Virus record (IMG/VR): IMGVR_UViG_3300033153_001906
Span: 1 to 64,000 of that record
DNA: 64,000 nucleotides
DNA from: a virus
Strand: one strand, 5' to 3'
A program made the translations under genes and the position numbers. A model generated the notes under the pieces. It was given only the letters and a program-made list of their open reading frames with translations. It ran no database searches and had not been told where the DNA came from. This document shows, in pieces, positions 1-64,000 of this stretch (position 1 is its first letter; every line of letters starts with the position of its first letter).

Positions 1-192
1 CGGCCATTCGTCTTCCCCTTTTAGTCTAAGTTCGAAAAATTCTTTTCTAGTTACGCCCGATATAACTGTATTTGTTATGTCTTTTCGTTTCTTAAAATGA
101 AGTACGACAATTTGAGAGAACGTGCCATCTTCTTGTTCTTCCCAAGATACCGTCCCTCCAATAATTGTTTCCGCCAACCAATCGTCTTCCAT
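1..192 (-). CDS. Small tail-motif protein, 3' end outside window
   Basis: Sixty-four codons are open from an ATG at 192 to the window edge and no stop is reached. The product is unrecognised. Near the visible end it has R-K-E-F-F-E-L-R-L-K-G, a member of the C-terminal tail motif shared by about twenty small proteins in this window. The ATG lies just past the stop of the 52-residue gene upstream, as expected for a coupled operon gene. Function unknown. Confidence 0.6.
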   Translation of the reverse strand, partial: MEDDWLAETIIGGTVSWEEQEDGTFSQIVVLHFKKRKDITNTVISGVTRKEFFELRLKGEDEWP

Positions 193-193
193 G

Positions 194-352
194 TTAGTGT
201 AACCTGCGATCACTACCGCATTGCTTTTTCTTTATCTTCTCTAATATGCTTTCCATTCTTAGCCACTCAGATGTGCCCTTTTCATAATTCTGTTGTGCTA
301 ATTTAAGGGCAATTCCAAGAATGGTTAATTCGTTATAATCAAACGCCGCCAT
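194..352 (-). CDS. Small hypothetical protein, 52 aa
   Basis: An ATG at 352 opens 52 codons ending in TAA at 194-196. The start overlaps the 3' end of the preceding tail-motif gene by 14 bases and the stop nearly touches the next ATG, which is the spacing seen throughout this phage. The product is mostly predicted helix with a K-I-K-K-K-Q basic end. No family recognised. Confidence 0.5.
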   Translation of the reverse strand: MAAFDYNELTILGIALKLAQQNYEKGTSEWLRMESILEKIKKKQCGSDRRLH

Positions 353-605
353 TGTCAGTCTCTTTTAATGTGCCATCTAGTTTACGCTTAAAGTATTCTT
401 CTTTGGTGAGTTCTTCTTTAAGCACTTGCCGCGTCGATCCATTGGTAGCCACAACTACTTTGTAGCAATTGTAGTTTCCAGTTGGCGTTTGTTGATAAAG
501 ATAGTGATGATAGTCTTCATTGTATACGCCACGGGGTGCAATTTCTCTATTCTTATGTACCAATTTTATTCCCCCATATGTATGCATGTACTCGCGCAGA
601 TACAT
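339..605 (-). CDS. Small tail-motif protein overlapping queE 3' end
   Basis: The frame ends with K-E-E-Y-F-K-R-K-L-D-G-T-L, a clear copy of the shared C-terminal tail motif, which supports it as a real gene. The start is uncertain. The ATG at 605 overlaps queE by about 50 bases; a TTG at 632, an ATG at 587 and a TTG at 563 preceded by GGGGGA are alternatives. The body is rich in tyrosine and histidine and unrecognised. Function unknown. Confidence 0.6.
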   Translation of the reverse strand: MYLREYMHTYGGIKLVHKNREIAPRGVYNEDYHHYLYQQTPTGNYNCYKVVVATNGSTRQVLKEELTKEEYFKRKLDGTLKETDNGGV

Positions 606-1464
606 TGTATCCACGCTTGATTGTTTCTTCAACTACTGCAATGGCATCTTCATCTTGCTGTGATTCAACTGTAGCACCTACTGGCATAATCCATATAGGC
701 CAATGAACACCGCAATTGCGGAAATCTTCAATACGTTCTTCTAGTTCGTCCCATGCCTCTGGTCGATTGCTAACAACAAACTTTAATTGGCCTTTGCCAG
801 TAATGTCTTGATAAGTTTTTACGATAGCTGGTTTGATTGCACGTTCTGGTTTTTCACCAGACGTATAAAGTAATTTTGGTGATACTGACCAGAACCACTC
901 GCCCCCACTTGCCACATATGATGCAACAACTCGCGCCAAATCATCACTTATTGACTGTGTACCATTTGTCTCCACCGTAATGAAGCGCGGAAGATTTTCT
1001 CTGTCTGCCATCGCATGTAACAGTTCGACTTGTCCTTGTTGAGCATTGGGCATCATTGGTTCACCACCCGTCATACAGAAGTGTACGTCTTTGACTTCTC
1101 TGTTAGATGGAAGTGAAAACTTCCCATCAGGATTGTTATTGAATGTAATCAATTGTTTTTCTATTCGTTTAGCAATGTCAATTGCTGTATGTTCAGGGCA
1201 TAAATGCTTGAATTTCTTAGCCCAACTGTAGCTTGAATCACAGCCCAAGTCCCAAACAGGCATGTCTTCTATTCTCTTTACTGTTGATACGTCAAACTTT
1301 TTGTATGGTAGAATGTGTGTGCTGCGTTCTTCTGGTTGATTCTGCCCAAACCCATTACACTGTAAATTGCACAAGAACCAACGTAACCAGACGGTTGGCG
1401 AGCCAGTATAGGCGCCCTCTCCCTGAATTGACGTAAAAATCTCACTGTATTTATATTTATTCAT
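553..1464 (-). CDS. queE: QueE-like 7-carboxy-7-deazaguanine synthase
   Basis: A 303-residue radical SAM protein. QueE converts 6-carboxytetrahydropterin to 7-carboxy-7-deazaguanine, the step that builds the deazapurine core used for queuosine or for 7-deazaguanine in DNA. The N-terminus has S-I-Q-G-E-G, typical of QueE, then C32-x3-C36 followed by G-F-G. The third cluster cysteine is probably C75 in G-C-D-S-S-Y-S-W, which resembles the C-D-T of bacterial QueE after an insertion of about 38 residues. A glycine-rich T-G-G-E-P SAM-binding segment follows near residue 134. The ATG has AAGAGG eight bases upstream. A DpdA-like gene at 13.1-14.7 kb suggests a role in DNA modification. Confidence 0.85.
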   Translation of the reverse strand: MNKYKYSEIFTSIQGEGAYTGSPTVWLRWFLCNLQCNGFGQNQPEERSTHILPYKKFDVSTVKRIEDMPVWDLGCDSSYSWAKKFKHLCPEHTAIDIAKRIEKQLITFNNNPDGKFSLPSNREVKDVHFCMTGGEPMMPNAQQGQVELLHAMADRENLPRFITVETNGTQSISDDLARVVASYVASGGEWFWSVSPKLLYTSGEKPERAIKPAIVKTYQDITGKGQLKFVVSNRPEAWDELEERIEDFRNCGVHWPIWIMPVGATVESQQDEDAIAVVEETIKRGYNVSARVHAYIWGNKIGT

Positions 1465-1489
1465 TTAAATACCTCTTATCACTCTTTAC

Positions 1490-2038
1490 TCATTTGACGT
1501 ACATCCTTGCAGTCCATCCATCTTTCTTCTGATGGGGGTTGTTCTTATTCATACCACACCAATTTCTGATTGTTACCAGATGTACTTTGTAATGTAGTGC
1601 TGCTTCCCCTAGTGTACCAAACTGTAGTCCATCTGGTGTTGTTACTTCAACGCACTTTCTAGGCCGTTCATTCCAAGGCATATCTGGTCTTACTTCATCT
1701 AGTTCTACGAGTACAGGTAGCTTACGTTTAAGAAAATCTATTGCCTTTTGTACGCCTTCTAATGTATCTCCCAATCGACCTATCGCTGTATTGCAATGCC
1801 AGCACAGCAATCCTCTTACTGTTTTTGTGTCGTGACAGTGATCTACTGCAAGTTTTTGCGGCAAACCACATTTGACATTATATTCTTCGTGCCTGCCACA
1901 ACATGCGCACTTATGATCTTGCCCTTCTAATAAGAAGTAATATTGCCTTAACGAAATCCCAAACTCCTTTCTGAGTCTTGAATCTTGCTTTTTTGTATAT
2001 GGGTATACAGCATTTCCTATTTCTATTACCTCACCCAT
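1490..2038 (-). CDS. Endonuclease VII-like HNH protein, possible homing endonuclease
   Basis: A 182-residue protein. Residues about 44-85 carry C-A-C-C-G-R, then V-D-H-C-H-D, then L-C-W-H-C-N, the zinc-binding HNH core of the recombination endonuclease VII family. The C-terminal 60 residues resemble the helix-turn-helix 'NUMOD' modules that target homing endonucleases. T4 gp49 endonuclease VII resolves branched DNA, but the domain order here (nuclease then NUMOD-like tail) fits a free-standing homing endonuclease better. The TAATG overlap with the gene upstream shows it is embedded in the operon. Confidence 0.75.
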   Translation of the reverse strand: MGEVIEIGNAVYPYTKKQDSRLRKEFGISLRQYYFLLEGQDHKCACCGRHEEYNVKCGLPQKLAVDHCHDTKTVRGLLCWHCNTAIGRLGDTLEGVQKAIDFLKRKLPVLVELDEVRPDMPWNERPRKCVEVTTPDGLQFGTLGEAALHYKVHLVTIRNWCGMNKNNPHQKKDGWTARMYVK

Positions 2039-2295
2039 TACTTCACCCTCACTCCAAGTACTAATAATATAGTTTCTGCCCAGCGGCCAGTGTAGTACTC
2101 ACTTGCATTGCCACCAAGCATATCAAAATCCTCTTTCTTTCCTTGACACAACTCATTGTCTTCCATGTGCAACCAAGTCAATACGTCTTGATCGTCACCA
2201 ATATTCTTGAACGGTTCCCAAATAATAGGAAGCGGCATTATTGATTCTATCAAGTTGCGCACTTGCTCTGTTGCTTGTTCTTTAGTCAGTACCAT
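2038..2295 (-). CDS. Hypothetical protein, 85 aa
   Basis: The ATG at 2295 overlaps the previous stop and the stop overlaps the next start (TAATG). The product is a small acidic protein with W-E-P-F-K-N and a hydrophobic end (T-I-L-L-V-L-G-V). No family recognised. Confidence 0.6.
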   Translation of the reverse strand: MVLTKEQATEQVRNLIESIMPLPIIWEPFKNIGDDQDVLTWLHMEDNELCQGKKEDFDMLGGNASEYYTGRWAETILLVLGVRVK

Positions 2296-2609
2296 TAGTT
2301 GTTACCATCATGCAATCGACTAACAAATCGGTGCTTCTTAAAATAGTTTTCAATCTGTTTCGCAGTAAGCACACCATCATTCTTTTCCGCTTCTTTCAAC
2401 ATATATCTTTCGTGCCAATCAATGCTGCCATTACGAACTAGTTTCAATCGTTCATCAGATATAGGATGAAAGTTAACAGTACAATCTTGGCTTGCTGCGA
2501 CTAACCATGCGCCAGCAACGGCTTCTACGCCATTTTCATACTGAAATTTAAATTCCATTTCCAGCTTGTCCCCTTGCCGCAATTCAAAAAAATCTTTATT
2601 GTCGTCCAT
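2295..2609 (-). CDS. Hypothetical protein, 104 aa
   Basis: First gene after the promoter at 2615-2643, so the transcription unit running toward 553 starts here. The product has a predicted beta-rich middle (M-E-F-K-F-Q-Y-E) and a basic C-terminus with F-K-K-H-R-F. Not recognised. The -10 box lies only about six bases upstream of the ATG, so the 5' leader must be very short. Confidence 0.6.
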   Translation of the reverse strand: MDDNKDFFELRQGDKLEMEFKFQYENGVEAVAGAWLVAASQDCTVNFHPISDERLKLVRNGSIDWHERYMLKEAEKNDGVLTAKQIENYFKKHRFVSRLHDGNN

Positions 2610-2614
2610 CGTTC

Positions 2615-2643
2615 ATTATACTCTTTTTTAATCCGTTTGTCAA
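2615..2643 (-). promoter_or_regulatory. Sigma-70-type early promoter
   Basis: On the minus strand TTGACA (2643-2638), 17 bases, TATAAT (2620-2615). Both boxes match the consensus exactly. It lies in the gap between 2609 and 2654 and would drive the genes below. Confidence 0.85.
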
Positions 2644-2653
2644 CTCGCGCTTC

Positions 2654-2911
2654 CTATTCTTCGCCCAATATCAGTTTACGTTTGAAATCATATTTGTCGT
2701 ATGCTTCGCGCAATGCTGCATAGTCTTCTAAATCTTTTTGACTCGGAGACTTAGCAAGAGCCATTGTCTCTCCGATTATTTCTAACAACGCACTATGGAT
2801 TTGTACAGCTTTGACCAATTCGTTAGTCACTTCAATGTACGTCTTTTCCATACGTTCGATCTTTGTTTCAAGACAGTCAACCGCTTGTACAACTTCGTCT
2901 ATATCACTCAT
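2654..2911 (-). CDS. Small coiled-coil protein with L-R-E-A-Y tail
   Basis: 85 residues from an ATG at 2911 that overlaps the previous stop as ATGA, so the upstream TTG-initiated version is less likely. A helical body (L-E-T-K-I-E-R-M-E-K) is followed by the tail A-L-R-E-A-Y-D-K-Y-D-F-K-R-K-L-I-L-G. The same L-R-E-x-Y-x-K-Y tail ends the proteins at 3353 and 5727, and the F-K-R-K-L part matches the wider tail family. Function unknown. Confidence 0.7.
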   Translation of the reverse strand: MSDIDEVVQAVDCLETKIERMEKTYIEVTNELVKAVQIHSALLEIIGETMALAKSPSQKDLEDYAALREAYDKYDFKRKLILGEE

Positions 2912-3369
2912 CGCCAGCCACACTCACTGTAATTTCGTGGAAATCTTCTTCTGCTGTCATATACTCTGAGCAAAAAATTGTCTTGTGTTGTGTATGCTTC
3001 AATTTGTCTCTCCTTTCTCGCAGCACATAATCTATCATCATCCCAATACTCGTAACCATCGTACTTACCAGATAAATCTTGTAAGTAGTGTACCATTTCG
3101 TGAACGATAATGCTGTGCTGATATGGTGTCCATTCTCTATTAATTTCCCAGTACTTAGTATTTAGGTAAATTACAGCATCGACATCATCGTTATAGTATG
3201 CTCTGGCTACACATGGTTCTTTCTCTGTGTCGATGCCTTCGCAAAGTTTTTCTACAAAATGACTATGATCGGCGTAACGTATTTGTGGCATTACTTCTGG
3301 ATACTCATAGCCCGCAAGCAATGAAGCCCAACTCATTAACACTACAAGTATATCAGCCGTTATCGTCAT
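2908..3369 (-). CDS. Exported HExxH metallopeptidase-like protein
   Basis: About 153 residues. The N-terminus is a signal-peptide-like hydrophobic stretch (A-D-I-L-V-V-L-M-S-W-A) with likely cleavage before E-Y-P. The middle has H-E-M-V-H-Y-L-Q, the HExxH zinc-binding motif of gluzincin/metzincin peptidases. C-terminal cysteines may form a disulfide. ATGs at 3375 and 3369 are both possible; 3369 has GAGG just upstream. It overlaps both neighbours. A periplasmic peptidase or peptidase-like binder is inferred; the substrate is unknown. Confidence 0.65.
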   Translation of the reverse strand: MTITADILVVLMSWASLLAGYEYPEVMPQIRYADHSHFVEKLCEGIDTEKEPCVARAYYNDDVDAVIYLNTKYWEINREWTPYQHSIIVHEMVHYLQDLSGKYDGYEYWDDDRLCAARKERQIEAYTTQDNFLLRVYDSRRRFPRNYSECGWR

Positions 3370-3691
3370 CCTCATCCTCTTTTCCAATTAGTTCTTCTAA
3401 AAATTTGTACTTCTTATATGTCTCTCGTAGCATTTTATGCTTCTCTAGCTTGTCAGAATCAGGATCTGGTAGTATAGCTAATCGTTTTTCTATCGCATCA
3501 AGTCGTGCTGCCAAGTCTTTAAGTTTCCAATCATCCCCGTTCTCATCTGTAAAGACTAAATCACCCGTAACTGTCTCAGTCCATATTTGGGTATTATACT
3601 CAGTTCCATCATAAATGAGTATTTCATCATTGGCTGTATTGTAGTATGTGTCACCAATATTAGGAAGTTCAGTAATTTTGGTACTAGCCAT
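3353..3691 (-). CDS. Small coiled-coil protein with L-R-E-T-Y tail
   Basis: 112 residues. The ATG at 3691 overlaps the end of the glycosyltransferase gene by eight bases. The N-terminal half is short beta-like repeats (I-G-D-T-Y-Y-N, D-E-I-L-I-Y-D-G) similar to phage virion-attachment or fibre linkers. A short coiled coil (A-A-R-L-D-A-I-E-K-R-L) follows, then K-M-L-R-E-T-Y-K-K-Y-K-F, shared with the genes at 2654 and 5727. Function unknown; a scaffold or docking protein is possible. Confidence 0.7.
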   Translation of the reverse strand: MASTKITELPNIGDTYYNTANDEILIYDGTEYNTQIWTETVTGDLVFTDENGDDWKLKDLAARLDAIEKRLAILPDPDSDKLEKHKMLRETYKKYKFLEELIGKEDEDDDNG

Positions 3692-4799
3692 TGAACAAAA
3701 CCTCAATGAGATCATTACATGCAAAGAATTTTGGTGCTTGTATATCGTTGTATGAATCTAGTCTCTCACGTATTCTATCGTAGTTGTCCATCATATAGTT
3801 AATTTGAAAGCACATCATTTCTTTAGTTTCTTTGAAACTCTCATAACTTTCTGTCCAGTAACTAGGATATAAAAAGTCTGAATAGCCTTCGAAGATTTCT
3901 GAATAACTAAGACGATCAGGTGCAAGAGGTAGTGCGCCAGTAAGTGGCCCCTCGATACACGTAGAGATACCCAATGTCTCTTGCAAGTTTGCAGAGAATA
4001 CCATCTTAGCTTCGCCAAGCAATGTGTGAAACTCATGTTTGGTTAGTTCTTGATCTTGACAGACAATGAACTCATATTGTGGTAGTTGCTCTGCCAAGTC
4101 TCGGAATATTTCTACTTGCTTCTCTGGCGCAATGCGGTGCGGGAACAGAATAAGATCGCGCTTTGGCAGATTCATATATGGCTTTAGTGTTTCTTCCATA
4201 TATTCCATAGGCCAGCCAGTGCGGCAATACTTTGTGTCGATTTCTTCTGGACTTAGTTCAGAGAAATGCCCATGATAAGGCTCGCGGAAACAGTTGCGTT
4301 TAAACATTTCAATATGAAATTCTGTTGCAAACCAGTTGTAGTCTACAGCATGGAAGATTGATTTTTCAAAGTTATTCGTCCAGCGTTTGTCTTTAATGAG
4401 TCGCCCCAAAAAGTCTTGCGGATCATAACTACCCGCATGCCATAATGCATGAATGACTACTGGAATTTGTAGTAGCTCACTCATGTATTTCAATTGTATA
4501 ATTCCTGAATGCCAAGCATCCGTGAATATAAATTGGTCACCTGGACTGACCTTGCCATTGGAGAATAATTCAGCAACGTAACTCAATTGATTATTTTTAT
4601 ATACGTTTGTCTGTGCAAAGTTTAAGAACGCGCCAGGTGTCGCTTTCAACTCTGCATCTCCTCCAGAGATATTTACAATCTCTACATCGGCCAATTCCCT
4701 GTTAGCTGCGGCAGCATTAAGCAGGGCGGGAATATGTCCTTTCCATTGACACGTATAACGTGTTGGTACGGACTCAAGGTCTACTACAAAAATCTTCAT
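3684..4799 (-). CDS. GT-B glycosyltransferase
   Basis: 371 residues. The C-terminal half has the donor-binding pattern of GT-B enzymes of the GT4 type: F-P-H-R-I-A-P-E-K-Q, then A-N-L-Q-E-T-L-G-I-S-T-C-I-E, the E-x7-E-like segment. Sugar donor and acceptor cannot be read from sequence. T4-like phages use such enzymes to glucosylate hydroxymethylcytosine, but other acceptors are possible. A Gfo/Idh/MocA and an MDR dehydrogenase at 10-11.9 kb could feed a modified sugar to it. The ATG at 4799 overlaps the preceding region as ATGA. Confidence 0.75.
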   Translation of the reverse strand: MKIFVVDLESVPTRYTCQWKGHIPALLNAAAANRELADVEIVNISGGDAELKATPGAFLNFAQTNVYKNNQLSYVAELFSNGKVSPGDQFIFTDAWHSGIIQLKYMSELLQIPVVIHALWHAGSYDPQDFLGRLIKDKRWTNNFEKSIFHAVDYNWFATEFHIEMFKRNCFREPYHGHFSELSPEEIDTKYCRTGWPMEYMEETLKPYMNLPKRDLILFPHRIAPEKQVEIFRDLAEQLPQYEFIVCQDQELTKHEFHTLLGEAKMVFSANLQETLGISTCIEGPLTGALPLAPDRLSYSEIFEGYSDFLYPSYWTESYESFKETKEMMCFQINYMMDNYDRIRERLDSYNDIQAPKFFACNDLIEVLFNG

Positions 4800-5056
4800 T
4801 TATCTTTTCCATTTGAACTTCGTTTGTCGCCAGCCAATTTAGCCTTAAATAACGCCTTCTCTGCTGCCTTTTCGCTGTAATACACGTTTTTATGAATTAC
4901 ATATTCAATTTTAGTTATAGGGTCACCATCCATGCGCACATACATCCACGGCACATCACGATCATCTTCCTCACCAAGCACTTCGCCTTTGTATAGCTTC
5001 ATATCTTCGAAGTGAACACACCAAACTTCTTGACGTTTTACATCTTTAAATACCAT
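4796..5056 (-). CDS. Small tail-motif protein
   Basis: 86 residues from an ATG at 5056 that overlaps the upstream stop as TGATG. A tryptophan-containing beta-like body (V-W-C-V-H-F-E-D) is followed by K-A-L-F-K-A-K-L-A-G-D, a good match to the shared tail motif. Its stop overlaps the glycosyltransferase start. Function unknown. Confidence 0.7.
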   Translation of the reverse strand: MVFKDVKRQEVWCVHFEDMKLYKGEVLGEEDDRDVPWMYVRMDGDPITKIEYVIHKNVYYSEKAAEKALFKAKLAGDKRSSNGKDK

Positions 5057-5388
5057 CAATCATCCCGTCTGCTAATAAAATATGAGTCACCGTCGTAATC
5101 TACTACAGTACAAGATCCTTGATAGAGTTTTACTATCAATAATTCTGCAAGGTCTAATGCTTGATCTAGTAGTTCAACTTCTGTCTTGGGGAAACGTGGG
5201 TAGTTGATTAATGTTATAACCATCCCTGATTCGTTGCCCATTGTATAAACATATTCTTCCTCTGCCATACTAACACAAGCACCACGCATTACGTACTCTT
5301 GTAGAACAGCCCTAGCTAACATCATATCGCCAGCTATATGTATTTTAATTACGTGTGTCTTTGCGGTTTTAGTTGTTATCTTCTTCAT
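5056..5388 (-). CDS. Hypothetical protein, 110 aa
   Basis: ATG at 5388; overlaps the gene upstream by 20 bases. A basic N-terminus (K-K-I-T-T-K-T-A-K) precedes a mixed alpha/beta body, and the end is acidic. No tail motif and no recognised family. Confidence 0.6.
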   Translation of the reverse strand: MKKITTKTAKTHVIKIHIAGDMMLARAVLQEYVMRGACVSMAEEEYVYTMGNESGMVITLINYPRFPKTEVELLDQALDLAELLIVKLYQGSCTVVDYDGDSYFISRRDD

Positions 5389-5734
5389 TAAATAAGTCCA
5401 AAATCTCTTGTGGTGGATTCTCTAGTAAGTAAGAGTTATCCAATCGTGTAAAATAGGAAGTGCGCTCTTGTAGTTTCCATTCGCGTGACGCGCCTCGCCA
5501 ACCGCCTTTCTCGCAACGCTTAATCTTAACTTTGGTGGAGTCTTTTTGGTATTGGTTTTTATTTTCCACAGCTAAAAGTATTTTTGCTACCCGTAGCTCT
5601 GATCTGTGTCCATCTTGTGCTGCATATAGAATAATATCACCCTCAATAAGTGGATTATTCAATACGTCATACGCAATTGGATCATCACGTAACTTTCGCT
5701 CAAATAGTATTCTTTTTTTACTTTTTTCAGTCAT
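5369..5734 (-). CDS. Hypothetical protein, 121 aa
   Basis: ATG at 5734, overlapping the previous gene by eight bases. The middle has a strand-rich segment (G-D-I-I-L-Y-A-A), lysine/arginine clusters around K-V-K-I-K-R-C-E-K, and an acidic end. Nucleic-acid binding is possible from charge alone, but no family is recognised. Confidence 0.6.
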   Translation of the reverse strand: MTEKSKKRILFERKLRDDPIAYDVLNNPLIEGDIILYAAQDGHRSELRVAKILLAVENKNQYQKDSTKVKIKRCEKGGWRGASREWKLQERTSYFTRLDNSYLLENPPQEILDLFNEEDNN

Positions 5735-6125
5735 CTTGTCCTAGTACAAGACGTTCAACCATCTTGTATTTCTTGTATGCCTCTCGCAGCATTTTATATT
5801 TCTTGAATGCTTCTTCATCTGGCAAGTCACTATCAAAGAGTACACCCATCTTCCGCATGCCCTCTTTCAGTTCTTCAAATTCGGCTTTCATTTCACGGCG
5901 CAATTTTTCAACTTCTGAAGTATTTACTTGCTCATTCATGTGTTGATTAAGAATTTTTTCAAATTCTTGCATCTGCTTTTTTTGCAAATCTTTCTTGATC
6001 TGATCCTCTGGTAAGATAATATTTGGTGGCATTATCTTTTTCTTTTGAGTTTCATACTCATTCATCATATCACGAAGTTCATCTGGAAGATCGTCGCGGT
6101 CATAATATGGATTGGCGCCTGGCAT
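5727..6125 (-). CDS. Coiled-coil protein with L-R-E-A-Y-K-K-Y tail
   Basis: 132 residues. A proline-containing N-terminus is followed by long charged helices (residues about 35-95, likely coiled coil) and a C-terminus K-M-L-R-E-A-Y-K-K-Y-K-M-V-E-R-L-V-L-G. The tail is closest to that of the gene at 3353 and related to 2654. The sharing of a tail by proteins with different bodies suggests a common partner. Partner unknown. Confidence 0.7.
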   Translation of the reverse strand: MPGANPYYDRDDLPDELRDMMNEYETQKKKIMPPNIILPEDQIKKDLQKKQMQEFEKILNQHMNEQVNTSEVEKLRREMKAEFEELKEGMRKMGVLFDSDLPDEEAFKKYKMLREAYKKYKMVERLVLGQDD

Positions 6126-6508
6126 TAGCTATCACCACACAAGACCATTGGGATGCCTTCTTCAATTGGATAGAATCCAACCGAGCCGTTCTCACCATCT
6201 TCACTAACTTCGATTTTTAAATCACGATCTGGATAGTTCATCATAATGTAAATTGCTAAATCATCTGAAATCATTTCACAACTCTTATAGTCTAGCTCAA
6301 GTATGCCCTGATTATATTGATCTTCAAGTTCACGCTTAAACAGAATAAACTCAATGTCTCTATCATCATGGAACACTTCAATCTCTACGCGGAAGTGAAA
6401 CATATGTCTGTGAGGATTGCGCAGAAACTCTACGCCCTTTGGTGCATCTGGATAGCAATGAATGCCTTCCTTCTGAAATGTTACAAATATAAATTTCTGC
6501 TTTTTCAT
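6125..6508 (-). CDS. QueD/PTPS-like T-fold protein (tentative)
   Basis: 127 residues. The pattern resembles 6-carboxytetrahydropterin synthase: an early G-I-H-C-Y-P, then N-P-H-R-H-M-F-H-F (HxH, possible zinc ligands), then S-D-D-L-A-I-Y-I and E-V-S-E-D-G, placed like the P-T-x-E-x-L-A and V-x-E-T segments of QueD. The catalytic cysteine just before HxH in QueD is not present, so activity is doubtful or different. QueD makes the substrate of QueE, which is encoded in this window. The fold assignment is by eye only. Confidence 0.45.
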   Translation of the reverse strand: MKKQKFIFVTFQKEGIHCYPDAPKGVEFLRNPHRHMFHFRVEIEVFHDDRDIEFILFKRELEDQYNQGILELDYKSCEMISDDLAIYIMMNYPDRDLKIEVSEDGENGSVGFYPIEEGIPMVLCGDS

Positions 6509-6909
6509 TATTGAAGTCCTGAATCTGAGTCTGATGAAAAACTGATTAATGGTTTTGCAGAAGTATCGCGCAATGCTCTGCCAACTGCTTGCGTGTTGCT
6601 CGATGAAACACGTACTTCATCAATTGAGCCTGACAACCCCTTATTGTTTTCAAAGTCACCATTGAGTTTCTTCTTGAAGTATTCTTTTTTAGAGTACTTT
6701 GTAAATCGTAATGGGTTTCTGGAACCTGGTTGTGATGGGCCGTATTCGCCCTTGCGCCAGTAATTCTCAAACAACACTCGACCATGATTGATTTTAGTTT
6801 CGTCAACTGATGTTGGCAACCATGCAAATTTCTTGTGCCATTCTCGTTGAGAATTTATTTTCGCTTGTTTTCTGTAACTCTTTGGTGGTCTGTTTATATT
6901 AAATTTCAT
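6508..6909 (-). CDS. W-motif module protein with internal tail motif
   Basis: 133 residues from an ATG at 6909 that overlaps the previous stop region by 11 bases. It has W-H-K-K-F-A-W-L-P then a G-R-V-L-F turn, the tryptophan/proline module also seen at 8389, 8889, 12143 and 12796. It continues S-K-K-E-Y-F-K-K-K-L-N-G. Unlike the others, about 45 serine-rich residues follow the motif. Function unknown. Confidence 0.65.
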   Translation of the reverse strand: MKFNINRPPKSYRKQAKINSQREWHKKFAWLPTSVDETKINHGRVLFENYWRKGEYGPSQPGSRNPLRFTKYSKKEYFKKKLNGDFENNKGLSGSIDEVRVSSSNTQAVGRALRDTSAKPLISFSSDSDSGLQ

Positions 6910-7273
6910 TTTGCATCTCAAAAAATAGTACAGTTGTTGGCGCATCTTCTTTAAGGTCGTCGCCATAAATATGTTTCATTTCAGCTATGATTCCTTCGAC
7001 TGTTTGGCAGCTTGGATCATGCTCTAGAGATAGTACGCACTCTGGAATTTTGTTTAAGCATACAGTCATTACGCCAAGGATGTGTCCATAGCCATAGTCT
7101 GTCATACCATTTGTGTCTTTAATGTGTATTAGTTCGCCCATTGCATCAGCCCATTTATAACCATTGCGACAGGTAACATTAATTCCATCATGGAATACTG
7201 GATTGCTGAACAGTAATGTTCTTAGTTGTACTTCGTCTTCGATATTCATAAATACTGGTGCTGTGAATGTCAT
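6899..7273 (-). CDS. Hypothetical protein, 124 aa
   Basis: ATG at 7273 with AAAGGAAAC upstream. Soluble, mixed composition, with strand-like segments (V-L-S-L-E-H-D-P). Not recognised. It follows the gap holding the stop of the alternative reading frame described at 7288. Confidence 0.6.
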   Translation of the reverse strand: MTFTAPVFMNIEDEVQLRTLLFSNPVFHDGINVTCRNGYKWADAMGELIHIKDTNGMTDYGYGHILGVMTVCLNKIPECVLSLEHDPSCQTVEGIIAEMKHIYGDDLKEDAPTTVLFFEMQNEI

Positions 7274-7287
7274 TCTGTTTCCTTTTC

Positions 7288-7630
7288 TTATTGCGTTGTT
7301 GTTTTCAATCCGCTTGAAGTAGGTGCTCTTGCTTCTTGGTCATCATCGCAATCGTTGTCTACTGCGTTAGCTTTAGTGTCAACACTATCATCATCATCGT
7401 CAGTATCTAACCTGCGACCACGATTTGAACGGGTTGAGTTATGATTAGCAGCCCGCGCGCCGCGTCTGTTGCAGCGACTTGAATTGTAATCTTGTGCTTT
7501 TGTGTTGCCTGTGTCAAGATCGTTGCCAAACCCGTCTTCCGTTTCCCTTGCATTTTCTGCCGATTCTTCTGCGTTGTCAATAACTCCTGCTGTTGCGTCA
7601 CCCTCGACGCCTTCTTCAACTTTACTTCAA
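7288..7630 (-). other. Long open frame without start codon
   Basis: A frame shifted relative to the exported-protein gene is open for about 110 codons from a TGA near 7630 to TAA at 7288-7290, with no ATG, GTG or TTG. It contains an aspartate run (L-D-T-D-D-D-D-D) in the part beyond the other gene's stop. It could only be made by ribosomal frameshifting or non-standard initiation, or it may be chance. Confidence 0.2.
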
Positions 7631-7874
7631 TGCGGCTAGGGATAACGGTAAACTCTGTTGTTGGCCCCGCATCCAAATCCAAACTTGGTGGATCAATCTG
7701 TGCAGCATCTTCTGTGCATGGTGGATTTACTGCATTGCCAGTTGGCTCGCCAGTATTTTCATCAAGCAAATACAGGCACGGCCCATCTGCGGGAGTTAGT
7801 TTTTCAAATTTAACTCTGTCAGCTAGTGCTGCCGTCGATAGTAATACTGCTGTTAAAATAATAAATGTTTTCAT
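7407..7874 (-). CDS. Exported hypothetical protein
   Basis: 155 residues. The first 19 form a classic signal peptide (M-K-T-F-I-I-L-T-A-V-L-L then A-A-L-A-D). The mature part has a cysteine-containing acidic section, then a lysine/glutamine-rich helix and a final beta-like segment (I-T-Q-P-V-Q-I-V-V-A-G). Presumably periplasmic. Function unknown. Its stop-proximal half overlaps a long start-less open frame (see 7288-7630). Confidence 0.7.
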   Translation of the reverse strand: MKTFIILTAVLLSTAALADRVKFEKLTPADGPCLYLLDENTGEPTGNAVNPPCTEDAAQIDPPSLDLDAGPTTEFTVIPSRIEVKLKKASRVTQQQELLTTQKNRQKMQGKRKTGLATILTQATQKHKITIQVAATDAARGLLIITQPVQIVVAG

Positions 7875-8392
7875 TTTCGTTTCCTATTAATTTTCTTTAC
7901 GTTCTTCCGAATCTTTTCTTCCATCATTCTCCGTTTCACTGGTTTTAAATGATCGAAGAACACGATACCATCTAAGTGATCGAGTTCGTGTTGCAGACAA
8001 ACCGCATCTACTCCATTAAGTATAACATTTTCTGGCTCGCCTGTCAATGATATTGAGTCAACGATAACACCCTCGTGTCGTACAACCCTTGCAAATATAC
8101 CAGGAAAACTTAGACACCCTTCTTCTGTCATTAGTGTTTTTTCTGTTTTCTCTTTAATAACAGGATTTATGAATGCTCGGTTGAGCGTTCCACCAACTTG
8201 TTCCGTGTCAATCACGAGGACGCGCAATGGAATAGCGCATTGTGTTGCTGCCAATCCCATGCCACGCCATGCTCGCATTGTTTCGAATAATGAATCAATT
8301 AGTTTTTCACACGACGGTAATGATTCGTCGTTGACTTCTACCGCTACTTCTTTTAAGCAGTAGTGCGGCCAAAATTTAACTTCAAGTATCAT
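7871..8392 (-). CDS. def: Peptide deformylase
   Basis: 173 residues. All three deformylase motifs are present: G-L-A-A-T-Q (motif 1), E-G-C-L-S-F-P-G (motif 2, metal-binding Cys) and Q-H-E-L-D-H-L-D-G (motif 3, HExxH). The enzyme removes the N-formyl group from new proteins. Phage deformylases are known in aquatic T4-like phages and are thought to speed maturation of phage proteins. The C-terminus is a short basic tail (K-K-I-N-R-K-R-K). ATGA overlap with the exported-protein gene downstream. Confidence 0.93.
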   Translation of the reverse strand: MILEVKFWPHYCLKEVAVEVNDESLPSCEKLIDSLFETMRAWRGMGLAATQCAIPLRVLVIDTEQVGGTLNRAFINPVIKEKTEKTLMTEEGCLSFPGIFARVVRHEGVIVDSISLTGEPENVILNGVDAVCLQHELDHLDGIVFFDHLKPVKRRMMEEKIRKNVKKINRKRK

Positions 8393-8661
8393 TGCATTTT
8401 ATCCTGTAGTTTGTCTATAAATACTTCTTTCTTGTTTGCATATGCTGTGTCTGTTACTGTGTACACTGGTGTCATGTGTGTTTTTGAATCATACTCGCCT
8501 AGTACTGATCCAAACCGTTCCCGTTTCCATGCCATACCAAATACTAATTTTCCTTTAACATCTGCTTTGGGGATAAAGACGAATGTACGTTCCCATTCTT
8601 CCCAATTAGAGAATTGCGCAGCCCTTATAATCTTGCGCCATTCTTTTGTATTTTTAATCAT
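8389..8661 (-). CDS. W-motif module protein with tail motif
   Basis: 90 residues from an ATG at 8661 overlapping the upstream stop by eight bases (a GTG at 8670 is possible). Order: W-E-E-W-E-R-T-F-V-F-I-P-K, then G-K-L-V-F-G-M-A-W, a variable loop, then Y-A-N-K-K-E-V-F-I-D-K-L. Same architecture as 8889, 12143 and 12796. Function unknown. Confidence 0.7.
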   Translation of the reverse strand: MIKNTKEWRKIIRAAQFSNWEEWERTFVFIPKADVKGKLVFGMAWKRERFGSVLGEYDSKTHMTPVYTVTDTAYANKKEVFIDKLQDKMQ

Positions 8662-8905
8662 GTGTTCCACGCAACCTTCTAAGCAACAGTGATTGATTCT
8701 TAATCTTCCATTCTAGCAAATCTGCCGCTTTCTTTTCTTCTGATGCCTCGCCAGTGAATGTATTCCCTGCGTCCACTTCTATTTCGTGTCGAGAATCCCA
8801 TCCAGCCAAAAATGCATCTATGTACGGCTGGTCATGGTCACTATCACATTTCCAACATATATCATCGCAACTGTGTTGCTTATGTTTATCACACCACCAA
8901 GGCAT
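8654..8905 (-). CDS. Small Cys/His-rich protein
   Basis: 83 residues from an ATG at 8905; the 3' end of the gene upstream supplies an AAAGGAG ribosome site. The N-terminus has W-W-C-D-K-H, H-S-C and I-C-W-K-C, enough for a zinc site. The section Y-I-D-A-F-L-A-G-W-D-S recalls the start of the RMF-like genes at 27 kb, but weakly. Function unknown. Confidence 0.6.
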   Translation of the reverse strand: MPWWCDKHKQHSCDDICWKCDSDHDQPYIDAFLAGWDSRHEIEVDAGNTFTGEASEEKKAADLLEWKIKNQSLLLRRLRGTHD

Positions 8906-9164
8906 CGTCTTCTCCTTTTAAATTGTTTACAAAAATTTCTTTCTTGTTTCGTGCATACTCTATGCCGTCTTTACCAGGGGACAGGTAGTATCCAATAGCC
9001 TCTTCGTATTCGCGCACACGGCCTTCTAGCATTCTCGTCCACGCCCATCCTATTATCTCTCGACCAGTAATGGTTTCTTTAGGGAGAAATAAAAAGGTAC
9101 GCTTCCACGGAGTCCATGTTAGTTCATCAAAGATGAGTTCATCAGGATCGCAGATGAGCGCCAC
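8889..9164 (-). CDS. W-motif module protein with tail motif
   Basis: 91 residues from a GTG at 9164 that overlaps the upstream stop (TAGTG). Order: W-T-P-W-K-R-T-F-L-F-L-P-K, G-R-E-I-I-G-W-A-W, loop, then Y-A-R-N-K-K-E-I-F-V-N-N-L-K-G. The codons for L-K-G-E form AAAGGAG, the ribosome site of the next gene, so part of the tail conservation has a second use. Paralogue of 8389. Function unknown. Confidence 0.7.
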   Translation of the reverse strand: MALICDPDELIFDELTWTPWKRTFLFLPKETITGREIIGWAWTRMLEGRVREYEEAIGYYLSPGKDGIEYARNKKEIFVNNLKGEDDALVV

Positions 9165-9418
9165 TACTTCGCGCCTACTTTCTCTAAGATTTTATCTGCG
9201 CATTCTTTAGGATCAGTGTCAGTCCAGAAGCAATGGTATACATGGTTATTGACAAGATCATGTACATTTCCATGCCAGATTTGATCTTCAAATCCTCGCG
9301 GAAAATGTTTGCGCACTTCATCCATAAATGCTTCTATTTTAGAAGTATCTATTTGATCTGTGAGCATTGCAGCCAATCCTTGTCCAGCCACTTCTGCTCT
9401 TGGGTCACTGATAGTCAT
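9164..9418 (-). CDS. Hypothetical protein, 84 aa
   Basis: ATG at 9418 overlaps the upstream stop as ATGA. A predicted helical, acidic protein with W-H-G-N-V-H-D and C-F-W-T-D segments. No family recognised. Confidence 0.6.
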   Translation of the reverse strand: MTISDPRAEVAGQGLAAMLTDQIDTSKIEAFMDEVRKHFPRGFEDQIWHGNVHDLVNNHVYHCFWTDTDPKECADKILEKVGAK

Positions 9419-9957
9419 TCCACCACCTCGTCACCATCGTAATTGTCCCAATCAGTAAACGTTTCGCGTGTCATTAAGTCATGTAACTGGTGACACCAAA
9501 CGCCTGGATTGGAATGGTCAATGTCTTGATCGTCAAGTTTGATCGTTGTGTTGTAGTTGTAAATTTCTATGTTTGGAAGTTCAACAGAAATCATAGGAAT
9601 GAATCGACTGTTGCGCATGTGGTTCCCCATGCTGCGCATGATGAAGTTGTGAAAGCGCACTGGATAATCTAATGTTACCCAATAGCCCCCTGACAATAGT
9701 TCATCAACGATGTGTTCCCACTCATCAACCATATGAAAGCTTTTGTTAGCACCAAGATAAATGTGTCTTGCACCCATCTTATCTGCCCAACCAATAGTCT
9801 CGCCTGGGTCTTGTGTTCCTACTACAAACAGCGTTGGCTCACCATGTTGTGCAGTCTGCTCTACTTCTATTCCATAGAAGAAACTAGCGTCACCGTTAAT
9901 CATGCTATCGTCGTTCGCATAGTTTCTATGTAATGTTGTTTCTGCTTTTTCACTCAT
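9415..9957 (-). CDS. Hypothetical protein in sugar-enzyme cluster
   Basis: 180 residues. Alternating strands and helices, with G-T-Q-D-P-G-E-T, H-I-Y-L-G-A-N-K-S-F-H and M-G-N-H-M-R-N segments that look like a conserved active or binding surface. It lies directly downstream of the MDR and Gfo/Idh/MocA oxidoreductase genes and may act in the same pathway. No named family recognised. Confidence 0.6.
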   Translation of the reverse strand: MSEKAETTLHRNYANDDSMINGDASFFYGIEVEQTAQHGEPTLFVVGTQDPGETIGWADKMGARHIYLGANKSFHMVDEWEHIVDELLSGGYWVTLDYPVRFHNFIMRSMGNHMRNSRFIPMISVELPNIEIYNYNTTIKLDDQDIDHSNPGVWCHQLHDLMTRETFTDWDNYDGDEVVE

Positions 9958-9958
9958 A

Positions 9959-10957
9959 TTACCACCTTATGTACCCTCGCGAGTACCCTTCTTGTCTGTG
10001 CAGTCCATCATTAAATGCCTGCATTAATTCTGTGTCTCGATCATACCCCTGCGTCCATAGTTTCGATGTATCTAGTGTCTCATAGCAAACTAAATCGTGC
10101 GCTTTGCGCATTGCTTGTATAAAATTCTCACTACGCGGACTTGGAAATGCTACTGTTGCAGATTTCCACAATAATTCTTGCATAGGCCAACTTGGGTTTG
10201 GCTTCTTTTCTGATGCCATGACAATCAATCCAGCGTCATTGATGCGTTCGACCGCAAATCGAATGTTACTTGGTTTGGATGTAATATCGAATATTGTTTC
10301 AAACCTCATATCTTCCACTACTTCATCTACGTGCTGTACAAAGTCAACGTTCTGTTTCATCCAAAACTCTTTATTGGCATTTCCGACAACTGTAACGTTA
10401 GACTTTCCAAGCGCCTTTGAATTATTAATGCCAGTATACAATGTTGTGGCTAGAAATCCTGTTCCCAATATTAAAACATCTTGCTGCTCGTCTTTGCCAA
10501 CTTGATTCCATTGCTGGGTTTTAGTAGCTTCAAAACTTAAAAAGAATCCATTCTTGTTTTCTTCTTCTTGCTGCCCCAATAGATTCAGTCCACATGCAAC
10601 TGGCTCTAGTATGTATTTAGGCTCTAACTCTGGAACTACTACGAATTCGTCTTTGTTCACATTGTAAAAGTCTGCAAACGCTGGCTCGCCGCGAGTAGCA
10701 ACATAGTCGCCAACTCGCGCTCCGCCACAACTGTTCTTCAAGTTCTTGCCAGCCTTAGTTACTATCCCAAGTCCCTCATGCCCCTGAATTTCTTTCGGTA
10801 GCATTGGAAAATCGCCAGTAAACATATCAATGTCAGAACGACAGACACCAGTAAGTACAGCTTGAACTTCAAGTTGATCGTCAGTTGGTTCTGGCTTGTC
10901 CCAAGTCGTTTCTATAATATCACGATTGCCAGTTGTATAAAATAATCTGGTTTTCAT
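9959..10957 (-). CDS. Zinc-type MDR alcohol dehydrogenase-like protein
   Basis: 332 residues from an ATG at 10957 (ATGA overlap with the gene upstream; longer starts read into that gene). The N-terminal domain has G-V-C-R-S-D-I-D-M and G-H-E-G-L-G-I-V, the catalytic zinc region of medium-chain dehydrogenases. L-E-P-V-A-C-G follows, then a Rossmann turn I-L-G-T-G-F-L. Substrate unknown; the neighbouring Gfo/Idh/MocA enzyme and glycosyltransferase suggest sugar or polyol chemistry. Confidence 0.8.
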   Translation of the reverse strand: MKTRLFYTTGNRDIIETTWDKPEPTDDQLEVQAVLTGVCRSDIDMFTGDFPMLPKEIQGHEGLGIVTKAGKNLKNSCGGARVGDYVATRGEPAFADFYNVNKDEFVVVPELEPKYILEPVACGLNLLGQQEEENKNGFFLSFEATKTQQWNQVGKDEQQDVLILGTGFLATTLYTGINNSKALGKSNVTVVGNANKEFWMKQNVDFVQHVDEVVEDMRFETIFDITSKPSNIRFAVERINDAGLIVMASEKKPNPSWPMQELLWKSATVAFPSPRSENFIQAMRKAHDLVCYETLDTSKLWTQGYDRDTELMQAFNDGLHRQEGYSRGYIRW

Positions 10958-11871
10958 TTGAATCTTTCCAGTTGCATATGAATCCAATGGTCGAAGTCCT
11001 CTTCGATCCACGTTTGTCGTTCTTCACCCATAAACTTATTATTCATTACATCTTCAATCATTTTACCATACGCCGAATCAGGACAGAGGCCAAATTCAAG
11101 TTTTATCTTTCTACCACCTTTAAAATACAAGTGAATAGCTTGATCGTCATACCCTTCCTTCCATGATGCCTTCAACGTAATTGGTATCGGGGTATCATCA
11201 TGTAAAGGAATCATGTAGTGCGCTTCTGCATAATCGCAAACATTGTAGAATCCATCTTTGTCAATTTTTCCGTAATCTGTATTTTCGCCTAGATTATCTA
11301 AGTTCCAACGTTGCATCGTGAACGTTTTAGGAACCGCGTTCTGCATCGAAGGCCAGCCAACTATAGCAAACATAAAACAATACAAGTGTGGAAACAGATC
11401 ATGTGTTACGCCACCAAATGCCATATTCTTGTTAGTAAACCACCCGCCTGGACTTGGAATACGATCTCTATTCATCCAGTTAATCTCTACCTTTTCAAGA
11501 TCATCATTGTCTGCTATCGTAGTATATGTGTTTATTGATTCACGATATAAATTGTTCTTGACCATTATGATACGATGATTCGGAAAACGATGTACAGTAT
11601 TCTTCCATGCTTGTGCATTAGCCAATCCTGGCTTCTCAACGAGTATCGTTTTGCATACGTCAGATAATTCAAGAACAGCATTAAGATGATTCACGTTTGG
11701 ACAACACACAACTGCTATGTCATACTTGTCGGTCTTGGGAACATCAAGAACTGAGCCATAGTTCGCAGGTTTGAGTGGGTCTACCGTTGTTACGTGGTAT
11801 CCCAATTTCTCAAGTTGTGGCAGATAGACATTCATGCCGATGCCGCCAAGTCCGACTACTATTGCTTTCAT
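10954..11871 (-). CDS. Gfo/Idh/MocA-family oxidoreductase
   Basis: 305 residues from an ATG at 11871 (ATGA overlap). The N-terminal Rossmann motif is V-G-L-G-G-I-G, followed by V-V-C-C-P-N-V-N-H and V-E-K-P, the conserved E-K-P of this NAD(P)-dependent sugar dehydrogenase family. H-D-L-F-P-H supplies a likely catalytic histidine region. The family oxidises or reduces sugars and inositols. With the adjacent dehydrogenase it forms a small two-enzyme unit; product unknown. Confidence 0.85.
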   Translation of the reverse strand: MKAIVVGLGGIGMNVYLPQLEKLGYHVTTVDPLKPANYGSVLDVPKTDKYDIAVVCCPNVNHLNAVLELSDVCKTILVEKPGLANAQAWKNTVHRFPNHRIIMVKNNLYRESINTYTTIADNDDLEKVEINWMNRDRIPSPGGWFTNKNMAFGGVTHDLFPHLYCFMFAIVGWPSMQNAVPKTFTMQRWNLDNLGENTDYGKIDKDGFYNVCDYAEAHYMIPLHDDTPIPITLKASWKEGYDDQAIHLYFKGGRKIKLEFGLCPDSAYGKMIEDVMNNKFMGEERQTWIEEDFDHWIHMQLERFK

Positions 11872-12143
11872 GCTCCTTCCTTCATATGATCTGAATGACA
11901 CCAATCACACATTGAAACAAATTCTCCATCAACTCGAATTAAATTTTCGTTCCCTGGGGCTCCGCCCCTTGTCCCCTCACAAACATCACAATCATCTCTT
12001 GAGTCAGTGAGTAAATCTTTCGTTAGCCGACCAAATGCCTCACCAACGTCAACGCCGCGTTGCGACGGATTGGCTGTGTAACTATCGTTAATATAACCTA
12101 AAACGAAAGTTAGATCATTTTCAATTTCGTTGCGTTTTCTCAT
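11868..12143 (-). CDS. Small zinc-ribbon-like protein
   Basis: 91 residues from an ATG at 12143 that overlaps the upstream stop (TAATG). The C-terminal half has C-D-V-C-E-G-T-R-G-G and C-D-W-C-H-S-D-H, two CxxC pairs typical of a zinc ribbon. Function unknown. Confidence 0.65.
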   Translation of the reverse strand: MRKRNEIENDLTFVLGYINDSYTANPSQRGVDVGEAFGRLTKDLLTDSRDDCDVCEGTRGGAPGNENLIRVDGEFVSMCDWCHSDHMKEGA

Positions 12144-12487
12144 TACCAACCCTGCCCGTTGTCTTTTAATGTTTTTACAAATACTTCTTTCTTTGTTGCA
12201 TATTGATAATAGTCATTACCTTTACCAGTCAAAACAAGTTTGTTTGATCGCTTATGAATATGCCCCCAAATTATTTTGCCACTAATAGATGACTTCCTGC
12301 TTTTCCAAGGCCATACCCAAATCTCTTGCCAATCATTCCATGAACCAGTAAATACTGCTCGTTGCATATACTGCATCGCCAATATGGACTTGCCAGTTCG
12401 TCTACCACAACTAATGATATGCAACTCACCTTTCTTTAAGCCACCCAATATATCTGCTTGCCATTGATATAAATTACTGTTGTCCAT
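12143..12487 (-). CDS. P-loop fragment fused to W-motif module and tail motif
   Basis: 114 residues. The first 40 contain Y-Q-W-Q-A-D-I and S-C-G-R-R-T-G-K-S, a Walker A like that of terminase/helicase ATPases, but no Walker B follows. It then runs into W-V-W-P-W-K-S, G-K-I-I-W-G and Y-A-T-K-K-E-V-F-V-K-T-L-K, the module and tail of 8389, 8889 and 12796. Either a degraded ATPase fused to the module, or a designed nucleotide or DNA contact. An ATG at 12493 is an alternative start. Confidence 0.65.
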   Translation of the reverse strand: MDNSNLYQWQADILGGLKKGELHIISCGRRTGKSILAMQYMQRAVFTGSWNDWQEIWVWPWKSRKSSISGKIIWGHIHKRSNKLVLTGKGNDYYQYATKKEVFVKTLKDNGQGW

Positions 12488-12803
12488 CAGCATCCGCTTT
12501 ACGTTTTGCTTCGTCTTCTTCCTCTTTCTTTTTCTTTAGTGCAGCTTTAATCTTTGCTAGTTTCTTCTTTTCTTCTTCTGCTTTTGCTTTTGCTTTTGCA
12601 TCAGCTACAATCTTATCTTCTGTACACTGGACACACCAAGCATCGCTTCGCGGCCCCATGTTGTGGCTAATTGATTCTCCACAGTTTGTACAATGAATAA
12701 ATGCGTGAGTTACAAGCGCGCCTGGCATTGCTTCATAGATGGGCTGCTTCTTGTTGGCGCCCTGATAGCCCAAAAGCTTTCTGTACATGCTGATCTTATT
12801 CAT
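12474..12803 (-). CDS. Zinc-finger protein with Lys/Glu-rich tail
   Basis: 109 residues from an ATG at 12803 overlapping the upstream stop by eight bases. The middle holds H-C-T-N-C-G-E and W-C-V-Q-C-T-E, a CxxC/CxxC zinc site. The last 45 residues are almost only K, E, A and D, a long charged helix. Function unknown. Confidence 0.65.
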   Translation of the reverse strand: MNKISMYRKLLGYQGANKKQPIYEAMPGALVTHAFIHCTNCGESISHNMGPRSDAWCVQCTEDKIVADAKAKAKAEEEKKKLAKIKAALKKKKEEEDEAKRKADADGQQ

Positions 12804-13155
12804 CTCTTCCTTCCAACTTCGCTTTAAAGAGTTCTTTGTTCGTTGCATACTCAACTATACGCATTTGGTGAGTTTCATAATTCCCACCAGAAATTGATTC
12901 TCTTATGCTTATCCATCTGCCCCGCATGTTGACACGCCCAAAAATAATTCTGTCATATATTGACTTCTTTGGTAGCATAATAAACTTTTTCTTCCAAGGC
13001 TCAACGAGGCTGTTGGGCTTGATGGTCAACATTTCACCCGCTGCCCCTGTCATTGGTTGCACATTAACTAAATCATTCGCAATCATTGACGGCGCAATTT
13101 TCCTAATCAATGGAATCAATTTCTTGCTATCTATTTTATTTGGATTATTCTTCAC
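12796..13155 (-). CDS. W-motif module protein with tail motif
   Basis: About 119 residues from a GTG at 13155 preceded by AGAAGAAG; an ATG at 13176 would overlap dpdA more. An N-terminal helical part precedes P-W-K-K-K-F-I-M-L-P-K, D-R-I-I-F-G-R-V, then E-Y-A-T-N-K-E-L-F-K-A-K-L-E-G. The L-E-G codons give GAAGGAAGAG, the ribosome site of the next gene. Paralogue of 8389, 8889 and 12143. Function unknown. Confidence 0.68.
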   Translation of the reverse strand: MKNNPNKIDSKKLIPLIRKIAPSMIANDLVNVQPMTGAAGEMLTIKPNSLVEPWKKKFIMLPKKSIYDRIIFGRVNMRGRWISIRESISGGNYETHQMRIVEYATNKELFKAKLEGRDE

Positions 13156-14677
13156 GAATCTTCTTCTCAAGCGCATCTAGCACATCATCTTCACGACCAT
13201 ATGTTTCAATTTCATTCGCCTCTTCACTAAAGAGTTCTGAGAATAATGCAGTAGTACCATCTTTGTATGCGCCATTGTTGAATGCTGCCAGTAGTGGTCG
13301 AGCATCATCAATCATTTGCATTGGGTGGTCACTTGTGAACAGTTCGTTAATGAACGTGTTCCAATAAATTAGATTGCGCGGAACCCAAAGAGACATTTCT
13401 GCTGCTTTGTTCCGTTTCTTAGTCTTTGTCCATGTACGCCAGTCTGGTTGATTACGAATACATTCAAAGTCATGCAATGCCATTAGTCGCTGTACGCATC
13501 GAATGTGTAGTGCGCAGTTGTGCGCGCCAATCAATACATACGATAGTGCATCCCAACTCGATTTCGCAATGTTGCCTTGCTTGTTTAAATCATTCGGCCC
13601 CATTGGCATAATGTCACTACATAGTAAACGTTTGCCAATCGCGGTATCTTCGAATGGGAATGGAATGTCAGTTCCTTTCACTCGTTTTAATTTATCATCA
13701 AACGTAAGTTCCATTGGGTAGCTCAAGCTTGCTGATGTTAGTCGCGCAGTTGTATACGTGCGACCATTTGCAGCACCAATGAATGGACTTGCAGCATCAA
13801 AGCTTACTGTTATATCAGGGTTAACATATTTCTTCAAGTTACGTTGAATACCAGTAAGCAGCACTGACCAGTTCAAATGTGAAGTGCCAAGAAAGTGAAT
13901 CCATGACTCACCCTCAAGCTTGCCTTCATCGCGCATAATAATAAGACGCCGTAATGTCATTTCTACGTCACGGATGTTATTACCACCCATTGCCCAACCT
14001 TCGAATGGATAATCTTTTACGGCGTCGTACCATCTTTGCGCATCATCCCAATTTGTTCCTTGCAAAATGTTCAAGAACTTTGTTTTGCCCTGTCTGTTGT
14101 CTGCGAAGTACTCAAGATTGTGTCGCGTTGCATTCAAACATTCATCGAACGAGCGTAACCCAGTGCGCTCTTTGGCTTGTGGTTCTAAGTACGCCCATGT
14201 TGGTACGTCAAGAGTCATTGACCAATCTGCTGTGTGTTCTAGCCAGTTCAGAATGTCTTTGCGAGTTTTATTAGCTTTGCCTTTGTAATTCATATCACCT
14301 GGTTTTTCGTAGAAGTGTTCCCAATCGAAATTAATAACGCCTTTACCAATCTGGTATCCACCAGAATCACCAACCATCGTGATTTCATTTCTGTCGCGCT
14401 CTTGAACCATCCACTCAAGTCTATCACTCTTTTCAAGATCAAGATATGCATGGCCCGCAGAGTATAGTCCCTTATCATAGAAGAAATATCCATTCTCTTT
14501 ATCGAGAAAGTTTAATCCATCAAGACCACGCTCAAACCCCGCTGGAATTCTGCTTGCTGGGATATAGTCTTCGAAGTGTCTCGCACGACCAAGTACCTCA
14601 GCATAAAATCCACTGATTGCTGGGAGAAAAAGCGCATAGTCTTTTCTGAATTTTGATAAGTCTTCTGTTTTACTCAT
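13145..14677 (-). CDS. dpdA: DpdA-like TGT-fold DNA transglycosylase
   Basis: 510 residues with the tRNA-guanine transglycosylase fold: G-D-S-G-G-Y-Q at about 103-109 (TGT has D-S-G-G-F-Q), N-I-L-Q-G-T near 203-208, G-W-A-M-G-G near 227-232, and S-F-D-A-A-S-P at 292-298 with D294 at the place of the TGT nucleophile. Phage and bacterial DpdA proteins exchange guanine in DNA for a 7-deazaguanine (preQ0 type). QueE in the same window fits supply of the precursor. QueC, FolE and amidotransferase partners are not seen here and may lie elsewhere or come from the host. Confidence 0.85.
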   Translation of the reverse strand: MSKTEDLSKFRKDYALFLPAISGFYAEVLGRARHFEDYIPASRIPAGFERGLDGLNFLDKENGYFFYDKGLYSAGHAYLDLEKSDRLEWMVQERDRNEITMVGDSGGYQIGKGVINFDWEHFYEKPGDMNYKGKANKTRKDILNWLEHTADWSMTLDVPTWAYLEPQAKERTGLRSFDECLNATRHNLEYFADNRQGKTKFLNILQGTNWDDAQRWYDAVKDYPFEGWAMGGNNIRDVEMTLRRLIIMRDEGKLEGESWIHFLGTSHLNWSVLLTGIQRNLKKYVNPDITVSFDAASPFIGAANGRTYTTARLTSASLSYPMELTFDDKLKRVKGTDIPFPFEDTAIGKRLLCSDIMPMGPNDLNKQGNIAKSSWDALSYVLIGAHNCALHIRCVQRLMALHDFECIRNQPDWRTWTKTKKRNKAAEMSLWVPRNLIYWNTFINELFTSDHPMQMIDDARPLLAAFNNGAYKDGTTALFSELFSEEANEIETYGREDDVLDALEKKIREE

Positions 14678-15036
14678 ATCGCTCGCGTCTTGGTGATGTA
14701 ATGAGAGTTGCTGATTGCCCAGCTATCCTTCCAATGCCAATCGTCCTGTACGTAGTTTGCAAACTCCTCAGAAGTCAATTCAATTTCATCATCGACTGAT
14801 AGCTCAAGCATACGAATTACACGATCATAATCCTTTACTTGACTTTGTGGAGGGAATTCAGTCCATTGTACTGTTTCACGCTCACCAGCATTGAATTCTT
14901 CTAATAGTTTCATTAGAGTTTCTCCGCAAGTATCCAAGTAGCCTTTGTAAGCGTCTTCGTAATCTGTTTTATGTGTCTTTCGATTCACTCGTAGAATTTC
15001 TAAGAGTTCGTCTTGTTTAATTGTTACTTTTCTCAT
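14674..15036 (-). CDS. Conserved phage hypothetical protein
   Basis: 120 residues with a basic helical N-terminus and a conserved-looking end: K-D-Y-D-R-V-I-R-M-L-E-L-S, then acidic D-D-E-I-E-L, then D-D-W-H-W-K. I recall similar proteins of unknown role in other T4-like phages. It overlaps dpdA by four bases (ATGA). Confidence 0.65.
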   Translation of the reverse strand: MRKVTIKQDELLEILRVNRKTHKTDYEDAYKGYLDTCGETLMKLLEEFNAGERETVQWTEFPPQSQVKDYDRVIRMLELSVDDEIELTSEEFANYVQDDWHWKDSWAISNSHYITKTRAI

Positions 15037-15040
15037 TTTA

Positions 15041-15502
15041 TTAATCCTCTGTGTTTGTATTTAGGTACAAACGAACTGCCATCAGTACCTTCCCTAAATT
15101 GTTTTCGCCCTCTCCATCACTCACTCCCCAAAATGTATCACCCCATGTGTTACCCTCGATAAGTTCCGTATCATCTGTGGCAAGTAACATTTCAAGTAAG
15201 TGTGGATTTTGTGAGAACTTGGCCTCAACGATTTCAGCCATGACTCCAACTTTAACATCGTCCCATGCTGGACGCATTCGTACAGTCTTGCCATACTTCT
15301 TTGCTTCTCCAGGTGTTTCAAGCATTGCAATATTCAACCGTTGGTTTACATCAACCGTCTTAACTGCTTGAAACGCATGTTCGCTAGTTGGGTAATCTAT
15401 GCCCTCGTAGCGAACAGGAGCAGGATAAAAATTAGATAAGAAGCGAAATACTCCGCTAAACGAATCTATCTTATCTGCTTTTTGCTGGGAGCAAGTATTC
15501 AT
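15041..15502 (-). CDS. NADAR (YbiA-like) protein
   Basis: 153 residues. F-L-S-N-F-Y-P, T-S-E-H-A-F-Q-A-V-K, P-G-E-A-K-K-Y-G and G-D-T-F-W-G-V are hallmarks of the NADAR/YbiA family. Members are N-glycosidases; some remove ADP-ribose from guanine in nucleic acid and act as antidotes to DarT-type toxins. It overlaps the sliding-clamp gene by 32 bases. With a macro domain (55.5 kb) and ADP-ribosyltransferase-like proteins (34-36 and 59-61 kb) it is part of a broad ADP-ribose set in this phage. Confidence 0.85.
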   Translation of the reverse strand: MNTCSQQKADKIDSFSGVFRFLSNFYPAPVRYEGIDYPTSEHAFQAVKTVDVNQRLNIAMLETPGEAKKYGKTVRMRPAWDDVKVGVMAEIVEAKFSQNPHLLEMLLATDDTELIEGNTWGDTFWGVSDGEGENNLGKVLMAVRLYLNTNTED

Positions 15503-16220
15503 ACGTACCTACGTCTGTTTCCATCTCGATTTTAAGAATCCCCTTGACACTGAAACTAATTGTGCAATCATCTGCGGTCTTTGCCAGCTTTAGAATTGCA
15601 AGTGTTTCAACGAGGGGCCATGTTAGATTACCAGTAAGTGAGCCATTTACGCTCTTGGCAATAGGTACTGTTGCGCGATCAGTTGGGCCGCTGCCAATGT
15701 AAAAGTTTAGATCATTTGCTGCATCTGTCTTTGCAATAAACGTTGGCTCAAATGCGCCAAGTATGCTATTGAAGTAGCTCAGATCCTTCATAATCTCGTC
15801 TGTAGCTGTAATGACAACATCCCATGTTGCGCCATTAAAACTAGGAACTTTTACTTGTTCTTCAACCACATCTTTGTGCATAAAACGATAGCTCGATTCA
15901 TGCCCTTGTGTGCTTGCAAAACGAATTTCTGCTGGAACATCGTCACCGTCACGCTCTTGTGTCTCAATCCCAATGGTAGCGCCGTCTCCAACAAAATGAG
16001 GATATTTCAGATAGCCTTGCAATACAGCCATGCGCGAGAATCCTACTGTACCATTAAGTTCTTTCAACGGGTGTTTTAGTGTGCCATATACGACTACCGA
16101 TTTTGAATCGTCAATCGCTGCAACCTTTGTTTCTGTTGCATTACTTTCAATTTTCATCATTTCTATGAAGCCCAGGCCATGTGTGTGCGCCAGAACGTCT
16201 GTTAATACTTCTGCTAACAT
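15471..16220 (-). CDS. 45: Sliding clamp (gp45-like)
   Basis: About 250 residues, the size of T4-type clamps. Alternating strands, A-V-L-Q-G-Y-L-K-Y-P and the D-L-N-F-Y-I-G-S-G-P segment are typical of phage gp45. The trimeric clamp tethers the polymerase and in T4 also activates late transcription. A perfect early promoter lies just upstream and a strong site (AAGGAGACACTTAG) precedes the ATG. DNA polymerase is the next gene upstream. Confidence 0.88.
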   Translation of the reverse strand: MLAEVLTDVLAHTHGLGFIEMMKIESNATETKVAAIDDSKSVVVYGTLKHPLKELNGTVGFSRMAVLQGYLKYPHFVGDGATIGIETQERDGDDVPAEIRFASTQGHESSYRFMHKDVVEEQVKVPSFNGATWDVVITATDEIMKDLSYFNSILGAFEPTFIAKTDAANDLNFYIGSGPTDRATVPIAKSVNGSLTGNLTWPLVETLAILKLAKTADDCTISFSVKGILKIEMETDVGTYEYLLPAKSR

Positions 16221-16243
16221 CTAAGTGTCTCCTTGTATATGAT

Positions 16244-16272
16244 ATTATAACAGACTGTGAACTGCCTGTCAA
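16244..16272 (-). promoter_or_regulatory. Sigma-70-type early promoter for clamp gene
   Basis: TTGACA (16272-16267), 17 bases, TATAAT (16249-16244) on the minus strand, both exact, followed by AAGGAG and the gp45 start codon. The -35 box touches the polymerase stop codon. Confidence 0.9.
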
Positions 16273-16273
16273 G

Positions 16274-19222
16274 TTAACTAAAATCAAATAGTTCTTCCAT
16301 TAATTCCGCTTCAGGGGAAGTTCGGGACAAGTCCCATTTCAATACATTCAGGAGATTGTCTATTTTCTTATCTACAATTCCTGCCATCATTGCATCTTCA
16401 TCAAATGGAAGTGCCGTAAACCATTCTGGTAGATGTGGCTCGTCTACTGGATATGCCACAGAAGTCATTCGTAAGTCATTGTTTGGTTTGAGTTTACAGA
16501 CAATAATCTTTTGACCATCTAAAATCTTTGTCACATGAAGATCATTGTACCGTTCTCTCAATTTATTCCAATTGATGCTCGCCATAACGTGACCTGGGAC
16601 TGTAAGACTTGGCAGTTTTCCGCCTGTTCCCGCTTTCCCCAACCTGTTTTCAAGTTTTTCAGTATATGCTGTGAGATTGTTTACTGCTTTTGGAGTTCCT
16701 TTTTCCCACGGTCGCATTGCAATAAAAACTTTCTTGAATGTGCGAATCGCTTGAATGACTGCCTCTTCTCCCTCAAGCTGTAGTGTCTGCATGAGAATCT
16801 TTGTCAAGAATTCCTGCATTGTTTTTGGTGTATCTGAGCGACGTAGATCAAGTCCCAGGGCTTTTAGTTTTCCTGGTTTGCCATCAATGTCACGACGCTG
16901 ACCTTCATCATCATATACAAGAATTGCATAGCGTTTCTTTTTACTGAATAATCCTGTTTCACCAACAATTTCTCGTCCAGCCTTAATAACCGCACTACGA
17001 TCAACTGGTGTATTGAATGTGTCATTCATAAATTGCGGAAAAGTATCACTCACTTGGTCTGCAATCACATCATATAATCCAGTAACACTATCTTTTGTCC
17101 ACTCAACTTCGCCACTCTCGATTTCATCACTGAGTATTGGGTATGCACTAAAGTATACAGAGTCGGTGTCACCATAGATGATAGAGCGACCTTGATAGTC
17201 ATATGAGTTATCTAAGTATTCGTTGGTCTTTGCAGCCATGTGTCGTGCGATTGAACGTCCAGTCAACGTCGTGGATTGTCCAAGTCGAAGATCGTAAAAA
17301 CGACAATGTATGTTAAGCAATCCACCATACAAAGAGTTCAAGTTAATTTTCTTTACTAGTTGACGCTTATCCCAAAAGCCAACGATCTTTTTTAGCATCG
17401 TTTGGTTGATGTGTTTGACCATTAGGTCGCCATCAGTGAAGCACAAGTCATGCGAAAGCATGTAGCTGTACAAGTCTTCTGGATTCTTTGTTGCTGCTTT
17501 CTTTCTTAACGCAGTAAGACTGAGTGCCAAGTCAGCATCGTATGGATTAACAGTGCTGTAGTCTTTGGTGTCTCGCTTGCGTTCTAGACGTATGTTGATT
17601 TCTTCTGCAACATCTTTACGAACGTCAAGATACACACCCTCTGTCAACGAGTCATAGTTGCGCTTGAATGCTTGTAACACTTTTCGTTCACTGTACCATC
17701 TACGTAGAAGTCCTGGAATAATACCTTCCATGTCATTACGAAAGATTGTTCCATTCGCTGAGATAGACCAATCACGATCATTGCTGAATATAAGTTCACG
17801 TAGTTCTGCGCCAGTGACTTCTATGGTGCTACCATCTTCAAAATCTAATGAACGTTTAATTACGTTATCACAATCTAAGAAATTTTGCATTTCTAATGTG
17901 TTGAATCTATCATTCCACCATTCTGCGAACGGGCTTGTGCCGCCCTTGGCAATGTGTGCATTAATCTCATAGTCTGTTTCGTCTGTGCGCAATTGACCAA
18001 CAATGGTTTCTGGACTCATATTGAGACAGCGAATAACAGAGGGGTATAGTGAATTCAAGTCACTACTGCCAATCCATCTGTGCAAGCCTTTCTTTGGTTG
18101 TTGTACCCAACCACCCGCTGCTGGCAAGTCATGGTGACTCGTAAACTCTTTGTCTGGAACAACCATGCCACGCTCATGCGCTTCAACGATGATAGCTTGC
18201 TCAGTAACGGCAACTGCACCCAATGCTGCTGGCATCAGGACGCAGTTGCCGTGAGCAATGCTGCTCGCCAACGATATAAATTGAAGCTTCTTGTCTAATT
18301 TGTCGAGTAGTTCTGTGTCTTGTATGTTATATTCAAGAAATGTCTTGAAGTCGTTATTGTATAATTCGTCTAGCGTACCATCATATGCAACTTTGCGTTC
18401 GCCAAGTTCCGCTTCGCCAATTGCATCTAGTGAATAGCTATGTCGTTCTTCATATGTAAATTTCTTATACAGTGCTAGATAATCGAAATGAATACGACCA
18501 CTTAATTCATATGTCTGCGCTTCACGACCACCACGCAAGAAAGTACGTGGTCTTGGAAATTTATTCCAGAGACACATACGTTTTGTTTCGTGTCTGCCAA
18601 GTACTTTTGTAATACGATTGACAGTGTATGGAATATCGTATCCCTCACTGAACCAACCACTAAGAACATCAGCATCTTCGATTAACGTTAAGAACGCATC
18701 TAGTAGATCGCTTTCTTCGTGATAAAGAATTGTGTTACCCACTTCATCAGCGATTTCTGTTGCATCTTCCATATCCATGTGACGCGGCGGTAGTGCAAGA
18801 CAAACGGTTTGATTCAGCCATTGCAGATGCACAGCAATAGATAAGATCCTATTGGCAGCTTCCTCTGGTTGGCTGTATCCAAATTCTTTATCGAAGTCTG
18901 TCTCAATATCAAAAAATGCAATATGAAGATCAGCGGGATTCTGATGCTTGTAGAATTGCTCGATGATCTTATTTACTGGCTTAATGTCAGACTCATATTT
19001 CTGTTTATGAGAATGAATGCCTTTCATTTTCTTAAATTCGCCAATAGATCCGCACTCTACTTTAGAAACTGTATCGCCATGAATGCTTTTGTGCTGGCCT
19101 TTCTGATCTTTTAGATAGAACTCAAAAATTCCAGGGTAGGTTTTGAACACGCGCTTTCCGTTATCGCGTTCAATTACCTTTACCGTGGAATCTTTGGGAT
19201 CAAATGTTGCATCTACATACAT
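16274..19222 (-). CDS. 43: Family B replicative DNA polymerase (gp43-like)
   Basis: 982 residues, the size of phage family B polymerases. The proofreading exonuclease starts with F-F-D-I-E-T-D near residue 103. The polymerase domain has S-D-L-N-S-L-Y-P-S (motif A), K-K-I-N-L-N-S-L-Y-G-G (motif B) and Y-G-D-T-D-S at about 682-687 (motif C). The enzyme copies the phage genome with the gp45 clamp. The gene is intact and starts three bases after the DsbA-like gene. Confidence 0.97.
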   Translation of the reverse strand: MYVDATFDPKDSTVKVIERDNGKRVFKTYPGIFEFYLKDQKGQHKSIHGDTVSKVECGSIGEFKKMKGIHSHKQKYESDIKPVNKIIEQFYKHQNPADLHIAFFDIETDFDKEFGYSQPEEAANRILSIAVHLQWLNQTVCLALPPRHMDMEDATEIADEVGNTILYHEESDLLDAFLTLIEDADVLSGWFSEGYDIPYTVNRITKVLGRHETKRMCLWNKFPRPRTFLRGGREAQTYELSGRIHFDYLALYKKFTYEERHSYSLDAIGEAELGERKVAYDGTLDELYNNDFKTFLEYNIQDTELLDKLDKKLQFISLASSIAHGNCVLMPAALGAVAVTEQAIIVEAHERGMVVPDKEFTSHHDLPAAGGWVQQPKKGLHRWIGSSDLNSLYPSVIRCLNMSPETIVGQLRTDETDYEINAHIAKGGTSPFAEWWNDRFNTLEMQNFLDCDNVIKRSLDFEDGSTIEVTGAELRELIFSNDRDWSISANGTIFRNDMEGIIPGLLRRWYSERKVLQAFKRNYDSLTEGVYLDVRKDVAEEINIRLERKRDTKDYSTVNPYDADLALSLTALRKKAATKNPEDLYSYMLSHDLCFTDGDLMVKHINQTMLKKIVGFWDKRQLVKKINLNSLYGGLLNIHCRFYDLRLGQSTTLTGRSIARHMAAKTNEYLDNSYDYQGRSIIYGDTDSVYFSAYPILSDEIESGEVEWTKDSVTGLYDVIADQVSDTFPQFMNDTFNTPVDRSAVIKAGREIVGETGLFSKKKRYAILVYDDEGQRRDIDGKPGKLKALGLDLRRSDTPKTMQEFLTKILMQTLQLEGEEAVIQAIRTFKKVFIAMRPWEKGTPKAVNNLTAYTEKLENRLGKAGTGGKLPSLTVPGHVMASINWNKLRERYNDLHVTKILDGQKIIVCKLKPNNDLRMTSVAYPVDEPHLPEWFTALPFDEDAMMAGIVDKKIDNLLNVLKWDLSRTSPEAELMEELFDFS

Positions 19223-19225
19223 AGA

Positions 19226-19489
19226 TTACTTAATGCCGATAGAGTCGAGAAGGTCTTCTAGTTCTGCAAACTTTTCAGTCTCATCATCACGACTGTTCTT
19301 AAATGCAACTGTGATTACTTTCTTTAATTGTGAAGCAGGAATTTCCATCTCATCTGCGATTGCTTTTACTGTTTCATTAAGACCATCGCTAAGTGTTTTG
19401 ACTTCCTGTTTTACGATGACGCCTTCTTTTACTAGTTCTTGCAGACGACGGACATCGTCTGACGAATAATGTTTTGCTTGATAGCTCAT
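19226..19489 (-). CDS. dsbA: DsbA-like double-strand DNA-binding protein
   Basis: 87 residues. The C-terminal half (A-D-E-M-E-I-P-A-S-Q-L, then S-R-D-D-E-T-E-K-F) aligns by eye with T4 DsbA, an 89-residue protein that binds DNA near late promoters. An early promoter is directly upstream and AAGGAG precedes the ATG. It is the first gene of the polymerase transcription unit. Confidence 0.65.
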   Translation of the reverse strand: MSYQAKHYSSDDVRRLQELVKEGVIVKQEVKTLSDGLNETVKAIADEMEIPASQLKKVITVAFKNSRDDETEKFAELEDLLDSIGIK

Positions 19490-19515
19490 TTTGGAGTTCT
19501 CCTTGTTGTGTACAC

Positions 19516-19544
19516 ATTGTACTATATTTACAAGGATTTGTCAA
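19516..19544 (-). promoter_or_regulatory. Sigma-70-type early promoter for dsbA-polymerase
   Basis: TTGACA (19544-19539), 17 bases, TACAAT (19521-19516) on the minus strand, 27 bases above the dsbA-like start. Confidence 0.85.
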
Positions 19545-19550
19545 GCGGTA

Positions 19551-20132
19551 TTACATATTCTGTCTTATTTTATTGAACACTACTTTTTTGGTGGATTTAT
19601 TTATAGAATTAGGAAGTGCTTGGGCGAACAAATCGAAGTTGTTCTCTGCCGCTAGCTGACGAGCCTTTGATGCGCTCATTCCCTCGACGCCTTCTGCGTC
19701 TGGATCACGTTGACCAGCACTCACAACATCGAAATTATCAATGCCATACTCACTGGTGTATTTGCTCATATCGCCTTTGAATTGCTCTACACGATCTGAG
19801 CCAACAACCATGATTACGTTGTCATACTTCTTACCCAAGGCTTCTAAGGCCATGAAGGGTGTTTTCGCACTAGGGTCTGTGCTTACGGTTGCATCGGGAA
19901 ACATCTTTTGGAATAGTGAAATTTTATCTTTCCACGAAAGCGGATCTTTTCCTTTCTTTTGCGTTTGAGATAGAAAGACTACATGCTCTGCGTCTGCGTT
20001 ACGTGCGACTTCTTGAACTCTACGCACAAGCTTTTCATGCCCAACAGTTGGTGGATTAAATCTACCAAATGTGAACACTACTGTATTCGCTTTGTTTTCA
20101 GTGAGCGGCTGTGCTAGTTCAAATAGTCTCAT
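19551..20132 (-). CDS. Nucleotidyltransferase with head-packaging-type N-terminus
   Basis: 193 residues. After the signal M-R-L-F-E-L comes G-R-F-N-P-P-T-V-G-H, the nucleotide-binding H-x-G-H-type motif of NMN/cytidylyltransferases, and M-S-A-S-K-A-R near residue 150, the second family motif. Such enzymes transfer a nucleotide from ATP or CTP to a phosphorylated acceptor; NMN is one candidate. L-F-E at residues 3-5 is an L-x-E site of the kind cut by T4 prohead protease, and aquatic T4-like phages carry a related protein with a packaging-like start. An injected NAD-metabolism enzyme is inferred. Confidence 0.75.
   Translation of the reverse strand: MRLFELAQPLTENKANTVVFTFGRFNPPTVGHEKLVRRVQEVARNADAEHVVFLSQTQKKGKDPLSWKDKISLFQKMFPDATVSTDPSAKTPFMALEALGKKYDNVIMVVGSDRVEQFKGDMSKYTSEYGIDNFDVVSAGQRDPDAEGVEGMSASKARQLAAENNFDLFAQALPNSINKSTKKVVFNKIRQNM
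19598..19605 (-). promoter_or_regulatory. TATAAATA late-promoter-like box inside gene
   Basis: An exact T4 late box on the minus strand, inside the 3' end of the nucleotidyltransferase gene and about 110 bases above dsbA. It could give dsbA and polymerase a late transcript. It differs from the GATAAATAC form used elsewhere here and may be chance. Confidence 0.3.
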
Positions 20133-20135
20133 TAT

Positions 20136-20408
20136 TTATTTTCTAAATCGTCTCTCGATATATGTGTGTGCCTTATCAGCCATACGTTTCGATGCAACAG
20201 CGATATGTTTGTCCACATTAATTGTGATTTCTTCAGGACTTAAACGATCTAGTCCTTGACTCCATGCGTTAGTGTGATCGTCTAGTATATTATCAGCAGC
20301 GATCATGTCGCCAAGTTCTCCAGCGAGATCAAGCATAACTTCATACTGTTCAGAAGATGTTTCGTCAAGCTGTTCTACAGCTTCCATTAATTTTCGCATT
20401 TCGTTCAT
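20136..20408 (-). CDS. Small packaging-signal protein, 90 aa
   Basis: Starts M-N-E-M-R-K-L-M-E-A-V, identical over its first eleven residues to the gene at 32984. L-M-E at residues 7-9 is an L-x-E site. The rest is helical and unrecognised. It could be a head-internal protein. The next gene starts four bases after its stop. Confidence 0.65.
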   Translation of the reverse strand: MNEMRKLMEAVEQLDETSSEQYEVMLDLAGELGDMIAADNILDDHTNAWSQGLDRLSPEEITINVDKHIAVASKRMADKAHTYIERRFRK

Positions 20409-20411
20409 AAT

Positions 20412-20780
20412 TTATCCTACTGTGTTAATCGCTGCAACTTTCTCTTTACCGCGTGTGAATGCTGCAACACCAAGTATGCCACCAAACGCTAGATGAAAAA
20501 ACGCGCCGCCCATTAGTGTTAGCGGTTCCCAACTTCTGTTGCCCAGTTCCATGTTTTCAATCAGTTTCATCTGTACTTCTTTGTCTTCAAACTTTGCAAT
20601 CTGTTCAAATGCTGCTACGTTTACAGTTTGATTTGCATGTTCAAGCCAAATAGGCGCGCCCATGAAATCAAATATGCAAATCGTTAGATAAACATATGCT
20701 GCAAGCGGCCGCCAAAATTTCTTGAATCCATGTTCTAGTTGCTTCTCAGGGCAACGTCCATCGCCTGTGCCTTCTGCCAT
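20412..20780 (-). CDS. Membrane protein, holin candidate
   Basis: 122 residues from an ATG at 20780 with AAGGAGG upstream (longer starts run through the late promoter). A basic N-terminus is followed by two hydrophobic segments (A-Y-V-Y-L-T-I-C-I-F-D-F and A-F-F-H-L-A-F-G-G-I-L-G-V), consistent with small phage holins of the 2-3 TM type. First gene after a late promoter. The spanin pair lies at 31.4-32.3 kb. Confidence 0.6.
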   Translation of the reverse strand: MAEGTGDGRCPEKQLEHGFKKFWRPLAAYVYLTICIFDFMGAPIWLEHANQTVNVAAFEQIAKFEDKEVQMKLIENMELGNRSWEPLTLMGGAFFHLAFGGILGVAAFTRGKEKVAAINTVG

Positions 20781-20808
20781 CGTGGGCCTCCTTAAATTCT
20801 TCTCATAT

Positions 20809-20817
20809 GTATTTATC
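20809..20817 (-). promoter_or_regulatory. Late promoter (GATAAATAC)
   Basis: GATAAATAC on the minus strand about 30 bases above the holin-candidate ATG. T4 late promoters are TATAAATA at -10. Confidence 0.75.
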
Positions 20818-20840
20818 ATAGATACGTATATAACGCGCAA

Positions 20841-20870
20841 ACAAAAGCCCCGACGAGCGGGGCTTTTGTG
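20841..20870 (-). terminator. Intrinsic terminator
   Basis: Stem ACAAAAGCCCCG / CGGGGCTTTTGT with a short loop; T-rich on both strands. It ends the unit containing the small gene at 20900 and sits just above the late promoter of the next unit. Confidence 0.85.
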
Positions 20871-20899
20871 AGCCTGCCCGTAAGCAGTCCCAAGGTATT

Positions 20900-21061
20900 T
20901 TATCGCTTGAATAGGTTTAGTATGTCACGTTTGATACGTGCGAACAAGTGTGGTTGTTCGATTCCTGCCTTCTTATCGCGGTAAGGGATATATGCTACGT
21001 AGTAAACAAATCCAAAAAATATTAGACCACTTAGTACGTTCGCTGCCATTGCTTCGCTCAT
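20900..21061 (-). CDS. Small membrane protein, 53 aa
   Basis: ATG at 21061 with GGAGAAGAAA upstream. One hydrophobic segment (L-I-F-F-G-F-V-Y-Y-V-A-Y) is followed by a basic cytoplasmic-type tail ending L-F-K-R. Lies between the fibre gene and a terminator. Function unknown; a lysis accessory protein is one option. Confidence 0.6.
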   Translation of the reverse strand: MSEAMAANVLSGLIFFGFVYYVAYIPYRDKKAGIEQPHLFARIKRDILNLFKR

Positions 21062-21312
21062 TTTCTTCTCCAATTAATAGTTAATTATTATGCGTGTCTG
21101 AATGTGATGATCAGATGCTCCTGGTGTTGCGACTGTTGCTTGTGCTTGACGAGCAGTGCCGCCGTTAAGTAGACGGCCATCTGCAATATAAATATCTGCT
21201 ACTTCTGGATCATTCTCTGTTGCTGCCATGTAGCTTGCTGCGCCATTTGTTGCGTCACCGACCGTGACTGTTGTTGCTGAAGGTGATAGGGTTGTAACAT
21301 CTAGCGTTACAC

Positions 21313-24096
21313 TTAGAATCGTTGCTGCAATAGGAATGCCTGTTGCTGCACCAATGTTTTGTGCTGTAGCAGATGTTCTGCAATAGGAATGCCTGTTGCT
21401 GCACCAATGTTTTGTGCTGTAGCAGATGTTAGATCAACTGTGCCTGTAACACTATCTAGTGTACCAGATCCGCCTGTTAGAGCAATCGCATCGTCAACAT
21501 ATTTCTTGTTAGGAATGTCATCGTCTGCTGTAACATTGTCTTCATAGTTACCTGAGCCAGCAACAACACTAACTGCGCCAGTGCCATTAGTCAAGAAACC
21601 AATGTCGATATTAGCTTCTGAACCAGTGCCAGTTGTAATCTGCGCAGGGTTGCCAGTTGCGCCTGCTGAAATAGCAAGACCGTTAACTGCTGAAACAGTG
21701 TTATTTAATTCTAGTATTGGATCACCGCCGCCATCATTAAAGATGATTGAGCCAGTGCCATTTGGATTCAAGATCAATGGTTGGTCAGTAGTATTGTTAC
21801 TGATCGTGTCGCCATCAATAGTAATTTCGTCAATGATTAGAACGCCAGCAACAGTAAGTGTCGTGCCGTTAAACGTTAAGTTTGCACTACTATCAAGTGA
21901 ACTTGCACCAGTACCAATAGCAACTTGATTGTCAGCTACCGTGCCTGTTATTGTACCAACTGTTGTTGAGTAACCGAAACTTTCGATTCGATCATTAACT
22001 GCTGCTGCTGTCATTAATGTTACATCATCGTCTGTAAATTGCCCAGCCGTGTCAACAGTAACGAAAGCTGAACCATCTATTGTCAAGTCACCACTAAAGA
22101 CGTTTGCAGTTACTACGCCTGTTGTTGCATTATATGTAAGTTGTGAGTCAGTCTTAGGACCTAAGTCACCAGTTGGACTCTCAAAGAAAGCTATAGATGC
22201 TGTTGCATTTGATGAATCTGCAACAGTAATTAATGTTGGTACTGCTGAAACTCCTTGTGACTGCCATTCAACACCAATACGTATTGGATCACCGTTAGTA
22301 AATATTAGTCCTGTGTTGATTAGTGTTAATCCAATTGTCCACCAACCTGTGCTATCAGTTACCGAAGATACACTTGCTAGGATATAATCTGTATCGTCGC
22401 TTGCACTACGGAATGTTAGTACATCACCAACGGATAGGGCATCAAACAAGAAATCGTTAATTCTACCAGTATTATCTGTGTCATCAATATATAGTGTCGT
22501 GATTGAGCCAATCGTAATACTGTTGAAGTTAAGTATACCTGGGCCTGGATCGGTTGTTGTTGTTGCACTACTATACTCATATTCTATTTCAAGAACGTTA
22601 TTTGCAGTAAAGTCGTTACCAACATCGTCCGTGAACATAAGCGTATTAGGAGCATCATCGCGTACCCAAATCTGACCATCTTGTGCTGTGTCACCACCTG
22701 CCGCTGCTTGCTGTGTTACGTAAACAGATTCGCCAACAGTAAGGTCAGTAGAAACTGTAGCAGCACCAGTAACAGCAAATGTTGTGCCGTTAAACGTTAG
22801 ATTGCCACCACTGTCTTCAACTATACCAGATGCACCAGCAATAAGTACATCATTGTCTGTTAGCAGAGATGATTTAAGCGAGCCTGTAACAGCAAGTTCT
22901 GAACCACTAAATGTTAAGTTGCCACCACTGTCTTCGATAAGACCAGCCGTGCCAACGATCATTACATCGTTGTTTGTTAAGTCTGCTACTGTAATCGTGC
23001 TGCCTGTTGCCATTGTAATATCTAGGCCGTCTACTATTGCAAACGTTGTATCGTCAACTGTAAATTGAATTACGTTATCAGCCGTCCATGTTAACGTACC
23101 ATCTGTGCCAGAGTCACTAACTGCTAATATTGAGTCAAGCTCTGAAATACTAGTAGCTGATGTGCCAGCATTCATGTACGTCTTTAGCTTGGATGCTGTA
23201 ACAGCATAGTTACCAAGACCTTCTGAGCCGCCAGCTATTGAGTGATAAAGTATCAGTTCATCAGCATCATCAACGGAGTCAGTTACTAGATTTGTTTGCC
23301 CAAGAATATCAAGGCCAATAGTTGGGTTGCCTGATACACCGTTACCGTTAACAATGCTAATACCTTCATCGCCTGCTACTGCTGATGCTGTTAATGTACG
23401 TGAAGCATATGTATCGTTCGCTGTACGTGCAAGCATGCCGTTCGCTGTAGCTGTAACAATGTCTCTGTCAGCTAGGAAGTTTGTAACCGTAATGCGAGAC
23501 TCAACGCCTGCATCTTGGAAAATAAGTTCGTCTGCCACCGCAATAACTGAAGCTGATGTTAGTTGAGAAAAGTCTAAATCAATTACATTACCTGTTTTGA
23601 GTAAACCTGTGCCAGCAATAATATCGCTTGAAGTACTGAATAGCACCCAGTTCATATCAGTACCACCACTACCAGTTGTTAGTGGATCAGGGCCTTGTAG
23701 TACAAAGCCTGCGTCAGCGTTGACAGCGCCTTCTTCAATAAACGTAAAGTTACCTGCTGAAACTTCTGCATCACTATCGGAATCTGTAGCACGATCAAGT
23801 GTTTGGCCTTCGCCTGCTGCACCACCAGTTGCGCTATATGAGCCTGTAGTGACTGTAGTTGCGCAACGACATGATTCTTTGAAGTCAAGTCCTGCTGCTG
23901 TACTGTCTACGTATAGCTTTGTAGCTGCGTCTGTATCACCAACAGGAGTTAAAACTTGTAAGTGGGAGAGCGTTGAGCCGTCAGTAGTAGCTCGGAAATC
24001 TGCCGCGCCTGTATTGAATACGAAGCGTCCGCCTGCTTTACCAAATTGAACGTCATCGCCGACGCCTTTCAGTCCATAATTTTTTGTATCAGCCAT
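21313..24096 (-). CDS. Fibre-like virion protein, C-terminus shifted by tandem duplication
   Basis: 927 residues as read. It starts Y-G-L-K-G-V-G-D-D-V-Q-F-G-K and contains phage structural-type beta repeats; a unit of about 40 residues with E-D-S-G-G-N-L-T-F recurs (D-N-D-V-L-I..., N-N-D-V-M-I..., D-N-Q-V-A-I...). Low charge and high T/S/G/D content are typical of fibres and fibre-associated proteins. A perfect 53-base tandem repeat at 21325-21430 shifts the frame so the protein ends E-H-L-L-Q-H-K-T... and stops at 21313. With one copy removed the frame runs on without a stop to TAA at 21074, giving 989 residues. A late promoter lies upstream. Confidence 0.8.
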   Translation of the reverse strand: MADTKNYGLKGVGDDVQFGKAGGRFVFNTGAADFRATTDGSTLSHLQVLTPVGDTDAATKLYVDSTAAGLDFKESCRCATTVTTGSYSATGGAAGEGQTLDRATDSDSDAEVSAGNFTFIEEGAVNADAGFVLQGPDPLTTGSGGTDMNWVLFSTSSDIIAGTGLLKTGNVIDLDFSQLTSASVIAVADELIFQDAGVESRITVTNFLADRDIVTATANGMLARTANDTYASRTLTASAVAGDEGISIVNGNGVSGNPTIGLDILGQTNLVTDSVDDADELILYHSIAGGSEGLGNYAVTASKLKTYMNAGTSATSISELDSILAVSDSGTDGTLTWTADNVIQFTVDDTTFAIVDGLDITMATGSTITVADLTNNDVMIVGTAGLIEDSGGNLTFSGSELAVTGSLKSSLLTDNDVLIAGASGIVEDSGGNLTFNGTTFAVTGAATVSTDLTVGESVYVTQQAAAGGDTAQDGQIWVRDDAPNTLMFTDDVGNDFTANNVLEIEYEYSSATTTTDPGPGILNFNSITIGSITTLYIDDTDNTGRINDFLFDALSVGDVLTFRSASDDTDYILASVSSVTDSTGWWTIGLTLINTGLIFTNGDPIRIGVEWQSQGVSAVPTLITVADSSNATASIAFFESPTGDLGPKTDSQLTYNATTGVVTANVFSGDLTIDGSAFVTVDTAGQFTDDDVTLMTAAAVNDRIESFGYSTTVGTITGTVADNQVAIGTGASSLDSSANLTFNGTTLTVAGVLIIDEITIDGDTISNNTTDQPLILNPNGTGSIIFNDGGGDPILELNNTVSAVNGLAISAGATGNPAQITTGTGSEANIDIGFLTNGTGAVSVVAGSGNYEDNVTADDDIPNKKYVDDAIALTGGSGTLDSVTGTVDLTSATAQNIGAATGIPIAEHLLQHKTLVQQQAFLLQQRF
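21325..21430. repeat. Perfect 53-bp tandem duplication
   Basis: Copies at 21325-21377 and 21378-21430 are identical. Fifty-three is not a multiple of three, so the duplication breaks the frame of the fibre-like gene. It is either a recent mutation or an assembly artefact. Confidence 0.95.
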
Positions 24097-24122
24097 CTAG
24101 TGGGTCCTCTAATTATATAATT

Positions 24123-24131
24123 GTATTTATC
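24123..24131 (-). promoter_or_regulatory. Late promoter (GATAAATAC)
   Basis: GATAAATAC on the minus strand about 26 bases above the ATG of the largest fibre-like gene. Confidence 0.75.
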
Positions 24132-24145
24132 ATAAAAAGCGGAAA

Positions 24146-24994
24146 TTATACGTGTGTTACAACTACACGCACTTGTCCTTGTGTTGATCCTGTAAAATCA
24201 AAATATGCATTAATATCTGTATCAGTCGTGCCTGCTGTTTCTGTACCATCATATACGTAATCCACATTGAGTGTATACGTTCCAGCAACCTTAAGATCAA
24301 AGTCAGGCTCTAGCAAGTAATCTAGTAATGGATCAGTACCAATTATTCGTCCGTTATCACCATCATCACCTATAGATAATTTTGGAGCAGGATCTGTGCC
24401 ATCAAAAATCGTAATAATTTCTAGACTGATAGTTGTGATGCGTGATCCATTACTGACGTTGCCCAATAGCTGTGGTGTGCTATCATTCCAGTCAACAAGT
24501 GTTTCAATTGTGTTCGCATCTGTACGTGCGCTGTCTGCTGTAGCAGTAAGAATCCACGGACCACCAGGAAAGCCACTATCATAGAAGTACATTTCCCACT
24601 CGCCACTGATGCCTGAGCGCACAAAACAACTGTCAGCTTCGTTAACAACCAGCGCATCACGGCCTGCGATGTTTACTGCAATATATGTATTACTACTAGC
24701 AGAAAGCCCTGGGATAGTAATTGGTTCCCATGCTGTTCCAGTTGCGTTGTATTGCAATACTTGGTTGGGGAGTGCGCCACCCACGTTAACATCGTCTAAC
24801 TGATTGAGTGTTCTAGGTGTACCATCTGCGGGGGTAAAGAGCAGATTGCCAAAGGAATCCACAGTAAGTACATCACCTGCGTTACCACTATCAACTAATC
24901 GAAACTTTTCAAACGTGATTGCGCTGTCAGCTAAGTCCTGCTCGCGAACTTCTCTATCCAGGATGCTCTGTGTTTTGATCCTAGTTAGGGCCAT
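24146..24994 (-). CDS. Fibre-like virion protein, 282 aa
   Basis: Starts A-L-T-R-I-K-T-Q-S-I and is dominated by T, S, G, D and N with strand-like segments. An L-N-Q-L-D-D-V-N-V-G-G motif near residue 65 is common in phage fibre and baseplate-attached proteins. No catalytic motif. It lies between two other fibre-like genes and probably assembles with them. Confidence 0.7.
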   Translation of the reverse strand: MALTRIKTQSILDREVREQDLADSAITFEKFRLVDSGNAGDVLTVDSFGNLLFTPADGTPRTLNQLDDVNVGGALPNQVLQYNATGTAWEPITIPGLSASSNTYIAVNIAGRDALVVNEADSCFVRSGISGEWEMYFYDSGFPGGPWILTATADSARTDANTIETLVDWNDSTPQLLGNVSNGSRITTISLEIITIFDGTDPAPKLSIGDDGDNGRIIGTDPLLDYLLEPDFDLKVAGTYTLNVDYVYDGTETAGTTDTDINAYFDFTGSTQGQVRVVVTHV

Positions 24995-24997
24995 TGG

Positions 24998-27103
24998 TTA
25001 CCCCTGCCCGATTATATGCCAATCAGAGTTGTCGCTGTATAATGTAATATATGCTCTGTTCGTGATAAGTGTTACCGCAGCATTTACACCATCAATATCA
25101 TCTGTACCATCTGGTGTAACTGCGATGTTGTTTGCTGCTGCTGACCCGTTTGCATCTTTGATAGTAATACTGTCGCCTGCTGTAACAGTTGATGCTGCTG
25201 GTAAGTTTACTGTCGTTGCGCCCGCTGCCAAAACATTAACAAGTCGCTCTGTTGTGAGCGTAATGGTTGCATCTGCGCTAGACAAGTAGTTGAAGTTTTG
25301 CGCAATTACGATTGGGTTGTCTGCGCCAGCAACAGATAGTGCAATATTGTCACCAGCGAACAGCTTGCGGAATGTTGGTGCATCTTGGTCGATGGTTCCT
25401 GTATCAAACAGAGAAGTACCACCACCTGATGTTGTCTCCGCAAATGCTGGATTGTCTGCATCAATTGTTATAGATGTAGTAGCATCAGTCAGCGTAACAT
25501 TAGTTCCCGCTGAGATAGACTTGAAACCAAGTATTTGCGTATCGCCCGTGACTGTCTTGCTATCATACAATCCAAATGTAGTAACTGAATCAGGCTCAAC
25601 GAGGTTTGTTGCGTCAACAGGACTAGCAGGCGTTTCACCTGATGTTGTGATGCCAACTACTTCAAGCTGTGGAGAAACTCGCGTAATGTTAAACGTCGCT
25701 GCTGCGCCACTTCCTGGTGGGACATCAATATATTCTGTTGTATTTGCTGTTGGGAACACAATATATTCGCCCACATGCGTTAGCGTAAATTGCGTAATGG
25801 CACCTAGCGTCTGTGCTGGCAGATCGTCAACGTCAACGTCAACGTTAGTAAGATTTATCGTATAGCCGTCGCCTGCTGTATTGCTTACAACAGTTATCAC
25901 ACCATTTGCATCAGTGTTGTATGTTACAACTGCTGCTGTGCCTGGCGTAAAGCCTGTGTCAGAGTTTGCAGTAATGCTGAAGTTGGCTCCTGTCAAGTTC
26001 GCAGGATAACCACTACCACCACTAACTGCTGCAACACTGTCTACTGCAATGTTGCCTGATCCATCTGTGGAAAACTGTATCTGTGCATCTACATCTGTTT
26101 CGACAACAGTAATCTGCGCTTGTACAACTGGCGTTCCTGTATCAAACGTTATTACTTCACCAGCAACATAGCCTGTGCCACCAGCATTGATAGTCATTGT
26201 CTGATCGTTAACATATAAGTATGGATCAGAAATAAGTGTCATCGCATGTGTTTCGTTTTCTACTGGAACAGTTAGTGTTACTGGGGTTGCGCCAGTTAGC
26301 GAGTCAGACCTTAGTACATGCAACGACAGTACAAACGCAGATACTTCATGGACGTAGTAGAGATCGCCGTCAGTTAAGCCGAAACTAGCAACACCACCAT
26401 CTGCACTGTAATATACGCCATCACCTGGTACAAAGCCATGTGCAGTATCAGTTGTGATTCGATCATTGCCTGCATTAATGCCAGATGCATCAGTGAGGAA
26501 CGTAATAGTTCTGTCTGGGAATGTCAGTGTTGTGTTCGTATAACTGCTGCCTGCTGCTGGTGCGATGGAGTAATTGTTTGTGGCTTGCTTCAATCCGTCG
26601 ATAGTAACAATCAGCGATTCTGCGGAAGGAGCGAACCAATTGATCGTGTAGTTCGCATCAACTGTTCCTGGAATGTTGCTATCAATATTTTGTGGGCCGA
26701 ACAGTCCTATGGTTGCACCACCCGTGGTCTGCAATCCTAGAATTTCTACTGTCTCATTGGATACTGTATCTGCTAGTGTTACAATTGTTGTGTTGCTTTC
26801 TGTATCAGCATCAATACCATAAGCAGTTTGGTGTTGCTTGACACCATCAATGGTGATAATAAGTGATTCTTGGCTATCCGCTGCCCACGGCGCAACGAAC
26901 ACTTGCTGTGTTACGTTCTGAAACAATACTGCGTTAATCTCATCGAAGCCCGCTTCAATAAGATTTGCGTCAGGGTCGTATGCTTCAAACGCTAGTATAC
27001 TAGCGTTCCACTGTAGTTCCCAGCCCGTTGCAACGTTATCCGCTACAACAAATGGCGGAGCATATTGATTTGCTAATGTCGATCCTGCGTTAATTCGTGC
27101 CAT
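24998..27103 (-). CDS. Fibre-like virion protein, 701 aa
   Basis: Beta-rich and low in charge. E-S-L-I-I-T-I-D-G-V-K-Q and E-S-L-I-V-T-I-D-G-L-K-Q mark an internal repeat in the first third. The C-terminus ends Y-I-T-L-Y-S-D-N-S-D-W-H-I-I-G-Q-G, a common end of phage receptor-binding proteins. First of three consecutive fibre-like genes. Confidence 0.72.
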   Translation of the reverse strand: MARINAGSTLANQYAPPFVVADNVATGWELQWNASILAFEAYDPDANLIEAGFDEINAVLFQNVTQQVFVAPWAADSQESLIITIDGVKQHQTAYGIDADTESNTTIVTLADTVSNETVEILGLQTTGGATIGLFGPQNIDSNIPGTVDANYTINWFAPSAESLIVTIDGLKQATNNYSIAPAAGSSYTNTTLTFPDRTITFLTDASGINAGNDRITTDTAHGFVPGDGVYYSADGGVASFGLTDGDLYYVHEVSAFVLSLHVLRSDSLTGATPVTLTVPVENETHAMTLISDPYLYVNDQTMTINAGGTGYVAGEVITFDTGTPVVQAQITVVETDVDAQIQFSTDGSGNIAVDSVAAVSGGSGYPANLTGANFSITANSDTGFTPGTAAVVTYNTDANGVITVVSNTAGDGYTINLTNVDVDVDDLPAQTLGAITQFTLTHVGEYIVFPTANTTEYIDVPPGSGAAATFNITRVSPQLEVVGITTSGETPASPVDATNLVEPDSVTTFGLYDSKTVTGDTQILGFKSISAGTNVTLTDATTSITIDADNPAFAETTSGGGTSLFDTGTIDQDAPTFRKLFAGDNIALSVAGADNPIVIAQNFNYLSSADATITLTTERLVNVLAAGATTVNLPAASTVTAGDSITIKDANGSAAANNIAVTPDGTDDIDGVNAAVTLITNRAYITLYSDNSDWHIIGQG

Positions 27104-27148
27104 TGTTTAGCCCTTCATTTGCGTTAATGTTATTCATTGTCATTTTAT

Positions 27149-27421
27149 TTACTCTTTCGGGCAGTTGTCACCTGGCTTACCATTGCTAATGCAAGTTTCG
27201 TCCTCACACCCACGACATATATCCCATCCACGTTTCCAATCATTGATCTTCTTTTCCATAGCGCGGCGTTGTGTTTCGGTTAGTTCTGCACCAGGCGAAC
27301 TTGGGTGATGATCTGCTGAATGCTTGCTCTGCAATAGTTCTTTCAGTGCATGGTCGCCCATAGGTTTGCGCTCTCTACCAGCCAAAAATGCTTGTCTGCC
27401 TAGTTCGTATGCCTCAGTCAT
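27149..27421 (-). CDS. RMF-like small protein
   Basis: 90 residues. The start A-Y-E-L-G-R-Q-A-F-L-A-G-R, a proline region and then D-W-K-R-G-W-D resemble ribosome modulation factor (G-Y-Q-A-G...G-R, then W-L-G-G-W). A cysteine-rich end (C-R-G-C-E-D-E-T-C) is added. RMF dimerises and silences ribosomes in E. coli. It overlaps a second RMF-like gene as TAATG. Homology is by eye and short. Confidence 0.5.
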   Translation of the reverse strand: MTEAYELGRQAFLAGRERKPMGDHALKELLQSKHSADHHPSSPGAELTETQRRAMEKKINDWKRGWDICRGCEDETCISNGKPGDNCPKE

Positions 27422-27699
27422 TATTTCTTAGCCCTTTTTCTGATGATTTTCTTTTTAGTTTTTTTACCATCAACTTTCTTTTTAGCAGGCTTTGCTGGAG
27501 CCTCTGTCTCAGTTTTAGCTTCATCCCATCCACTTTTCCATTCAGAAATATATGCTGCTTTTGCTGCACGAGGGGTTTCTTCTATATCTTCAATTGCAAT
27601 ATACATTAGCTCTACAAATCTAGAATCATTCATAGGTTGCTTAGGCTTGTCACGGAAGAACGTTGCGCGTCCCCTGTCTTTTGCATTAATATCTATCAT
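27421..27699 (-). CDS. RMF-like small protein with basic tail
   Basis: 92 residues. R-G-R-A-T-F-F-R and S-E-W-K-S-G-W-D-E-A match the two RMF-like blocks of its neighbour. The last 30 residues are mostly lysine and alanine (K-P-A-K-K-K-V-D-G-K-K-T), an RNA- or ribosome-binding type tail. Located in the late region between fibre and structural genes, which is odd for a translation factor. Confidence 0.5.
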   Translation of the reverse strand: MIDINAKDRGRATFFRDKPKQPMNDSRFVELMYIAIEDIEETPRAAKAAYISEWKSGWDEAKTETEAPAKPAKKKVDGKKTKKKIIRKRAKK

Positions 27700-27713
27700 T
27701 GTATTCTTCTCGT

Positions 27714-28160
27714 TTATATGCTTAATAGCACTCTGTTAATTGCGCCATGTGGATACACATTAAAATTGCTTGGCTCTACAATGGTGCTGCGATCTAAGAT
27801 TGCTCGTAACCAAACAAAGTTTCCAACGAATGTGAATGCTTGCGTAGCGTCATCACCAGTACCGCTAACATTGGTTGGTGCTAGCGGGTTAACAGGAAAA
27901 GTAATATATGGACTCGCGCTACTTACGTTTTGGTTTGCATTCAAGTTGATGTCGAACCAATCATCTTCTGTTGGTTCTGTTGCTAGTGTGCCTTGGATTC
28001 CAAAGCTTCCAGTGAAGTTATTAACTGTAACTTGTACAGTATGAATGCCATCTGTATGACCATAATATCCATCTGCGCGCTTTGCGTCGCCTGTTAGATT
28101 ATGATTATTACCAGTGTTGGTCATCATTACGGTACTTTTACGTGCTGGTGTTACTGACAT
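27714..28160 (-). CDS. Virion-type structural protein, 148 aa
   Basis: ATG at 28160 follows a late promoter. Beta-rich: V-Q-V-T-V-N-N-F-T-G-S-F, then A-F-T-F-V-G-N-F-V-W-L-R-A. This composition and place in the late region fit a decoration, neck or fibre-associated protein. No exact role assigned. Confidence 0.6.
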   Translation of the reverse strand: MSVTPARKSTVMMTNTGNNHNLTGDAKRADGYYGHTDGIHTVQVTVNNFTGSFGIQGTLATEPTEDDWFDINLNANQNVSSASPYITFPVNPLAPTNVSGTGDDATQAFTFVGNFVWLRAILDRSTIVEPSNFNVYPHGAINRVLLSI

Positions 28161-28186
28161 TATATAGAACTCCAATATATTTCTAT

Positions 28187-28195
28187 GTATTTATC
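28187..28195 (-). promoter_or_regulatory. Late promoter
   Basis: GATAAATAC on the minus strand, about 27 bases above the structural gene start at 28160. Confidence 0.72.
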
Positions 28196-28203
28196 AGAAA
28201 GGC

Positions 28204-28232
28204 ACAAAAAAAGCGGCCCCGAAAGGCCGCTA
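28204..28232 (-). terminator. Intrinsic terminator after clpA
   Basis: Minus-strand stem GCGGCC / GGCCGC with a seven-base loop followed by TTTTTTT. It lies 24 bases past the clpA stop and just above a late promoter. Confidence 0.9.
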
Positions 28233-28256
28233 CCGTAGAATGGATCAAGGGAGGAA

Positions 28257-30548
28257 TTACTCTACGGATTTTTCATCCAGCACTTCACCAATTGTTGGCG
28301 TAGGCGTTGCTATCTTTGCAGGTGTGATTGTGATACTAAGCTGTCCGTTAAGTGCAGTAATCTTAACTCGGCCACCGTCTCTCAAGTCACCATGCAAAAT
28401 TTCTTTCGCAAGTGGTTTCTTAACTTTTTCAGCAATCAATCTTGCTAGTGGTCGCGCACCCATCTTTGGATCATACCCTTCTCTAGCCAACCATTCACGC
28501 GCTTTTGCGAGACACGTAACTGTAATCTTCTTATCTGCAAGCTGTTCGTTGAGTTCGTCAATTTGGCGACTAACGATAAGCTTCATTTCTTCCATTCCAA
28601 GCTTGTTGAATTTGATAATTCCATCAAGTCTGTTACGGAATTCAGGCAAGAAGAATGATTTGATTGCAGCATCAGTGTCGCCAGTACGCTCAGGATCGCC
28701 AAACCCAATGTTCCTCTTCTCTGAATCAGCAGCACCAAGATTAGAAGTCATCAATATGATAACGTTGCTGAAATCAATGGTTTTGCCAGTTGCAGAAGTC
28801 AAACGTCCATCGTCCATAACTTGCAACAGTACAGTCACAACTTCTGGCGCGGCCTTTTCAATCTCATCAAGCAGCAACACACAGTTTGGATTGTTCTCTA
28901 CTTTAGAGATTAACTGGCCGCTGCCAGCTTCGCCCTCACCATGACCAACATAGCCAGGTGGCGCACCAATCAAACGTGCAACTGTGTGTTTCTCTTGATA
29001 TTCTGACATATCAAATCGTACAAGTTCAACTCCAAGTGCAATAGAAAGCTGTTTTGCGAAGTATGTCTTACCAACGCCAGTCGGCCCAGGCAATAAATAT
29101 GAACCAATTGGCTTTTCTGGTTCGCGCATTCCGCTTTTCGAAATCTCGATTGCGTTTGTTATTTCTGTAATTGCTTGATCTTGACCATAGACAACATTCT
29201 TAATCTTTGACTCAAGCGTTTTGATCGCATCGTTTTCTTTAACGTCAATCATTTCAACTGGAATCTTAGCAAGTTTAGATACTGTCTTAAGGGTCATATC
29301 CAACGTGACGTTCTTTTCTTTTGCGAGTTTTGCTTTCGCACCAGACAAGTCCATTACGTCGATTGCTTTATCTGGACGATATTTATTCTTCATATAACGC
29401 TCAGACAAATCAACAGCTTGGTCAATTACGCCTTTGTCATACTTGACTTTGTGGAATGCTTCGTAATACTTAGCAAGTCCTTTGAGAATACGTCGCGTAT
29501 CATTGACGCTAGGCTCAGTAACTTCGTACTTATAGAAACGACGCTTGAGTGCCTTGTCTTTCTCAAAATGTGTTTCATATTCATCAAATGTGGTAGCACC
29601 AATACAACGTAGCGTTCCCTTAGCAAGCATTGGCTTGAGAATGTTTGCGGCATCCATCGCGCCTTGCGAAGCTGAACCAGCACCCATAATCATGTGAATT
29701 TCATCAATAAACAGAATCACGTTGCCCTTTCGCTCGATGCTCTTGAGTACTTTCTTGAGTCGGTCTTCAAATTCTCCACGATACTTTGTGCCAGCGATAA
29801 GTGCGCTAATGTCTAAGCTGTACACTTCTTTAGCTTGCAGCGCCTCTGGAACTTCTTTGTCTACGATCTTTTTAGCAAGACCTTCTGCAAGTGCTGTCTT
29901 ACCAACGCCAGGATGTCCAACGTAAATGATGTTATTCTTTTTCTTACGTGCAAGAACTTCGATTGTGTCTTCGATTTCGTCTTCACGCCCAATGACGGGA
30001 TCAATGATCCCACCCTTCGAATCTTCATTAAGATTGCGGCAATATTCTTCGAGGACATCGTCAAGTTCTTGTTGGCTTTCTTGTGCGTCATGTTGTTTAA
30101 GATATTCAATGAGTTTGGTACGCTGAACTCCACCCTTTTGAATAAAGTAATATGCATAACTGTGTTCTTCATTCATAATGCTGAGTAGCAACCCATGTGT
30201 CGTGATGTCTGGGCGACCAGCGAAAATGTAATTGCTCAGTGCGCGCTGGAATACGCGCTGCAATGCTGTCGTGTGACTTGGCCCTTGATAATCATAGTCC
30301 TCATCGTCGGGAACAGAAAGTTGTGAGTTGCTTAGGTAGTTCTCGACTTCATTGCGGATGATATTTGGTCGCCCGCCAACTTCAGTCAAGATAGTTGACA
30401 GGTTTTTGTCATGTAACAAAGACCATAGCAAGTGTTCTACTGTTATATATTCGTGCCTGTTTTCAGCGGCAAATATTGTTGCGCGCTCCATGACTTGATT
30501 TATTGCGTTATTATCACCTGGCGAACGTCCGCCTGTTAAATCACTCAT
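28257..30548 (-). CDS. clpA: ClpA-type AAA+ unfoldase
   Basis: 763 residues, matching E. coli ClpA in length and lacking the ClpB middle domain. An N-domain is followed by the first AAA module ([15 protein letters not shown]) and the second ([15 protein letters not shown]). Between E-K-R-N and the P-E-F-R-N-R-L sensor region lies I-G-F at 614-616, the tripeptide that docks ClpA/ClpX onto ClpP. No ClpP is encoded here, so host ClpP is the likely partner. Preceded by a CATAAATA late box and by the upstream early promoter via dnaJ. Confidence 0.93.
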
Positions 30549-30565
30549 TGTGTCTCCCTTTAATA

Positions 30566-30573
30566 TATTTATG
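30566..30573 (-). promoter_or_regulatory. Possible late promoter above clpA
   Basis: CATAAATA on the minus strand, followed by AAAGGGAG and the clpA ATG at 30548. It sits at the end of dnaJ. One base from the T4 consensus. Confidence 0.5.
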
Positions 30574-31366
30574 CATCAAAACTTTTACGGTGTTGAATAT
30601 TCATTATACTAGCTTTTTCATCATCTGTCAAGTCGCTTGGTGTGGTGATTGAGACTTGCACTAGTAAATCGCCGCGCATGTTAATTTCAGGATTTGGCAT
30701 ACCCATGCCTTCTGCGCGAACAAGCTTTCCGTGCTGTATGCCAGCAGGAATCTTAACTTTAATCGTTTTTCCATCAATATTTGTTAAACAACACTCTATA
30801 CCAACCATAGCTTCAATTGCGTTAATTTGTACAGCCGTTGCTATATCATCGTGCGATCTTTGGAATTTACGGTGTCTCGCAACATTTATAATAATGATAA
30901 TACCATCTACAAATAATTGATTTCCGCTTCTAACACCTGCTGGAATGTCGATTGTATGTGATTTACCATTGCTTGTGAGTATACGAGTAGTTCCTGTAAA
31001 TGCTTCTTCTAGTGTGATAGAAACATTTGCCATTGGATATTGGCGACCACGGTTGAAACCCCCACCACTATTGCGGTTCAGCATTTCTTCTGCCATTCGT
31101 CGTAGCGCATCTTCCATCTGTGCGTTACTGCCGCCTTTGCCAGTTTGAAATGTATATCCCTCTGGTGCTGGATTGTCATACTCTGCGCGCTTATCTGGAT
31201 CACTTAACGTTTGATATGCAGCATTAATTTCTTGAAATTTAGTTGTAGCATCAGTACCCTCATAGCGATCAGGGTGATACTTTTGGGCAAGCTTTTTGTA
31301 TGCCGTTTTGATAGCGGCAGGGTCTGCGTTTTTCGCAACACCAAGCACTTTATATAAGTTACTCAT
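30569..31366 (-). CDS. dnaJ: DnaJ-like co-chaperone
   Basis: About 265 residues from an ATG at 31366. The J-domain has K-Y-H-P-D-R (HPD). A glycine/arginine linker (G-G-G-F-N-R-G) follows, then two C-terminal substrate-binding domains. There is no CxxCxGxG zinc region, so it is a CbpA/type II-like J-protein. It recruits DnaK for folding. Lies directly above clpA and shares its promoter. Confidence 0.88.
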   Translation of the reverse strand: MSNLYKVLGVAKNADPAAIKTAYKKLAQKYHPDRYEGTDATTKFQEINAAYQTLSDPDKRAEYDNPAPEGYTFQTGKGGSNAQMEDALRRMAEEMLNRNSGGGFNRGRQYPMANVSITLEEAFTGTTRILTSNGKSHTIDIPAGVRSGNQLFVDGIIIIINVARHRKFQRSHDDIATAVQINAIEAMVGIECCLTNIDGKTIKVKIPAGIQHGKLVRAEGMGMPNPEINMRGDLLVQVSITTPSDLTDDEKASIMNIQHRKSFDA

Positions 31367-31396
31367 TTGATCCAACTTTATTAATCCCTCAAATGA

Positions 31397-31425
31397 ATTA
31401 TACTATGCTTGGAGCTGAATGTCAA
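31397..31425 (-). promoter_or_regulatory. Sigma-70-type early promoter for dnaJ-clpA
   Basis: TTGACA (31425-31420), 17 bases, TATAAT (31402-31397) on the minus strand. It gives the chaperone pair early expression inside the late region. Confidence 0.88.
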
Positions 31426-31448
31426 GCACTTTGTAGAAAAACAGGAAA

Positions 31449-31808
31449 TTATTCCTCTATTTCTGCGCCAGTTGCATCAGGACTAGGGAATTCTTCGCGG
31501 TAATAGATAATTACACCTTTCTGCTCTTTCACGTAGCGAATTACTTCTGCCATGTTCAATGACAAATTTTCGTAACCCTTAGCAGACAATGCGAATAAAA
31601 CGATTTCTTGATCGGGATAATCAGCGAGCAGTTTCTCAATCTTTTCACGATTGAAAACTGTCCACTCAACGTTACGCATTTGTAGTTGATCTGGAATAGG
31701 TGGGTGAATAACCACTGGTTGAACTGGTGTAGCTTTGATATTCACATCTTTTACGCCACCACAGCCCGCAATGAATAGCATTGTTAATATTACTAGAAAA
31801 TATTTCAT
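31449..31808 (-). CDS. Outer-membrane lipoprotein, o-spanin candidate
   Basis: 119 residues. A signal peptide ends in I-A-G-C-G-G, a lipobox with Cys16. A proline-rich stretch follows, then a globular part. It overlaps the inner-membrane partner at 31805 as ATGA. Paired i-spanin/o-spanin genes fuse inner and outer membranes at lysis; the pair and order fit, but the lipoprotein is longer than many o-spanins. Confidence 0.6.
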   Translation of the reverse strand: MKYFLVILTMLFIAGCGGVKDVNIKATPVQPVVIHPPIPDQLQMRNVEWTVFNREKIEKLLADYPDQEIVLFALSAKGYENLSLNMAEVIRYVKEQKGVIIYYREEFPSPDATGAEIEE

Positions 31809-32254
31809 TTGATTGGTGGCCCTTTGAGAAAGTCTTCACTCTCTTTGCTGTGATATGTAGTGGGATCAGTGATTTCTTCTAGTTCATCAAACACTCGCTG
31901 TGTGCCACGATTAACGCGGAGTTCGATCATTCCTGGTCGTGCTTCAGCTAGTTTTTGAATATCATGTTCAGAGAAAATATTGATGGTTTCTTGTTGTTCT
32001 TTGCGAATCAGTACAGATTCATCAGCCAGCTTACCCAAATTACGCTGTTGTCGAGCTAGACTCTGTTGCATGAATTCTAAATTTGCTTCTGCTGATTCTG
32101 CGCGAGCAGTTTGTGCAGCAACTTTTTGGTTTGCTTCCATAAGTTGGTTCTGGGAATATTTGAAATATAGACCGAATAGTCCCGCCATTACAACCATAGC
32201 AATTACCATGTACATTGTTATGCCACCAAAGCCGCGTTGGTATTTGTTAAGCAT
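31805..32254 (-). CDS. Membrane coiled-coil protein, i-spanin candidate
   Basis: 149 residues. N-terminal anchor (M-Y-M-V-I-A-M-V-V-M-A-G-L-F) and a periplasmic coiled coil (residues about 35-95, Q/E/A-rich), the usual i-spanin plan. The adjacent lipoprotein gene supports the call. Confidence 0.65.
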   Translation of the reverse strand: MLNKYQRGFGGITMYMVIAMVVMAGLFGLYFKYSQNQLMEANQKVAAQTARAESAEANLEFMQQSLARQQRNLGKLADESVLIRKEQQETINIFSEHDIQKLAEARPGMIELRVNRGTQRVFDELEEITDPTTYHSKESEDFLKGPPIK

Positions 32255-32979
32255 TATGTCGCCTTTACAACAACCGACCTATCGCTACCAATCTTATTAA
32301 TGAAATAATAATCTGAGATTGTTTGAATCTCCCAGTTGCCGCCAAGCATTCCACGTAAGGAACCAAGTGGCATTGATGTGTGCATTAAGTCAATGTGTTG
32401 TTCATCTAATCGCAGACGTTTAATTAGTCTGTCTGTTGTACCAAAACCAATAAATTCAAATATAGATTGTCCGCCTGAACCGCCCATTTTGATATGTGTT
32501 TCATCTTGGTCAAATAGTAGTAGATCACTGTCTTGAAAGTAGCCTTCTACTGTTTGGTCAAATTCTTGACGAGGAACATATTTGTCCTTGTCTGTAATTA
32601 CAACGTCGTGTAGCTCAGTATCAGTCAACTTGTATAGCTGGTCAACTAGGTATGGCTGTACGCGCCACTTCGCTTTGCCAGCAACGTTTTCAATATCTTT
32701 TACAAGATCATAAAGCTTTATCCAGAAATTTGGTTGGCGTTTAAATTCTACAAATACAAGATAGTAACTATCTTCATTCGGGTTTGGACTAACTTCACTA
32801 TCAAGAAATTCGATTACACTCTTGTCAATGAATTCGTCAAGATCAATCGCAGGCAACTCGTCCTTGCAGAAAAACGTAACTACAATAACTTCTTCATTTG
32901 TGCCAGATTTTGGTTCGAACTCATCAATACTGATAAGTGGCAAAACCATATCTTTTAGTTCTAGATGTCTTAGTCCCAT
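32254..32979 (-). CDS. Conserved T4-like virion-region protein, 241 aa
   Basis: Starts M-G-L-R-H-L-E-L-K-D at an ATG at 32979; earlier starts read into the upstream gene. The section I-D-E-F-E-P-K-S-G-T then E-V-I-V-V-T-F-F is like a protein I recall in marine T4-like phages next to structural genes. Role unknown, probably virion assembly. TAATG overlap with the i-spanin gene. Confidence 0.6.
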   Translation of the reverse strand: MGLRHLELKDMVLPLISIDEFEPKSGTNEEVIVVTFFCKDELPAIDLDEFIDKSVIEFLDSEVSPNPNEDSYYLVFVEFKRQPNFWIKLYDLVKDIENVAGKAKWRVQPYLVDQLYKLTDTELHDVVITDKDKYVPRQEFDQTVEGYFQDSDLLLFDQDETHIKMGGSGGQSIFEFIGFGTTDRLIKRLRLDEQHIDLMHTSMPLGSLRGMLGGNWEIQTISDYYFINKIGSDRSVVVKAT

Positions 32980-32983
32980 TATT

Positions 32984-33499
32984 TTATCCTGGAAAGTTCT
33001 GGTAAGATGGTTTGTGGTCGTTACCAAGCACATTCTCATGTCCAAGTCCGCCTGGGCCGTCTTTAATGTCTGTGACTAGTGGCTTTGCGCGGGCAAGAAC
33101 AACTTGTGTTAGTTCTTTCTTTTTAACTGGATTATTACTGATCCCCAATTGCTCGCATGTTAGCGCAAACTGGTCAATCAAATCATCAAGCGCATCACCA
33201 TCGAAGTCACTGACTTCGTTGATTTGCTCAATAGCTTCACCAAGACCAGCATTCAGTCTTGTCTGTATTGCATTGTCCACAGCGAATCTTACATCATCCA
33301 GTTCATCTCTAAGATAAGCGTCAGTGATCGCTGAAAGATCGTCAAGATCATCAGTATTGATTGCATCACCATACTCTGCAATAATCTCATCAGCATAAGC
33401 AAACCCCAATGCTTCGATGTAGTCTTTTTTATCAAAGTTATACAAGTCGTTTTCATTAACTACTTGTACTGCTTCCATTAGTTTACGCATCTCGTTCAT
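32984..33499 (-). CDS. Packaging-signal protein, 171 aa
   Basis: Begins M-N-E-M-R-K-L-M-E-A-V, the same first eleven residues as the gene at 20136. The L-M-E site at 7-9 fits prohead-protease processing. The rest is acidic and helical, ending H-K-P-S-Y-Q-N-F-P-G. No catalytic motif. A candidate internal head protein. Confidence 0.65.
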   Translation of the reverse strand: MNEMRKLMEAVQVVNENDLYNFDKKDYIEALGFAYADEIIAEYGDAINTDDLDDLSAITDAYLRDELDDVRFAVDNAIQTRLNAGLGEAIEQINEVSDFDGDALDDLIDQFALTCEQLGISNNPVKKKELTQVVLARAKPLVTDIKDGPGGLGHENVLGNDHKPSYQNFPG

Positions 33500-34086
33500 T
33501 ATACTTCTTCCGTTGGTTGTTCGAATTCATCAAAGCCTTCTTCACGCGCATCTTCTTCTGCGCTTACTTCAGCTTCTTTGTTTGCATCTTCACTATCAAG
33601 ATTATCGTCCCATGCTGCATTAATGTCATCAACATTAATCTCATCATCTTCAAGCTGTAGCATAGCTTCTTGTGCTTCATCTACAAACTTGCGTGGCATT
33701 TCGATTGTTACTAGCCAAACTGGATGCTCAAGAATCTTAGCTTGTTTGCGCTCGTTACTCAATCCACCCTTAAGATCCTCACCACCCAGAACCCTTGCTG
33801 GTTCTAAGAATGTATCTTTTCTGTAATAGACTTTGCAACCATATTTTATTAAGCGCAGGCTACCATCTGGATTAGGCATCAATGTCTGTGGATACATCCA
33901 TGTAGTCGTGAACCAATAGCGATCAATGACTGGCCCTTCTACTAGCTCACCATCCATCCAATTCTTATACGCATACAGGTTAGAATTGTCAAGGGTCTTT
34001 TCAAACTCCATTAACAATTGAAGTGACGTTTCTTGTCCACTGACTCGCTTCAAGAGCGACATTATTTCATTTACTTTCTTTGGCAT
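33499..34086 (-). CDS. Conserved T4-like virion-region protein, 195 aa
   Basis: Contains Y-K-N-W-M-D-G-E-L-V-E-G-P and R-Y-W-F-T-T-T-W-M-Y-P, then Y-G-C-K-V-Y-Y-R-K-D, blocks I recall in marine T4-like phages. The last 50 residues are acidic. A late promoter ends seven bases above the ATG. Role unknown, likely virion assembly. Confidence 0.62.
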   Translation of the reverse strand: MPKKVNEIMSLLKRVSGQETSLQLLMEFEKTLDNSNLYAYKNWMDGELVEGPVIDRYWFTTTWMYPQTLMPNPDGSLRLIKYGCKVYYRKDTFLEPARVLGGEDLKGGLSNERKQAKILEHPVWLVTIEMPRKFVDEAQEAMLQLEDDEINVDDINAAWDDNLDSEDANKEAEVSAEEDAREEGFDEFEQPTEEV

Positions 34087-34093
34087 AGTGTAT

Positions 34094-34102
34094 GTATTTA
34101 TC
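34094..34102 (-). promoter_or_regulatory. Late promoter
   Basis: GATAAATAC on the minus strand ending eight bases above the ATG at 34086. The predicted transcript start is at or within two bases of the ATG. Confidence 0.7.
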
Positions 34103-34113
34103 AGGTTTCTCTA

Positions 34114-35136
34114 TTAACCGTAGATCAATTCGTTTATCATTTTGTACTTAATATTGAAAGCATTCATCAATAATGCTACTTCCTTGAGACATTCGTTGCG
34201 ACCACCACCGATCAAATAGCAGTTATTATAGCGTTTTAGCTGATCTATCGCAGCCCAACCAACAATTAATGGATCGTCTACTAGATATTGTGGCTCAGTA
34301 TTGATTGACTGCGCAACAGGCGTCAAGAATTTTTCTATTTTATCCTCATCACCACCAAATAGTTCGCGGGAATCGTTTATCTTTTGCTTGTACATCTCAC
34401 GTATAATGCTGATAATGTGCCCTTCCTTGATACCAATATCCATCCATGCGCGTAGATAACCATATCCCTTGTCGAATATTTCAACTCTGTTCCAGTTTTT
34501 AGATTCAAATCCGCTGTCTTCCCAATACATCTGTACATCAGCTATAGTATCAGATGTTAGCCCTTCTTGTTCAGCGTTTACAAACATGAGACACGGTGCG
34601 CGAGAGTCATTTACAAATCGTATTGCGTTTTCAAATGTTCCATCTTCATCGCCGTCATTCATACCAGAGTATTCAGGCTGTATATCGACGCAAACGATTG
34701 GTCTGCCGCGAGATGCTTTTTCGTTTAATTTCTTTGGGTTATAAGTTTCGACCTTGACAATATTCTGTGGCGGAACTGGCTCATATGTTTTAAGCCAATC
34801 GCCTTGCTGTCCTGCTTGGCTCATTGGATCGCCTTCGTCTTTCTCAAATTTGTGATCTGCTAGGCCACCGAATGTAATAATTGAAATCTCACCAGACCCA
34901 AGTGTTTGGTTAAAGTCCCAATCCATGCGCCCAGCCCATCTATTCGCATCTTCTTTGTTAGTGAACATATAGATTTCGCCTGCCCCATAACGCTCACCGC
35001 TACCCTGCTGCACCCAGTTGGAGTCCGCACCCATTTGGTGCAGCCCATTCTTTTGAATGCTCGGAACGTGTTTAGTATGAGTTACGTGATAAAGCTCATT
35101 CTTCGATGTTTCGTTTAGTAGCTCATGCGCCCTCAT
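34114..35136 (-). CDS. Packaged ADP-ribosyltransferase-like protein, two domains
   Basis: 340 residues. Signal M-R-A-H-E-L-L-N-E (L-N-E at 7-9). Domain 1 has L-Y-H-V-T-H-T-K-H-V-P-S-I-Q-K-N-G-L and later I-Y-M-F-T-N-K-E-D-A, the start and middle of KptA/PARP-like ADP-ribosyltransferase folds. Domain 2 begins P-I-V-C-V-D-I-Q-P-E-Y and ends L-I-G-G-G-R-N-E-C-L-K, a block I recall in marine T4-like phages with no known function. An injected effector comparable to T4 Alt is inferred. ATGA overlap with the next gene. Confidence 0.65.
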   Translation of the reverse strand: MRAHELLNETSKNELYHVTHTKHVPSIQKNGLHQMGADSNWVQQGSGERYGAGEIYMFTNKEDANRWAGRMDWDFNQTLGSGEISIITFGGLADHKFEKDEGDPMSQAGQQGDWLKTYEPVPPQNIVKVETYNPKKLNEKASRGRPIVCVDIQPEYSGMNDGDEDGTFENAIRFVNDSRAPCLMFVNAEQEGLTSDTIADVQMYWEDSGFESKNWNRVEIFDKGYGYLRAWMDIGIKEGHIISIIREMYKQKINDSRELFGGDEDKIEKFLTPVAQSINTEPQYLVDDPLIVGWAAIDQLKRYNNCYLIGGGRNECLKEVALLMNAFNIKYKMINELIYG

Positions 35137-35474
35137 ACAATAGCCTCGCTCGGAATCGTTCCGCGATGAATAGCATATCCTTCAGCTTGCCAGGTGTATC
35201 GCATATTACGCTCAGTATCTAGTTTGGTAATGTCAATTTTTAGTGCATCATCAGATAATGGTGTCTGTGAAAGATATACTACCATATCTCCTTCTTCCCA
35301 ATCACGAAATTCGTGAGCAAGTACTGTTTCATGTGGTGGGAATGGGTAACTATCAATGCCCCCTTCAGCATTTAACTCTCTGCTACGCAAGCTATGATAC
35401 CAGTATCGCGGAGCTTCGTAGTACTTGCTCATCTGTACTGTTTCTTCCTCGTTTAATATCTCGTTAGCTCTCAC
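35133..35474 (-). CDS. Packaged ADP-ribosyltransferase-like protein, small
   Basis: 113 residues from a GTG at 35474 overlapping the upstream stop (TAGTG). The start is clear because it restores the signal M-R-A-N-E-I-L-N-E (L-N-E at 7-9). Then Y-W-Y-H-S-L-R, V-V-Y-L-S-Q-T and A-L-K-I-D-I-T-K-L-D, a pattern common in short ART-like domains. Function by analogy only. Confidence 0.55.
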   Translation of the reverse strand: MRANEILNEEETVQMSKYYEAPRYWYHSLRSRELNAEGGIDSYPFPPHETVLAHEFRDWEEGDMVVYLSQTPLSDDALKIDITKLDTERNMRYTWQAEGYAIHRGTIPSEAIV

Positions 35475-35929
35475 TAGAATGGCTCCGATGCTACTATTCT
35501 TGCTTTGGGTGCTAAGTATTCCCAAACATTTTCGTTGGGATGAGGAACACCATTCCAATAATTTAGTGCTAACTGTTTTACTTCGTCTGACTCTATATCA
35601 CCACCATTCTCAAGTACGCCACCAATTTCAGACATCCAATTCATATCATGTCGTTCCACTTCGCCAATAGGCTCGACTGTAAATATATAATCAGTGCCGC
35701 CACCTGCATTATCAACATCATCTTCATTATCGACCATAAATACTGACCAGCTATGCTGCCTATATTCCATTGGTCTATATTTTTCTAATGCAATAAACCA
35801 TAGATTGTTACCCCAATTTTCTTCATAGTCATCTTCGCCTGGAGTTAAGATGGTTCCCACGGGCAAATCATCCATGCTTCCATGATATAGAAGCTTTTTA
35901 GATTCATGCAATATCTCGTTAGCTCGCAT
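35474..35929 (-). CDS. Packaged Arr-like ADP-ribosyltransferase
   Basis: 151 residues from an ATG at 35929, overlapping the upstream gene by 11 bases. Signal M-R-A-N-E-I-L-H-E (L-H-E at 7-9). L-Y-H-G-S-M-D-D-L then G-T-I-L-T-P-G, and later Y-I-F-T-V-E-P-I-G-E-V, follow the layout of rifampin ADP-ribosyltransferase Arr (F-Y-H-G-T..., Y-x-V-E-P-T-G). In phage the target is more likely host protein or nucleic acid than a drug. Confidence 0.62.
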   Translation of the reverse strand: MRANEILHESKKLLYHGSMDDLPVGTILTPGEDDYEENWGNNLWFIALEKYRPMEYRQHSWSVFMVDNEDDVDNAGGGTDYIFTVEPIGEVERHDMNWMSEIGGVLENGGDIESDEVKQLALNYWNGVPHPNENVWEYLAPKARIVASEPF

Positions 35930-36857
35930 TATGCTGCTTCCATGCTGTAGCATACAATACTGATTCCCAATCTTCGCCGTAACGTTTCTTAAATTCTGGC
36001 TTGCGCTTCTTAATCCAGCTTTCCATTCCTGGTGGTGCTTCTTCATCTAAGTTTTTTTGTGGCGTATAAGTCATACCATCTGCGCCGCTAGATGGATCAG
36101 GAGCAAATCCCCTGCGCTTGTACCAAGCTATGAGTTGACGTTTTGTTAGCTTACCTTCACTATTTCCAAATGGACTAGCAGATAAACGCAATGGAACGCC
36201 TGTTTCGTCAGCAAGTGCTACAAGCGTCATTACTACGCCGTTTGCAGACCCTGATCGTTCGCCAGGCGCAAGTGTTTGAATTGCTGAAAGGTTGATGTAA
36301 TCTTTAAACGGCTGTATTGTTACTGTTGATTTACCATCCCATGCAATGCGCGAAGAAGAATCAAATGGATGCACTTGTGTTACTTTTAAGTACTTCTCCA
36401 TAAATTCATCAACTGCAGGATTTCTCTTGCCTGCTGATGAAAGTTTTATTGCTGCTTCTTCCATTTCCACTGGCGCATCTTTCATTATGAACACAGGAAG
36501 TTTCTTAACACCAATTTCTTCTGCTGCCATTGCACGATGCAATCCCTCTTGTCCAAAGTAATCATTTCTGTAATCTAGTTCAAGCATAGGAAACTTGTCG
36601 CCACGCTTCATATCAAATGCGTATTTTTTGATTAGCTCTGGTGTGCGCCCGCCACGAACCAATCCTTCTGAACCATTGTTCCTGAAACCGATTTCACATG
36701 CTTGAATATATTGAGTAGGAGTCATCCATTGTACACTACCAACGACACCCTTCTTCTCACGCCAGTAATCAGGATTAGCCATAATTTCCATTTGATTCGG
36801 CGTGTTGTATTCGTCAGTTTTAAATGGCTGCAAATTATTTAATTCATATAATCTCAT
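35919..36857 (-). CDS. Packaged multi-domain protein: ParB-like, GNAT-like and C-terminal block
   Basis: 312 residues. Signal M-R-L-Y-E-L (L-Y-E at 3-5). Residues about 75-125 have F-P-M-L-E-L-D-Y and G-L-H-R-A-M-A-A-E-E-I-G, the G-x-H-R-x-x-A of ParB/Srx-like domains. Residues about 205-260 end with I-A-W-Y-K-R-R-G-F-A, the usual closing of a GNAT acetyltransferase. The end A-P-P-G-M-E-S-W-I then V-L-Y-A-T-A-W-K is a short block found on many phage proteins. Function unknown; an injected multi-domain protein is inferred. Confidence 0.6.
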   Translation of the reverse strand: MRLYELNNLQPFKTDEYNTPNQMEIMANPDYWREKKGVVGSVQWMTPTQYIQACEIGFRNNGSEGLVRGGRTPELIKKYAFDMKRGDKFPMLELDYRNDYFGQEGLHRAMAAEEIGVKKLPVFIMKDAPVEMEEAAIKLSSAGKRNPAVDEFMEKYLKVTQVHPFDSSSRIAWDGKSTVTIQPFKDYINLSAIQTLAPGERSGSANGVVMTLVALADETGVPLRLSASPFGNSEGKLTKRQLIAWYKRRGFAPDPSSGADGMTYTPQKNLDEEAPPGMESWIKKRKPEFKKRYGEDWESVLYATAWKQHNAS

Positions 36858-37381
36858 AGTATCTTTACCTGTTCCCGTGAGAATACAACAACTTCATCAC
36901 CATTGAGTCTGTCAATAATTCCCGTTGCTGCATCAAATCCTGCAGCCTTAAGCTTGTGTACCATCATTGGCGTAAGGTGTGAGACGGTTTGCTTATGCTT
37001 ATATCCAACTGCTTTCAAATCATCTACTGTTGCTACGTTTTTAGCACTAATCTTAACTTCTCTCACTTCACCATCTGTGAATTGGTCAGAGAAAAATGTC
37101 GCATCGCTTTTGTTTACCGCAGCATAAAATGTAAATGGAATTTCTCCGATTTCATCAAAGTCTTTTAGTTCTTGTTCCATATTTTCTATACTAAATGCTG
37201 TTTGATAAGCGTAAGCAGTTTCTTTATCTGGCAGATTGTCGTACATTTTTTTCCAAGCGGCAATATGTCCTTTAAGTTCTTCAGTTCGAAGTTCCCATGC
37301 ATCGTCAGGAACTATCTCAGGGTTCTGTGATTGTCCTTTGTAATGTGGTGCATCGACCATTGCTATTTCATGTAATCTCAT
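36854..37381 (-). CDS. Packaging-signal protein, 175 aa
   Basis: Signal M-R-L-H-E-I (L-H-E at 3-5). The body is helical and strand mixed. The end G-D-E-V-V-V-F-S-R-E-Q-V-K-I-L resembles the last strand of ART-like and related toxin domains, but the earlier ART motifs are not clear. ATGA overlap with the next gene. Late box CATAAATAG lies 10 bases above the ATG. Confidence 0.55.
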   Translation of the reverse strand: MRLHEIAMVDAPHYKGQSQNPEIVPDDAWELRTEELKGHIAAWKKMYDNLPDKETAYAYQTAFSIENMEQELKDFDEIGEIPFTFYAAVNKSDATFFSDQFTDGEVREVKISAKNVATVDDLKAVGYKHKQTVSHLTPMMVHKLKAAGFDAATGIIDRLNGDEVVVFSREQVKIL

Positions 37382-37384
37382 CGT

Positions 37385-38038
37385 TTACCTACTATTTATG
37401 AATCGTCGTATATCATCATTGGTGTAGCCTAATAAGATTCCAAGCTTAGAATGCCATAATTCCATTTTTTCAAACGGCCATTGTTCTCTGTTTACGTATA
37501 GGCTTTGTATTTTCTTGGCTCGCCATTCTTGTCCAGGAATCGTCAATACAAAAATTTCCCAAGTCATTTCAGGACTGTCTGGTACTAGTAATGGGAATTT
37601 GATAAGCTCACCACTCTCAACATATTTTTCAAATGGTTCCATTTGCCAATCATCAATTATTATTGCTGGCTTCTTTCCTGCAAGAAATAATTGCAAATAA
37701 CGACCTTCATGTGGTCCGCGCCAAAGTTCTTTTTTTGTATTCCGCCCATCTAGCTCATTCTTGTAAGCACCTTCTTCGTGATCGTCATATGGCAACGAAT
37801 GATCTACTGGTTGGCGCTTAAATGCTGCTTCATCCACTTCTTTTGGTTCTAGCTTAGACACCCTTGGCTTGTATAGCTTTTGGTCGCCCTTGGTTGTTTT
37901 GAGAACTGGCTGTCCGTGATCGTCTTTAGTAAAGCCCTTAACTTCTGCTTTACGATTCTTCCACTTGCCAACCTTAACCTCGTCACCCACGCTTATGCTA
38001 GGTGGATTAAGTGTTTTTACTACTTCAAATAATCTCAT
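37385..38038 (-). CDS. Packaging-signal protein, 217 aa
   Basis: Signal M-R-L-F-E-V (L-F-E at 3-5). An SH3-like stretch (V-G-D-E-V-K-V-G-K-W, A-E-V-K-G-F) is followed by a second domain with L-Q-L-F-L-A-G-K-K-P and I-I-I-D-D-W-Q-M. Not recognised. It lies just below the GNAT gene with a four-base overlap. Confidence 0.6.
   Translation of the reverse strand: MRLFEVVKTLNPPSISVGDEVKVGKWKNRKAEVKGFTKDDHGQPVLKTTKGDQKLYKPRVSKLEPKEVDEAAFKRQPVDHSLPYDDHEEGAYKNELDGRNTKKELWRGPHEGRYLQLFLAGKKPAIIIDDWQMEPFEKYVESGELIKFPLLVPDSPEMTWEIFVLTIPGQEWRAKKIQSLYVNREQWPFEKMELWHSKLGILLGYTNDDIRRFINSR
37392..37400 (-). promoter_or_regulatory. Possible late promoter
   Basis: CATAAATAG on the minus strand, inside the 3' end of the 37385 gene and 10 bases above the ATG at 37381. 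Confidence 0.45.
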
Positions 38039-38418
38039 CGTGGGTATCTTACCATTTTGCCACCGCCAATTGCAAAATCCATTTTACGTCCTTTGTTCTC
38101 AATAAATCCAAATCGCTTATAAAATTTAATAAGCCTCGATCTTGATGTTGTGCCCTGCCCTGTATCTTTCACACCTGGTGTTAATACGATAGTAAATCCA
38201 TGTTCATCAGCATATTGTGCCAAGTCAGTCATAGCGCCAGTCCCAGCGCCCTGTTTTTGGTTGGCTTTCTCAACGTGGATTGCACTAAGTTCAACCATGT
38301 TATTGCCATTATCATACAACCAAAGCTGTTTCAGGCCATGTTTTTCTTTCATAGCACTAGCAAAGGCATCCAAACTATCTTGGTTATTCTTAGGGGCAGC
38401 AACTTCAAATAATCTCAT
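38035..38418 (-). CDS. Packaged GNAT acetyltransferase
   Basis: 127 residues. Signal M-R-L-F-E-V (L-F-E at 3-5). The GNAT core is visible: E-L-S-A-I-H-V, then Q-K-Q-G-A-G-T-G-A (acetyl-CoA loop, Q/R-x-x-G-x-G/A) and L-I-K-F-Y-K-R-F-G-F. It would acetylate an amine; substrate unknown. First gene of the late unit, with a late promoter five bases above the ATG. Confidence 0.75.
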   Translation of the reverse strand: MRLFEVAAPKNNQDSLDAFASAMKEKHGLKQLWLYDNGNNMVELSAIHVEKANQKQGAGTGAMTDLAQYADEHGFTIVLTPGVKDTGQGTTSRSRLIKFYKRFGFIENKGRKMDFAIGGGKMVRYPR

Positions 38419-38422
38419 ACAC

Positions 38423-38431
38423 GTATTTATC
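38423..38431 (-). promoter_or_regulatory. Late promoter, nearly leaderless
   Basis: GATAAATAC on the minus strand followed by GTGT and the ATG at 38418. The predicted transcript start falls on the start codon, and no ribosome site can fit between. Confidence 0.72.
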
Positions 38432-38488
38432 GACTTTTATTATATACACTGACATTAGGAACGCCAAGTCTACTAAATATTAGTGTAT

Positions 38489-38683
38489 ATGAGAAAAGAC
38501 TTCACTATACAATTCGACACACGCTCATCTGCGTTCCAGCAGATGCAAGCTACCTTGAATCAAATCACAGCAACTCACAACCCCTTAATGGAGGACAGAT
38601 GGCACGAAGCAATAAGAAGCGCCGATCAAACCACGGACGCGTTATTCACATCCAAGAAGAAAGAAAACAGGAGATACACTTAG
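38489..38683 (+). CDS. Possible small protein overlapping phoH
   Basis: 64 codons from an ATG at 38489 (GTG at 38483 also possible) to a stop at 38683, overlapping the phoH start by 85 bases. The first half (F-T-I-Q-F-D-T-R-S-S-A) precedes phoH. It has no recognised family and a weak upstream ribosome site. Listed because it fills the gap before phoH. Confidence 0.3.
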   Translation: MRKDFTIQFDTRSSAFQQMQATLNQITATHNPLMEDRWHEAIRSADQTTDALFTSKKKENRRYT

Positions 38684-39330
38684 ATCGAAAGAACCACGTA
38701 AGACTAGTCCCGCGCAACATAGCGCAAGAAGAATATATCTCAAATCTTCATAATCAATCCCAACGCATAGTCTTTGCGACGGGGCCAGCAGGTACTGGCA
38801 AGACGTATCTCGCAGTCTTGAAAGCAATCCAAGAACTCAAGAACAGCGACTCATCCCATATTATTATTACCCGTCCAGCAGTAACCGTTGACGAGAATCA
38901 TGGGTTCTTGCCTGGAGATATTAATAAGAAAATGGATCCTTGGACTCGACCAATCTTTGATGTGTTTGAAGAATATTACACACCAAAAGATGTCAGAACA
39001 ATGGTAGAAGATGGTGTAGTTGAAATTTGCCCACTCGCATATATGCGTGGCCGAACATTCAAAAACGCAACTATTATCTTTGATGAATCTCAGAACACGA
39101 CCATTTCGCAAATGAAAATGGCACTAACTCGCATAGGTGAAGGAACACGTATGTTTGTAACTGGCGACATTAATCAATCAGACTTGAAATGCCAGAATGG
39201 TTTGCATGATTTCTTCACTAAGCTGAGAGAAATAAACTCTGATACTATCGCAATCACCAACTTTGGACACCAACATATTGAACGTGATCCCATCGTTGAA
39301 GAGGTTCTGCGGTGTTATGGAGAGGTCTAG
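38599..39330 (+). CDS. phoH: PhoH-like ATPase
   Basis: 243 residues. Walker A T-G-P-A-G-T-G-K-T near residue 61, P-A-V-T-V-D-E-N-H-G-F-L-P-G, and I-F-D-E-S-Q-N (Walker B), all typical of PhoH. The family has an ATP-binding, helicase-like core and is common in aquatic phages. GGAGG lies eight bases before the ATG. It is the only convincing gene on the plus strand, divergent from the late cluster. Confidence 0.93.
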   Translation: MARSNKKRRSNHGRVIHIQEERKQEIHLDRKNHVRLVPRNIAQEEYISNLHNQSQRIVFATGPAGTGKTYLAVLKAIQELKNSDSSHIIITRPAVTVDENHGFLPGDINKKMDPWTRPIFDVFEEYYTPKDVRTMVEDGVVEICPLAYMRGRTFKNATIIFDESQNTTISQMKMALTRIGEGTRMFVTGDINQSDLKCQNGLHDFFTKLREINSDTIAITNFGHQHIERDPIVEEVLRCYGEV

Positions 39331-39380
39331 AATTAGTACATTTTAGGGGGTTTCTATTTAACGGTACTAAATAAAAGTAT

Positions 39381-39464
39381 AGACGAGCGTTTCGTTTGAA
39401 GCACGGCAACATAGATCGTATTTACGTAGTACAATCTTGACCAATAGCTTCTCCACGTTCGTCT
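39381..39464 (+). ncRNA. Candidate structured RNA
   Basis: The ends AGACGAGCGT (39381-39390) and ACGTTCGTCT (39455-39464) pair over ten bases with one G-U. Inside, GAAGC (39398-39402) and GCTTC (39447-39451) form a second helix. The 84-base element sits between phoH and a terminator, and TACTAAATAAAAG just upstream resembles a weak late promoter. Strand is inferred from those signals. No known family is recognised. Confidence 0.45.
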
Positions 39465-39479
39465 TTCTATGCCCCAAAC

Positions 39480-39509
39480 AAAAAAGCCCCTCAATTTGAG
39501 GGGCTTTCT
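39480..39509. terminator. Bidirectional intrinsic terminator
   Basis: Stem AGCCCCTC / GAGGGGCT with loop AATTT. TTTTTTG follows on the minus strand (ends the 39535 gene) and TTTCT on the plus strand (ends phoH and the candidate RNA). Confidence 0.88.
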
Positions 39510-39534
39510 ACTAGAAGACGCCTATGAAACGTCT

Positions 39535-39834
39535 TTACTTCTTAATCTTTTGATTTAGTACAACTCTTCCTTTACCTTTGAACCATTCGATCAGAGTGAT
39601 CTTACGACTCTCAGCCTGAGACTTATTCAGTCCTTCAAACTCTGTAGTCAACATATAAAGTTCACCAGCCGCGATCTTAGTAAATGCGTCTGATTTAATG
39701 TGACAGTAAGGTTTTCGGGCGAAGTTAGTGAGACTTTCGACAGTGTTTTCACGACAGTTTTCGATTGATCGTGCGTCGAAGTAAAGTGAACCATCAAGAA
39801 AATGATGGCATCGTACCAGATAATTGCTTTTCAT
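39535..39834 (-). CDS. Hypothetical protein, 99 aa, single-gene unit
   Basis: ATG at 39834 with AAAGGG upstream, own early promoter and own terminator, so it is expressed alone. Basic overall, with H-H-F-L-D-G-S-L-Y-F and a C-terminus I-E-W-F-K-G-K-G-R-V. Not recognised. Monocistronic early control suggests a dosage-sensitive regulator or host take-over protein; this is inference. Confidence 0.65.
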   Translation of the reverse strand: MKSNYLVRCHHFLDGSLYFDARSIENCRENTVESLTNFARKPYCHIKSDAFTKIAAGELYMLTTEFEGLNKSQAESRKITLIEWFKGKGRVVLNQKIKK

Positions 39835-39906
39835 AATATTAACCCTTTAAGTTATTCAGGAGCAAAAGACCCCTGTTTGTACGTTGATTTCTCAGCGTAT
39901 ATACAT

Positions 39907-39934
39907 ATTATACACTATTCTACACAAATGTCAA
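39907..39934 (-). promoter_or_regulatory. Sigma-70-type early promoter
   Basis: TTGACA (39934-39929), 16 bases, TATAAT (39912-39907) on the minus strand, 73 bases above the ATG at 39834. The leader is long for this phage. Confidence 0.85.
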
Positions 39935-39950
39935 GGACTTTATTTCCTGT

Positions 39951-41012
39951 TTATCCTTCGCTTGTTGTTCCGTAAACGTTATTCAGTTGGTTATTGACAC
40001 GAACGAATGTCGTGCGCTTTGATAATTCTTTGAGTGATACGCTTCCTGTGTACGTACATGCTGATCGAACACCACCAAGTATGTCTTTAACTGTGTTCTC
40101 AACTTTACCTTTGTATGGGATAAGAACTCGTTTGCCCTCGCTTGCGCGATAACCAGTAAGTCCATCACCATGTTTACTCTGTGCTGTCTCTGAACTCATA
40201 CCATAAAATTCGATCATTGGCGCTCTGGCTTTTCCAGGAATAAGTTTTCCACCACCTTCTTCGTGACCAGCCAACATTCCACCAAGCATAACAAAATCTG
40301 CGCCTGCCGCGAATGCTTTAGCAACATCACCTGGGCCCGTACAGCCACCGTCTGCAACAATAAGACCTTTCAATCCATGTGCTGCGTCAGCACATTCGAT
40401 AACTGCTGATAGTTGTGGATAGCCAACACCAGTTTTCTTGCGTGTTGTGCAAACGCTGCCTGGGCCTATGCCCACTTTCACCATATCAGCACCAGCCAGA
40501 ATAAGTGCTTCTGTCATATCTGCTGTGACTACGTTACCAGCAATGATTACCTTGGTTGGAAATGTCTGCCGAACCAGTTGCACAAAACTAACGAAATTTT
40601 CTGTGTATCCATTCGCTACGTCAATGCAGATGTAATTAATTTCTGGAAATTCCTCAAGAATATTTCTGGTCTTGAGAAAATCAGCATCAGCAATGCCCGT
40701 CGAAATGGCTACATTCTTATGTTCTGCTGTTGCGCCTGCATCAGTTATCATAAACTCGCACCAATCATCTATTGTGTAGTGTTTGTGCAAGCAAGTGAAC
40801 ATATTGAATTTCCATAATGCGTGTGCCATTGCAAATGTGCCAGTTGTGTCCATGTTTGCACCCATGATTGGAATGCCAGTGTATGTAATTGGTGAATGGC
40901 GGAATTTAAATTCACGCTCCAAGCTTACATCTTTACGAGATACCAATGTGCTGCGCTTTGGCCGTATCAATACGTCACTGTAATCTAGTTTTACTGAATC
41001 TTCAATCCTCAC
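39951..41012 (-). CDS. guaC: GMP reductase
   Basis: 353 residues from a GTG at 41012. G-P-G-S-V-C-T-T-R with Cys near 187 is the catalytic loop, in the form used by GMP reductase (T-G-V-G-Y-P-Q follows). G-A-N-M-D-T and D-G-G-C-T-G-P-G-D complete the IMPDH/GMPR barrel, and there is no CBS insert. The enzyme reduces GMP to IMP with NADPH. It is unusual in a phage; it may recycle guanine nucleotides from host RNA or alter the G pool used with 7-deazaguanine modification. Confidence 0.88.
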
Positions 41013-41361
41013 GACTTACTGCTCCTAGTGCTTCGCCCTTGCCCCAAATATCTTCTTTCCCATCTATCTTCAATGCGTATAGTTGATTAAGTGCATAGTG
41101 ATATGTGCAAACTTTTCTGTTTCTACCTACCCACATTCCATCTTTTACTTCGCTGTCCCATTCACAAAGCGGACATGCTCTTGATGAAATTATTGGGTGT
41201 TCAGTTTTTGCGTATACTCTTATATACTCTAACATTGCTTTATCTTGAAGCAATGGTTCTGTTAATGTTCGGTGATGTTGTTGATGCGCGCCACAAAATG
41301 CAATGACTTCATCATCATCCCAAAGACATTTGCAATCTAGTTTATGTTTTCCATTCGTCAT
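41002..41361 (-). CDS. Cysteine-rich hypothetical protein
   Basis: 119 residues. C-K-C near the start, A-C-P-L-C-E-W-D in the middle, F-C-G-A-H-Q-Q-H-H and C-T-Y-H-Y; several zinc ligands are possible. It overlaps guaC by 11 bases. Not recognised. Confidence 0.6.
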
Positions 41362-41557
41362 AGTCTGTGATATCCTCTTCTGAGCCGCAAGTACATCGTA
41401 TTTTGATTACGAGGCCGAGTTGTGTTGGTGTGAATATATAAGATGTTTGCGGAAGGTTGCTAGGATCAATGTTCTGCCAAACAGAACATTCTAATACGTG
41501 CGTCTGCAACCACGCATTGAGTTTATCGTCGTTCTTACTTCCCGTTTGAAATTTCAT
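41342..41557 (-). CDS. Hypothetical protein, 71 aa
   Basis: ATG at 41557. Small, with one C-T-C-G pair and a tryptophan near the end (D-E-W-K-T). Overlaps both neighbours by about 20 bases. Not recognised. Confidence 0.55.
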   Translation of the reverse strand: MKFQTGSKNDDKLNAWLQTHVLECSVWQNIDPSNLPQTSYIFTPTQLGLVIKIRCTCGSEEDITDYDEWKT

Positions 41558-41786
41558 CTAATTCTTTCCAATCTTTAGGCAGGCTATAGTATTGCAACAC
41601 GACTGCTGCTGCACGTATAAATGCTTTAGAATATACGAGGTCTTCATGGCTGGAAGGTACGTCATGTTTCTCAAGTGTGTTTATTTCTTTCTTGTGGCAA
41701 ATCATTGCACTACGCAGTTCTTTGCGAAGTAGTTCCTCTAGATCCTCGTGCGATACGCGAACCATAAATTCAGTCATATCAGTCAT
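41535..41786 (-). CDS. Hypothetical protein, 83 aa
   Basis: ATG at 41786, ATGA overlap with the gene upstream. Predicted helical, amphipathic (E-D-L-E-E-L-L-R-K-E-L). Not recognised. Confidence 0.55.
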   Translation of the reverse strand: MTDMTEFMVRVSHEDLEELLRKELRSAMICHKKEINTLEKHDVPSSHEDLVYSKAFIRAAAVVLQYYSLPKDWKELDEISNGK

Positions 41787-42148
41787 TTTTTCTTGTTTCG
41801 TAAATCAAGTTCTACAAACTTATCCATCTGGATTACTACTGATTCAATTGGTTCATCAACATCAAATTTTTCGATACCCACTTCAGCGCGATTACGAATT
41901 CTGGCTAGAATGTCTTGTGCAGTCACATCTACATCTTCAAATTCTGAATCATCACCAGATGCTACTTCCAATGTTTCAAGATGGCGATTCATATGAACCC
42001 ACGTTCTATTGGGTCCGCCAGCAGTAACTTCTATGTACTCACCAGAAGGCGAAATATCAGTGATTCGGACTTCTGTAATTGAGTTATCATCTTTGCTGTC
42101 AATTAAAACTATGTCACCCTCTTTGACAAATGTATCTTCATCATTCAT
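41783..42148 (-). CDS. Hypothetical protein, 121 aa
   Basis: ATG at 42148, overlapping the HAD gene by eight bases. A KOW/SH3-like N-terminal half (V-K-E-G-D-I-V-L-I-D, then V-R-I-T-D-I) precedes an acidic helical half ending D-L-R-N-K-K-K. Nucleic-acid or ribosome association is possible from the fold pattern; unproven. Confidence 0.55.
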   Translation of the reverse strand: MNDEDTFVKEGDIVLIDSKDDNSITEVRITDISPSGEYIEVTAGGPNRTWVHMNRHLETLEVASGDDSEFEDVDVTAQDILARIRNRAEVGIEKFDVDEPIESVVIQMDKFVELDLRNKKK

Positions 42149-42755
42149 TTTCTGCACCCTTAATTATTTGGTAAATATCAGACCACGGCTCATCTTGACT
42201 TGTGCGAGCATAAAGTAAATGATCTTCCAAGTCGTATCGTGTATTGTATACGTGATCTATAACAATTGATCGCAAACCAAGTTTCGCACCAGCTATTGCA
42301 TTTGATACATGATCTTCGATCCAAAACATATTCGTTCCTTGCCACTGCCTTAGTTTATCAGCCTTGTGTACGCCAATGCGCAAGCAATGTAAACCAATAA
42401 TGGCATCACCGAAATGTTCACGAAGATTGTGCGTTCTGTAGTCATGCGCGCTAGTTTTTTGACTTAGACTTGTAACTACGATAAATTTGTACCCTTCACT
42501 ATTTAATTTGGCTACATATTTTTTAGCATCTGCGTGTGGTGGTAAATCACGAATGCGATCTGAATGATTGAACTCTTTAATGAAGTCCATTTTATGATTA
42601 TAGTCATCTAAGCCAAATCGTTCTTCAACAGAATAGTTTTCCTCTTCACCTGGAATAATATGATACCCTTTATCAACCATAAACTGGTTGAAGGTACAGT
42701 TCCAGTTGAATAAACATCCATCTGCGTCAGTTAAAATTATTTTTTCGTTGTCCAA
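42141..42755 (-). CDS. HAD-superfamily phosphatase
   Basis: 204 residues from a TTG at 42755. T-D-A-D-G-C-L-F-N-W has the HAD nucleophile D-x-D, V-V-T-S-L is motif II, and F-W-I-E-D-H-V-S-N-A is motif IV. Length and cap fit 5'(3')-deoxyribonucleotidase-type enzymes, which would tune nucleotide pools. Substrate unproven. Confidence 0.75.
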   Translation of the reverse strand: MDNEKIILTDADGCLFNWNCTFNQFMVDKGYHIIPGEEENYSVEERFGLDDYNHKMDFIKEFNHSDRIRDLPPHADAKKYVAKLNSEGYKFIVVTSLSQKTSAHDYRTHNLREHFGDAIIGLHCLRIGVHKADKLRQWQGTNMFWIEDHVSNAIAGAKLGLRSIVIDHVYNTRYDLEDHLLYARTSQDEPWSDIYQIIKGAENE

Positions 42756-42795
42756 GTTGGTTTACCGTTATGAAATAGTTCCCGATATTTTCTTC

Positions 42796-43893
42796 TTATC
42801 TGGTTCCATTTCTTAGTTCTTTTAGCGCCCGCGCGATTGCTTCCCGCACTGGTGGGGCTATTCTGGCCCTCGACTTTTTTCGATTGCCACCAGTGAAACC
42901 AATTGTAGCTTTCTCCTCGTCGTCCTCTGAATCTGGTGTTGTCTCCATCATTACACGTAGTCGTGCGATGGTTTCGTCAAAGTCTGCGTCAAGTGCCTCT
43001 ACTGATACGATAAGTTCTTTAAGGTGGGCAATTGAGAAACCATCTGTTTGCTCAACCCATTTTTCAAACTCTTCCTCGTTTTCAACTAGTCGTCCGTTTC
43101 GTGCTGCAAGATAGACTGCGCGAGCTTCCGCTGTTGGCATTCCAATTTTGCGCACAATGTCAAAACGACTTGGGCGATTAACTAGGCGTTTGTCTAGCTT
43201 CTCTGGATAGTTTGTTGTTGCAATGAATACAACGTTGTCGATTTGTAGATCACCGTCAAGCATTGCTAGTAGATCAGCTTCACCATATGCCTGTTGAATT
43301 GCGTCAATGTCTTCAACAAGAACAACGATTGGACGATCTGGCTCAATGCGTCGTAGCATTCCAAGTCCTTCCGCTGTCAGCTTTGGCTGTTTAACATAAA
43401 CAGCAATGCCGCCACGATCAACAATCTCTTTGATGATTAGTTGTAGGGTAGATGTTTTGCCTGATCCAGCAGGGCCATATAGAAGCACACCGCGCTTCCA
43501 AAGAAACCCTAGAGTACGAAACATTTGTTCTTTGTCCCAAAAATGTTTGATGTTCTCGATGATTTCTTCTGATGCACTGTCTGGAAGTATTAGCAGTTCA
43601 TCAAGGTTAATAGGCTTGTCCACAAAGTAAAGTCCGCGATTGTGTGAGAACTCAATGCTGTACTGTCCTGCGCCAAGCTTGTCTATTGTTTGGTCAGCGG
43701 GGAAATATGCATCACCAACTTTTGCCCAAAGACGCGCATTCTCTTTAAGAACACCCTCTTCATCGTCGTAATCATATGGATCAACGATGGGATCAGGAGT
43801 AGCGAAATCACTTTCATCCGACTCTGGTGCCTCGTCTGATTCGTTGTTTTTGGTTAGTTCACGCAGTTCTTTCAGATCGTCCGTGTCACTCAT
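42796..43893 (-). CDS. AAA+ ATPase, BCS1/FtsH-like module
   Basis: 365 residues. After an acidic N-terminus, L-Y-G-P-A-G-S-G-K-T-S (Walker A), V-L-V-E-D-I-D-A-I (Walker B), T-N-Y-P-E-K-L-D and N-R-P-S-R-F-D (sensor/Arg finger), as in BCS1/FtsH-type modules. The C-terminus is basic (N-R-K-K-S-R-A-R). Likely a remodelling ATPase; target unknown. ATGA overlap with the gene downstream in the reading order. Confidence 0.85.
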   Translation of the reverse strand: MSDTDDLKELRELTKNNESDEAPESDESDFATPDPIVDPYDYDDEEGVLKENARLWAKVGDAYFPADQTIDKLGAGQYSIEFSHNRGLYFVDKPINLDELLILPDSASEEIIENIKHFWDKEQMFRTLGFLWKRGVLLYGPAGSGKTSTLQLIIKEIVDRGGIAVYVKQPKLTAEGLGMLRRIEPDRPIVVLVEDIDAIQQAYGEADLLAMLDGDLQIDNVVFIATTNYPEKLDKRLVNRPSRFDIVRKIGMPTAEARAVYLAARNGRLVENEEEFEKWVEQTDGFSIAHLKELIVSVEALDADFDETIARLRVMMETTPDSEDDEEKATIGFTGGNRKKSRARIAPPVREAIARALKELRNGTR

Positions 43894-44318
43894 TCATCTT
43901 CCTCGTTGTTTTTTATTAAGTCTTGCTGTATTTTCTTTCGTTTACGTTGGGGTGCATTTCCTTCATCATCCTCAACTTCAATTAGTTGTTCTAATTCTGC
44001 TTCTACTTCCTCTTTTTCGAGTAGTAGTGCTTCTGGAATATCAGCGCCAACCAGTTCCAAAAACTTTTTGTATTTGTCAGCGTAACCTTTGATTACGTGT
44101 TCTTCAACTTGATCGTAAGTCAATCCATCTTGCCGATACGTGTTCTTCACGAACTCACGCGTGAGCGCATCCATTATGATTGTAGCTGATTGTAAGTGTC
44201 GTTTCTTGTATGTTTCTTGAAATTCACAAGTTTCAGTTGTTTGAATTTTTCCTGCATTTTCACCACGGGTAATTGGGTGGTGTGAATGTGATAGAATTAG
44301 ATACGCGCCTTTCTTCAT
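43890..44318 (-). CDS. Conserved phage hypothetical protein, 142 aa
   Basis: First gene after an early promoter. G-A-Y-L-I-L-S-H-S-H-H-P then F-Q-E-T-Y-K-K-R-H-L and K-Y-K-K-F-L-E-L-V-G. A strongly acidic end. It looks conserved and may partner with the AAA ATPase gene that overlaps it. No named family. Confidence 0.6.
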   Translation of the reverse strand: MKKGAYLILSHSHHPITRGENAGKIQTTETCEFQETYKKRHLQSATIIMDALTREFVKNTYRQDGLTYDQVEEHVIKGYADKYKKFLELVGADIPEALLLEKEEVEAELEQLIEVEDDEGNAPQRKRKKIQQDLIKNNEEDE

Positions 44319-44340
44319 TAAAGATCCTTATTGAATACAT

Positions 44341-44369
44341 ATTATAACTAATTTTGCGGGGTTTGTCAA
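44341..44369 (-). promoter_or_regulatory. Sigma-70-type early promoter
   Basis: TTGACA (44369-44364), 17 bases, TATAAT (44346-44341) on the minus strand; the -35 box touches the ung stop codon. Drives the 44318 gene and the ATPase. Confidence 0.9.
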
Positions 44370-44370
44370 G

Positions 44371-45012
44371 CTATTTCCAAACGATTTCCGCTTGTCCTGT
44401 TTTCCGCAAATAGTCATTTATACTACTGAATGGTTTGCTCCCAAAGAATCCTCTATACGCAGAAAGAGGAGATGGGTGCGGCGCTTGTATTATAAGATGT
44501 CTCATGTGGTCAATTTGCGAAACTCGTTCTTGTGCTTTCTTGCCCCACAAGACAAACACCAAATTATTCCTCTTTATACTGAGCATCTTGATTGCTTCAT
44601 CAGTCAGTGCTTCCCAACCCCAGCCCTGATGCGATCCAGCTTTACCTTCTTGGACTGTTAGTGTGTTATTTATAAGCAAGACACCCTGGTCTGCCCAATC
44701 ACGTAAACTGCCGCAAGTTCGTTTTATGCCAAGATCGCTTTCCAATTCAGTATAAATGTTCTTGAGCGATTTTGGCAATGGTTCCACACATGCGTTAACT
44801 GAAAATGCTAAACCATTAGCATGACCAGCAGTAGGATAAGGATCTTGTCCAAGTATGACAACTTTCACATCATCAAATGGCAGCAAGTCAAATGCTCGCA
44901 TAATTTGATGTATTGGTGGAAAGATTGGTATGCCAGCATTGATAGACTCTGCAAGCTTATCCGCCACGATCTTGTCCCCACCTTTAAAAAATTCTAAATC
45001 AGTCCAGTTCAA
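44371..45012 (-). CDS. ung: Uracil-DNA glycosylase, family 1
   Basis: 213 residues from a TTG at 45012 that overlaps the upstream stop (TTGA). G-Q-D-P-Y-P near 64 holds the catalytic Asp, then G-L-A-F-S-V, and H-P-S-P-L-S near 187 is the second catalytic block. The enzyme removes uracil from DNA. The phage protects its own DNA from dU or destroys uracil sites in host DNA. Confidence 0.94.
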   Translation of the reverse strand: MNWTDLEFFKGGDKIVADKLAESINAGIPIFPPIHQIMRAFDLLPFDDVKVVILGQDPYPTAGHANGLAFSVNACVEPLPKSLKNIYTELESDLGIKRTCGSLRDWADQGVLLINNTLTVQEGKAGSHQGWGWEALTDEAIKMLSIKRNNLVFVLWGKKAQERVSQIDHMRHLIIQAPHPSPLSAYRGFFGSKPFSSINDYLRKTGQAEIVWK

Positions 45013-45293
45013 TTTTTTAATCTCGCTGTAAATATTCTTTTGTTTGTCAATCTCATTACACCCAACAATGTTATGTTGGGGTTTTTGAAAACAGTTGCTT
45101 CAGTTTCGTGATATAAACTCAGTGCTTCCTCAGCAGTATTGTAAAGTAATGCATCACCCAAACGCGGACTATATGTAAATTGTAAATAAGAGCCAGCATC
45201 ATCGCTATAAAACGGATGAATTTTACATGGATAAGCAAAGGCATGACTTGTATTATCGCTACCCCTTGTTATGAATTTTAATGTATACTTCAT
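45009..45293 (-). CDS. Small tail-motif protein
   Basis: 94 residues. Starts M-K-Y-T-L-K-F, ends T-N-K-R-I-F-T-A-R-L-K-N, the tail motif at the extreme C-terminus. A beta-rich body (A-F-A-Y-P-C-K-I-H-P-F). Start overlaps the next gene's stop. Function unknown. Confidence 0.65.
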   Translation of the reverse strand: MKYTLKFITRGSDNTSHAFAYPCKIHPFYSDDAGSYLQFTYSPRLGDALLYNTAEEALSLYHETEATVFKNPNITLLGVMRLTNKRIFTARLKN

Positions 45294-45541
45294 ACGCCCG
45301 CCAGTTTTGCTTTAAATATATCTACGTCAGCGATTGGTACTGCTGAGTAGTCTGACACTTGCCACATTGAATCCAGTACGTGTTGCATTACTTTTGGCTC
45401 ATGCTCAAATACGTGTGCTTCTGACAGTAAATATGTACCCTCTGGTGCATCATTGTGTCCAATGCTTTTGAAAAATGATATATCGAACCCATTTTTCTTT
45501 GCTTCGTTATCTCTGCTTGGTGTTATGAGTACATACTTCAT
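45290..45541 (-). CDS. Small tail-motif protein
   Basis: 83 residues. Starts M-K-Y-V-L-I-T, ends V-D-I-F-K-A-K-L-A-G-V at the extreme C-terminus. The body carries Y-L-L-S-E-A-H-V-F-E. The M-K-Y start is shared with 45009 and 61781. Function unknown. Confidence 0.65.
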   Translation of the reverse strand: MKYVLITPSRDNEAKKNGFDISFFKSIGHNDAPEGTYLLSEAHVFEHEPKVMQHVLDSMWQVSDYSAVPIADVDIFKAKLAGV

Positions 45542-45891
45542 CCGAAGTAGTATCTCAACAATCCGATTATCACTATAAACCCAACGACACCATTTACTAC
45601 CATTAATGCACGATCACGCCAAACGAATGATACCCACCACCATAAAGCTGCGCCTACCAAACTGCCCCATAGATCAATAAGATGTAATGATTCAATTCCT
45701 GTTGCTCTAGCTGATACCGAAAACACGATAACACCTGTAGCAAGCCATTTTACGTACCAATCTAGTGTGTACTTTGGTGTTGCACTCTTAACAATACGAT
45801 CACTTTGGCAAATCTCTGGTTCATCATCTGGATGCTCAGGACTAACACTTGCGTCATATGGTTTTGGTAATTTCCATTTAAAGATTTTCAT
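45538..45891 (-). CDS. Membrane protein, 117 aa
   Basis: A soluble N-terminus with P-K-P-Y-D-A, then three hydrophobic segments (W-L-A-T-G-V-I-V-F-S-V, V-G-A-A-L-W-W-W-V-S, G-F-I-V-I-I-G-L-L). Inner-membrane protein of unknown role. Confidence 0.6.
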   Translation of the reverse strand: MKIFKWKLPKPYDASVSPEHPDDEPEICQSDRIVKSATPKYTLDWYVKWLATGVIVFSVSARATGIESLHLIDLWGSLVGAALWWWVSFVWRDRALMVVNGVVGFIVIIGLLRYYFG

Positions 45892-46036
45892 TATACGTTT
45901 TCTTTGCTTTTTCTACAATTATTTTGTGAAGTAATTTATTAGCTTTTTTGCTATCGCCATCGACAAGATACTCTAAGACTTGCGCCAAATCATCTTTGTA
46001 TTTCTTCTTATTTTTTTCTTGATCTAAGTATCTCAT
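45878..46036 (-). CDS. Small basic protein, 52 aa
   Basis: ATG at 46036 overlaps the upstream stop as ATGA; the upstream L-K-D codons give AAAGGA, its ribosome site. Helical, lysine-rich (N-K-K-K-Y-K-D-D). Fills the gap between the tail-motif gene and the membrane-protein gene. Not recognised. Confidence 0.55.
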   Translation of the reverse strand: MRYLDQEKNKKKYKDDLAQVLEYLVDGDSKKANKLLHKIIVEKAKKTYNENL

Positions 46037-46236
46037 ATGTCCTTTAATCTAGCCTCAAATAATTCTTTCTTTGTAACTGAAACGATTTCATAACCATCAA
46101 CCTCACTTACAAAATATCGCATATCATGTATCGTCGCTTCACTCAATCTACTGGTCATGTGTGGTATATTGTCACGATGGTATCTATACTCACCATTTCC
46201 TGGATGCACAAAACGATGAACCCACTTAACAATCAT
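46033..46236 (-). CDS. Small tail-motif protein
   Basis: 67 residues from an ATG at 46236. W-V-H-R-F-V-H-P then Y-R-Y-H-R, ending V-T-K-K-E-L-F-E-A-R-L-K-D-I, one of the cleanest tail motifs. The body is tiny, so the motif is a third of the protein. Function unknown. Confidence 0.68.
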   Translation of the reverse strand: MIVKWVHRFVHPGNGEYRYHRDNIPHMTSRLSEATIHDMRYFVSEVDGYEIVSVTKKELFEARLKDI

Positions 46237-46237
46237 G

Positions 46238-46366
46238 TTAGCCCCATATTGCAATCATGCCGATCACTATGCCGAATACGATTGCCCAAAAAATTGTCCC
46301 TAAAAGATTTAATGTAAAATCTTCTGGTACAGTTTTGTTATACCAATCATTAAGTCGCTTCCACAT
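46238..46366 (-). CDS. Small membrane protein, 42 aa
   Basis: ATG directly after the gp44 stop codon. A charged N-terminus (W-K-R-L-N-D-W-Y-N-K) and one long hydrophobic helix ending at the C-terminus. Single-pass inner-membrane peptide; function unknown. Confidence 0.58.
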   Translation of the reverse strand: MWKRLNDWYNKTVPEDFTLNLLGTIFWAIVFGIVIGMIAIWG

Positions 46367-47290
46367 TTACATACTCAATAATTCTAATTCAATGCAACAA
46401 GCAGATAGATTAATTTCTGCATCTGCAATCGCAACGTGATTAACTAGTGCATTGCGAATGATAATGACTGCTTGTTTTTGTATCTCTGATTCTTCGCCCC
46501 AATATTGTAAGTTCTCATACATATGGCGATAAATTTCTTCGTATTCATCAAGTGATGCTTTGTTGCAAATAAGCTTACGTGCTTCTGCAATTTTGCCAGC
46601 ACGAAACAGTGCGATCATTTCTACTTTGTAGTCTGATGCGCCCAAATCTTCAACGTGTGGTCGAAGCAATGTGCCAGTCTGTGCATTTTGTTGACACAGA
46701 TTGATACACTTGCGCATATCTGGATATTCTGCTGCAACGAATAGATCAAGTACTTCTAGCTCGAACTCTACATTTTCTGCTATCAGTATTTCCGCCACTC
46801 GCGCCGTGTATTCTACTTTATCAAGTTTCTCAATATGAAATCCTTGACTTCTGCTATGTATAGCTTCGATGATCTTGTGCGGATAATTGCATGTTATGAT
46901 GAAACGGCAGAAATTATCGTATCGTTCCATAACGCCACGCAATGCTGCTTGTGCGTTATGCGATAGATAATCGCCTTCATCAAGAAACACATACTTGAAA
47001 TCACCAAATGGCATTGTCGTTGCAAAGTTTGTAATGTTGTCACGAATCCAATCAACACCATTGTTTACAGATGCATTGATGAATAAAATATCACCCTCAT
47101 CTACACCCAATTCATTGAGTAAAACTTTTGCAAGCGTGGTCTTGCCTGTTCCAGCAGAGCCACTGAATAGTAGATGCGGAATTGTGCCACCCTCTAACCA
47201 ACTTGTGACTTGCGATTTTTGCGCTTCATCACGAAACACATACTCATTGATTTTCGTTGGTCGATATTTTGTTACCCAAAGTTCTCTCAT
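46367..47290 (-). CDS. 44: Clamp loader large subunit (gp44-like)
   Basis: 307 residues. Walker A F-S-G-S-A-G-T-G-K-T-T near 43-53, Walker B V-F-L-D-E-G-D near 102, and R-F-I-I-T-C-N as sensor 1. The family opens the gp45 clamp onto DNA. The small subunit gp62, usually adjacent, is not recognised: the next gene is a 42-residue membrane peptide. Starts M-R-E-L-W-V-T-K. Confidence 0.9.
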   Translation of the reverse strand: MRELWVTKYRPTKINEYVFRDEAQKSQVTSWLEGGTIPHLLFSGSAGTGKTTLAKVLLNELGVDEGDILFINASVNNGVDWIRDNITNFATTMPFGDFKYVFLDEGDYLSHNAQAALRGVMERYDNFCRFIITCNYPHKIIEAIHSRSQGFHIEKLDKVEYTARVAEILIAENVEFELEVLDLFVAAEYPDMRKCINLCQQNAQTGTLLRPHVEDLGASDYKVEMIALFRAGKIAEARKLICNKASLDEYEEIYRHMYENLQYWGEESEIQKQAVIIIRNALVNHVAIADAEINLSACCIELELLSM

Positions 47291-47625
47291 GCTTCGTAAT
47301 TCCTTTCTTCATTTAAAATCATGCCTGGAACTGGATCGCCCTGCTGTAATAGATGTCCGTGCTTGAATTGTGCATATTGATAGTTCCTGGTACGAACAGA
47401 TATATCATCTTCATTCCATAACAATGTCATTGTGAAGTTTTCTTGTGATTGTGGTATGGTAATCGTGCAGCCACTATGAAAAGCATATGTGTTAGCACGT
47501 TCAATGTAGTCTTTATCGTGCGCAATTGACACAACAAACAGAAGCTTGTCCAGTGCCTGTTTTACCGTTTCATCATCGGAGATTTTTGCTGCTTGCAATA
47601 GTTCGTCTATTTTAGTTTTATCCAT
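47287..47625 (-). CDS. Hypothetical protein sharing N-terminus with 50232 gene
   Basis: 112 residues. The start I-D-E-L-L-Q-A-A, S-D-D-E-T-V-K-Q-A-L and F-V-V repeats the pattern L-L-D-A-A, S-D-D-P-K-I-T-K-A-L, F-L-V of the 50232 gene. The rest is beta-like and unrecognised. ATGA overlap with gp44, so a replication role (even as a divergent gp62) is conceivable; nothing in the sequence proves it. Confidence 0.6.
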   Translation of the reverse strand: MDKTKIDELLQAAKISDDETVKQALDKLLFVVSIAHDKDYIERANTYAFHSGCTITIPQSQENFTMTLLWNEDDISVRTRNYQYAQFKHGHLLQQGDPVPGMILNEERNYEA

Positions 47626-47630
47626 ATCGC

Positions 47631-47659
47631 ATTATAGCACATTGCGTACCATGCGTCAA
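47631..47659 (-). promoter_or_regulatory. Sigma-70-type early promoter for clamp-loader unit
   Basis: TTGACG (47659-47654), 17 bases, TATAAT (47636-47631) on the minus strand; the -10 lies six bases above the ATG at 47625, so the leader is nearly absent. Confidence 0.85.
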
Positions 47660-47661
47660 GC

Positions 47662-47985
47662 TTATCGTAGTAGCCGTTCAGAATCAGGTTTTTCGTCAGA
47701 AACCAAAAGAACGGAATCTATGTCAATGCCCCACAACGTAAGTGTTGCATCGCCATCACGAATTTCCATGCCGCGTGTCCAGCGACCATGCTCAACATAA
47801 ATCCAATTGCCTTCCTGAATTTCCCCCGTTACATCGTCGCCCTTGGAATAAACCTGCATCCAACGTGGACGAACGCCTTCTTCTCTAGCATTGTCATCTA
47901 GTAACACAATGCCGCCACGCGATGTTTCTTCGCCGCGTTCAATTTCTGATGCAAGCAACTTGTCATTTAGTGCTTTAACTTTCAT
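47662..47985 (-). CDS. GroES/gp31-like co-chaperonin
   Basis: 107 residues, close to GroES (97) and T4 gp31 (111). V-K-A-L-N-D-K-L-L then E-E-T-S-R-G-G-I-V-L-L-D is the GroES start and mobile-loop region, and E-G-N-W-I-Y-V-E-H-G matches the G-D-x-V-x-F body. It caps host GroEL; T4 gp31 is needed to fold the major capsid protein. Confidence 0.82.
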   Translation of the reverse strand: MKVKALNDKLLASEIERGEETSRGGIVLLDDNAREEGVRPRWMQVYSKGDDVTGEIQEGNWIYVEHGRWTRGMEIRDGDATLTLWGIDIDSVLLVSDEKPDSERLLR

Positions 47986-48248
47986 TACTCTTCCTCTTTA
48001 AAGTACTTTAATGGAATTTCTTTGAGTCCAGCTAGTACTTTCTTGATTGTCCCTTTTGGGAGTTTTGTGTGATCGTGTAATAGTATAACTATTGTGTTGT
48101 GTCTCAATCCAGAGCTTTCCATACGTTCGACCATTTCCTGCATCTTGTACAGATCGTCACGCATGAGTACGATAGATTCGAATTTCTCAAACGTTCCGTC
48201 AAGTCGCTTGACAAACGCTTCTTTACTTTCTAATTCATCTTGGGTCAT
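47985..48248 (-). CDS. Hypothetical protein with N-terminal tail-like motif
   Basis: 87 residues. Near the start S-K-E-A-F-V-K-R-L-D-G-T-F is a close copy of the motif that others carry at the C-terminus. The rest is helical (M-Q-E-M-V-E-R-M-E-S, L-P-K-G-T-I-K-K-V-L). The ATGA-type overlaps with both neighbours place it in the GroES unit. Function unknown. Confidence 0.6.
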   Translation of the reverse strand: MTQDELESKEAFVKRLDGTFEKFESIVLMRDDLYKMQEMVERMESSGLRHNTIVILLHDHTKLPKGTIKKVLAGLKEIPLKYFKEEE

Positions 48249-48706
48249 ACTGTTGGCTTTTTCTTCTTAGATGCTGTTTTCTTTGATTTCTTCTTAGGTG
48301 CTGTTTCTGGCTTTGGCTTTGCTGTTGGCGCCGAGAGTTCTTTAATCTCAATGTCGCCATCAGGCGTCATTATTTCCGCATATTTGCTACCATCATCTCT
48401 TTTGCGAATAGTCTCAGTAGTTATTTCCGCATCTGGAATTGGTGTTGGCTCTGACTTGTCTTCGGGGGCAGTTTTTCCATCTGCTTGTGTCATTGCTTTC
48501 TTCAAGCTTGCTTTACCTACTTGTTTTGTGCCCTGGTATCGCGATTGTGCGCGTTCTTTGGCAGTCTTTACAACTTTTCCACCTTGCACAATATCGCCAT
48601 TGGCATTGACGCTCATGTTACCTGCTGCAATAGTCTTACTATTAGCAGTACGCATAGCCTCCATATCAATTGGCTTTCCTTTATTTGTTCTGTATTGTTT
48701 AGCCAT
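48245..48706 (-). CDS. Conserved T4-like protein with basic tail, 153 aa
   Basis: Starts A-K-Q-Y-R-T-N-K-G-K-P-I-D-M-E, a start I recall in marine T4-like phages (M-A-K-x-Y... D-M-E-A/S-L), then A-G-N-M-S-V-N-A-N-G-D. The last 40 residues are lysine/proline/alanine-rich. It may be a virion or DNA-associated protein. Confidence 0.55.
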   Translation of the reverse strand: MAKQYRTNKGKPIDMEAMRTANSKTIAAGNMSVNANGDIVQGGKVVKTAKERAQSRYQGTKQVGKASLKKAMTQADGKTAPEDKSEPTPIPDAEITTETIRKRDDGSKYAEIMTPDGDIEIKELSAPTAKPKPETAPKKKSKKTASKKKKPTV

Positions 48707-49239
48707 TACTTCAAAAATTCCTCAATAGGTAAGTCGTATTTGATGCTGTCTACTTTGTGTACGCCAAGTAGATACAAACAATACGATGCTACGCTTGATC
48801 CACGCCCGACTCCCCATACTATTTTATGTTCTCGCATATAGTCCACAATGTACATCAAAAATTGTAAAAGCGGAATCAAATTGCGTTCTTCAAACATTGT
48901 ATATTCTAGTTCTACGCGTAATGTTTCTTTTTCATTTTTACAGAGACTCAATATATACGATTCCATATCTAGTGTTCTGTATTTATCGGGAATATCCCAT
49001 ACCTCTGTACAAAGTCTGTGATATTCTTCTACTTCCAAATCATCGCTGATTGGATATGATAGCTTTGTAGCAATTCCTAATATTTGCTCACTATGCTTAT
49101 TGAACAAATCTACTTCCCTACCATCAACAATGATGCTATCATCAATGTCGTGACCATACAACAATGCTGCCCTACCTTCCTCTTTTGTTAGTAGCACATT
49201 ATTGAACTTGTCTAATTTTACTTGTCTTGATTCTTCCAT
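48706..49239 (-). CDS. DnaE-like fragment protein
   Basis: 177 residues. The end V-G-R-G-S-S-V-A-S-Y-C-L-Y then D-S-I-K-Y-D-L-P-I-E-E-F-L matches bacterial DNA polymerase III alpha (G-R-G-S-G-A-G-S-L-V-A-Y, D-P-L-x-F-D-L-L-F-E-R-F-L). Only this piece of the C-family polymerase is present; catalytic aspartates that follow in DnaE are absent. Similar short proteins occur in other phages. A binder or decoy of the host replisome is one hypothesis. Confidence 0.65.
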   Translation of the reverse strand: MEESRQVKLDKFNNVLLTKEEGRAALLYGHDIDDSIIVDGREVDLFNKHSEQILGIATKLSYPISDDLEVEEYHRLCTEVWDIPDKYRTLDMESYILSLCKNEKETLRVELEYTMFEERNLIPLLQFLMYIVDYMREHKIVWGVGRGSSVASYCLYLLGVHKVDSIKYDLPIEEFLK

Positions 49240-49916
49240 AGGTCAAATACTATTATATCGGCTTCTTGGCCGTTTGTCAAGTATTCTTTTCCAATCTCCG
49301 CCAATGGATCGTCTTCGAACCATAATGTTAATTCTTCTCCATCCATGCCTTCCCTGCTGAATTCACTTACATCTATGGTTGGTCGTTCCCACCAGGGCTT
49401 ATCATGCACGGGAGACTCATATATGCCAATGTATTCAATTCCAGGAAGTGGGTATTTTTGTGCTGGATGAAGGTTTCTATAATTCCGTACTATATTTTCG
49501 GTATCTGTTGCTGATAGTGATATTGAATAAATATCGAGCAAATCTTTTGTGATAGCAGATAGCTTTGCGTGTAACACAACAGACAGCATTGAATCATCTG
49601 GCTGTCCTGGGATGAACATTACAGTGTTTGATGTATCGTCCACAACTGTTTCTAGTAGCTGTGAACCCACATCAATTAGAATAACATCACTTAGGACTGC
49701 TTCCATCCAAAGCTTGGCTCGTTGAAACCCAATTGCTGCGCGTTTTCCGCGTTCTTCAAGCGGCATAGCGTCCTTATCAACAGGCCCACATGCAACGTTT
49801 AGCGTGACAGTCGATGCTGATATTTTAGAACTGTCATCTTCTAGATAAATTCTATTTGCAGAGAATACGTGTGGTATGGTAATAAATGATTCGTGATCGT
49901 CTGTAGGAAATTCCAT
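49218..49916 (-). CDS. Hypothetical protein, 232 aa
   Basis: Mixed alpha/beta with V-A-C-G-P-V-D-K and a tryptophan-rich part (P-W-W-E-R-P). The early promoter for the next gene lies inside its last 20 codons. Not recognised. Confidence 0.6.
   Translation of the reverse strand: MEFPTDDHESFITIPHVFSANRIYLEDDSSKISASTVTLNVACGPVDKDAMPLEERGKRAAIGFQRAKLWMEAVLSDVILIDVGSQLLETVVDDTSNTVMFIPGQPDDSMLSVVLHAKLSAITKDLLDIYSISLSATDTENIVRNYRNLHPAQKYPLPGIEYIGIYESPVHDKPWWERPTIDVSEFSREGMDGEELTLWFEDDPLAEIGKEYLTNGQEADIIVFDLWKNQDK
49252..49280 (-). promoter_or_regulatory. Sigma-70-type early promoter inside coding region
   Basis: TTGACA (49280-49275), 17 bases, TATAAT (49257-49252) on the minus strand, within the end of the 49218 gene and 12 bases above the DnaE-like ATG. 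No ribosome site fits, so a near-leaderless transcript is likely. Confidence 0.8.
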
Positions 49917-50230
49917 TATAAATCCCTGTGTTGCTTTACAATTACTTCTGCGCTCTTATTCTCCACTTCATCATAGTCCTTAACCTCACCTTCAATTTTT
50001 CCGATTTCAATTATTCCATCTGGATTCTTGGCAACTTCCATATCGTGCATACGTCTGAACATGCGTTCTTCTAGTTCGGCTTGATATACTATTAGCGCAG
50101 CGCGGGCACTATCAACCATGTGAGTATGCCCCCAATGCGTTTCTTGATACACGATAGTCGTGCATTTTTTAATCTTCTCTTGCAACTCATCGTCAGTGAG
50201 TTCAGTAGCGTCTATGAACGGATGATCCAT
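49916..50230 (-). CDS. Hypothetical protein, 104 aa
   Basis: ATG at 50230, one base below the previous stop. Acidic helical protein (L-T-D-D-E-L-Q-E-K-I-K-K) with a central H-W-G-H-T-H. Not recognised. Confidence 0.58.
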   Translation of the reverse strand: MDHPFIDATELTDDELQEKIKKCTTIVYQETHWGHTHMVDSARAALIVYQAELEERMFRRMHDMEVAKNPDGIIEIGKIEGEVKDYDEVENKSAEVIVKQHRDL

Positions 50231-50231
50231 C

Positions 50232-50729
50232 TTATGTTAGCAAGACTTCTAGCTTGTCCTTAATAGCCTCTTTGATTTCTGTGCCTTTTGGTGCAGAATC
50301 GTCAGCATTGATTAGTGTTGTAGTGGTCGTGCCTGTTGTAAAACCAGTACAGCTACCACCTAGCGTTGTGCTAGAACCACCTGTTAGCGTAATGCTAGTT
50401 CCTGACGATGTAGTTGTATTAGGTACTGTGTATGTTCCACCAGTAGTATACGTAGGTTGATGAATCCACTGAGGTGAACTTGTGGTTTGAGTCCAATCGC
50501 TATCAGTTTGCGTGAAGTGGTTTGGCTGTTCTAGCTGTGAAACTCTGCGTTGTAGCGAGTCGATGGTTTCCATCATTTTTGTAAATGGGCCTTCTTCCAT
50601 TTCATCGTCTGAAATGTTAAGGCGGACAAGAAACATGAATTTCTTGAGTGCTTTTGTGATTTTTGGATCATCGCTTGCACATGCAGCGTCTAAAAGTGTG
50701 ATAAATTGATTAAATTCGTCGTCAGTCAT
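50232..50729 (-). CDS. Hypothetical protein with Thr/Gly/Ser-rich C-terminus
   Basis: 165 residues. Helical N-terminus (L-L-D-A-A then S-D-D-P-K-I-T-K-A-L) shared with 47287, a short coiled coil (I-D-S-L-Q-R-R-V-S-Q-L-E), then about 70 residues that are mostly T, S and G. This plan fits an attachment or neck/fibre-like protein more than an enzyme. Function unknown. Confidence 0.6.
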   Translation of the reverse strand: MTDDEFNQFITLLDAACASDDPKITKALKKFMFLVRLNISDDEMEEGPFTKMMETIDSLQRRVSQLEQPNHFTQTDSDWTQTTSSPQWIHQPTYTTGGTYTVPNTTTSSGTSITLTGGSSTTLGGSCTGFTTGTTTTTLINADDSAPKGTEIKEAIKDKLEVLLT

Positions 50730-50784
50730 ATCGTAAACTCCATTAAAGTATACGTTTATTTAGCAACGAAATTATGTGCGTGGT

Positions 50785-51447
50785 TTATTTCTCTGGATAT
50801 GCGTGTCGCATTTTCCCGACTTCCGCTTTTAGCGACGATGCATACAGGTGTGCAACTTCTCTATCATAGAATGTTGCGCTGAACGTGGACATTTCGTTGG
50901 GACACACGCCACAAGAGAATACGTCCCACGGCTCTAGTCCCTTTTTCCACTCAGTATGCCCCTGTAAATAGAAAAATGGCCGTTCATTGGCATCAATTTT
51001 TGGTACACTTTCACTGTCAACTGGTCGGAATTCAAGTTGAGTGTTGAGTCCACGCCAAGCTGTCACTATCGTTGGGCAATCGAGATGCTTGAGTCTAACA
51101 TTATATATTTTTCCATGTGCGCCTGCTTCAACATTTAGGTTTACTACCCAAACGTCGCGCAATCGCTCTCTTAGATCAGTGATTTGTTCAGGATATATGA
51201 CGCGGCGAGGCCAATCTGATTCGCCTTGATGAATTAGTTTGATTTTTGCTGCGTCAGATGGGTGTATGTCGGGGCCAGTCTGGACACGTAGGGGTTCTTC
51301 TGTTTCAAAGAGGGCAGCATTTTTAACAGCAGCAATGCTACCAATTGCTTCTTCTCGTTTCTTGTATAAGCGATTTATTTCTGGATCAGTTGTTAGCTTC
51401 CGCTTAAACGCATATCGTTTAGTAAACGTCTTACCCAATTTCCTCAA
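50785..51447 (-). CDS. Hypothetical protein with N-terminal tail-like motif
   Basis: 220 residues from a TTG at 51447 (a second TTG at 51438 has GAGG nearby). Near the start K-R-Y-A-F-K-R-K-L-T-T recalls the tail motif. The middle has V-V-N-L-N-V-E-A-G-A and L-D-C-P-T-I-V-T-A-W; a C-G-V-C pair follows. Not recognised. Confidence 0.58.
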   Translation of the reverse strand: MRKLGKTFTKRYAFKRKLTTDPEINRLYKKREEAIGSIAAVKNAALFETEEPLRVQTGPDIHPSDAAKIKLIHQGESDWPRRVIYPEQITDLRERLRDVWVVNLNVEAGAHGKIYNVRLKHLDCPTIVTAWRGLNTQLEFRPVDSESVPKIDANERPFFYLQGHTEWKKGLEPWDVFSCGVCPNEMSTFSATFYDREVAHLYASSLKAEVGKMRHAYPEK

Positions 51448-51658
51448 AATCTTCGTCCTCTGGTGCTACTTCCTGGATGTCATAGCGATCCATGATGTCT
51501 TTTATGCGACTCACAAGTGCAACATCACCCTCATATGAGCCAGTTGCGTAAAACATTTTCGCAAGGTCAGGAACCACATCATTCGGATCTGATGCAGGTG
51601 CAAGTTTTAGTAAGAACTTTATATCGTCCTTTACGTCTTCGAGGATATCTTTTGCCAC
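51431..51658 (-). CDS. Small acidic protein, 75 aa
   Basis: GTG at 51658 with AAGGAAG upstream. Helical and acidic (E-D-V-K-D-D-I-K-F-L-L-K-L), with S-D-P-N-D-V-V-P-D-L. Function unknown; DNA mimicry is possible only on charge. Confidence 0.58.
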   Translation of the reverse strand: MAKDILEDVKDDIKFLLKLAPASDPNDVVPDLAKMFYATGSYEGDVALVSRIKDIMDRYDIQEVAPEDEDFEEIG

Positions 51659-51667
51659 GTTACTTCC

Positions 51668-51988
51668 TTAATTGTTTGTTGTTGCTAACCAATTTTCAAA
51701 TTCTGTTCTACCAGATTGCGTAAGAGACATTGTTACTATCTCCCCACCCTTTAACTTTCGTACTTCGTTATCTACGAATACTGAAAAACTATTAAAAGGT
51801 CGCAAGCAAAGCATATCACGTTGATGTCCGATGTATTCCAAATAACCTTCTTCGATTAATTCTTGTATCGTGTAAAAGTCACTATAGAACACAGTTTGTA
51901 GTACTTCACTTTTTCGTGAATCAGTAATAACTATTGCTGAATTTGTCCTCATTAAAAACTGTAATTCTGTTATACGGTCATTATCCAT
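51668..51988 (-). CDS. Hypothetical protein, winged-helix-like
   Basis: 106 residues. I-Q-E-L-I-E-E-G-Y-L-E-Y and a C-terminal L-T-Q-S-G-R-T-E-F-E-N-W-L resemble winged-helix regulators (L-x-x-x-G-x-x-x-x-x-x-W-L). Tentative; a DNA-binding regulator is possible. Confidence 0.5.
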   Translation of the reverse strand: MDNDRITELQFLMRTNSAIVITDSRKSEVLQTVFYSDFYTIQELIEEGYLEYIGHQRDMLCLRPFNSFSVFVDNEVRKLKGGEIVTMSLTQSGRTEFENWLATTNN

Positions 51989-52013
51989 TATTATTTTCCG
52001 TTACATTCATAAT

Positions 52014-52280
52014 TTATTTAGTATCTTCAAGCAAAAGTTGTATCAAAACAGATACACTACGCTGTGTTTTTCTCCTTGCATTGCCATAACCAATGCGAAA
52101 TTCTCTATTAACATCTTCTTTTATATACTCAACAGGGTCAGGATTCATGCTAACCTCGCCACCAAATACCGCAGCACCAGCTACAGTGCCAATTGCATCA
52201 GGGATGCTGTTTGCTACATTCTGAGTGCTTGCGCAACCAGTAAGTGCAATCAATGTTAAAATTATAACATAATTCTTCAT
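52014..52280 (-). CDS. Lipoprotein
   Basis: 88 residues from an ATG at 52280; a longer TTG start is less likely. Signal peptide ends I-A-L-T-G-C-A-S, a lipobox with the lipid Cys. A glycine/alanine stretch (G-T-V-A-G-A-A-V-F-G-G) and a basic region follow. Probably outer-membrane anchored; a superinfection-exclusion role is possible. No partner is adjacent. Confidence 0.65.
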   Translation of the reverse strand: MKNYVIILTLIALTGCASTQNVANSIPDAIGTVAGAAVFGGEVSMNPDPVEYIKEDVNREFRIGYGNARRKTQRSVSVLIQLLLEDTK

Positions 52281-52281
52281 T

Positions 52282-52641
52282 CTATGCAACCTTCATTATG
52301 TCTGCAATCACGATTACTTCACATTTTCTACGAAGTATTTTCCTGATTTTGCAAATATGTTCCATGCCATCATCAATTACTATAAACTCTAAGCCAACAC
52401 CCAAGATGAATAAGCTTTTGCATGTTTCGCTATTATCATCAAAGTCTTTGTGATAGCCGCGTGTTCGTTGCTTGTATGCGTTTGGTGTGCTACGCTTGCC
52501 CCACCATTTAATAGTCGAACAACGGTTAAGCCAATGTAAGCTAATGTGAAATTCAGTTGGCTCAACACCCTTCTTCACGTTTCGTGGCGGAGTCGGCCAA
52601 ACGTATCCTAGCATTCCTGATTTATATTCAACTGTTATCAT
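52282..52641 (-). CDS. Hypothetical protein, 119 aa
   Basis: ATG at 52641 overlapping the previous gene by 14 bases. Basic, with W-L-N-R-C-S-T-I-K-W-W-G-K and a C-terminus I-R-K-I-L-R-R-K-C. Not recognised. Confidence 0.57.
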   Translation of the reverse strand: MITVEYKSGMLGYVWPTPPRNVKKGVEPTEFHISLHWLNRCSTIKWWGKRSTPNAYKQRTRGYHKDFDDNSETCKSLFILGVGLEFIVIDDGMEHICKIRKILRRKCEVIVIADIMKVA

Positions 52642-52882
52642 CTTTAATTTCTACTATTTTCACGTTAGGTCTTGCTGTTCGTATTGCTTCAATCAATTCT
52701 TCTGGTGTTTCTCGCGCCAATGGACTTGCTGTACCAATCTTCTCTGCTCTACCATTGCATATCACAACACCGATGCCCGTTGTCAATAGCGTTCCATCGT
52801 TCTTGACAAAGCGCCAGCCGTCTGTGAATTTTCTGGCAGTATAAACGCCATTGTATCCATCGCCACTTGCGCTAACTCTCAT
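52628..52882 (-). CDS. Hypothetical protein, 84 aa
   Basis: ATG at 52882. G-W-R-F-V-K-N-D-G-T-L-L and a helix ending V-K-I-V-E-I-K-D. Glycine-rich start. Not recognised. Confidence 0.57.
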   Translation of the reverse strand: MRVSASGDGYNGVYTARKFTDGWRFVKNDGTLLTTGIGVVICNGRAEKIGTASPLARETPEELIEAIRTARPNVKIVEIKDDNS

Positions 52883-52885
52883 CGA

Positions 52886-53158
52886 CTACTTCCCAGCGGC
52901 CCAATCGTTTATCATGCCAATCATCTTTTCATTCAATTTGTGTGTATCATCAACTGCGTCGATGTTGAAGAAAATATTTGCGCCGAAGTGCCCGTTGTAA
53001 TCAACACGCGATACACCATCTAATACTTCCAATCGCGCACAGAGAGTTTCTTCCCACGTATCACATTCATCGTCACGCTTCTCTATTGCTAGATAATCTT
53101 TATCTTCAATTTCGTAGCAGTACGAGCGCATTGTTACGTTCAAGTCACCGATAGCCAT
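52886..53158 (-). CDS. Hypothetical protein, 90 aa
   Basis: ATG at 53158 overlaps the previous stop (TAATG). Predicted alternating strands and helices (V-T-M-R-S-Y-C-Y-E, F-F-N-I-D-A-V-D-D), compatible with a ferredoxin-like fold. Not recognised. Confidence 0.57.
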   Translation of the reverse strand: MAIGDLNVTMRSYCYEIEDKDYLAIEKRDDECDTWEETLCARLEVLDGVSRVDYNGHFGANIFFNIDAVDDTHKLNEKMIGMINDWAAGK

Positions 53159-53499
53159 TATCGTACCTTCGCATCAAAACGAATATCGTCAGAGCGAATC
53201 CACTCGTCCATTTCTGCAAAACCAGACTGGTAGACACCACCAATGCCGTGTCCTACCATGTGTTCAGTTCCCATGACTACATGCGGACGTATAATCGCAT
53301 CTGCTAATACCATCGTATGTGTTGCTTGTCCATCGTGCGCCCTGAACAGTTCTTTACCATTCGGATGCTTGAATTGAAAGACACCAGCAAACGTATCGTC
53401 GCCTTTGACGCATTGTGCAATTAAATTCAATGGAATCTTAACTGCATCTTTTCCCATCAGCATTTTCGTGTACATTTCTTCGTCCATTAATCCGTTCAT
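53158..53499 (-). CDS. Hypothetical protein, 113 aa
   Basis: ATG at 53499. H-D-G-Q-A-T-H-T-M-V-L-A and G-T-E-H-M-V-G-H-G-I-G-G-V segments look conserved. Not recognised. Confidence 0.57.
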   Translation of the reverse strand: MNGLMDEEMYTKMLMGKDAVKIPLNLIAQCVKGDDTFAGVFQFKHPNGKELFRAHDGQATHTMVLADAIIRPHVVMGTEHMVGHGIGGVYQSGFAEMDEWIRSDDIRFDAKVR

Positions 53500-53501
53500 T
53501 G

Positions 53502-53912
53502 TTAGCTCCCAAAACCCAAGTGAAGTTTATTTCCCTTCTTGTCTGCGCATTCAAGAAAGATGTGATGATCGTCACCACTGACATGAATGGCGGTATTCGC
53601 AAAGACTGCCAACTCTAGCCACGTTGGGTCAGTGATTGGATCGCTTTCGTATCTATTGTCTCCCCAACCACCATCGTATGCTATAGTGAATGTGCCCTTG
53701 TATGGAACTTCATCAAGGTTGTTAATTGGCATACCAACATCATCTGTTTCGTATGCAGAATAAGTGACTATGTGCGTATAAGATTCTTTTAACGCATTGA
53801 CGAATCGCTCTTTCTGTGTTCGACCAGGCTTAGTGATTGCTTTTTCGATTTGCGCTTCCATCTGATCGCAAATTTCGAAGTACACTTCATCATCATATTC
53901 TTCATGTATCAT
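53502..53912 (-). CDS. Hypothetical protein, 136 aa
   Basis: ATG at 53912, overlapping the gene upstream by 11 bases. Acidic start, then T-F-T-I-A-Y-D-G-G-W-G-D and H-V-S-G-D-D-H-H-I-F. Not recognised. Confidence 0.57.
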   Translation of the reverse strand: MIHEEYDDEVYFEICDQMEAQIEKAITKPGRTQKERFVNALKESYTHIVTYSAYETDDVGMPINNLDEVPYKGTFTIAYDGGWGDNRYESDPITDPTWLELAVFANTAIHVSGDDHHIFLECADKKGNKLHLGFGS

Positions 53913-54126
53913 TTTCTACTTCCTTTTTCTTGCGTTTGTACATAGGCCCATTCGGGGTAAGTTCATAGTTCGGACACTCAATTTCAACGTGTTCGATTAT
54001 TTGTGGCAAGTCAAAATTGACTGTCATTGAACGCCAAACCTTCATGCCAAGTGTTGCACCTCGCCGAAACTTCCGCGAAGTTCTAATATCGTGTCTTGGT
54101 ACTTCTGTAAATGCAACTGTCTTCAC
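53902..54126 (-). CDS. Hypothetical basic protein, 74 aa
   Basis: GTG at 54126 overlaps the upstream stop (GTGA). Arginine-rich start (R-H-D-I-R-T-S-R-K-F-R-R-G) and a lysine-rich end. Possibly nucleic-acid binding; no family recognised. Confidence 0.57.
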   Translation of the reverse strand: MKTVAFTEVPRHDIRTSRKFRRGATLGMKVWRSMTVNFDLPQIIEHVEIECPNYELTPNGPMYKRKKKEVENDT

Positions 54127-54344
54127 TCTGTTTCATCTCCGTCTTTAAGTCTGCGAACAAACTTATCTTTTATGTTTTCTTTTACTGCCAAACTGTACTG
54201 TGCGAGTCTATACGCTCTCCAATTAGCCCTCCAGAAAAGGTTGTGTTCACTGTTACCAACCCATTTATCGGTAACAGGATCGAATATCTCGACTAGCCAG
54301 TTATGCAAGCATTCTTCGCGTAATGGTCTGACTCTCGTCCTCAT
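54123..54344 (-). CDS. Small tail-motif-like protein, 73 aa
   Basis: ATG at 54344 overlaps the upstream stop as ATGA. W-L-V-E-I-F-D, W-V-G-N-S-E-H-N-L-F-W and the end I-K-D-K-F-V-R-R-L-K-D-G, a variant of the shared tail. Function unknown. Confidence 0.6.
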   Translation of the reverse strand: MRTRVRPLREECLHNWLVEIFDPVTDKWVGNSEHNLFWRANWRAYRLAQYSLAVKENIKDKFVRRLKDGDETE

Positions 54345-54622
54345 TTGCATTCCTCTACTGTGAAGTGGAACGGGCAATCTTCCTCTTCATCGAAATTATT
54401 CGCTTGAATTTTACGATACAATATTATTTGTATATCGCCACACTTGATCTTATCAGTAAATGATCGCTTCGGCGTTATTTCCATCGTTTCAAGACGGTCT
54501 AACAGATCCTGCCATCCCATCATAACGCAGAGCGTTAGTAAATCTTTGCGTTTCCAAATTTCTTGTACTACCCCAAATTCTTCTTCTGGTCGCACACCAT
54601 ATTTTGAGTTTTTATCCTTCAC
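54341..54622 (-). CDS. Hypothetical protein, 93 aa
   Basis: GTG at 54622, overlapping the small gene upstream by 11 bases. L-L-D-R-L-E-T-M-E-I and an acidic section near the end. Not recognised. Confidence 0.56.
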   Translation of the reverse strand: MKDKNSKYGVRPEEEFGVVQEIWKRKDLLTLCVMMGWQDLLDRLETMEITPKRSFTDKIKCGDIQIILYRKIQANNFDEEEDCPFHFTVEECK

Positions 54623-54785
54623 AATATACTTCCAAAATCGAAGCGCGAACAGTAATCACCGTCGAGCCACCAAGCATACGCACAGCGGCCATATCATTCT
54701 TCATGCGTAGAACAATGCCAGTGCGAAGCGGCAAATACTCGGAAATGTAATCGAGATTGAAATGAACTATGTCGCCAACTTTCAT
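54612..54785 (-). CDS. Small SH3/KOW-like protein, 57 aa
   Basis: ATG at 54785 overlaps the upstream stop as ATGA. V-G-D-I-V-H-F, then G-I-V-L-R-M, then M-A-A-V-R-M-L-G-G, spacing like a small barrel of the SH3/KOW type. Binding target unknown. Confidence 0.55.
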   Translation of the reverse strand: MKVGDIVHFNLDYISEYLPLRTGIVLRMKNDMAAVRMLGGSTVITVRASILEVYCEG

Positions 54786-55009
54786 TCTACGCCCATCGCC
54801 CTTAACTGATCTAAGTACGCTTTGTCAAATGTTAATGTCTTTGGAATGTCTGTCTTGCCACACTTGCAAGTACACCAGCAATTCCAAGTTTCCGTATTCT
54901 TGTCCTCTGAAACCTTCTTAACGCGCTCATCCGCAGTACACTTGTCTGCAAGATGTACACACGTAAATATGCTCTTTATCAGCATCTTGAGTGCGCGCAA
55001 TGTTTTCAT
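54782..55009 (-). CDS. Cysteine-rich hypothetical protein, 75 aa
   Basis: C-W-C-T-C-K-C-G in the middle plus upstream cysteines give several zinc ligands. Basic N-terminus. ATGA overlap with the next gene. Function unknown. Confidence 0.57.
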   Translation of the reverse strand: MKTLRALKMLIKSIFTCVHLADKCTADERVKKVSEDKNTETWNCWCTCKCGKTDIPKTLTFDKAYLDQLRAMGVE

Positions 55010-55275
55010 ATACGCATACCCAATGTACGTGCAAATCGTTTCTTTACACTAGTGCGCGCTGCATCTGCAATTGGATATATTCTTTCTGCAAGAAAATTGG
55101 TGAAAGTTCTTGCGTCGTGACCATACTGTTCTTTGTCAATAGACTTGCCAAGAAAAAACACTACGTCTGCAATGTATGTATCCTCTGAATACATATCAAG
55201 AGATTCATTGTCGTATTTCGCAAGAACCTCATTGAGTCTGCCAAGTGCAGCGCGTGTATCGAATTCTTCACTCAT
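55006..55275 (-). CDS. Hypothetical protein, 89 aa
   Basis: Helical acidic first half (A-A-L-G-R-L-N-E-V-L), basic end (V-K-K-R-F-A-R-T-L). It overlaps the small membrane-protein gene by one base. Not recognised. Confidence 0.57.
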   Translation of the reverse strand: MSEEFDTRAALGRLNEVLAKYDNESLDMYSEDTYIADVVFFLGKSIDKEQYGHDARTFTNFLAERIYPIADAARTSVKKRFARTLGMRI

Positions 55276-55469
55276 TATCCGCTGCTCTTGTTTGCATCGC
55301 CCAGCGTCTTGTCTGCAAGGTTCTTGTTCACGTAGTCACGATATGCCACAAAGAAGTATACCCAAATTGCAACTTCTGTATAACTGTAGAGGCCCCAACC
55401 AATAACTCCAAAGTAGCCAAGTGCCATCAACCAATCAAACGCAGTCATTGGATTAGAATAAAATCTCAT
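55275..55469 (-). CDS. Small membrane protein, 64 aa
   Basis: Two hydrophobic stretches (L-M-A-L-G-Y-F-G-V-I-G-W, A-I-W-V-Y-F-F-V-A) and a soluble polar end. Overlaps the macro-domain gene by four bases. Function unknown. Confidence 0.58.
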   Translation of the reverse strand: MRFYSNPMTAFDWLMALGYFGVIGWGLYSYTEVAIWVYFFVAYRDYVNKNLADKTLGDANKSSG

Positions 55470-55975
55470 TCGCTTCCCTCCACTACGGCGGCCAGTGGAT
55501 GATCTGGCAGGAGCCAGAGGGTTCCATTGATTCCATTCGGGTTGTCTGAATCTTCACCAACTGAAAACTCTTGATCGAAAATGGTCATGAGGGTGTGTTC
55601 ATCGCCACCAGCTAAGCCTGCGCCAATGAACGGGAAATGAACTTCTCTGCTTTCGATCATACCAGATGATGCCAAGTGTTTAGCACCACGACAGGCCTGC
55701 TCAACTGCATTGTAATCAACTTGAACAACGTCAGTTCCAAAAAATTCTTGTGTGATTGCATTTACGACTACGATATTGCGCTCGACAATGACGGGGATCA
55801 CTTCGCCAAGAATATAATTCGGCGCTTGGTCATGGTACTGTTCATAAGCAATCGGATATTTATCACGAATGATCTTCGCAACACCTGATCCCATTACGCC
55901 TTGAGCATTGCATCCATGCATGATGTAACCATCTGTGACTTCTGCAAACAAATCGCCAACTTTGACGTTATACAT
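55466..55975 (-). CDS. Macro-domain protein
   Basis: 169 residues. After V-G-D-L-F-A-E-V comes I-M-H-G-C-N-A-Q-G-V-M-G-S-G-V-A, the ADP-ribose-binding loop of macro domains (TARG1/Poa1p type). Later P-F-I-G-A-G-L-A-G-G is the second loop. Such proteins bind or hydrolyse ADP-ribose derivatives. It fits the NADAR protein and the ART-like proteins of this phage. Confidence 0.85.
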   Translation of the reverse strand: MYNVKVGDLFAEVTDGYIMHGCNAQGVMGSGVAKIIRDKYPIAYEQYHDQAPNYILGEVIPVIVERNIVVVNAITQEFFGTDVVQVDYNAVEQACRGAKHLASSGMIESREVHFPFIGAGLAGGDEHTLMTIFDQEFSVGEDSDNPNGINGTLWLLPDHPLAAVVEGSE

Positions 55976-56331
55976 TATAATTTCTCCAATGCAATTTCGT
56001 TCAACTGCTTGGCATACTTCGCCAAACGCGGGTAACCATTTTTGGCTGGCTTAGTCCACTTGGCAATCTGCCAATCAAGCAAGCGATTGTCACGCGCAAA
56101 CGTCTTTGCAGTAAGAGTTCCACTTCGCGCATCTGCGCCACTGAAACCCACGCCATTATTTTCGCGTGTGTCATTTGCACGTACTTCATCGTCTGTCTGA
56201 CGTTGCAGCAATGCGACTAGCGCACGACCAACAACAACTTCGACGTAACGAGCATTAGGATTACGCAACATCGTGCGAATCGTATCTCGCGTAACGAGTT
56301 TGCGTTGTCTCTTTGAATTGATAACTGTCAT
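55975..56331 (-). CDS. Hypothetical basic protein, 118 aa
   Basis: ATG at 56331. Strongly basic (I-N-S-K-R-Q-R-K-L-V) with helices and L-L-Q-R-Q-T-D-D-E-V, then F-A-R-D-N-R-L-L-D-W-Q-I-A-K-W. Between RadC-like and macro-domain genes; nucleic-acid binding is plausible. Not recognised. Confidence 0.58.
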   Translation of the reverse strand: MTVINSKRQRKLVTRDTIRTMLRNPNARYVEVVVGRALVALLQRQTDDEVRANDTRENNGVGFSGADARSGTLTAKTFARDNRLLDWQIAKWTKPAKNGYPRLAKYAKQLNEIALEKL

Positions 56332-56684
56332 TAGATTACTCCACTTTCAGAGAATGAATAAACGCCACCCTTGCCACCAAGAATCAAATGATCGTGAATC
56401 TTGACGTTAACTTTCTTGAGTCGATCTTGAAGGCCGAACGTCAATTCCAAATCGTCTTTGCTCGGACGAACAGGGCCATCAGGATGATTATGCACAAGCG
56501 TAATCATTGACGTTTTGTTGTCAACAATGCCTTGTGCAATATCACGAAATTGAAAACCAACGCGAGTAGCAGTACCTTCGCCAATAATGCGAAAGTCTCT
56601 AACGCCAGTAGTGGAATGAAAGATAACGCCCATCAGTTCGACGGGCGAGTTCTTAATCTTGTCCAGAAATTCTTTGAGGGTCAT
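56331..56684 (-). CDS. RadC-like JAB/MPN protein
   Basis: 117 residues. H-N-H-P-D-G-P-V-R-P-S-K-D-D is the JAMM-type metal motif of the RadC family (HNHPSG...PS..D). L-I-L-G-G-K-G-G-V-Y-S-F-S-E is the usual end. Family function in DNA processing is not settled. First gene after a promoter with two upstream repeats. Confidence 0.8.
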   Translation of the reverse strand: MTLKEFLDKIKNSPVELMGVIFHSTTGVRDFRIIGEGTATRVGFQFRDIAQGIVDNKTSMITLVHNHPDGPVRPSKDDLELTFGLQDRLKKVNVKIHDHLILGGKGGVYSFSESGVI

Positions 56685-56715
56685 GTATGAGTCACTTTTC
56701 TCAGTCTATAGTAAT

Positions 56716-56744
56716 ATTATACGGTAGAATGAGGAGAAAGTCAA
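56716..56744 (-). promoter_or_regulatory. Sigma-70-type early promoter for radC-like unit
   Basis: TTGACT (56744-56739), 17 bases, TATAAT (56721-56716) on the minus strand, 32 bases above the radC-like ATG. Confidence 0.85.
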
Positions 56745-56762
56745 ATCTAAATCTCTTTACAT

Positions 56763-56816
56763 ATCAATGACTTACAAGTTTTTTCCTTGTTTTATGGGAA
56801 TCAATAACTTATAAGT
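56763..56816. promoter_or_regulatory. Two 17-bp repeats upstream of early promoter
   Basis: ATCAATGACTTACAAGT (56763-56779) and ATCAATAACTTATAAGT (56800-56816) agree at 15 of 17 bases, 37 bases apart. Each contains a near-palindrome ACTT-A/G-TAAGT. They lie above the -35 box of the radC-like promoter and could bind a regulator. Confidence 0.5.
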
Positions 56817-56835
56817 CTTTGATTTTATTTAGGTT

Positions 56836-57312
56836 TTACCACCCTTCGTCGCTGAATGTACGCCTATGCCCAATTGTCGCGCTACCATCGTCGGAGAATG
56901 CGTCCCCGTCAGCGACACGAACATAAAATACTGTATTTGAATCCCACACCTTTCTGGTTTCTGTTTCGGGAAACTTCAACTTTAGTTTGAATATATCTTT
57001 TTGACTACGTGTGCCAATAATCCATTTTGGACTGCTACGCTCCATGCATGTGCCATATGCAAATGTTGCGGACATGCTTGCGCACAAGTACATACGCAAT
57101 GCATTATCTGGTTCCATTGGGACTTCTACATTATTGATGATTCTTGGTTTATGACCAGGTATACACAACTTAACGAATTCTATTTCTTCCACAGATTGTT
57201 TCTGTGGTTGCCGAAAATCCCAACTATGCATCGGCTTGTCAAGCAATAAGAAACTAAAGCCATCGCCCCCGCTTATGTGTACATCAGAATGTAATGCAGT
57301 CCAGTCAGTCAT
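56836..57312 (-). CDS. Tail-motif protein with C-terminal extension
   Basis: 158 residues. S-Q-K-D-I-F-K-L-K-L-K-F sits at about residue 115 and is followed by 35 more residues, so the motif is internal. The body has G-D-G-F-S-F-L-L-L-D and F-V-K-L-C-I-P-G-H. Function unknown. Confidence 0.6.
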   Translation of the reverse strand: MTDWTALHSDVHISGGDGFSFLLLDKPMHSWDFRQPQKQSVEEIEFVKLCIPGHKPRIINNVEVPMEPDNALRMYLCASMSATFAYGTCMERSSPKWIIGTRSQKDIFKLKLKFPETETRKVWDSNTVFYVRVADGDAFSDDGSATIGHRRTFSDEGW

Positions 57313-57926
57313 ACTTTTAGTTTCACTTTAAATAGATGCTTTTCAATATTCGCATCGGGTTCGTTTACTGTAATCATCACTTCGACACCATTTGGATACT
57401 TCTTTCTGTAGAAGCTGGGTGCATTACCCAAGGTCACTGTCCTGCCGTCGTCATATGATTCGTAGTTTTTTAATACTTTCTGTAAATTCTTTACACCCTC
57501 ACCCTTGATTTTCCAATTACCATATCCAAATTTTGTGTTAAACACAGAAGTAAGTGTACGAAATTGAGTAAAGCCAGTTAGAGTAAACTTACATGATGAT
57601 GTTTCACCATCATATTTTGGCACAGTCGGTAGCTTCGGCACCAGGATTATGTCGATCTCATTTAACTTGTCGTATATGTCGATTTTAGCTTTATCCAATA
57701 TGTGTTTGTTGCCACGCACCACACCAATATATTGTTTATCTCCCGACCTACTCTTGGGAATATTTGTGTTAAATTTACCATTTGATTCTATGTGTTTGGA
57801 TGTTAAACTCATCGCGTCACTGGAATCCCAACGGCGAAGAACCCGCGTATCAACATTAATTTCTCTAACCAAGTCGCTAACTCGTTTATATTCGTTTTGG
57901 GTTCTGTAATGAAATGAAATCTTCAT
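57309..57926 (-). CDS. Tail-motif protein, 205 aa
   Basis: ATG at 57926 overlaps the upstream stop as ATGA. A larger body with I-D-I-I-L-V-P-K-L-P and F-T-L-T-G-F-T-Q-F segments, then I-E-K-H-L-F-K-V-K-L-K-V at the extreme C-terminus. One of the two largest carriers of the motif. Function unknown. Confidence 0.65.
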   Translation of the reverse strand: MKISFHYRTQNEYKRVSDLVREINVDTRVLRRWDSSDAMSLTSKHIESNGKFNTNIPKSRSGDKQYIGVVRGNKHILDKAKIDIYDKLNEIDIILVPKLPTVPKYDGETSSCKFTLTGFTQFRTLTSVFNTKFGYGNWKIKGEGVKNLQKVLKNYESYDDGRTVTLGNAPSFYRKKYPNGVEVMITVNEPDANIEKHLFKVKLKV

Positions 57927-58291
57927 AGTAGCTTTCCGCAACACATGCATTCACGAGGATCATCGCGGTTTGGATTTTTATCGCCATAATGGTACAAATA
58001 AACATGCTTTGAAACTGGTGATTCCTCACATGGCTTATCATTGTGTGAAATATAATCTTCTACTTCTAGTGTAGTCCAACAATGCATCTTGTCTGATAGT
58101 TTGGGTTTAAGTATTTTAATTAACAATTCGTTGGTTTGGTCTAGTCCTTCCCGATATTGTTTATAGTGTTCCCTGTATGTGTCATACATTTCTTGCGGGT
58201 CTTCACCATATTTTAGCCGCGCCTTGAACGCCACAAGTTGGGCCTTGCTTGCTTTTGGCTCTTTATCAGTCCAGCGTTTAAATAAACCCAT
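57923..58291 (-). CDS. Hypothetical protein, 122 aa
   Basis: ATG at 58291. Contains Q-L-V-A-F-K-A-R-L-K-Y-G and a helical Y-D-T-Y-R-E-H-Y-K-Q-Y. The end C-M-C-C-G-K-L-L could bind zinc. Not recognised. Confidence 0.57.
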   Translation of the reverse strand: MGLFKRWTDKEPKASKAQLVAFKARLKYGEDPQEMYDTYREHYKQYREGLDQTNELLIKILKPKLSDKMHCWTTLEVEDYISHNDKPCEESPVSKHVYLYHYGDKNPNRDDPRECMCCGKLL

Positions 58292-58850
58292 TTGTATCAT
58301 TGTCCTTTATCTTGTCTACGAATACTTGTTTCTTGCGCCTTTTGAATGCGATTGTTCTGATGGTGAAGAATGGTAGTCCCAAAAATAATACAGCAGGCCA
58401 TAGTATAGACCCAACTGCTCCAATAAACCAAACTGCGGCCAGTACAATTAGCACAGGCCACCATGCCAAGAAAGTCAAATCTGTATCTTGTTTTCCAGCC
58501 TCTTTTACCTGCCCGATCTTCAAAGCTACATCAAGTCTGTTTTTAAATAGTTTTGTGTCTTTCTCAACTGTCCAGAATGCAAACTGTCCGTGTGTGACGT
58601 ATAGATGATAGTTAAATTTTAGTGAAGCTTGAATTCCGCCCACAGTGAGAATCAATGCCACTATTCCACACGCAGCAAGACAGCCTATCGCTCCCCATGC
58701 CCAAATCTGAAACAAGATTCCTTCTGCTACTGGTTCAGGCACTGGCGGGCCAGAGTATTGTACACCATCAACTTCATACCCGAATGCCAATACTGGAATC
58801 CATAGCATGACTATGATTAAGAAAACCCATTGCGCATTGATGCGTTTCAT
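58278..58850 (-). CDS. Membrane protein with cytoplasmic tail motif
   Basis: 190 residues with about four hydrophobic segments (V-F-L-I-I-V-M-L-W-I, G-I-V-A-L-I-L-T-V, V-L-I-V-L-A-A-V-W-F, V-L-F-L-G-L-P-F-F). It ends R-K-K-Q-V-F-V-D-K-I-K-D, the tail motif on what is probably a cytoplasmic end. It shows the motif is used on membrane proteins too. Function unknown. Confidence 0.65.
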   Translation of the reverse strand: MKRINAQWVFLIIVMLWIPVLAFGYEVDGVQYSGPPVPEPVAEGILFQIWAWGAIGCLAACGIVALILTVGGIQASLKFNYHLYVTHGQFAFWTVEKDTKLFKNRLDVALKIGQVKEAGKQDTDLTFLAWWPVLIVLAAVWFIGAVGSILWPAVLFLGLPFFTIRTIAFKRRKKQVFVDKIKDNDTNGFI

Positions 58851-59267
58851 TTAGTATCCATATTTTAATTTGAGTTTGAATGCGCTTTTATCGTCCACGC
58901 GATAGACTGTTGGGCTATCTACGCTGGCTGCGATGCCAAATCCTTTCAATGCTACACAGACTTTTCCAGTGCTGCATTCGTGAGATTGGCTCCATGAAAT
59001 TAATTCAGCATTGCCATCGTAAATCAGGAAGCAGAATTGTCCAAACGGCACTGGCAGTCCATCAATGACAAGCAAATCATCGCGCACACTATAGAATCCT
59101 TCATCGTCCAGTTGTGAACGATCTACAATAAATGTGTTGGATTTGTGGTCTGCGTATAACAGAGGACATTGTTCATCAATATGAATTGACAAGGTGCGAT
59201 CATCGTCCATAACGTCGATTGTCGTATAAGCAGACGTATTAAGACATAAATTAGGAAAAGAGGCCAT
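58851..59267 (-). CDS. Tail-motif protein, 138 aa
   Basis: First gene of its unit after an early promoter. Beta-rich with V-P-F-G-Q-F-C-F-L-I-Y-D-G and ends D-D-K-S-A-F-K-L-K-L-K-Y-G-Y. Cysteines in the C-terminal half. Function unknown. Confidence 0.63.
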   Translation of the reverse strand: MASFPNLCLNTSAYTTIDVMDDDRTLSIHIDEQCPLLYADHKSNTFIVDRSQLDDEGFYSVRDDLLVIDGLPVPFGQFCFLIYDGNAELISWSQSHECSTGKVCVALKGFGIAASVDSPTVYRVDDKSAFKLKLKYGY

Positions 59268-59293
59268 GATTACTCTAGTGTTAATGAGTTATC

Positions 59294-59322
59294 ATTATAC
59301 TACATGGTCAGGCGCGTGTCAA
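59294..59322 (-). promoter_or_regulatory. Sigma-70-type early promoter
   Basis: TTGACA (59322-59317), 17 bases, TATAAT (59299-59294) on the minus strand, 27 bases above the ATG at 59267; the -35 box overlaps the stop codon of the kinase/ART-like gene. Confidence 0.9.
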
Positions 59323-60743
59323 GTCCTTACTTGCTTGTCCTCGACACGTAAACCATTGATTTCTAGATATGGCGCAACATATTTGAAGAAATAAAACTCA
59401 GGGATGTAATAATATCCTTCAGAACAGGAAATCATCAGTTCGCGCACACCACTTAATCCCTGTCTTAGTCGTTGGTCTACCACCATAGATTCCGCTATTT
59501 CGCGGAATGCATCTACGCCAGAAATGGTGTCGTCCTTGTACCTGAACTTTTCACCATCAACATAGCCGCCCTCATCTGCTTTTTTGAAATGTTCCTGATA
59601 AGCGTCTAATATTTTATATGCATTTTTTAGTGGTTCTTGTTCGCCAAGGAGTTGTGCAATCCCATCCCAATCAATGGTGTTTCGTGCTGAAACTGAATCA
59701 TACGTATTGTACCAATCATCAATGAGTTCATGCCAAGTGTAATTGAAGTCGCCCATTGGAAAGAGAACATATACTTCGCCATATATACTTGCAGTACGTG
59801 CGCTACCTGATACAAAAATAGAATTATTTCTATTAGCAGTTCCACCTTTTGAGTTAATGGCAAGATTGAACACTGTGGTTATTGCTTTACTAGAATCTTT
59901 AGGTGATCGGTTGTCGCGGTAGGCTCGGTGAAATGGATAGTTTTCAGCCCGTTCATATCCACGATATGCCAGCTTTAATGGTTGACCAGATTCGCCAATA
60001 AAATCTTTCGCATCACGCAGAATCTTCATTGCAACACGCTTATAGTATTCAGCATCGTCGCCACCATGTAAACCGTCAACAACTTCTTTCCAACTATCTA
60101 CATCGCCTGGTAAACTATCTTGAGTATTGACTTCTTCTTCTACGGGCCATGATGTAGGCCGAGCATTGGGCGCATTCAAAAATTTGGTGACTACTTTTTG
60201 CGCATCTACAAAGTCATTTCCATCTTCACTGTTATCAACGATGAGCATGTTATGAAAGATTGACTGTAATGATCCAAGTTTGCCTTTTAGTTCCGCATGA
60301 ACGTTACGTACCCAATTACTATCTGCTTTGCGCCGACGTTCTTCGTTACGATCAAGTGCTTTGTTCAGTTCTGTGTTTACGAACACGGCCATTGTATCAT
60401 AGCCCATTTTCTCTAGATCATTTTTGATTTCGGTTAGTCGTTCAATCTTACGTCCAGTGCCATCAATAATCAATCCTATCCTGCCGCCCAGCAGTAAATC
60501 TAGTTTCTTCTGTGTGAGATTACCACTGTACTTGTACAGGTCATCATCGAAACCTTGTCCTTGGATACCTTGTCTGTCGCGTAGTAACTCATAGAATTCG
60601 TCCACATTCACTGTGCGCAAACCAGTGCCACCCGCAAGTTTTTTGGCTACATGGGTTTTGCCACTACCTGGCCCGCCAAGCATAAAGATAGCTTTGTGAG
60701 TGTGCGGATCGTTGCGGCCTTCGACTAGTTCGTACAGTTTCAT
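59319..60743 (-). CDS. Packaged P-loop kinase fused to ADP-ribosyltransferase-like domain
   Basis: 474 residues. Signal M-K-L-Y-E-L-V-E (L-Y-E at 3-5). Residues about 17-195 are a P-loop kinase: M-L-G-G-P-G-S-G-K-T, then L-I-I-D-G-T-G and D-R-N-E-E-R-R-R (lid). The C-terminal domain has L-A-Y-R-G-Y-E, then I-F-V-S-G-S-A-R-T-A-S and E-V-Y-V-L-F-P, resembling the R-S-E order of ADP-ribosyltransferases. It has its own late promoter and no early one, and is an island of late expression in an early block. It may be injected with the DNA. Confidence 0.68.
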   Translation of the reverse strand: MKLYELVEGRNDPHTHKAIFMLGGPGSGKTHVAKKLAGGTGLRTVNVDEFYELLRDRQGIQGQGFDDDLYKYSGNLTQKKLDLLLGGRIGLIIDGTGRKIERLTEIKNDLEKMGYDTMAVFVNTELNKALDRNEERRRKADSNWVRNVHAELKGKLGSLQSIFHNMLIVDNSEDGNDFVDAQKVVTKFLNAPNARPTSWPVEEEVNTQDSLPGDVDSWKEVVDGLHGGDDAEYYKRVAMKILRDAKDFIGESGQPLKLAYRGYERAENYPFHRAYRDNRSPKDSSKAITTVFNLAINSKGGTANRNNSIFVSGSARTASIYGEVYVLFPMGDFNYTWHELIDDWYNTYDSVSARNTIDWDGIAQLLGEQEPLKNAYKILDAYQEHFKKADEGGYVDGEKFRYKDDTISGVDAFREIAESMVVDQRLRQGLSGVRELMISCSEGYYYIPEFYFFKYVAPYLEINGLRVEDKQVRT

Positions 60744-60747
60744 AAAC

Positions 60748-60756
60748 GTATTTATC
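60748..60756 (-). promoter_or_regulatory. Late promoter, nearly leaderless
   Basis: GATAAATAC on the minus strand ends five bases above the ATG at 60743 (spacer GTTT). The predicted transcript start is at the ATG, as for the GNAT gene at 38418. Confidence 0.72.
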
Positions 60757-60764
60757 TTGAAAAC

Positions 60765-60795
60765 ACAAAAAAGCCCCGCGCATTGGCGGGGCTAG
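60765..60795 (-). terminator. Intrinsic terminator
   Basis: Minus-strand stem AGCCCCGC / GCGGGGCT followed by TTTTTTG. It ends the 63.9-60.8 kb unit and protects the late gene below. Confidence 0.9.
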
Positions 60796-60817
60796 TTTAT
60801 TGTGCTACTATTTCTAG

Positions 60818-61345
60818 TTATTGTGCGAAACGTGCGCGCTTCAAACGCTCCATCAGTTCACGTTCCCACTTGTTGTACGTGAGGGTCAGCGGAGCAGTCT
60901 TGTTGTCGAACGTAATGCGAGTCTCCTCCAATAGATGATCGTAGACAACAACGTACTCATCATTCCACTTAGCTTCCCTCAGTGCTTGCACACCGTTGAA
61001 GATGCGCTCTGGCAGTATAGCTGCAACAGAAGTCAAGTTTCCGCCTTGCGACTCTTCCTCAGTGAAACCAACGAACGGAAAGTCGTTCTGGTGGCTCAGT
61101 ACTAGGCCATCTTCAAAGAATTGCAGCCAGCCAGTTACGTCTGCGAAAGCACCACCATTCAGACAAATGATCGTCTTGTGGTTCTGAACCCAATCAGACA
61201 CTTGTTCTGCGTATCCGTTCTGCCAGCCCGTTACGAGCAGGTACTTGCTGACAAGTTCCATAGAAGCATGACCAGACTGAATTCCCTGCTGTATTGAAGA
61301 CAGCATAAAGTCTGTAAATGTGTAACAACGTAGTTCTTCGTTCAT
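60818..61345 (-). CDS. Hypothetical protein, PTH2-like by pattern
   Basis: 175 residues. S-S-I-Q-Q-G-I-Q-S-G-H-A-S-M-E-L and, later, T-I-I-C-L-N-G-G and F-P-F-V-G-F-T-E-E-E resemble the spacing of peptidyl-tRNA hydrolase 2 (K-G-x-x-A-x-Q-x-x-H-A, then V-L). The match is weak and no catalytic set is certain. Last gene of its unit, followed by a terminator. Confidence 0.5.
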   Translation of the reverse strand: MNEELRCYTFTDFMLSSIQQGIQSGHASMELVSKYLLVTGWQNGYAEQVSDWVQNHKTIICLNGGAFADVTGWLQFFEDGLVLSHQNDFPFVGFTEEESQGGNLTSVAAILPERIFNGVQALREAKWNDEYVVVYDHLLEETRITFDNKTAPLTLTYNKWERELMERLKRARFAQ

Positions 61346-61530
61346 GTTTTTTCCTCTGGTCGTTCTTGGTCAGCGCACACATCTAAATCTACAATATGTG
61401 CATAATATTTTTCCATACAAGTATTGATATACTGTATGATTTCCATTTGTTGCTCAATGCCTGGACGCTTAATACCCTGCATCTTGCTACTTTGAAAGCG
61501 CAGCTTAACTCTTAATGAATCGAGTTTCAC
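61342..61530 (-). CDS. Small hypothetical protein, 62 aa
   Basis: GTG at 61530 overlaps the upstream stop (GTGA). Basic first half (L-R-V-K-L-R-F-Q), acidic end. Not recognised. Confidence 0.55.
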   Translation of the reverse strand: MKLDSLRVKLRFQSSKMQGIKRPGIEQQMEIIQYINTCMEKYYAHIVDLDVCADQERPEEKT

Positions 61531-61784
61531 CGTACTTTACTCCAAGCATCTTTGCTAAATGTACCAGTTTGACGAGGATCAAAGTCTTCCTCATCATTTT
61601 CAAGTGCGAGGGTGCGCAGCGTGTGCGTACCAATTTCAAGTTCACGTACTGCGAACTGTGCTACCCGCAGTTCTTTTTCAAGAGTGCGAATGCGCTCGTC
61701 TTTGATGTTAATGTCAACTTTTGCATCAATCAACTTGCGCTGCAATACGTCAATCTGATTGTTTAGTATTTCAGTTTTAGTCAT
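61527..61784 (-). CDS. Coiled-coil protein, 85 aa
   Basis: Residues about 8-50 form a clear heptad coiled coil (L-Q-R-K-L-I-D-A-K-V). ATGA-type overlap with the tail-motif gene upstream. Function unknown; a linker for the neighbouring small proteins is possible. Confidence 0.6.
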   Translation of the reverse strand: MTKTEILNNQIDVLQRKLIDAKVDINIKDERIRTLEKELRVAQFAVRELEIGTHTLRTLALENDEEDFDPRQTGTFSKDAWSKVR

Positions 61785-62068
61785 AATATTACCTCTTTGG
61801 CTAAAGTCCCATTTAGCCGCCTCTTAAATAACTCGTTATCAGTTATGTCTTCGCCCCACACATCGTAGTGTCTCAATGGGCAAGTCTTTCCCTGCTTCCA
61901 AAATGCTAGTGGTAGTTGCTCTAGCGCATCATCTGAGTAGCCATTATGCTCTCCCCAAATCATGTACAATTCTTTCGCTTTACCCTTCTCCACTTCGCAC
62001 GTTAAATTAAAAATCACTTCTTGAATGTCTGGTCGCATACCCCTTGCTCTGCCAATAAAATATTTCAT
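61781..62068 (-). CDS. Tail-motif protein, tandem paralogue 3
   Basis: 95 residues. Starts M-K-Y-F, ends G-E-D-I-T-D-N-E-L-F-K-R-R-L-N-G-T-L. Third of three consecutive genes with the plan M-x-Y-F, a central L-Y/F segment, then G-x-E/D-x-T/N-x and the motif. Overlaps its neighbours as ATGA. Function unknown. Confidence 0.68.
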   Translation of the reverse strand: MKYFIGRARGMRPDIQEVIFNLTCEVEKGKAKELYMIWGEHNGYSDDALEQLPLAFWKQGKTCPLRHYDVWGEDITDNELFKRRLNGTLAKEVIL

Positions 62069-62346
62069 AGATTATTCCAAGATCGTATCATCTGTCTTGG
62101 ATCACCACTAAGATCAACGTATCCATCTTCTGCTTTTCCTTGCAGAATCAGCTTGAACCAAACAGACTCAGTAATTTCTTTGCCATGCATTACAAAACTT
62201 GGCTCGCCTGGCATGGACACAGTGTTTCCAGTGTCGAACAGTTCTTGTCCGCGATCATTACCACACCACATTTGATAGAAGTCTAACGCATAATTTTCCT
62301 TAATGCGCTTTGGCTTGCTCTGTCTGTGTTCCATAAAGTAAATCAT
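62065..62346 (-). CDS. Tail-motif protein, tandem paralogue 2
   Basis: 93 residues from an ATG at 62346 (ATGA overlap; a TTG six bases up is less likely). Starts M-I-Y-F, has H-G-K-E-I-T-E-S-V-W-F-K-L-I-L-Q-G, then 22 further residues, so the motif is internal and its L-F is changed to W-F. Paralogue of the genes at 61781 and 62343. Function unknown. Confidence 0.65.
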   Translation of the reverse strand: MIYFMEHRQSKPKRIKENYALDFYQMWCGNDRGQELFDTGNTVSMPGEPSFVMHGKEITESVWFKLILQGKAEDGYVDLSGDPRQMIRSWNNL

Positions 62347-62624
62347 TTCCAAACCTTTTGCTCAATGTTTCCTTCCAATCTCTGTTTAAACAATTCGCTA
62401 TCGTTCCACTCTCTGCCTTCAATGAGAAGTCCCATGTGATGAACGTTGGTAAATTGACCACGTTCAAATAATCTTATCACACGCTCCTCAGATTCTTCAT
62501 TCTCTTTACCACTCAATTCGTACAAATATTTTGCTCTCTCATACGAAACTTCAAACCATTTGTTTTTCCCAAATCGAAATCCATCAATTCGTACTGCTCT
62601 AACTTGTCTCGCAAAATATCTCAT
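62343..62624 (-). CDS. Tail-motif protein, tandem paralogue 1
   Basis: 93 residues from an ATG at 62624, which overlaps the 42-residue gene upstream as ATGA. Starts M-R-Y-F, ends G-R-E-W-N-D-S-E-L-F-K-Q-R-L-E-G-N. Paralogue of the next two genes. Function unknown. Confidence 0.68.
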   Translation of the reverse strand: MRYFARQVRAVRIDGFRFGKNKWFEVSYERAKYLYELSGKENEESEERVIRLFERGQFTNVHHMGLLIEGREWNDSELFKQRLEGNIEQKVWK

Positions 62625-62749
62625 ACTACGATTGGGGCCTTTCCTTGAAATACACGGATCCAATTCCAGATTCTAAGATCGCTGCCAGAATTCAAAATCT
62701 CATCGGGGCAACCATTTTCTTTTGCGTATGTTTTAAAGTAAACTATCAT
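62621..62749 (-). CDS. Small hypothetical protein, 42 aa
   Basis: ATG at 62749 overlaps the upstream stop as ATGA, and its own stop overlaps the next ATG. R-I-W-N-W-I-R-V-F-Q-G-K is amphipathic. The double overlap supports translation. Not recognised. Confidence 0.58.
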   Translation of the reverse strand: MIVYFKTYAKENGCPDEILNSGSDLRIWNWIRVFQGKAPIVV

Positions 62750-63012
62750 TCGCTAGGGTTCCATATCCAAAGTCTGTGTTTCTTACTAGCTTTAAATTCT
62801 GCTGTCCATCCTGCTGGAACTGGCCCTTCTCGGCCTGCTCTACGTGCTGCACTTGCAGACGGGAAAATTCCCATTTCGCGCATCAGCGCACCCATTTCAT
62901 CTGATTCAGCGAAAAAGACTTGCTCTACGTTTCCATCAAGATCGCCAAACAGCGTAGCAACATCTTCTTTGCTCCACGCTGAATTCTTGATAATTACGTT
63001 TTCAACTGTCAT
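62746..63012 (-). CDS. Hypothetical protein with S-A-A-R-R-A-G module
   Basis: 88 residues from an ATG at 63012 (ATGA overlap). F-P-S-A-S-A-A-R-R-A-G-R, G-P-V-P-A-G-W and S-K-K-H-R-L-W-I-W form a basic module I recall from other phage proteins; function not known. Nucleic-acid contact is possible. Confidence 0.58.
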   Translation of the reverse strand: MTVENVIIKNSAWSKEDVATLFGDLDGNVEQVFFAESDEMGALMREMGIFPSASAARRAGREGPVPAGWTAEFKASKKHRLWIWNPSE

Positions 63013-63575
63013 TTCCAAAAGTATCCTCTAAAGCTTAATTTGAATTCATTCGTTCTTGATCCATGTGAACACTCGATAACTCGACACTCACGACCAAAAG
63101 AACCATACGTTAAATCAAATTCAAATCTCTTAATTTCTACTGTAACACCAGCACCAAAATAATCTGACGTTGGCTCGTTCTCGTCGTTGAATGGTCGGCC
63201 TCTCGTAATATCGCTAACGTGAGTCCAAACAAGCAACGGCCTAATTGTCTCTGTGGTGAATGGGTAAATACGTATTGCTGCTACTGTTCCACTCTGCCAT
63301 TCATCCATTTTCCATTCTGGTTCTGCTGATACGCGCCACTGTGTCTTTTGTACGCCATGTGACAAATCAAATTCTACGTGTTTCCATTCAACTGTCAAAC
63401 CAACTTGTACTGTTTGTAACGCATCACCAGTTTGATCTGCGCCAACATACGCACCAAATTCTGCTGCATCTGCAGGCTTCATTATCAGGAAAAGGATTAC
63501 AACAAATGCGCACCCCATCGCGTATCCTACTGCTAGTCCTGATCCAAAAATTCTTTGTTCGCGTTTAGTCGTCAT
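63009..63575 (-). CDS. Exported beta-barrel-like protein
   Basis: 188 residues. An N-terminal membrane anchor or signal (G-C-A-F-V-V-I-L-F-L-I-M, then A-D-A-A-E) and a body of alternating strands with aromatic ends (V-E-W-K-H-V-E-F-D-L-S, F-G-A-G-V-T-V-E-I), like small outer-membrane barrels such as the PagL type. Ends K-L-S-F-R-G-Y-F-W-K. Possible surface-modifying or exclusion protein; unproven. Confidence 0.6.
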   Translation of the reverse strand: MTTKREQRIFGSGLAVGYAMGCAFVVILFLIMKPADAAEFGAYVGADQTGDALQTVQVGLTVEWKHVEFDLSHGVQKTQWRVSAEPEWKMDEWQSGTVAAIRIYPFTTETIRPLLVWTHVSDITRGRPFNDENEPTSDYFGAGVTVEIKRFEFDLTYGSFGRECRVIECSHGSRTNEFKLSFRGYFWK

Positions 63576-63747
63576 TGCTGTAGATGCCAGCTTGCAATGA
63601 AGCTACGACTTCCTCAAGCGAATTGAATCTCTGCTTGCGCTCAAAAAGAAGTGTTGCAGTTTCATCTAACTGCGTATCAAGATCACCATTCCCTGATCCA
63701 TCTTCGAATGTAAGAATTTTCAAAATTGTAGAATCTTCGTTGCTCAT
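63565..63747 (-). CDS. Small acidic protein, 60 aa
   Basis: ATG at 63747, one base below the previous stop. Acidic, helical C-terminus (L-E-E-V-V-A-S-L-Q-A-G). Overlaps the next gene by 11 bases. Not recognised. Confidence 0.55.
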   Translation of the reverse strand: MSNEDSTILKILTFEDGSGNGDLDTQLDETATLLFERKQRFNSLEEVVASLQAGIYSNDD

Positions 63748-63748
63748 T

Positions 63749-63961
63749 TCAAGCTCCTTTCAATGTTGGGTATTTGCCAGTCGGCTCGATTTTCAACTCA
63801 CGACATTTGATGATTGCATTCTCAACTTCCAAAATATCCACGTTTGGATTTTTGAGTGCGTATTCATACGCGAGGGTTGAAATAAGATTCAACGATTCGT
63901 CTGTCGTGACGGCATCAGTAGCGCGCCTGCGATTTCCTGTATCTTCGATGTTTTCAGCCAT
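63749..63961 (-). CDS. Small hypothetical protein, 70 aa
   Basis: ATG at 63961 with AAGGA upstream. The frame is open to the window edge, so a longer start outside is possible. Helical (L-I-S-T-L-A-Y-E-Y-A-L) with an N-terminal G-N-R-R-R. Not recognised. Confidence 0.52.
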   Translation of the reverse strand: MAENIEDTGNRRRATDAVTTDESLNLISTLAYEYALKNPNVDILEVENAIIKCRELKIEPTGKYPTLKGA

Positions 63962-64000
63962 TTTTGGGTCCTTTTGCTGCTCAGTGAGGGCGTAGTACTG

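Follow-up and report, generated by a model that had tools for sequence, protein, structure and literature searches.

A fibre-like structural gene in the window (the whole stretch of DNA analysed, 64 kb of a 119,174-bp metagenome-derived virus contig) is broken by a perfect tandem duplication of a 53-bp unit, and a conserved tail of approximately 100 amino acids lies beyond the break in another reading frame. The coordinates are listed in Table 1. The duplication may represent a real, recent and sporadic allele that has lost the fibre tip and has no regulatory role, a reading that is given slightly less than an even chance; an artefact of assembly is nearly equal to it in probability.

Table 1. 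Features of the fibre-like gene and its surroundings (positions are those of the window).
Feature	Position	Strand	Basis
Fibre-like structural gene as read, 927 aa, premature stop codon TAA at 21315-21313	21313..24096	-	Weak matches to phage structural/tail fibre proteins
53-bp unit, first copy (in the direction of the gene), in the gene frame, TSATAQNIGAATGIPIA	21378..21430	-	Sequence
53-bp unit, second copy, out of frame in the 927-aa open reading frame	21325..21377	-	Sequence
Tail in the other frame, 100 aa + stop, rest of the predicted tip domain	21074..21376	-	Alignment A3, 61-72% identity to seven relatives
Conserved C-terminal end, ATCATCACATTCAGACACGCATAA = IITFRHA*, original gene frame	21088..21111	-	Comparison with relatives
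Next gene, small 53-aa hydrophobic protein	20900..21061	-	Sequence alone

The two 53-bp copies are identical, abutting and head-to-tail; the preliminary description had noted two perfect abutting copies, and direct reading of the sequence bears this out. The run of matches between the copies is exactly 53 bp (2.0 perfect copies), with zero microhomology past the unit. The pair is the sole exact repeat of at least 20 bp within the 64-kb window, which rules out a chance repeat. A comparable duplication was not found in the remaining 55 kb of the contig, where only short-period tandem arrays are present. Slippage between pre-existing direct repeats was considered as a source of the duplication and rejected, as there is no microhomology beyond the unit and the repeats nearby are imperfect and only 9-13 bp long.

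A length of 53 bp is not divisible by 3, so the duplication throws the fibre-like gene out of frame; the stop codon TAA follows shortly, and the truncation that had been proposed is confirmed. In the frame two bases away, no stop codon occurs between position 21433 and a TAA at 21076-21074, and with one copy of the unit the chain length would be 989 aa.

This longer reading had been thought to have a clean C-terminus. The one-copy frame is indeed open to the TAA at 21074, but its last ~13 residues, which end in TRIIINY, are off the frame of the family because of a 14-bp deletion near position 21111. The deletion is located at 21112/21111 (minus strand), just upstream of the letters that encode IITFRHA*, and is absent from 5/5 aligned relatives. 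The C-terminal motif of the relatives is IITFRHA or a close variant of it. The 14-bp deletion puts the last seven codons back in the original gene frame, and together with the duplication it gives a net change of +39 bp. In alignment A3 the TRIIINY end shows a loose resemblance to the last strand of the family, a chance likeness, and the sequence leaves open whether this end is tolerated in a 989-aa product. Beyond the 53-aa gene that follows the fibre gene, at window positions 20833-20870, a GC-rich inverted repeat is followed by a T-rich stretch (AAAAGCCCCGCTCGTCGGGGCTTTTG, minus strand), and this arrangement is terminator-like.

Relatives were found in IMG/VR with the protein, the tail alignment and the neighbouring DNA polymerase as queries. 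The same C-terminal region is encoded by 14 contigs, which represent about 10-11 distinct sequences (L089, L091 and L096 are near-identical copies, as are L105, L106 and L110). All 14 carry a single copy of the stretch, and in each the upstream region and the downstream tail form one continuous frame; the frame that is continuous in these intact homologues is broken in the window, as in other frame-broken phage fibre genes. The one-copy form is therefore ancestral, and in this respect the preliminary interpretation is upheld by 14 contigs (11 distinct sequences). The tail was not matched in isolate phages, nor by sequence in the PDB, and one weak partial match to it was found in a MAG. The polymerase displays at most 43% identity to those of large phages such as Sinorhizobium phage Phosso and Agrobacterium phage Atu_ph07, and by this gene the phage appears to be distantly related to these two.

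The window tail has dN/dS values of 0.11-0.36 against four of the five relatives tested (the fifth comparison is saturated). These are near or slightly above the values between relatives, 0.07-0.22. The identity to the relatives and the dN/dS values agree with the earlier reading of the sequence beyond the stop codon as a coding tail and show that it is conserved. Since the tail dN/dS is low and the copies show zero divergence, the duplication is probably recent; the alternatives first stated, i.e. a recent event or an error, fit these data.

The fibre protein shows weak partial matches to isolate proteins annotated as structural, tail fiber or capsid decoration proteins, and no Pfam or PHROG match was found for it. 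A structure model of the C-terminal region of the relatives has a mean pLDDT of 70.8, and its best parts are residues 61-110 and 151-170 (~78-91). The model of the window's own tail is of low confidence (pLDDT 55.6). The tail model matches the jelly-roll domains of the phage cement proteins Pam1 and KHP40 and, more weakly, the fibre tip Bd2133 (TM about 0.4-0.65); the resemblance is to trimeric cement and fibre-tip jelly rolls of phages. The conserved ~100-aa tail is accordingly a predicted jelly-roll tip domain, and it may be the receptor-binding tip of the fibre. As the duplication is situated in the first part of this domain, the 927-aa product would be without nearly all of it.

Under the favoured reading, the fibre gene would normally have one copy of the stretch and end in the jelly-roll tip domain. 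A recent non-homologous event, free of microhomology, would have produced the tandem duplication of the 53-bp stretch. The resulting shift would cause the second copy to be read out of frame up to a stop codon just past it, and the fibre would thereby lose nearly all of its tip domain. This presupposes that the duplication is a feature of the phage DNA itself rather than of the assembly alone, and the fibre would presumably be dispensable.

The main competitor is an artefact of assembly or consensus, in which two contig ends or mis-merged reads that share 53 bp were joined without merging of the overlap, the real gene having one copy. Its probability is put only a little below that of a real allele. 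The exact identity of the copies, their number of exactly 2.0 and the zero microhomology are also expected from a failed merge of overlapping contigs, and the break affects a conserved gene in a metagenome-derived virus contig. The duplication is the only one of its kind in the 119 kb and has hardly any counterpart in 2.1 Mb of other viral loci. In those loci perfect tandem duplications of at least 25 bp have periods divisible by 3, with the exception of one of 31 bp; since only this one breaks the frame, frame-breaking perfect duplications are rare. A second frame-changing indel, the 14-bp deletion, is located only ~210 bp from the duplication and could point to a local assembly problem. It also counts against a real allele that a tip-less form would have to dominate the sampled population in order to become the consensus. 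On the other side, a de Bruijn assembler run with k above 106 would produce the duplication only if the reads contained it, the sequence has no Ns, and the window has no other exact repeat of at least 20 bp that could seed a repeat misassembly. The duplication is the sole frame break in the 23.4 kb of the window with homology to relatives, and a generally error-ridden contig is rejected wherever this can be tested. Similar indels in the fibre gene of other contigs suggest either biology or assembly trouble specific to this gene.

Two such indels were found. A comparison of L105 (positions 4658-4663) with L106 (4624-4661) displays a 38-bp frame-breaking deletion in the fibre gene of L105; L105 is otherwise identical to L106 and L110, which are from other metagenomes/data sets. 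In L109 (positions 4558-4670; the same contig as L002) about 71 bp are missing from the fibre gene, and this results in two overlapping frames. L109 also has a second copy of an ATCACATTCAGACAC-like end past the stop codon of the fibre gene. Across 77 kb of neighbouring genes in the relatives no frame break is seen, the intein in L098 excepted, versus 17 kb of fibre sequence with these two events; the difference gives p = 0.033 (relatives only, post hoc, two events). The L098 exception (positions 11480-12066) is an insertion of ~580 bp that interrupts the DNA polymerase at its GDTDS motif and has intein-like ends (...ILVHN/S). The reading frame of this intein appears to be broken itself, and a search of the insertion against Rfam yielded no match. 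The indels in L105 and L109 lean towards a real event in the window's gene, but difficulties with the assembly of a variable gene would account for them equally well. A broader proposal is that frame-breaking indels of 14-71 bp, as in the window, L105 and L109, mark the fibre gene of this phage group as a hot spot. Alleles without the tip or the whole fibre would then appear again and again, occur next to intact ones in natural populations and serve as a rudimentary means of turning host attachment on and off. This is considered very unlikely.

The preliminary description also raised the possibility of a switch, in which the fibre tip would be turned on and off within a population by slippage between the copies. 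Neighbouring 53-bp repeats may in principle gain or lose copies, the one-copy state yields a long frame, and the TRIIINY end of that frame is loosely like the last strand of the family. However, copy number in a phase-variable contingency locus differs between relatives, and here two copies are present in 0/14, all of them having one. In a search for near-identical sisters, neither the junction nor a 27-bp piece of the unit was matched exactly by other viral contigs, a set from which records very close to the window may have been withheld. There is one repeat pair rather than an array, there is no recoding signal, and owing to the 14-bp deletion the one-copy frame would still be without the conserved end. 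With no second two-copy contig, no frameshift signal and no suitable start codon, the switch did not find support and is regarded as highly improbable. A comparably low probability is given to a bypass of the frame, by ribosomal frameshifting or by synthesis of the tip as a separate protein, and to a shorter fibre that is the adapted product in its own right. The second frame, open from 21433, does overlap the end of the gene. However, an X-XXY-YYZ heptamer is absent from the overlap, the first ATG in frame with the tail (position 21229) is already within the domain, and the tip is fused to the shaft in 14/14 relatives. A programmed -1 frameshift and an internal start were both rejected, as neither the overlap nor the tail frame has a signal for them.

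The annotation of the gene is corrected by these results, in that the 927-aa end is not the end of the fibre in this family and a conserved tip domain lies past the break. Should the reads contain the duplication, it would be a naturally occurring allele of an uncultured phage that has lost the fibre tip. Along with the L105 and L109 deletions, it would in that case raise the testable question of the frequency of fibre inactivation in nature.

Phase variation by tandem-repeat copy number is known in bacteria, e.g. in promoter repeats of M. tuberculosis (PMC12817950). The two cases are alike in that tandem copy number is reversible in principle. They differ in that the repeat described here is in coding sequence and not in a promoter, there is no array, no second state is seen among the relatives and there is no recurrence. 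Duplications in the tail fibre adhesin of phage T4 that expand host range have been described (work cited in e.g. PMC6957217). Those duplications are in frame and functional. In the window, too, a short duplication lies within a putative fibre adhesin gene, but here the frame is broken. Frame-broken fibre genes are already known, an example being stf (side tail fibre) of lambda PaPa, a laboratory strain in which a frameshift splits a gene that is intact in the ancestor and gives a truncated fibre (PMC9659904). The lesion described here is instead a 53-bp tandem duplication in the assembled contig of an uncultured phage, but in lambda and here alike a frame-breaking mutation leaves a truncated fibre.
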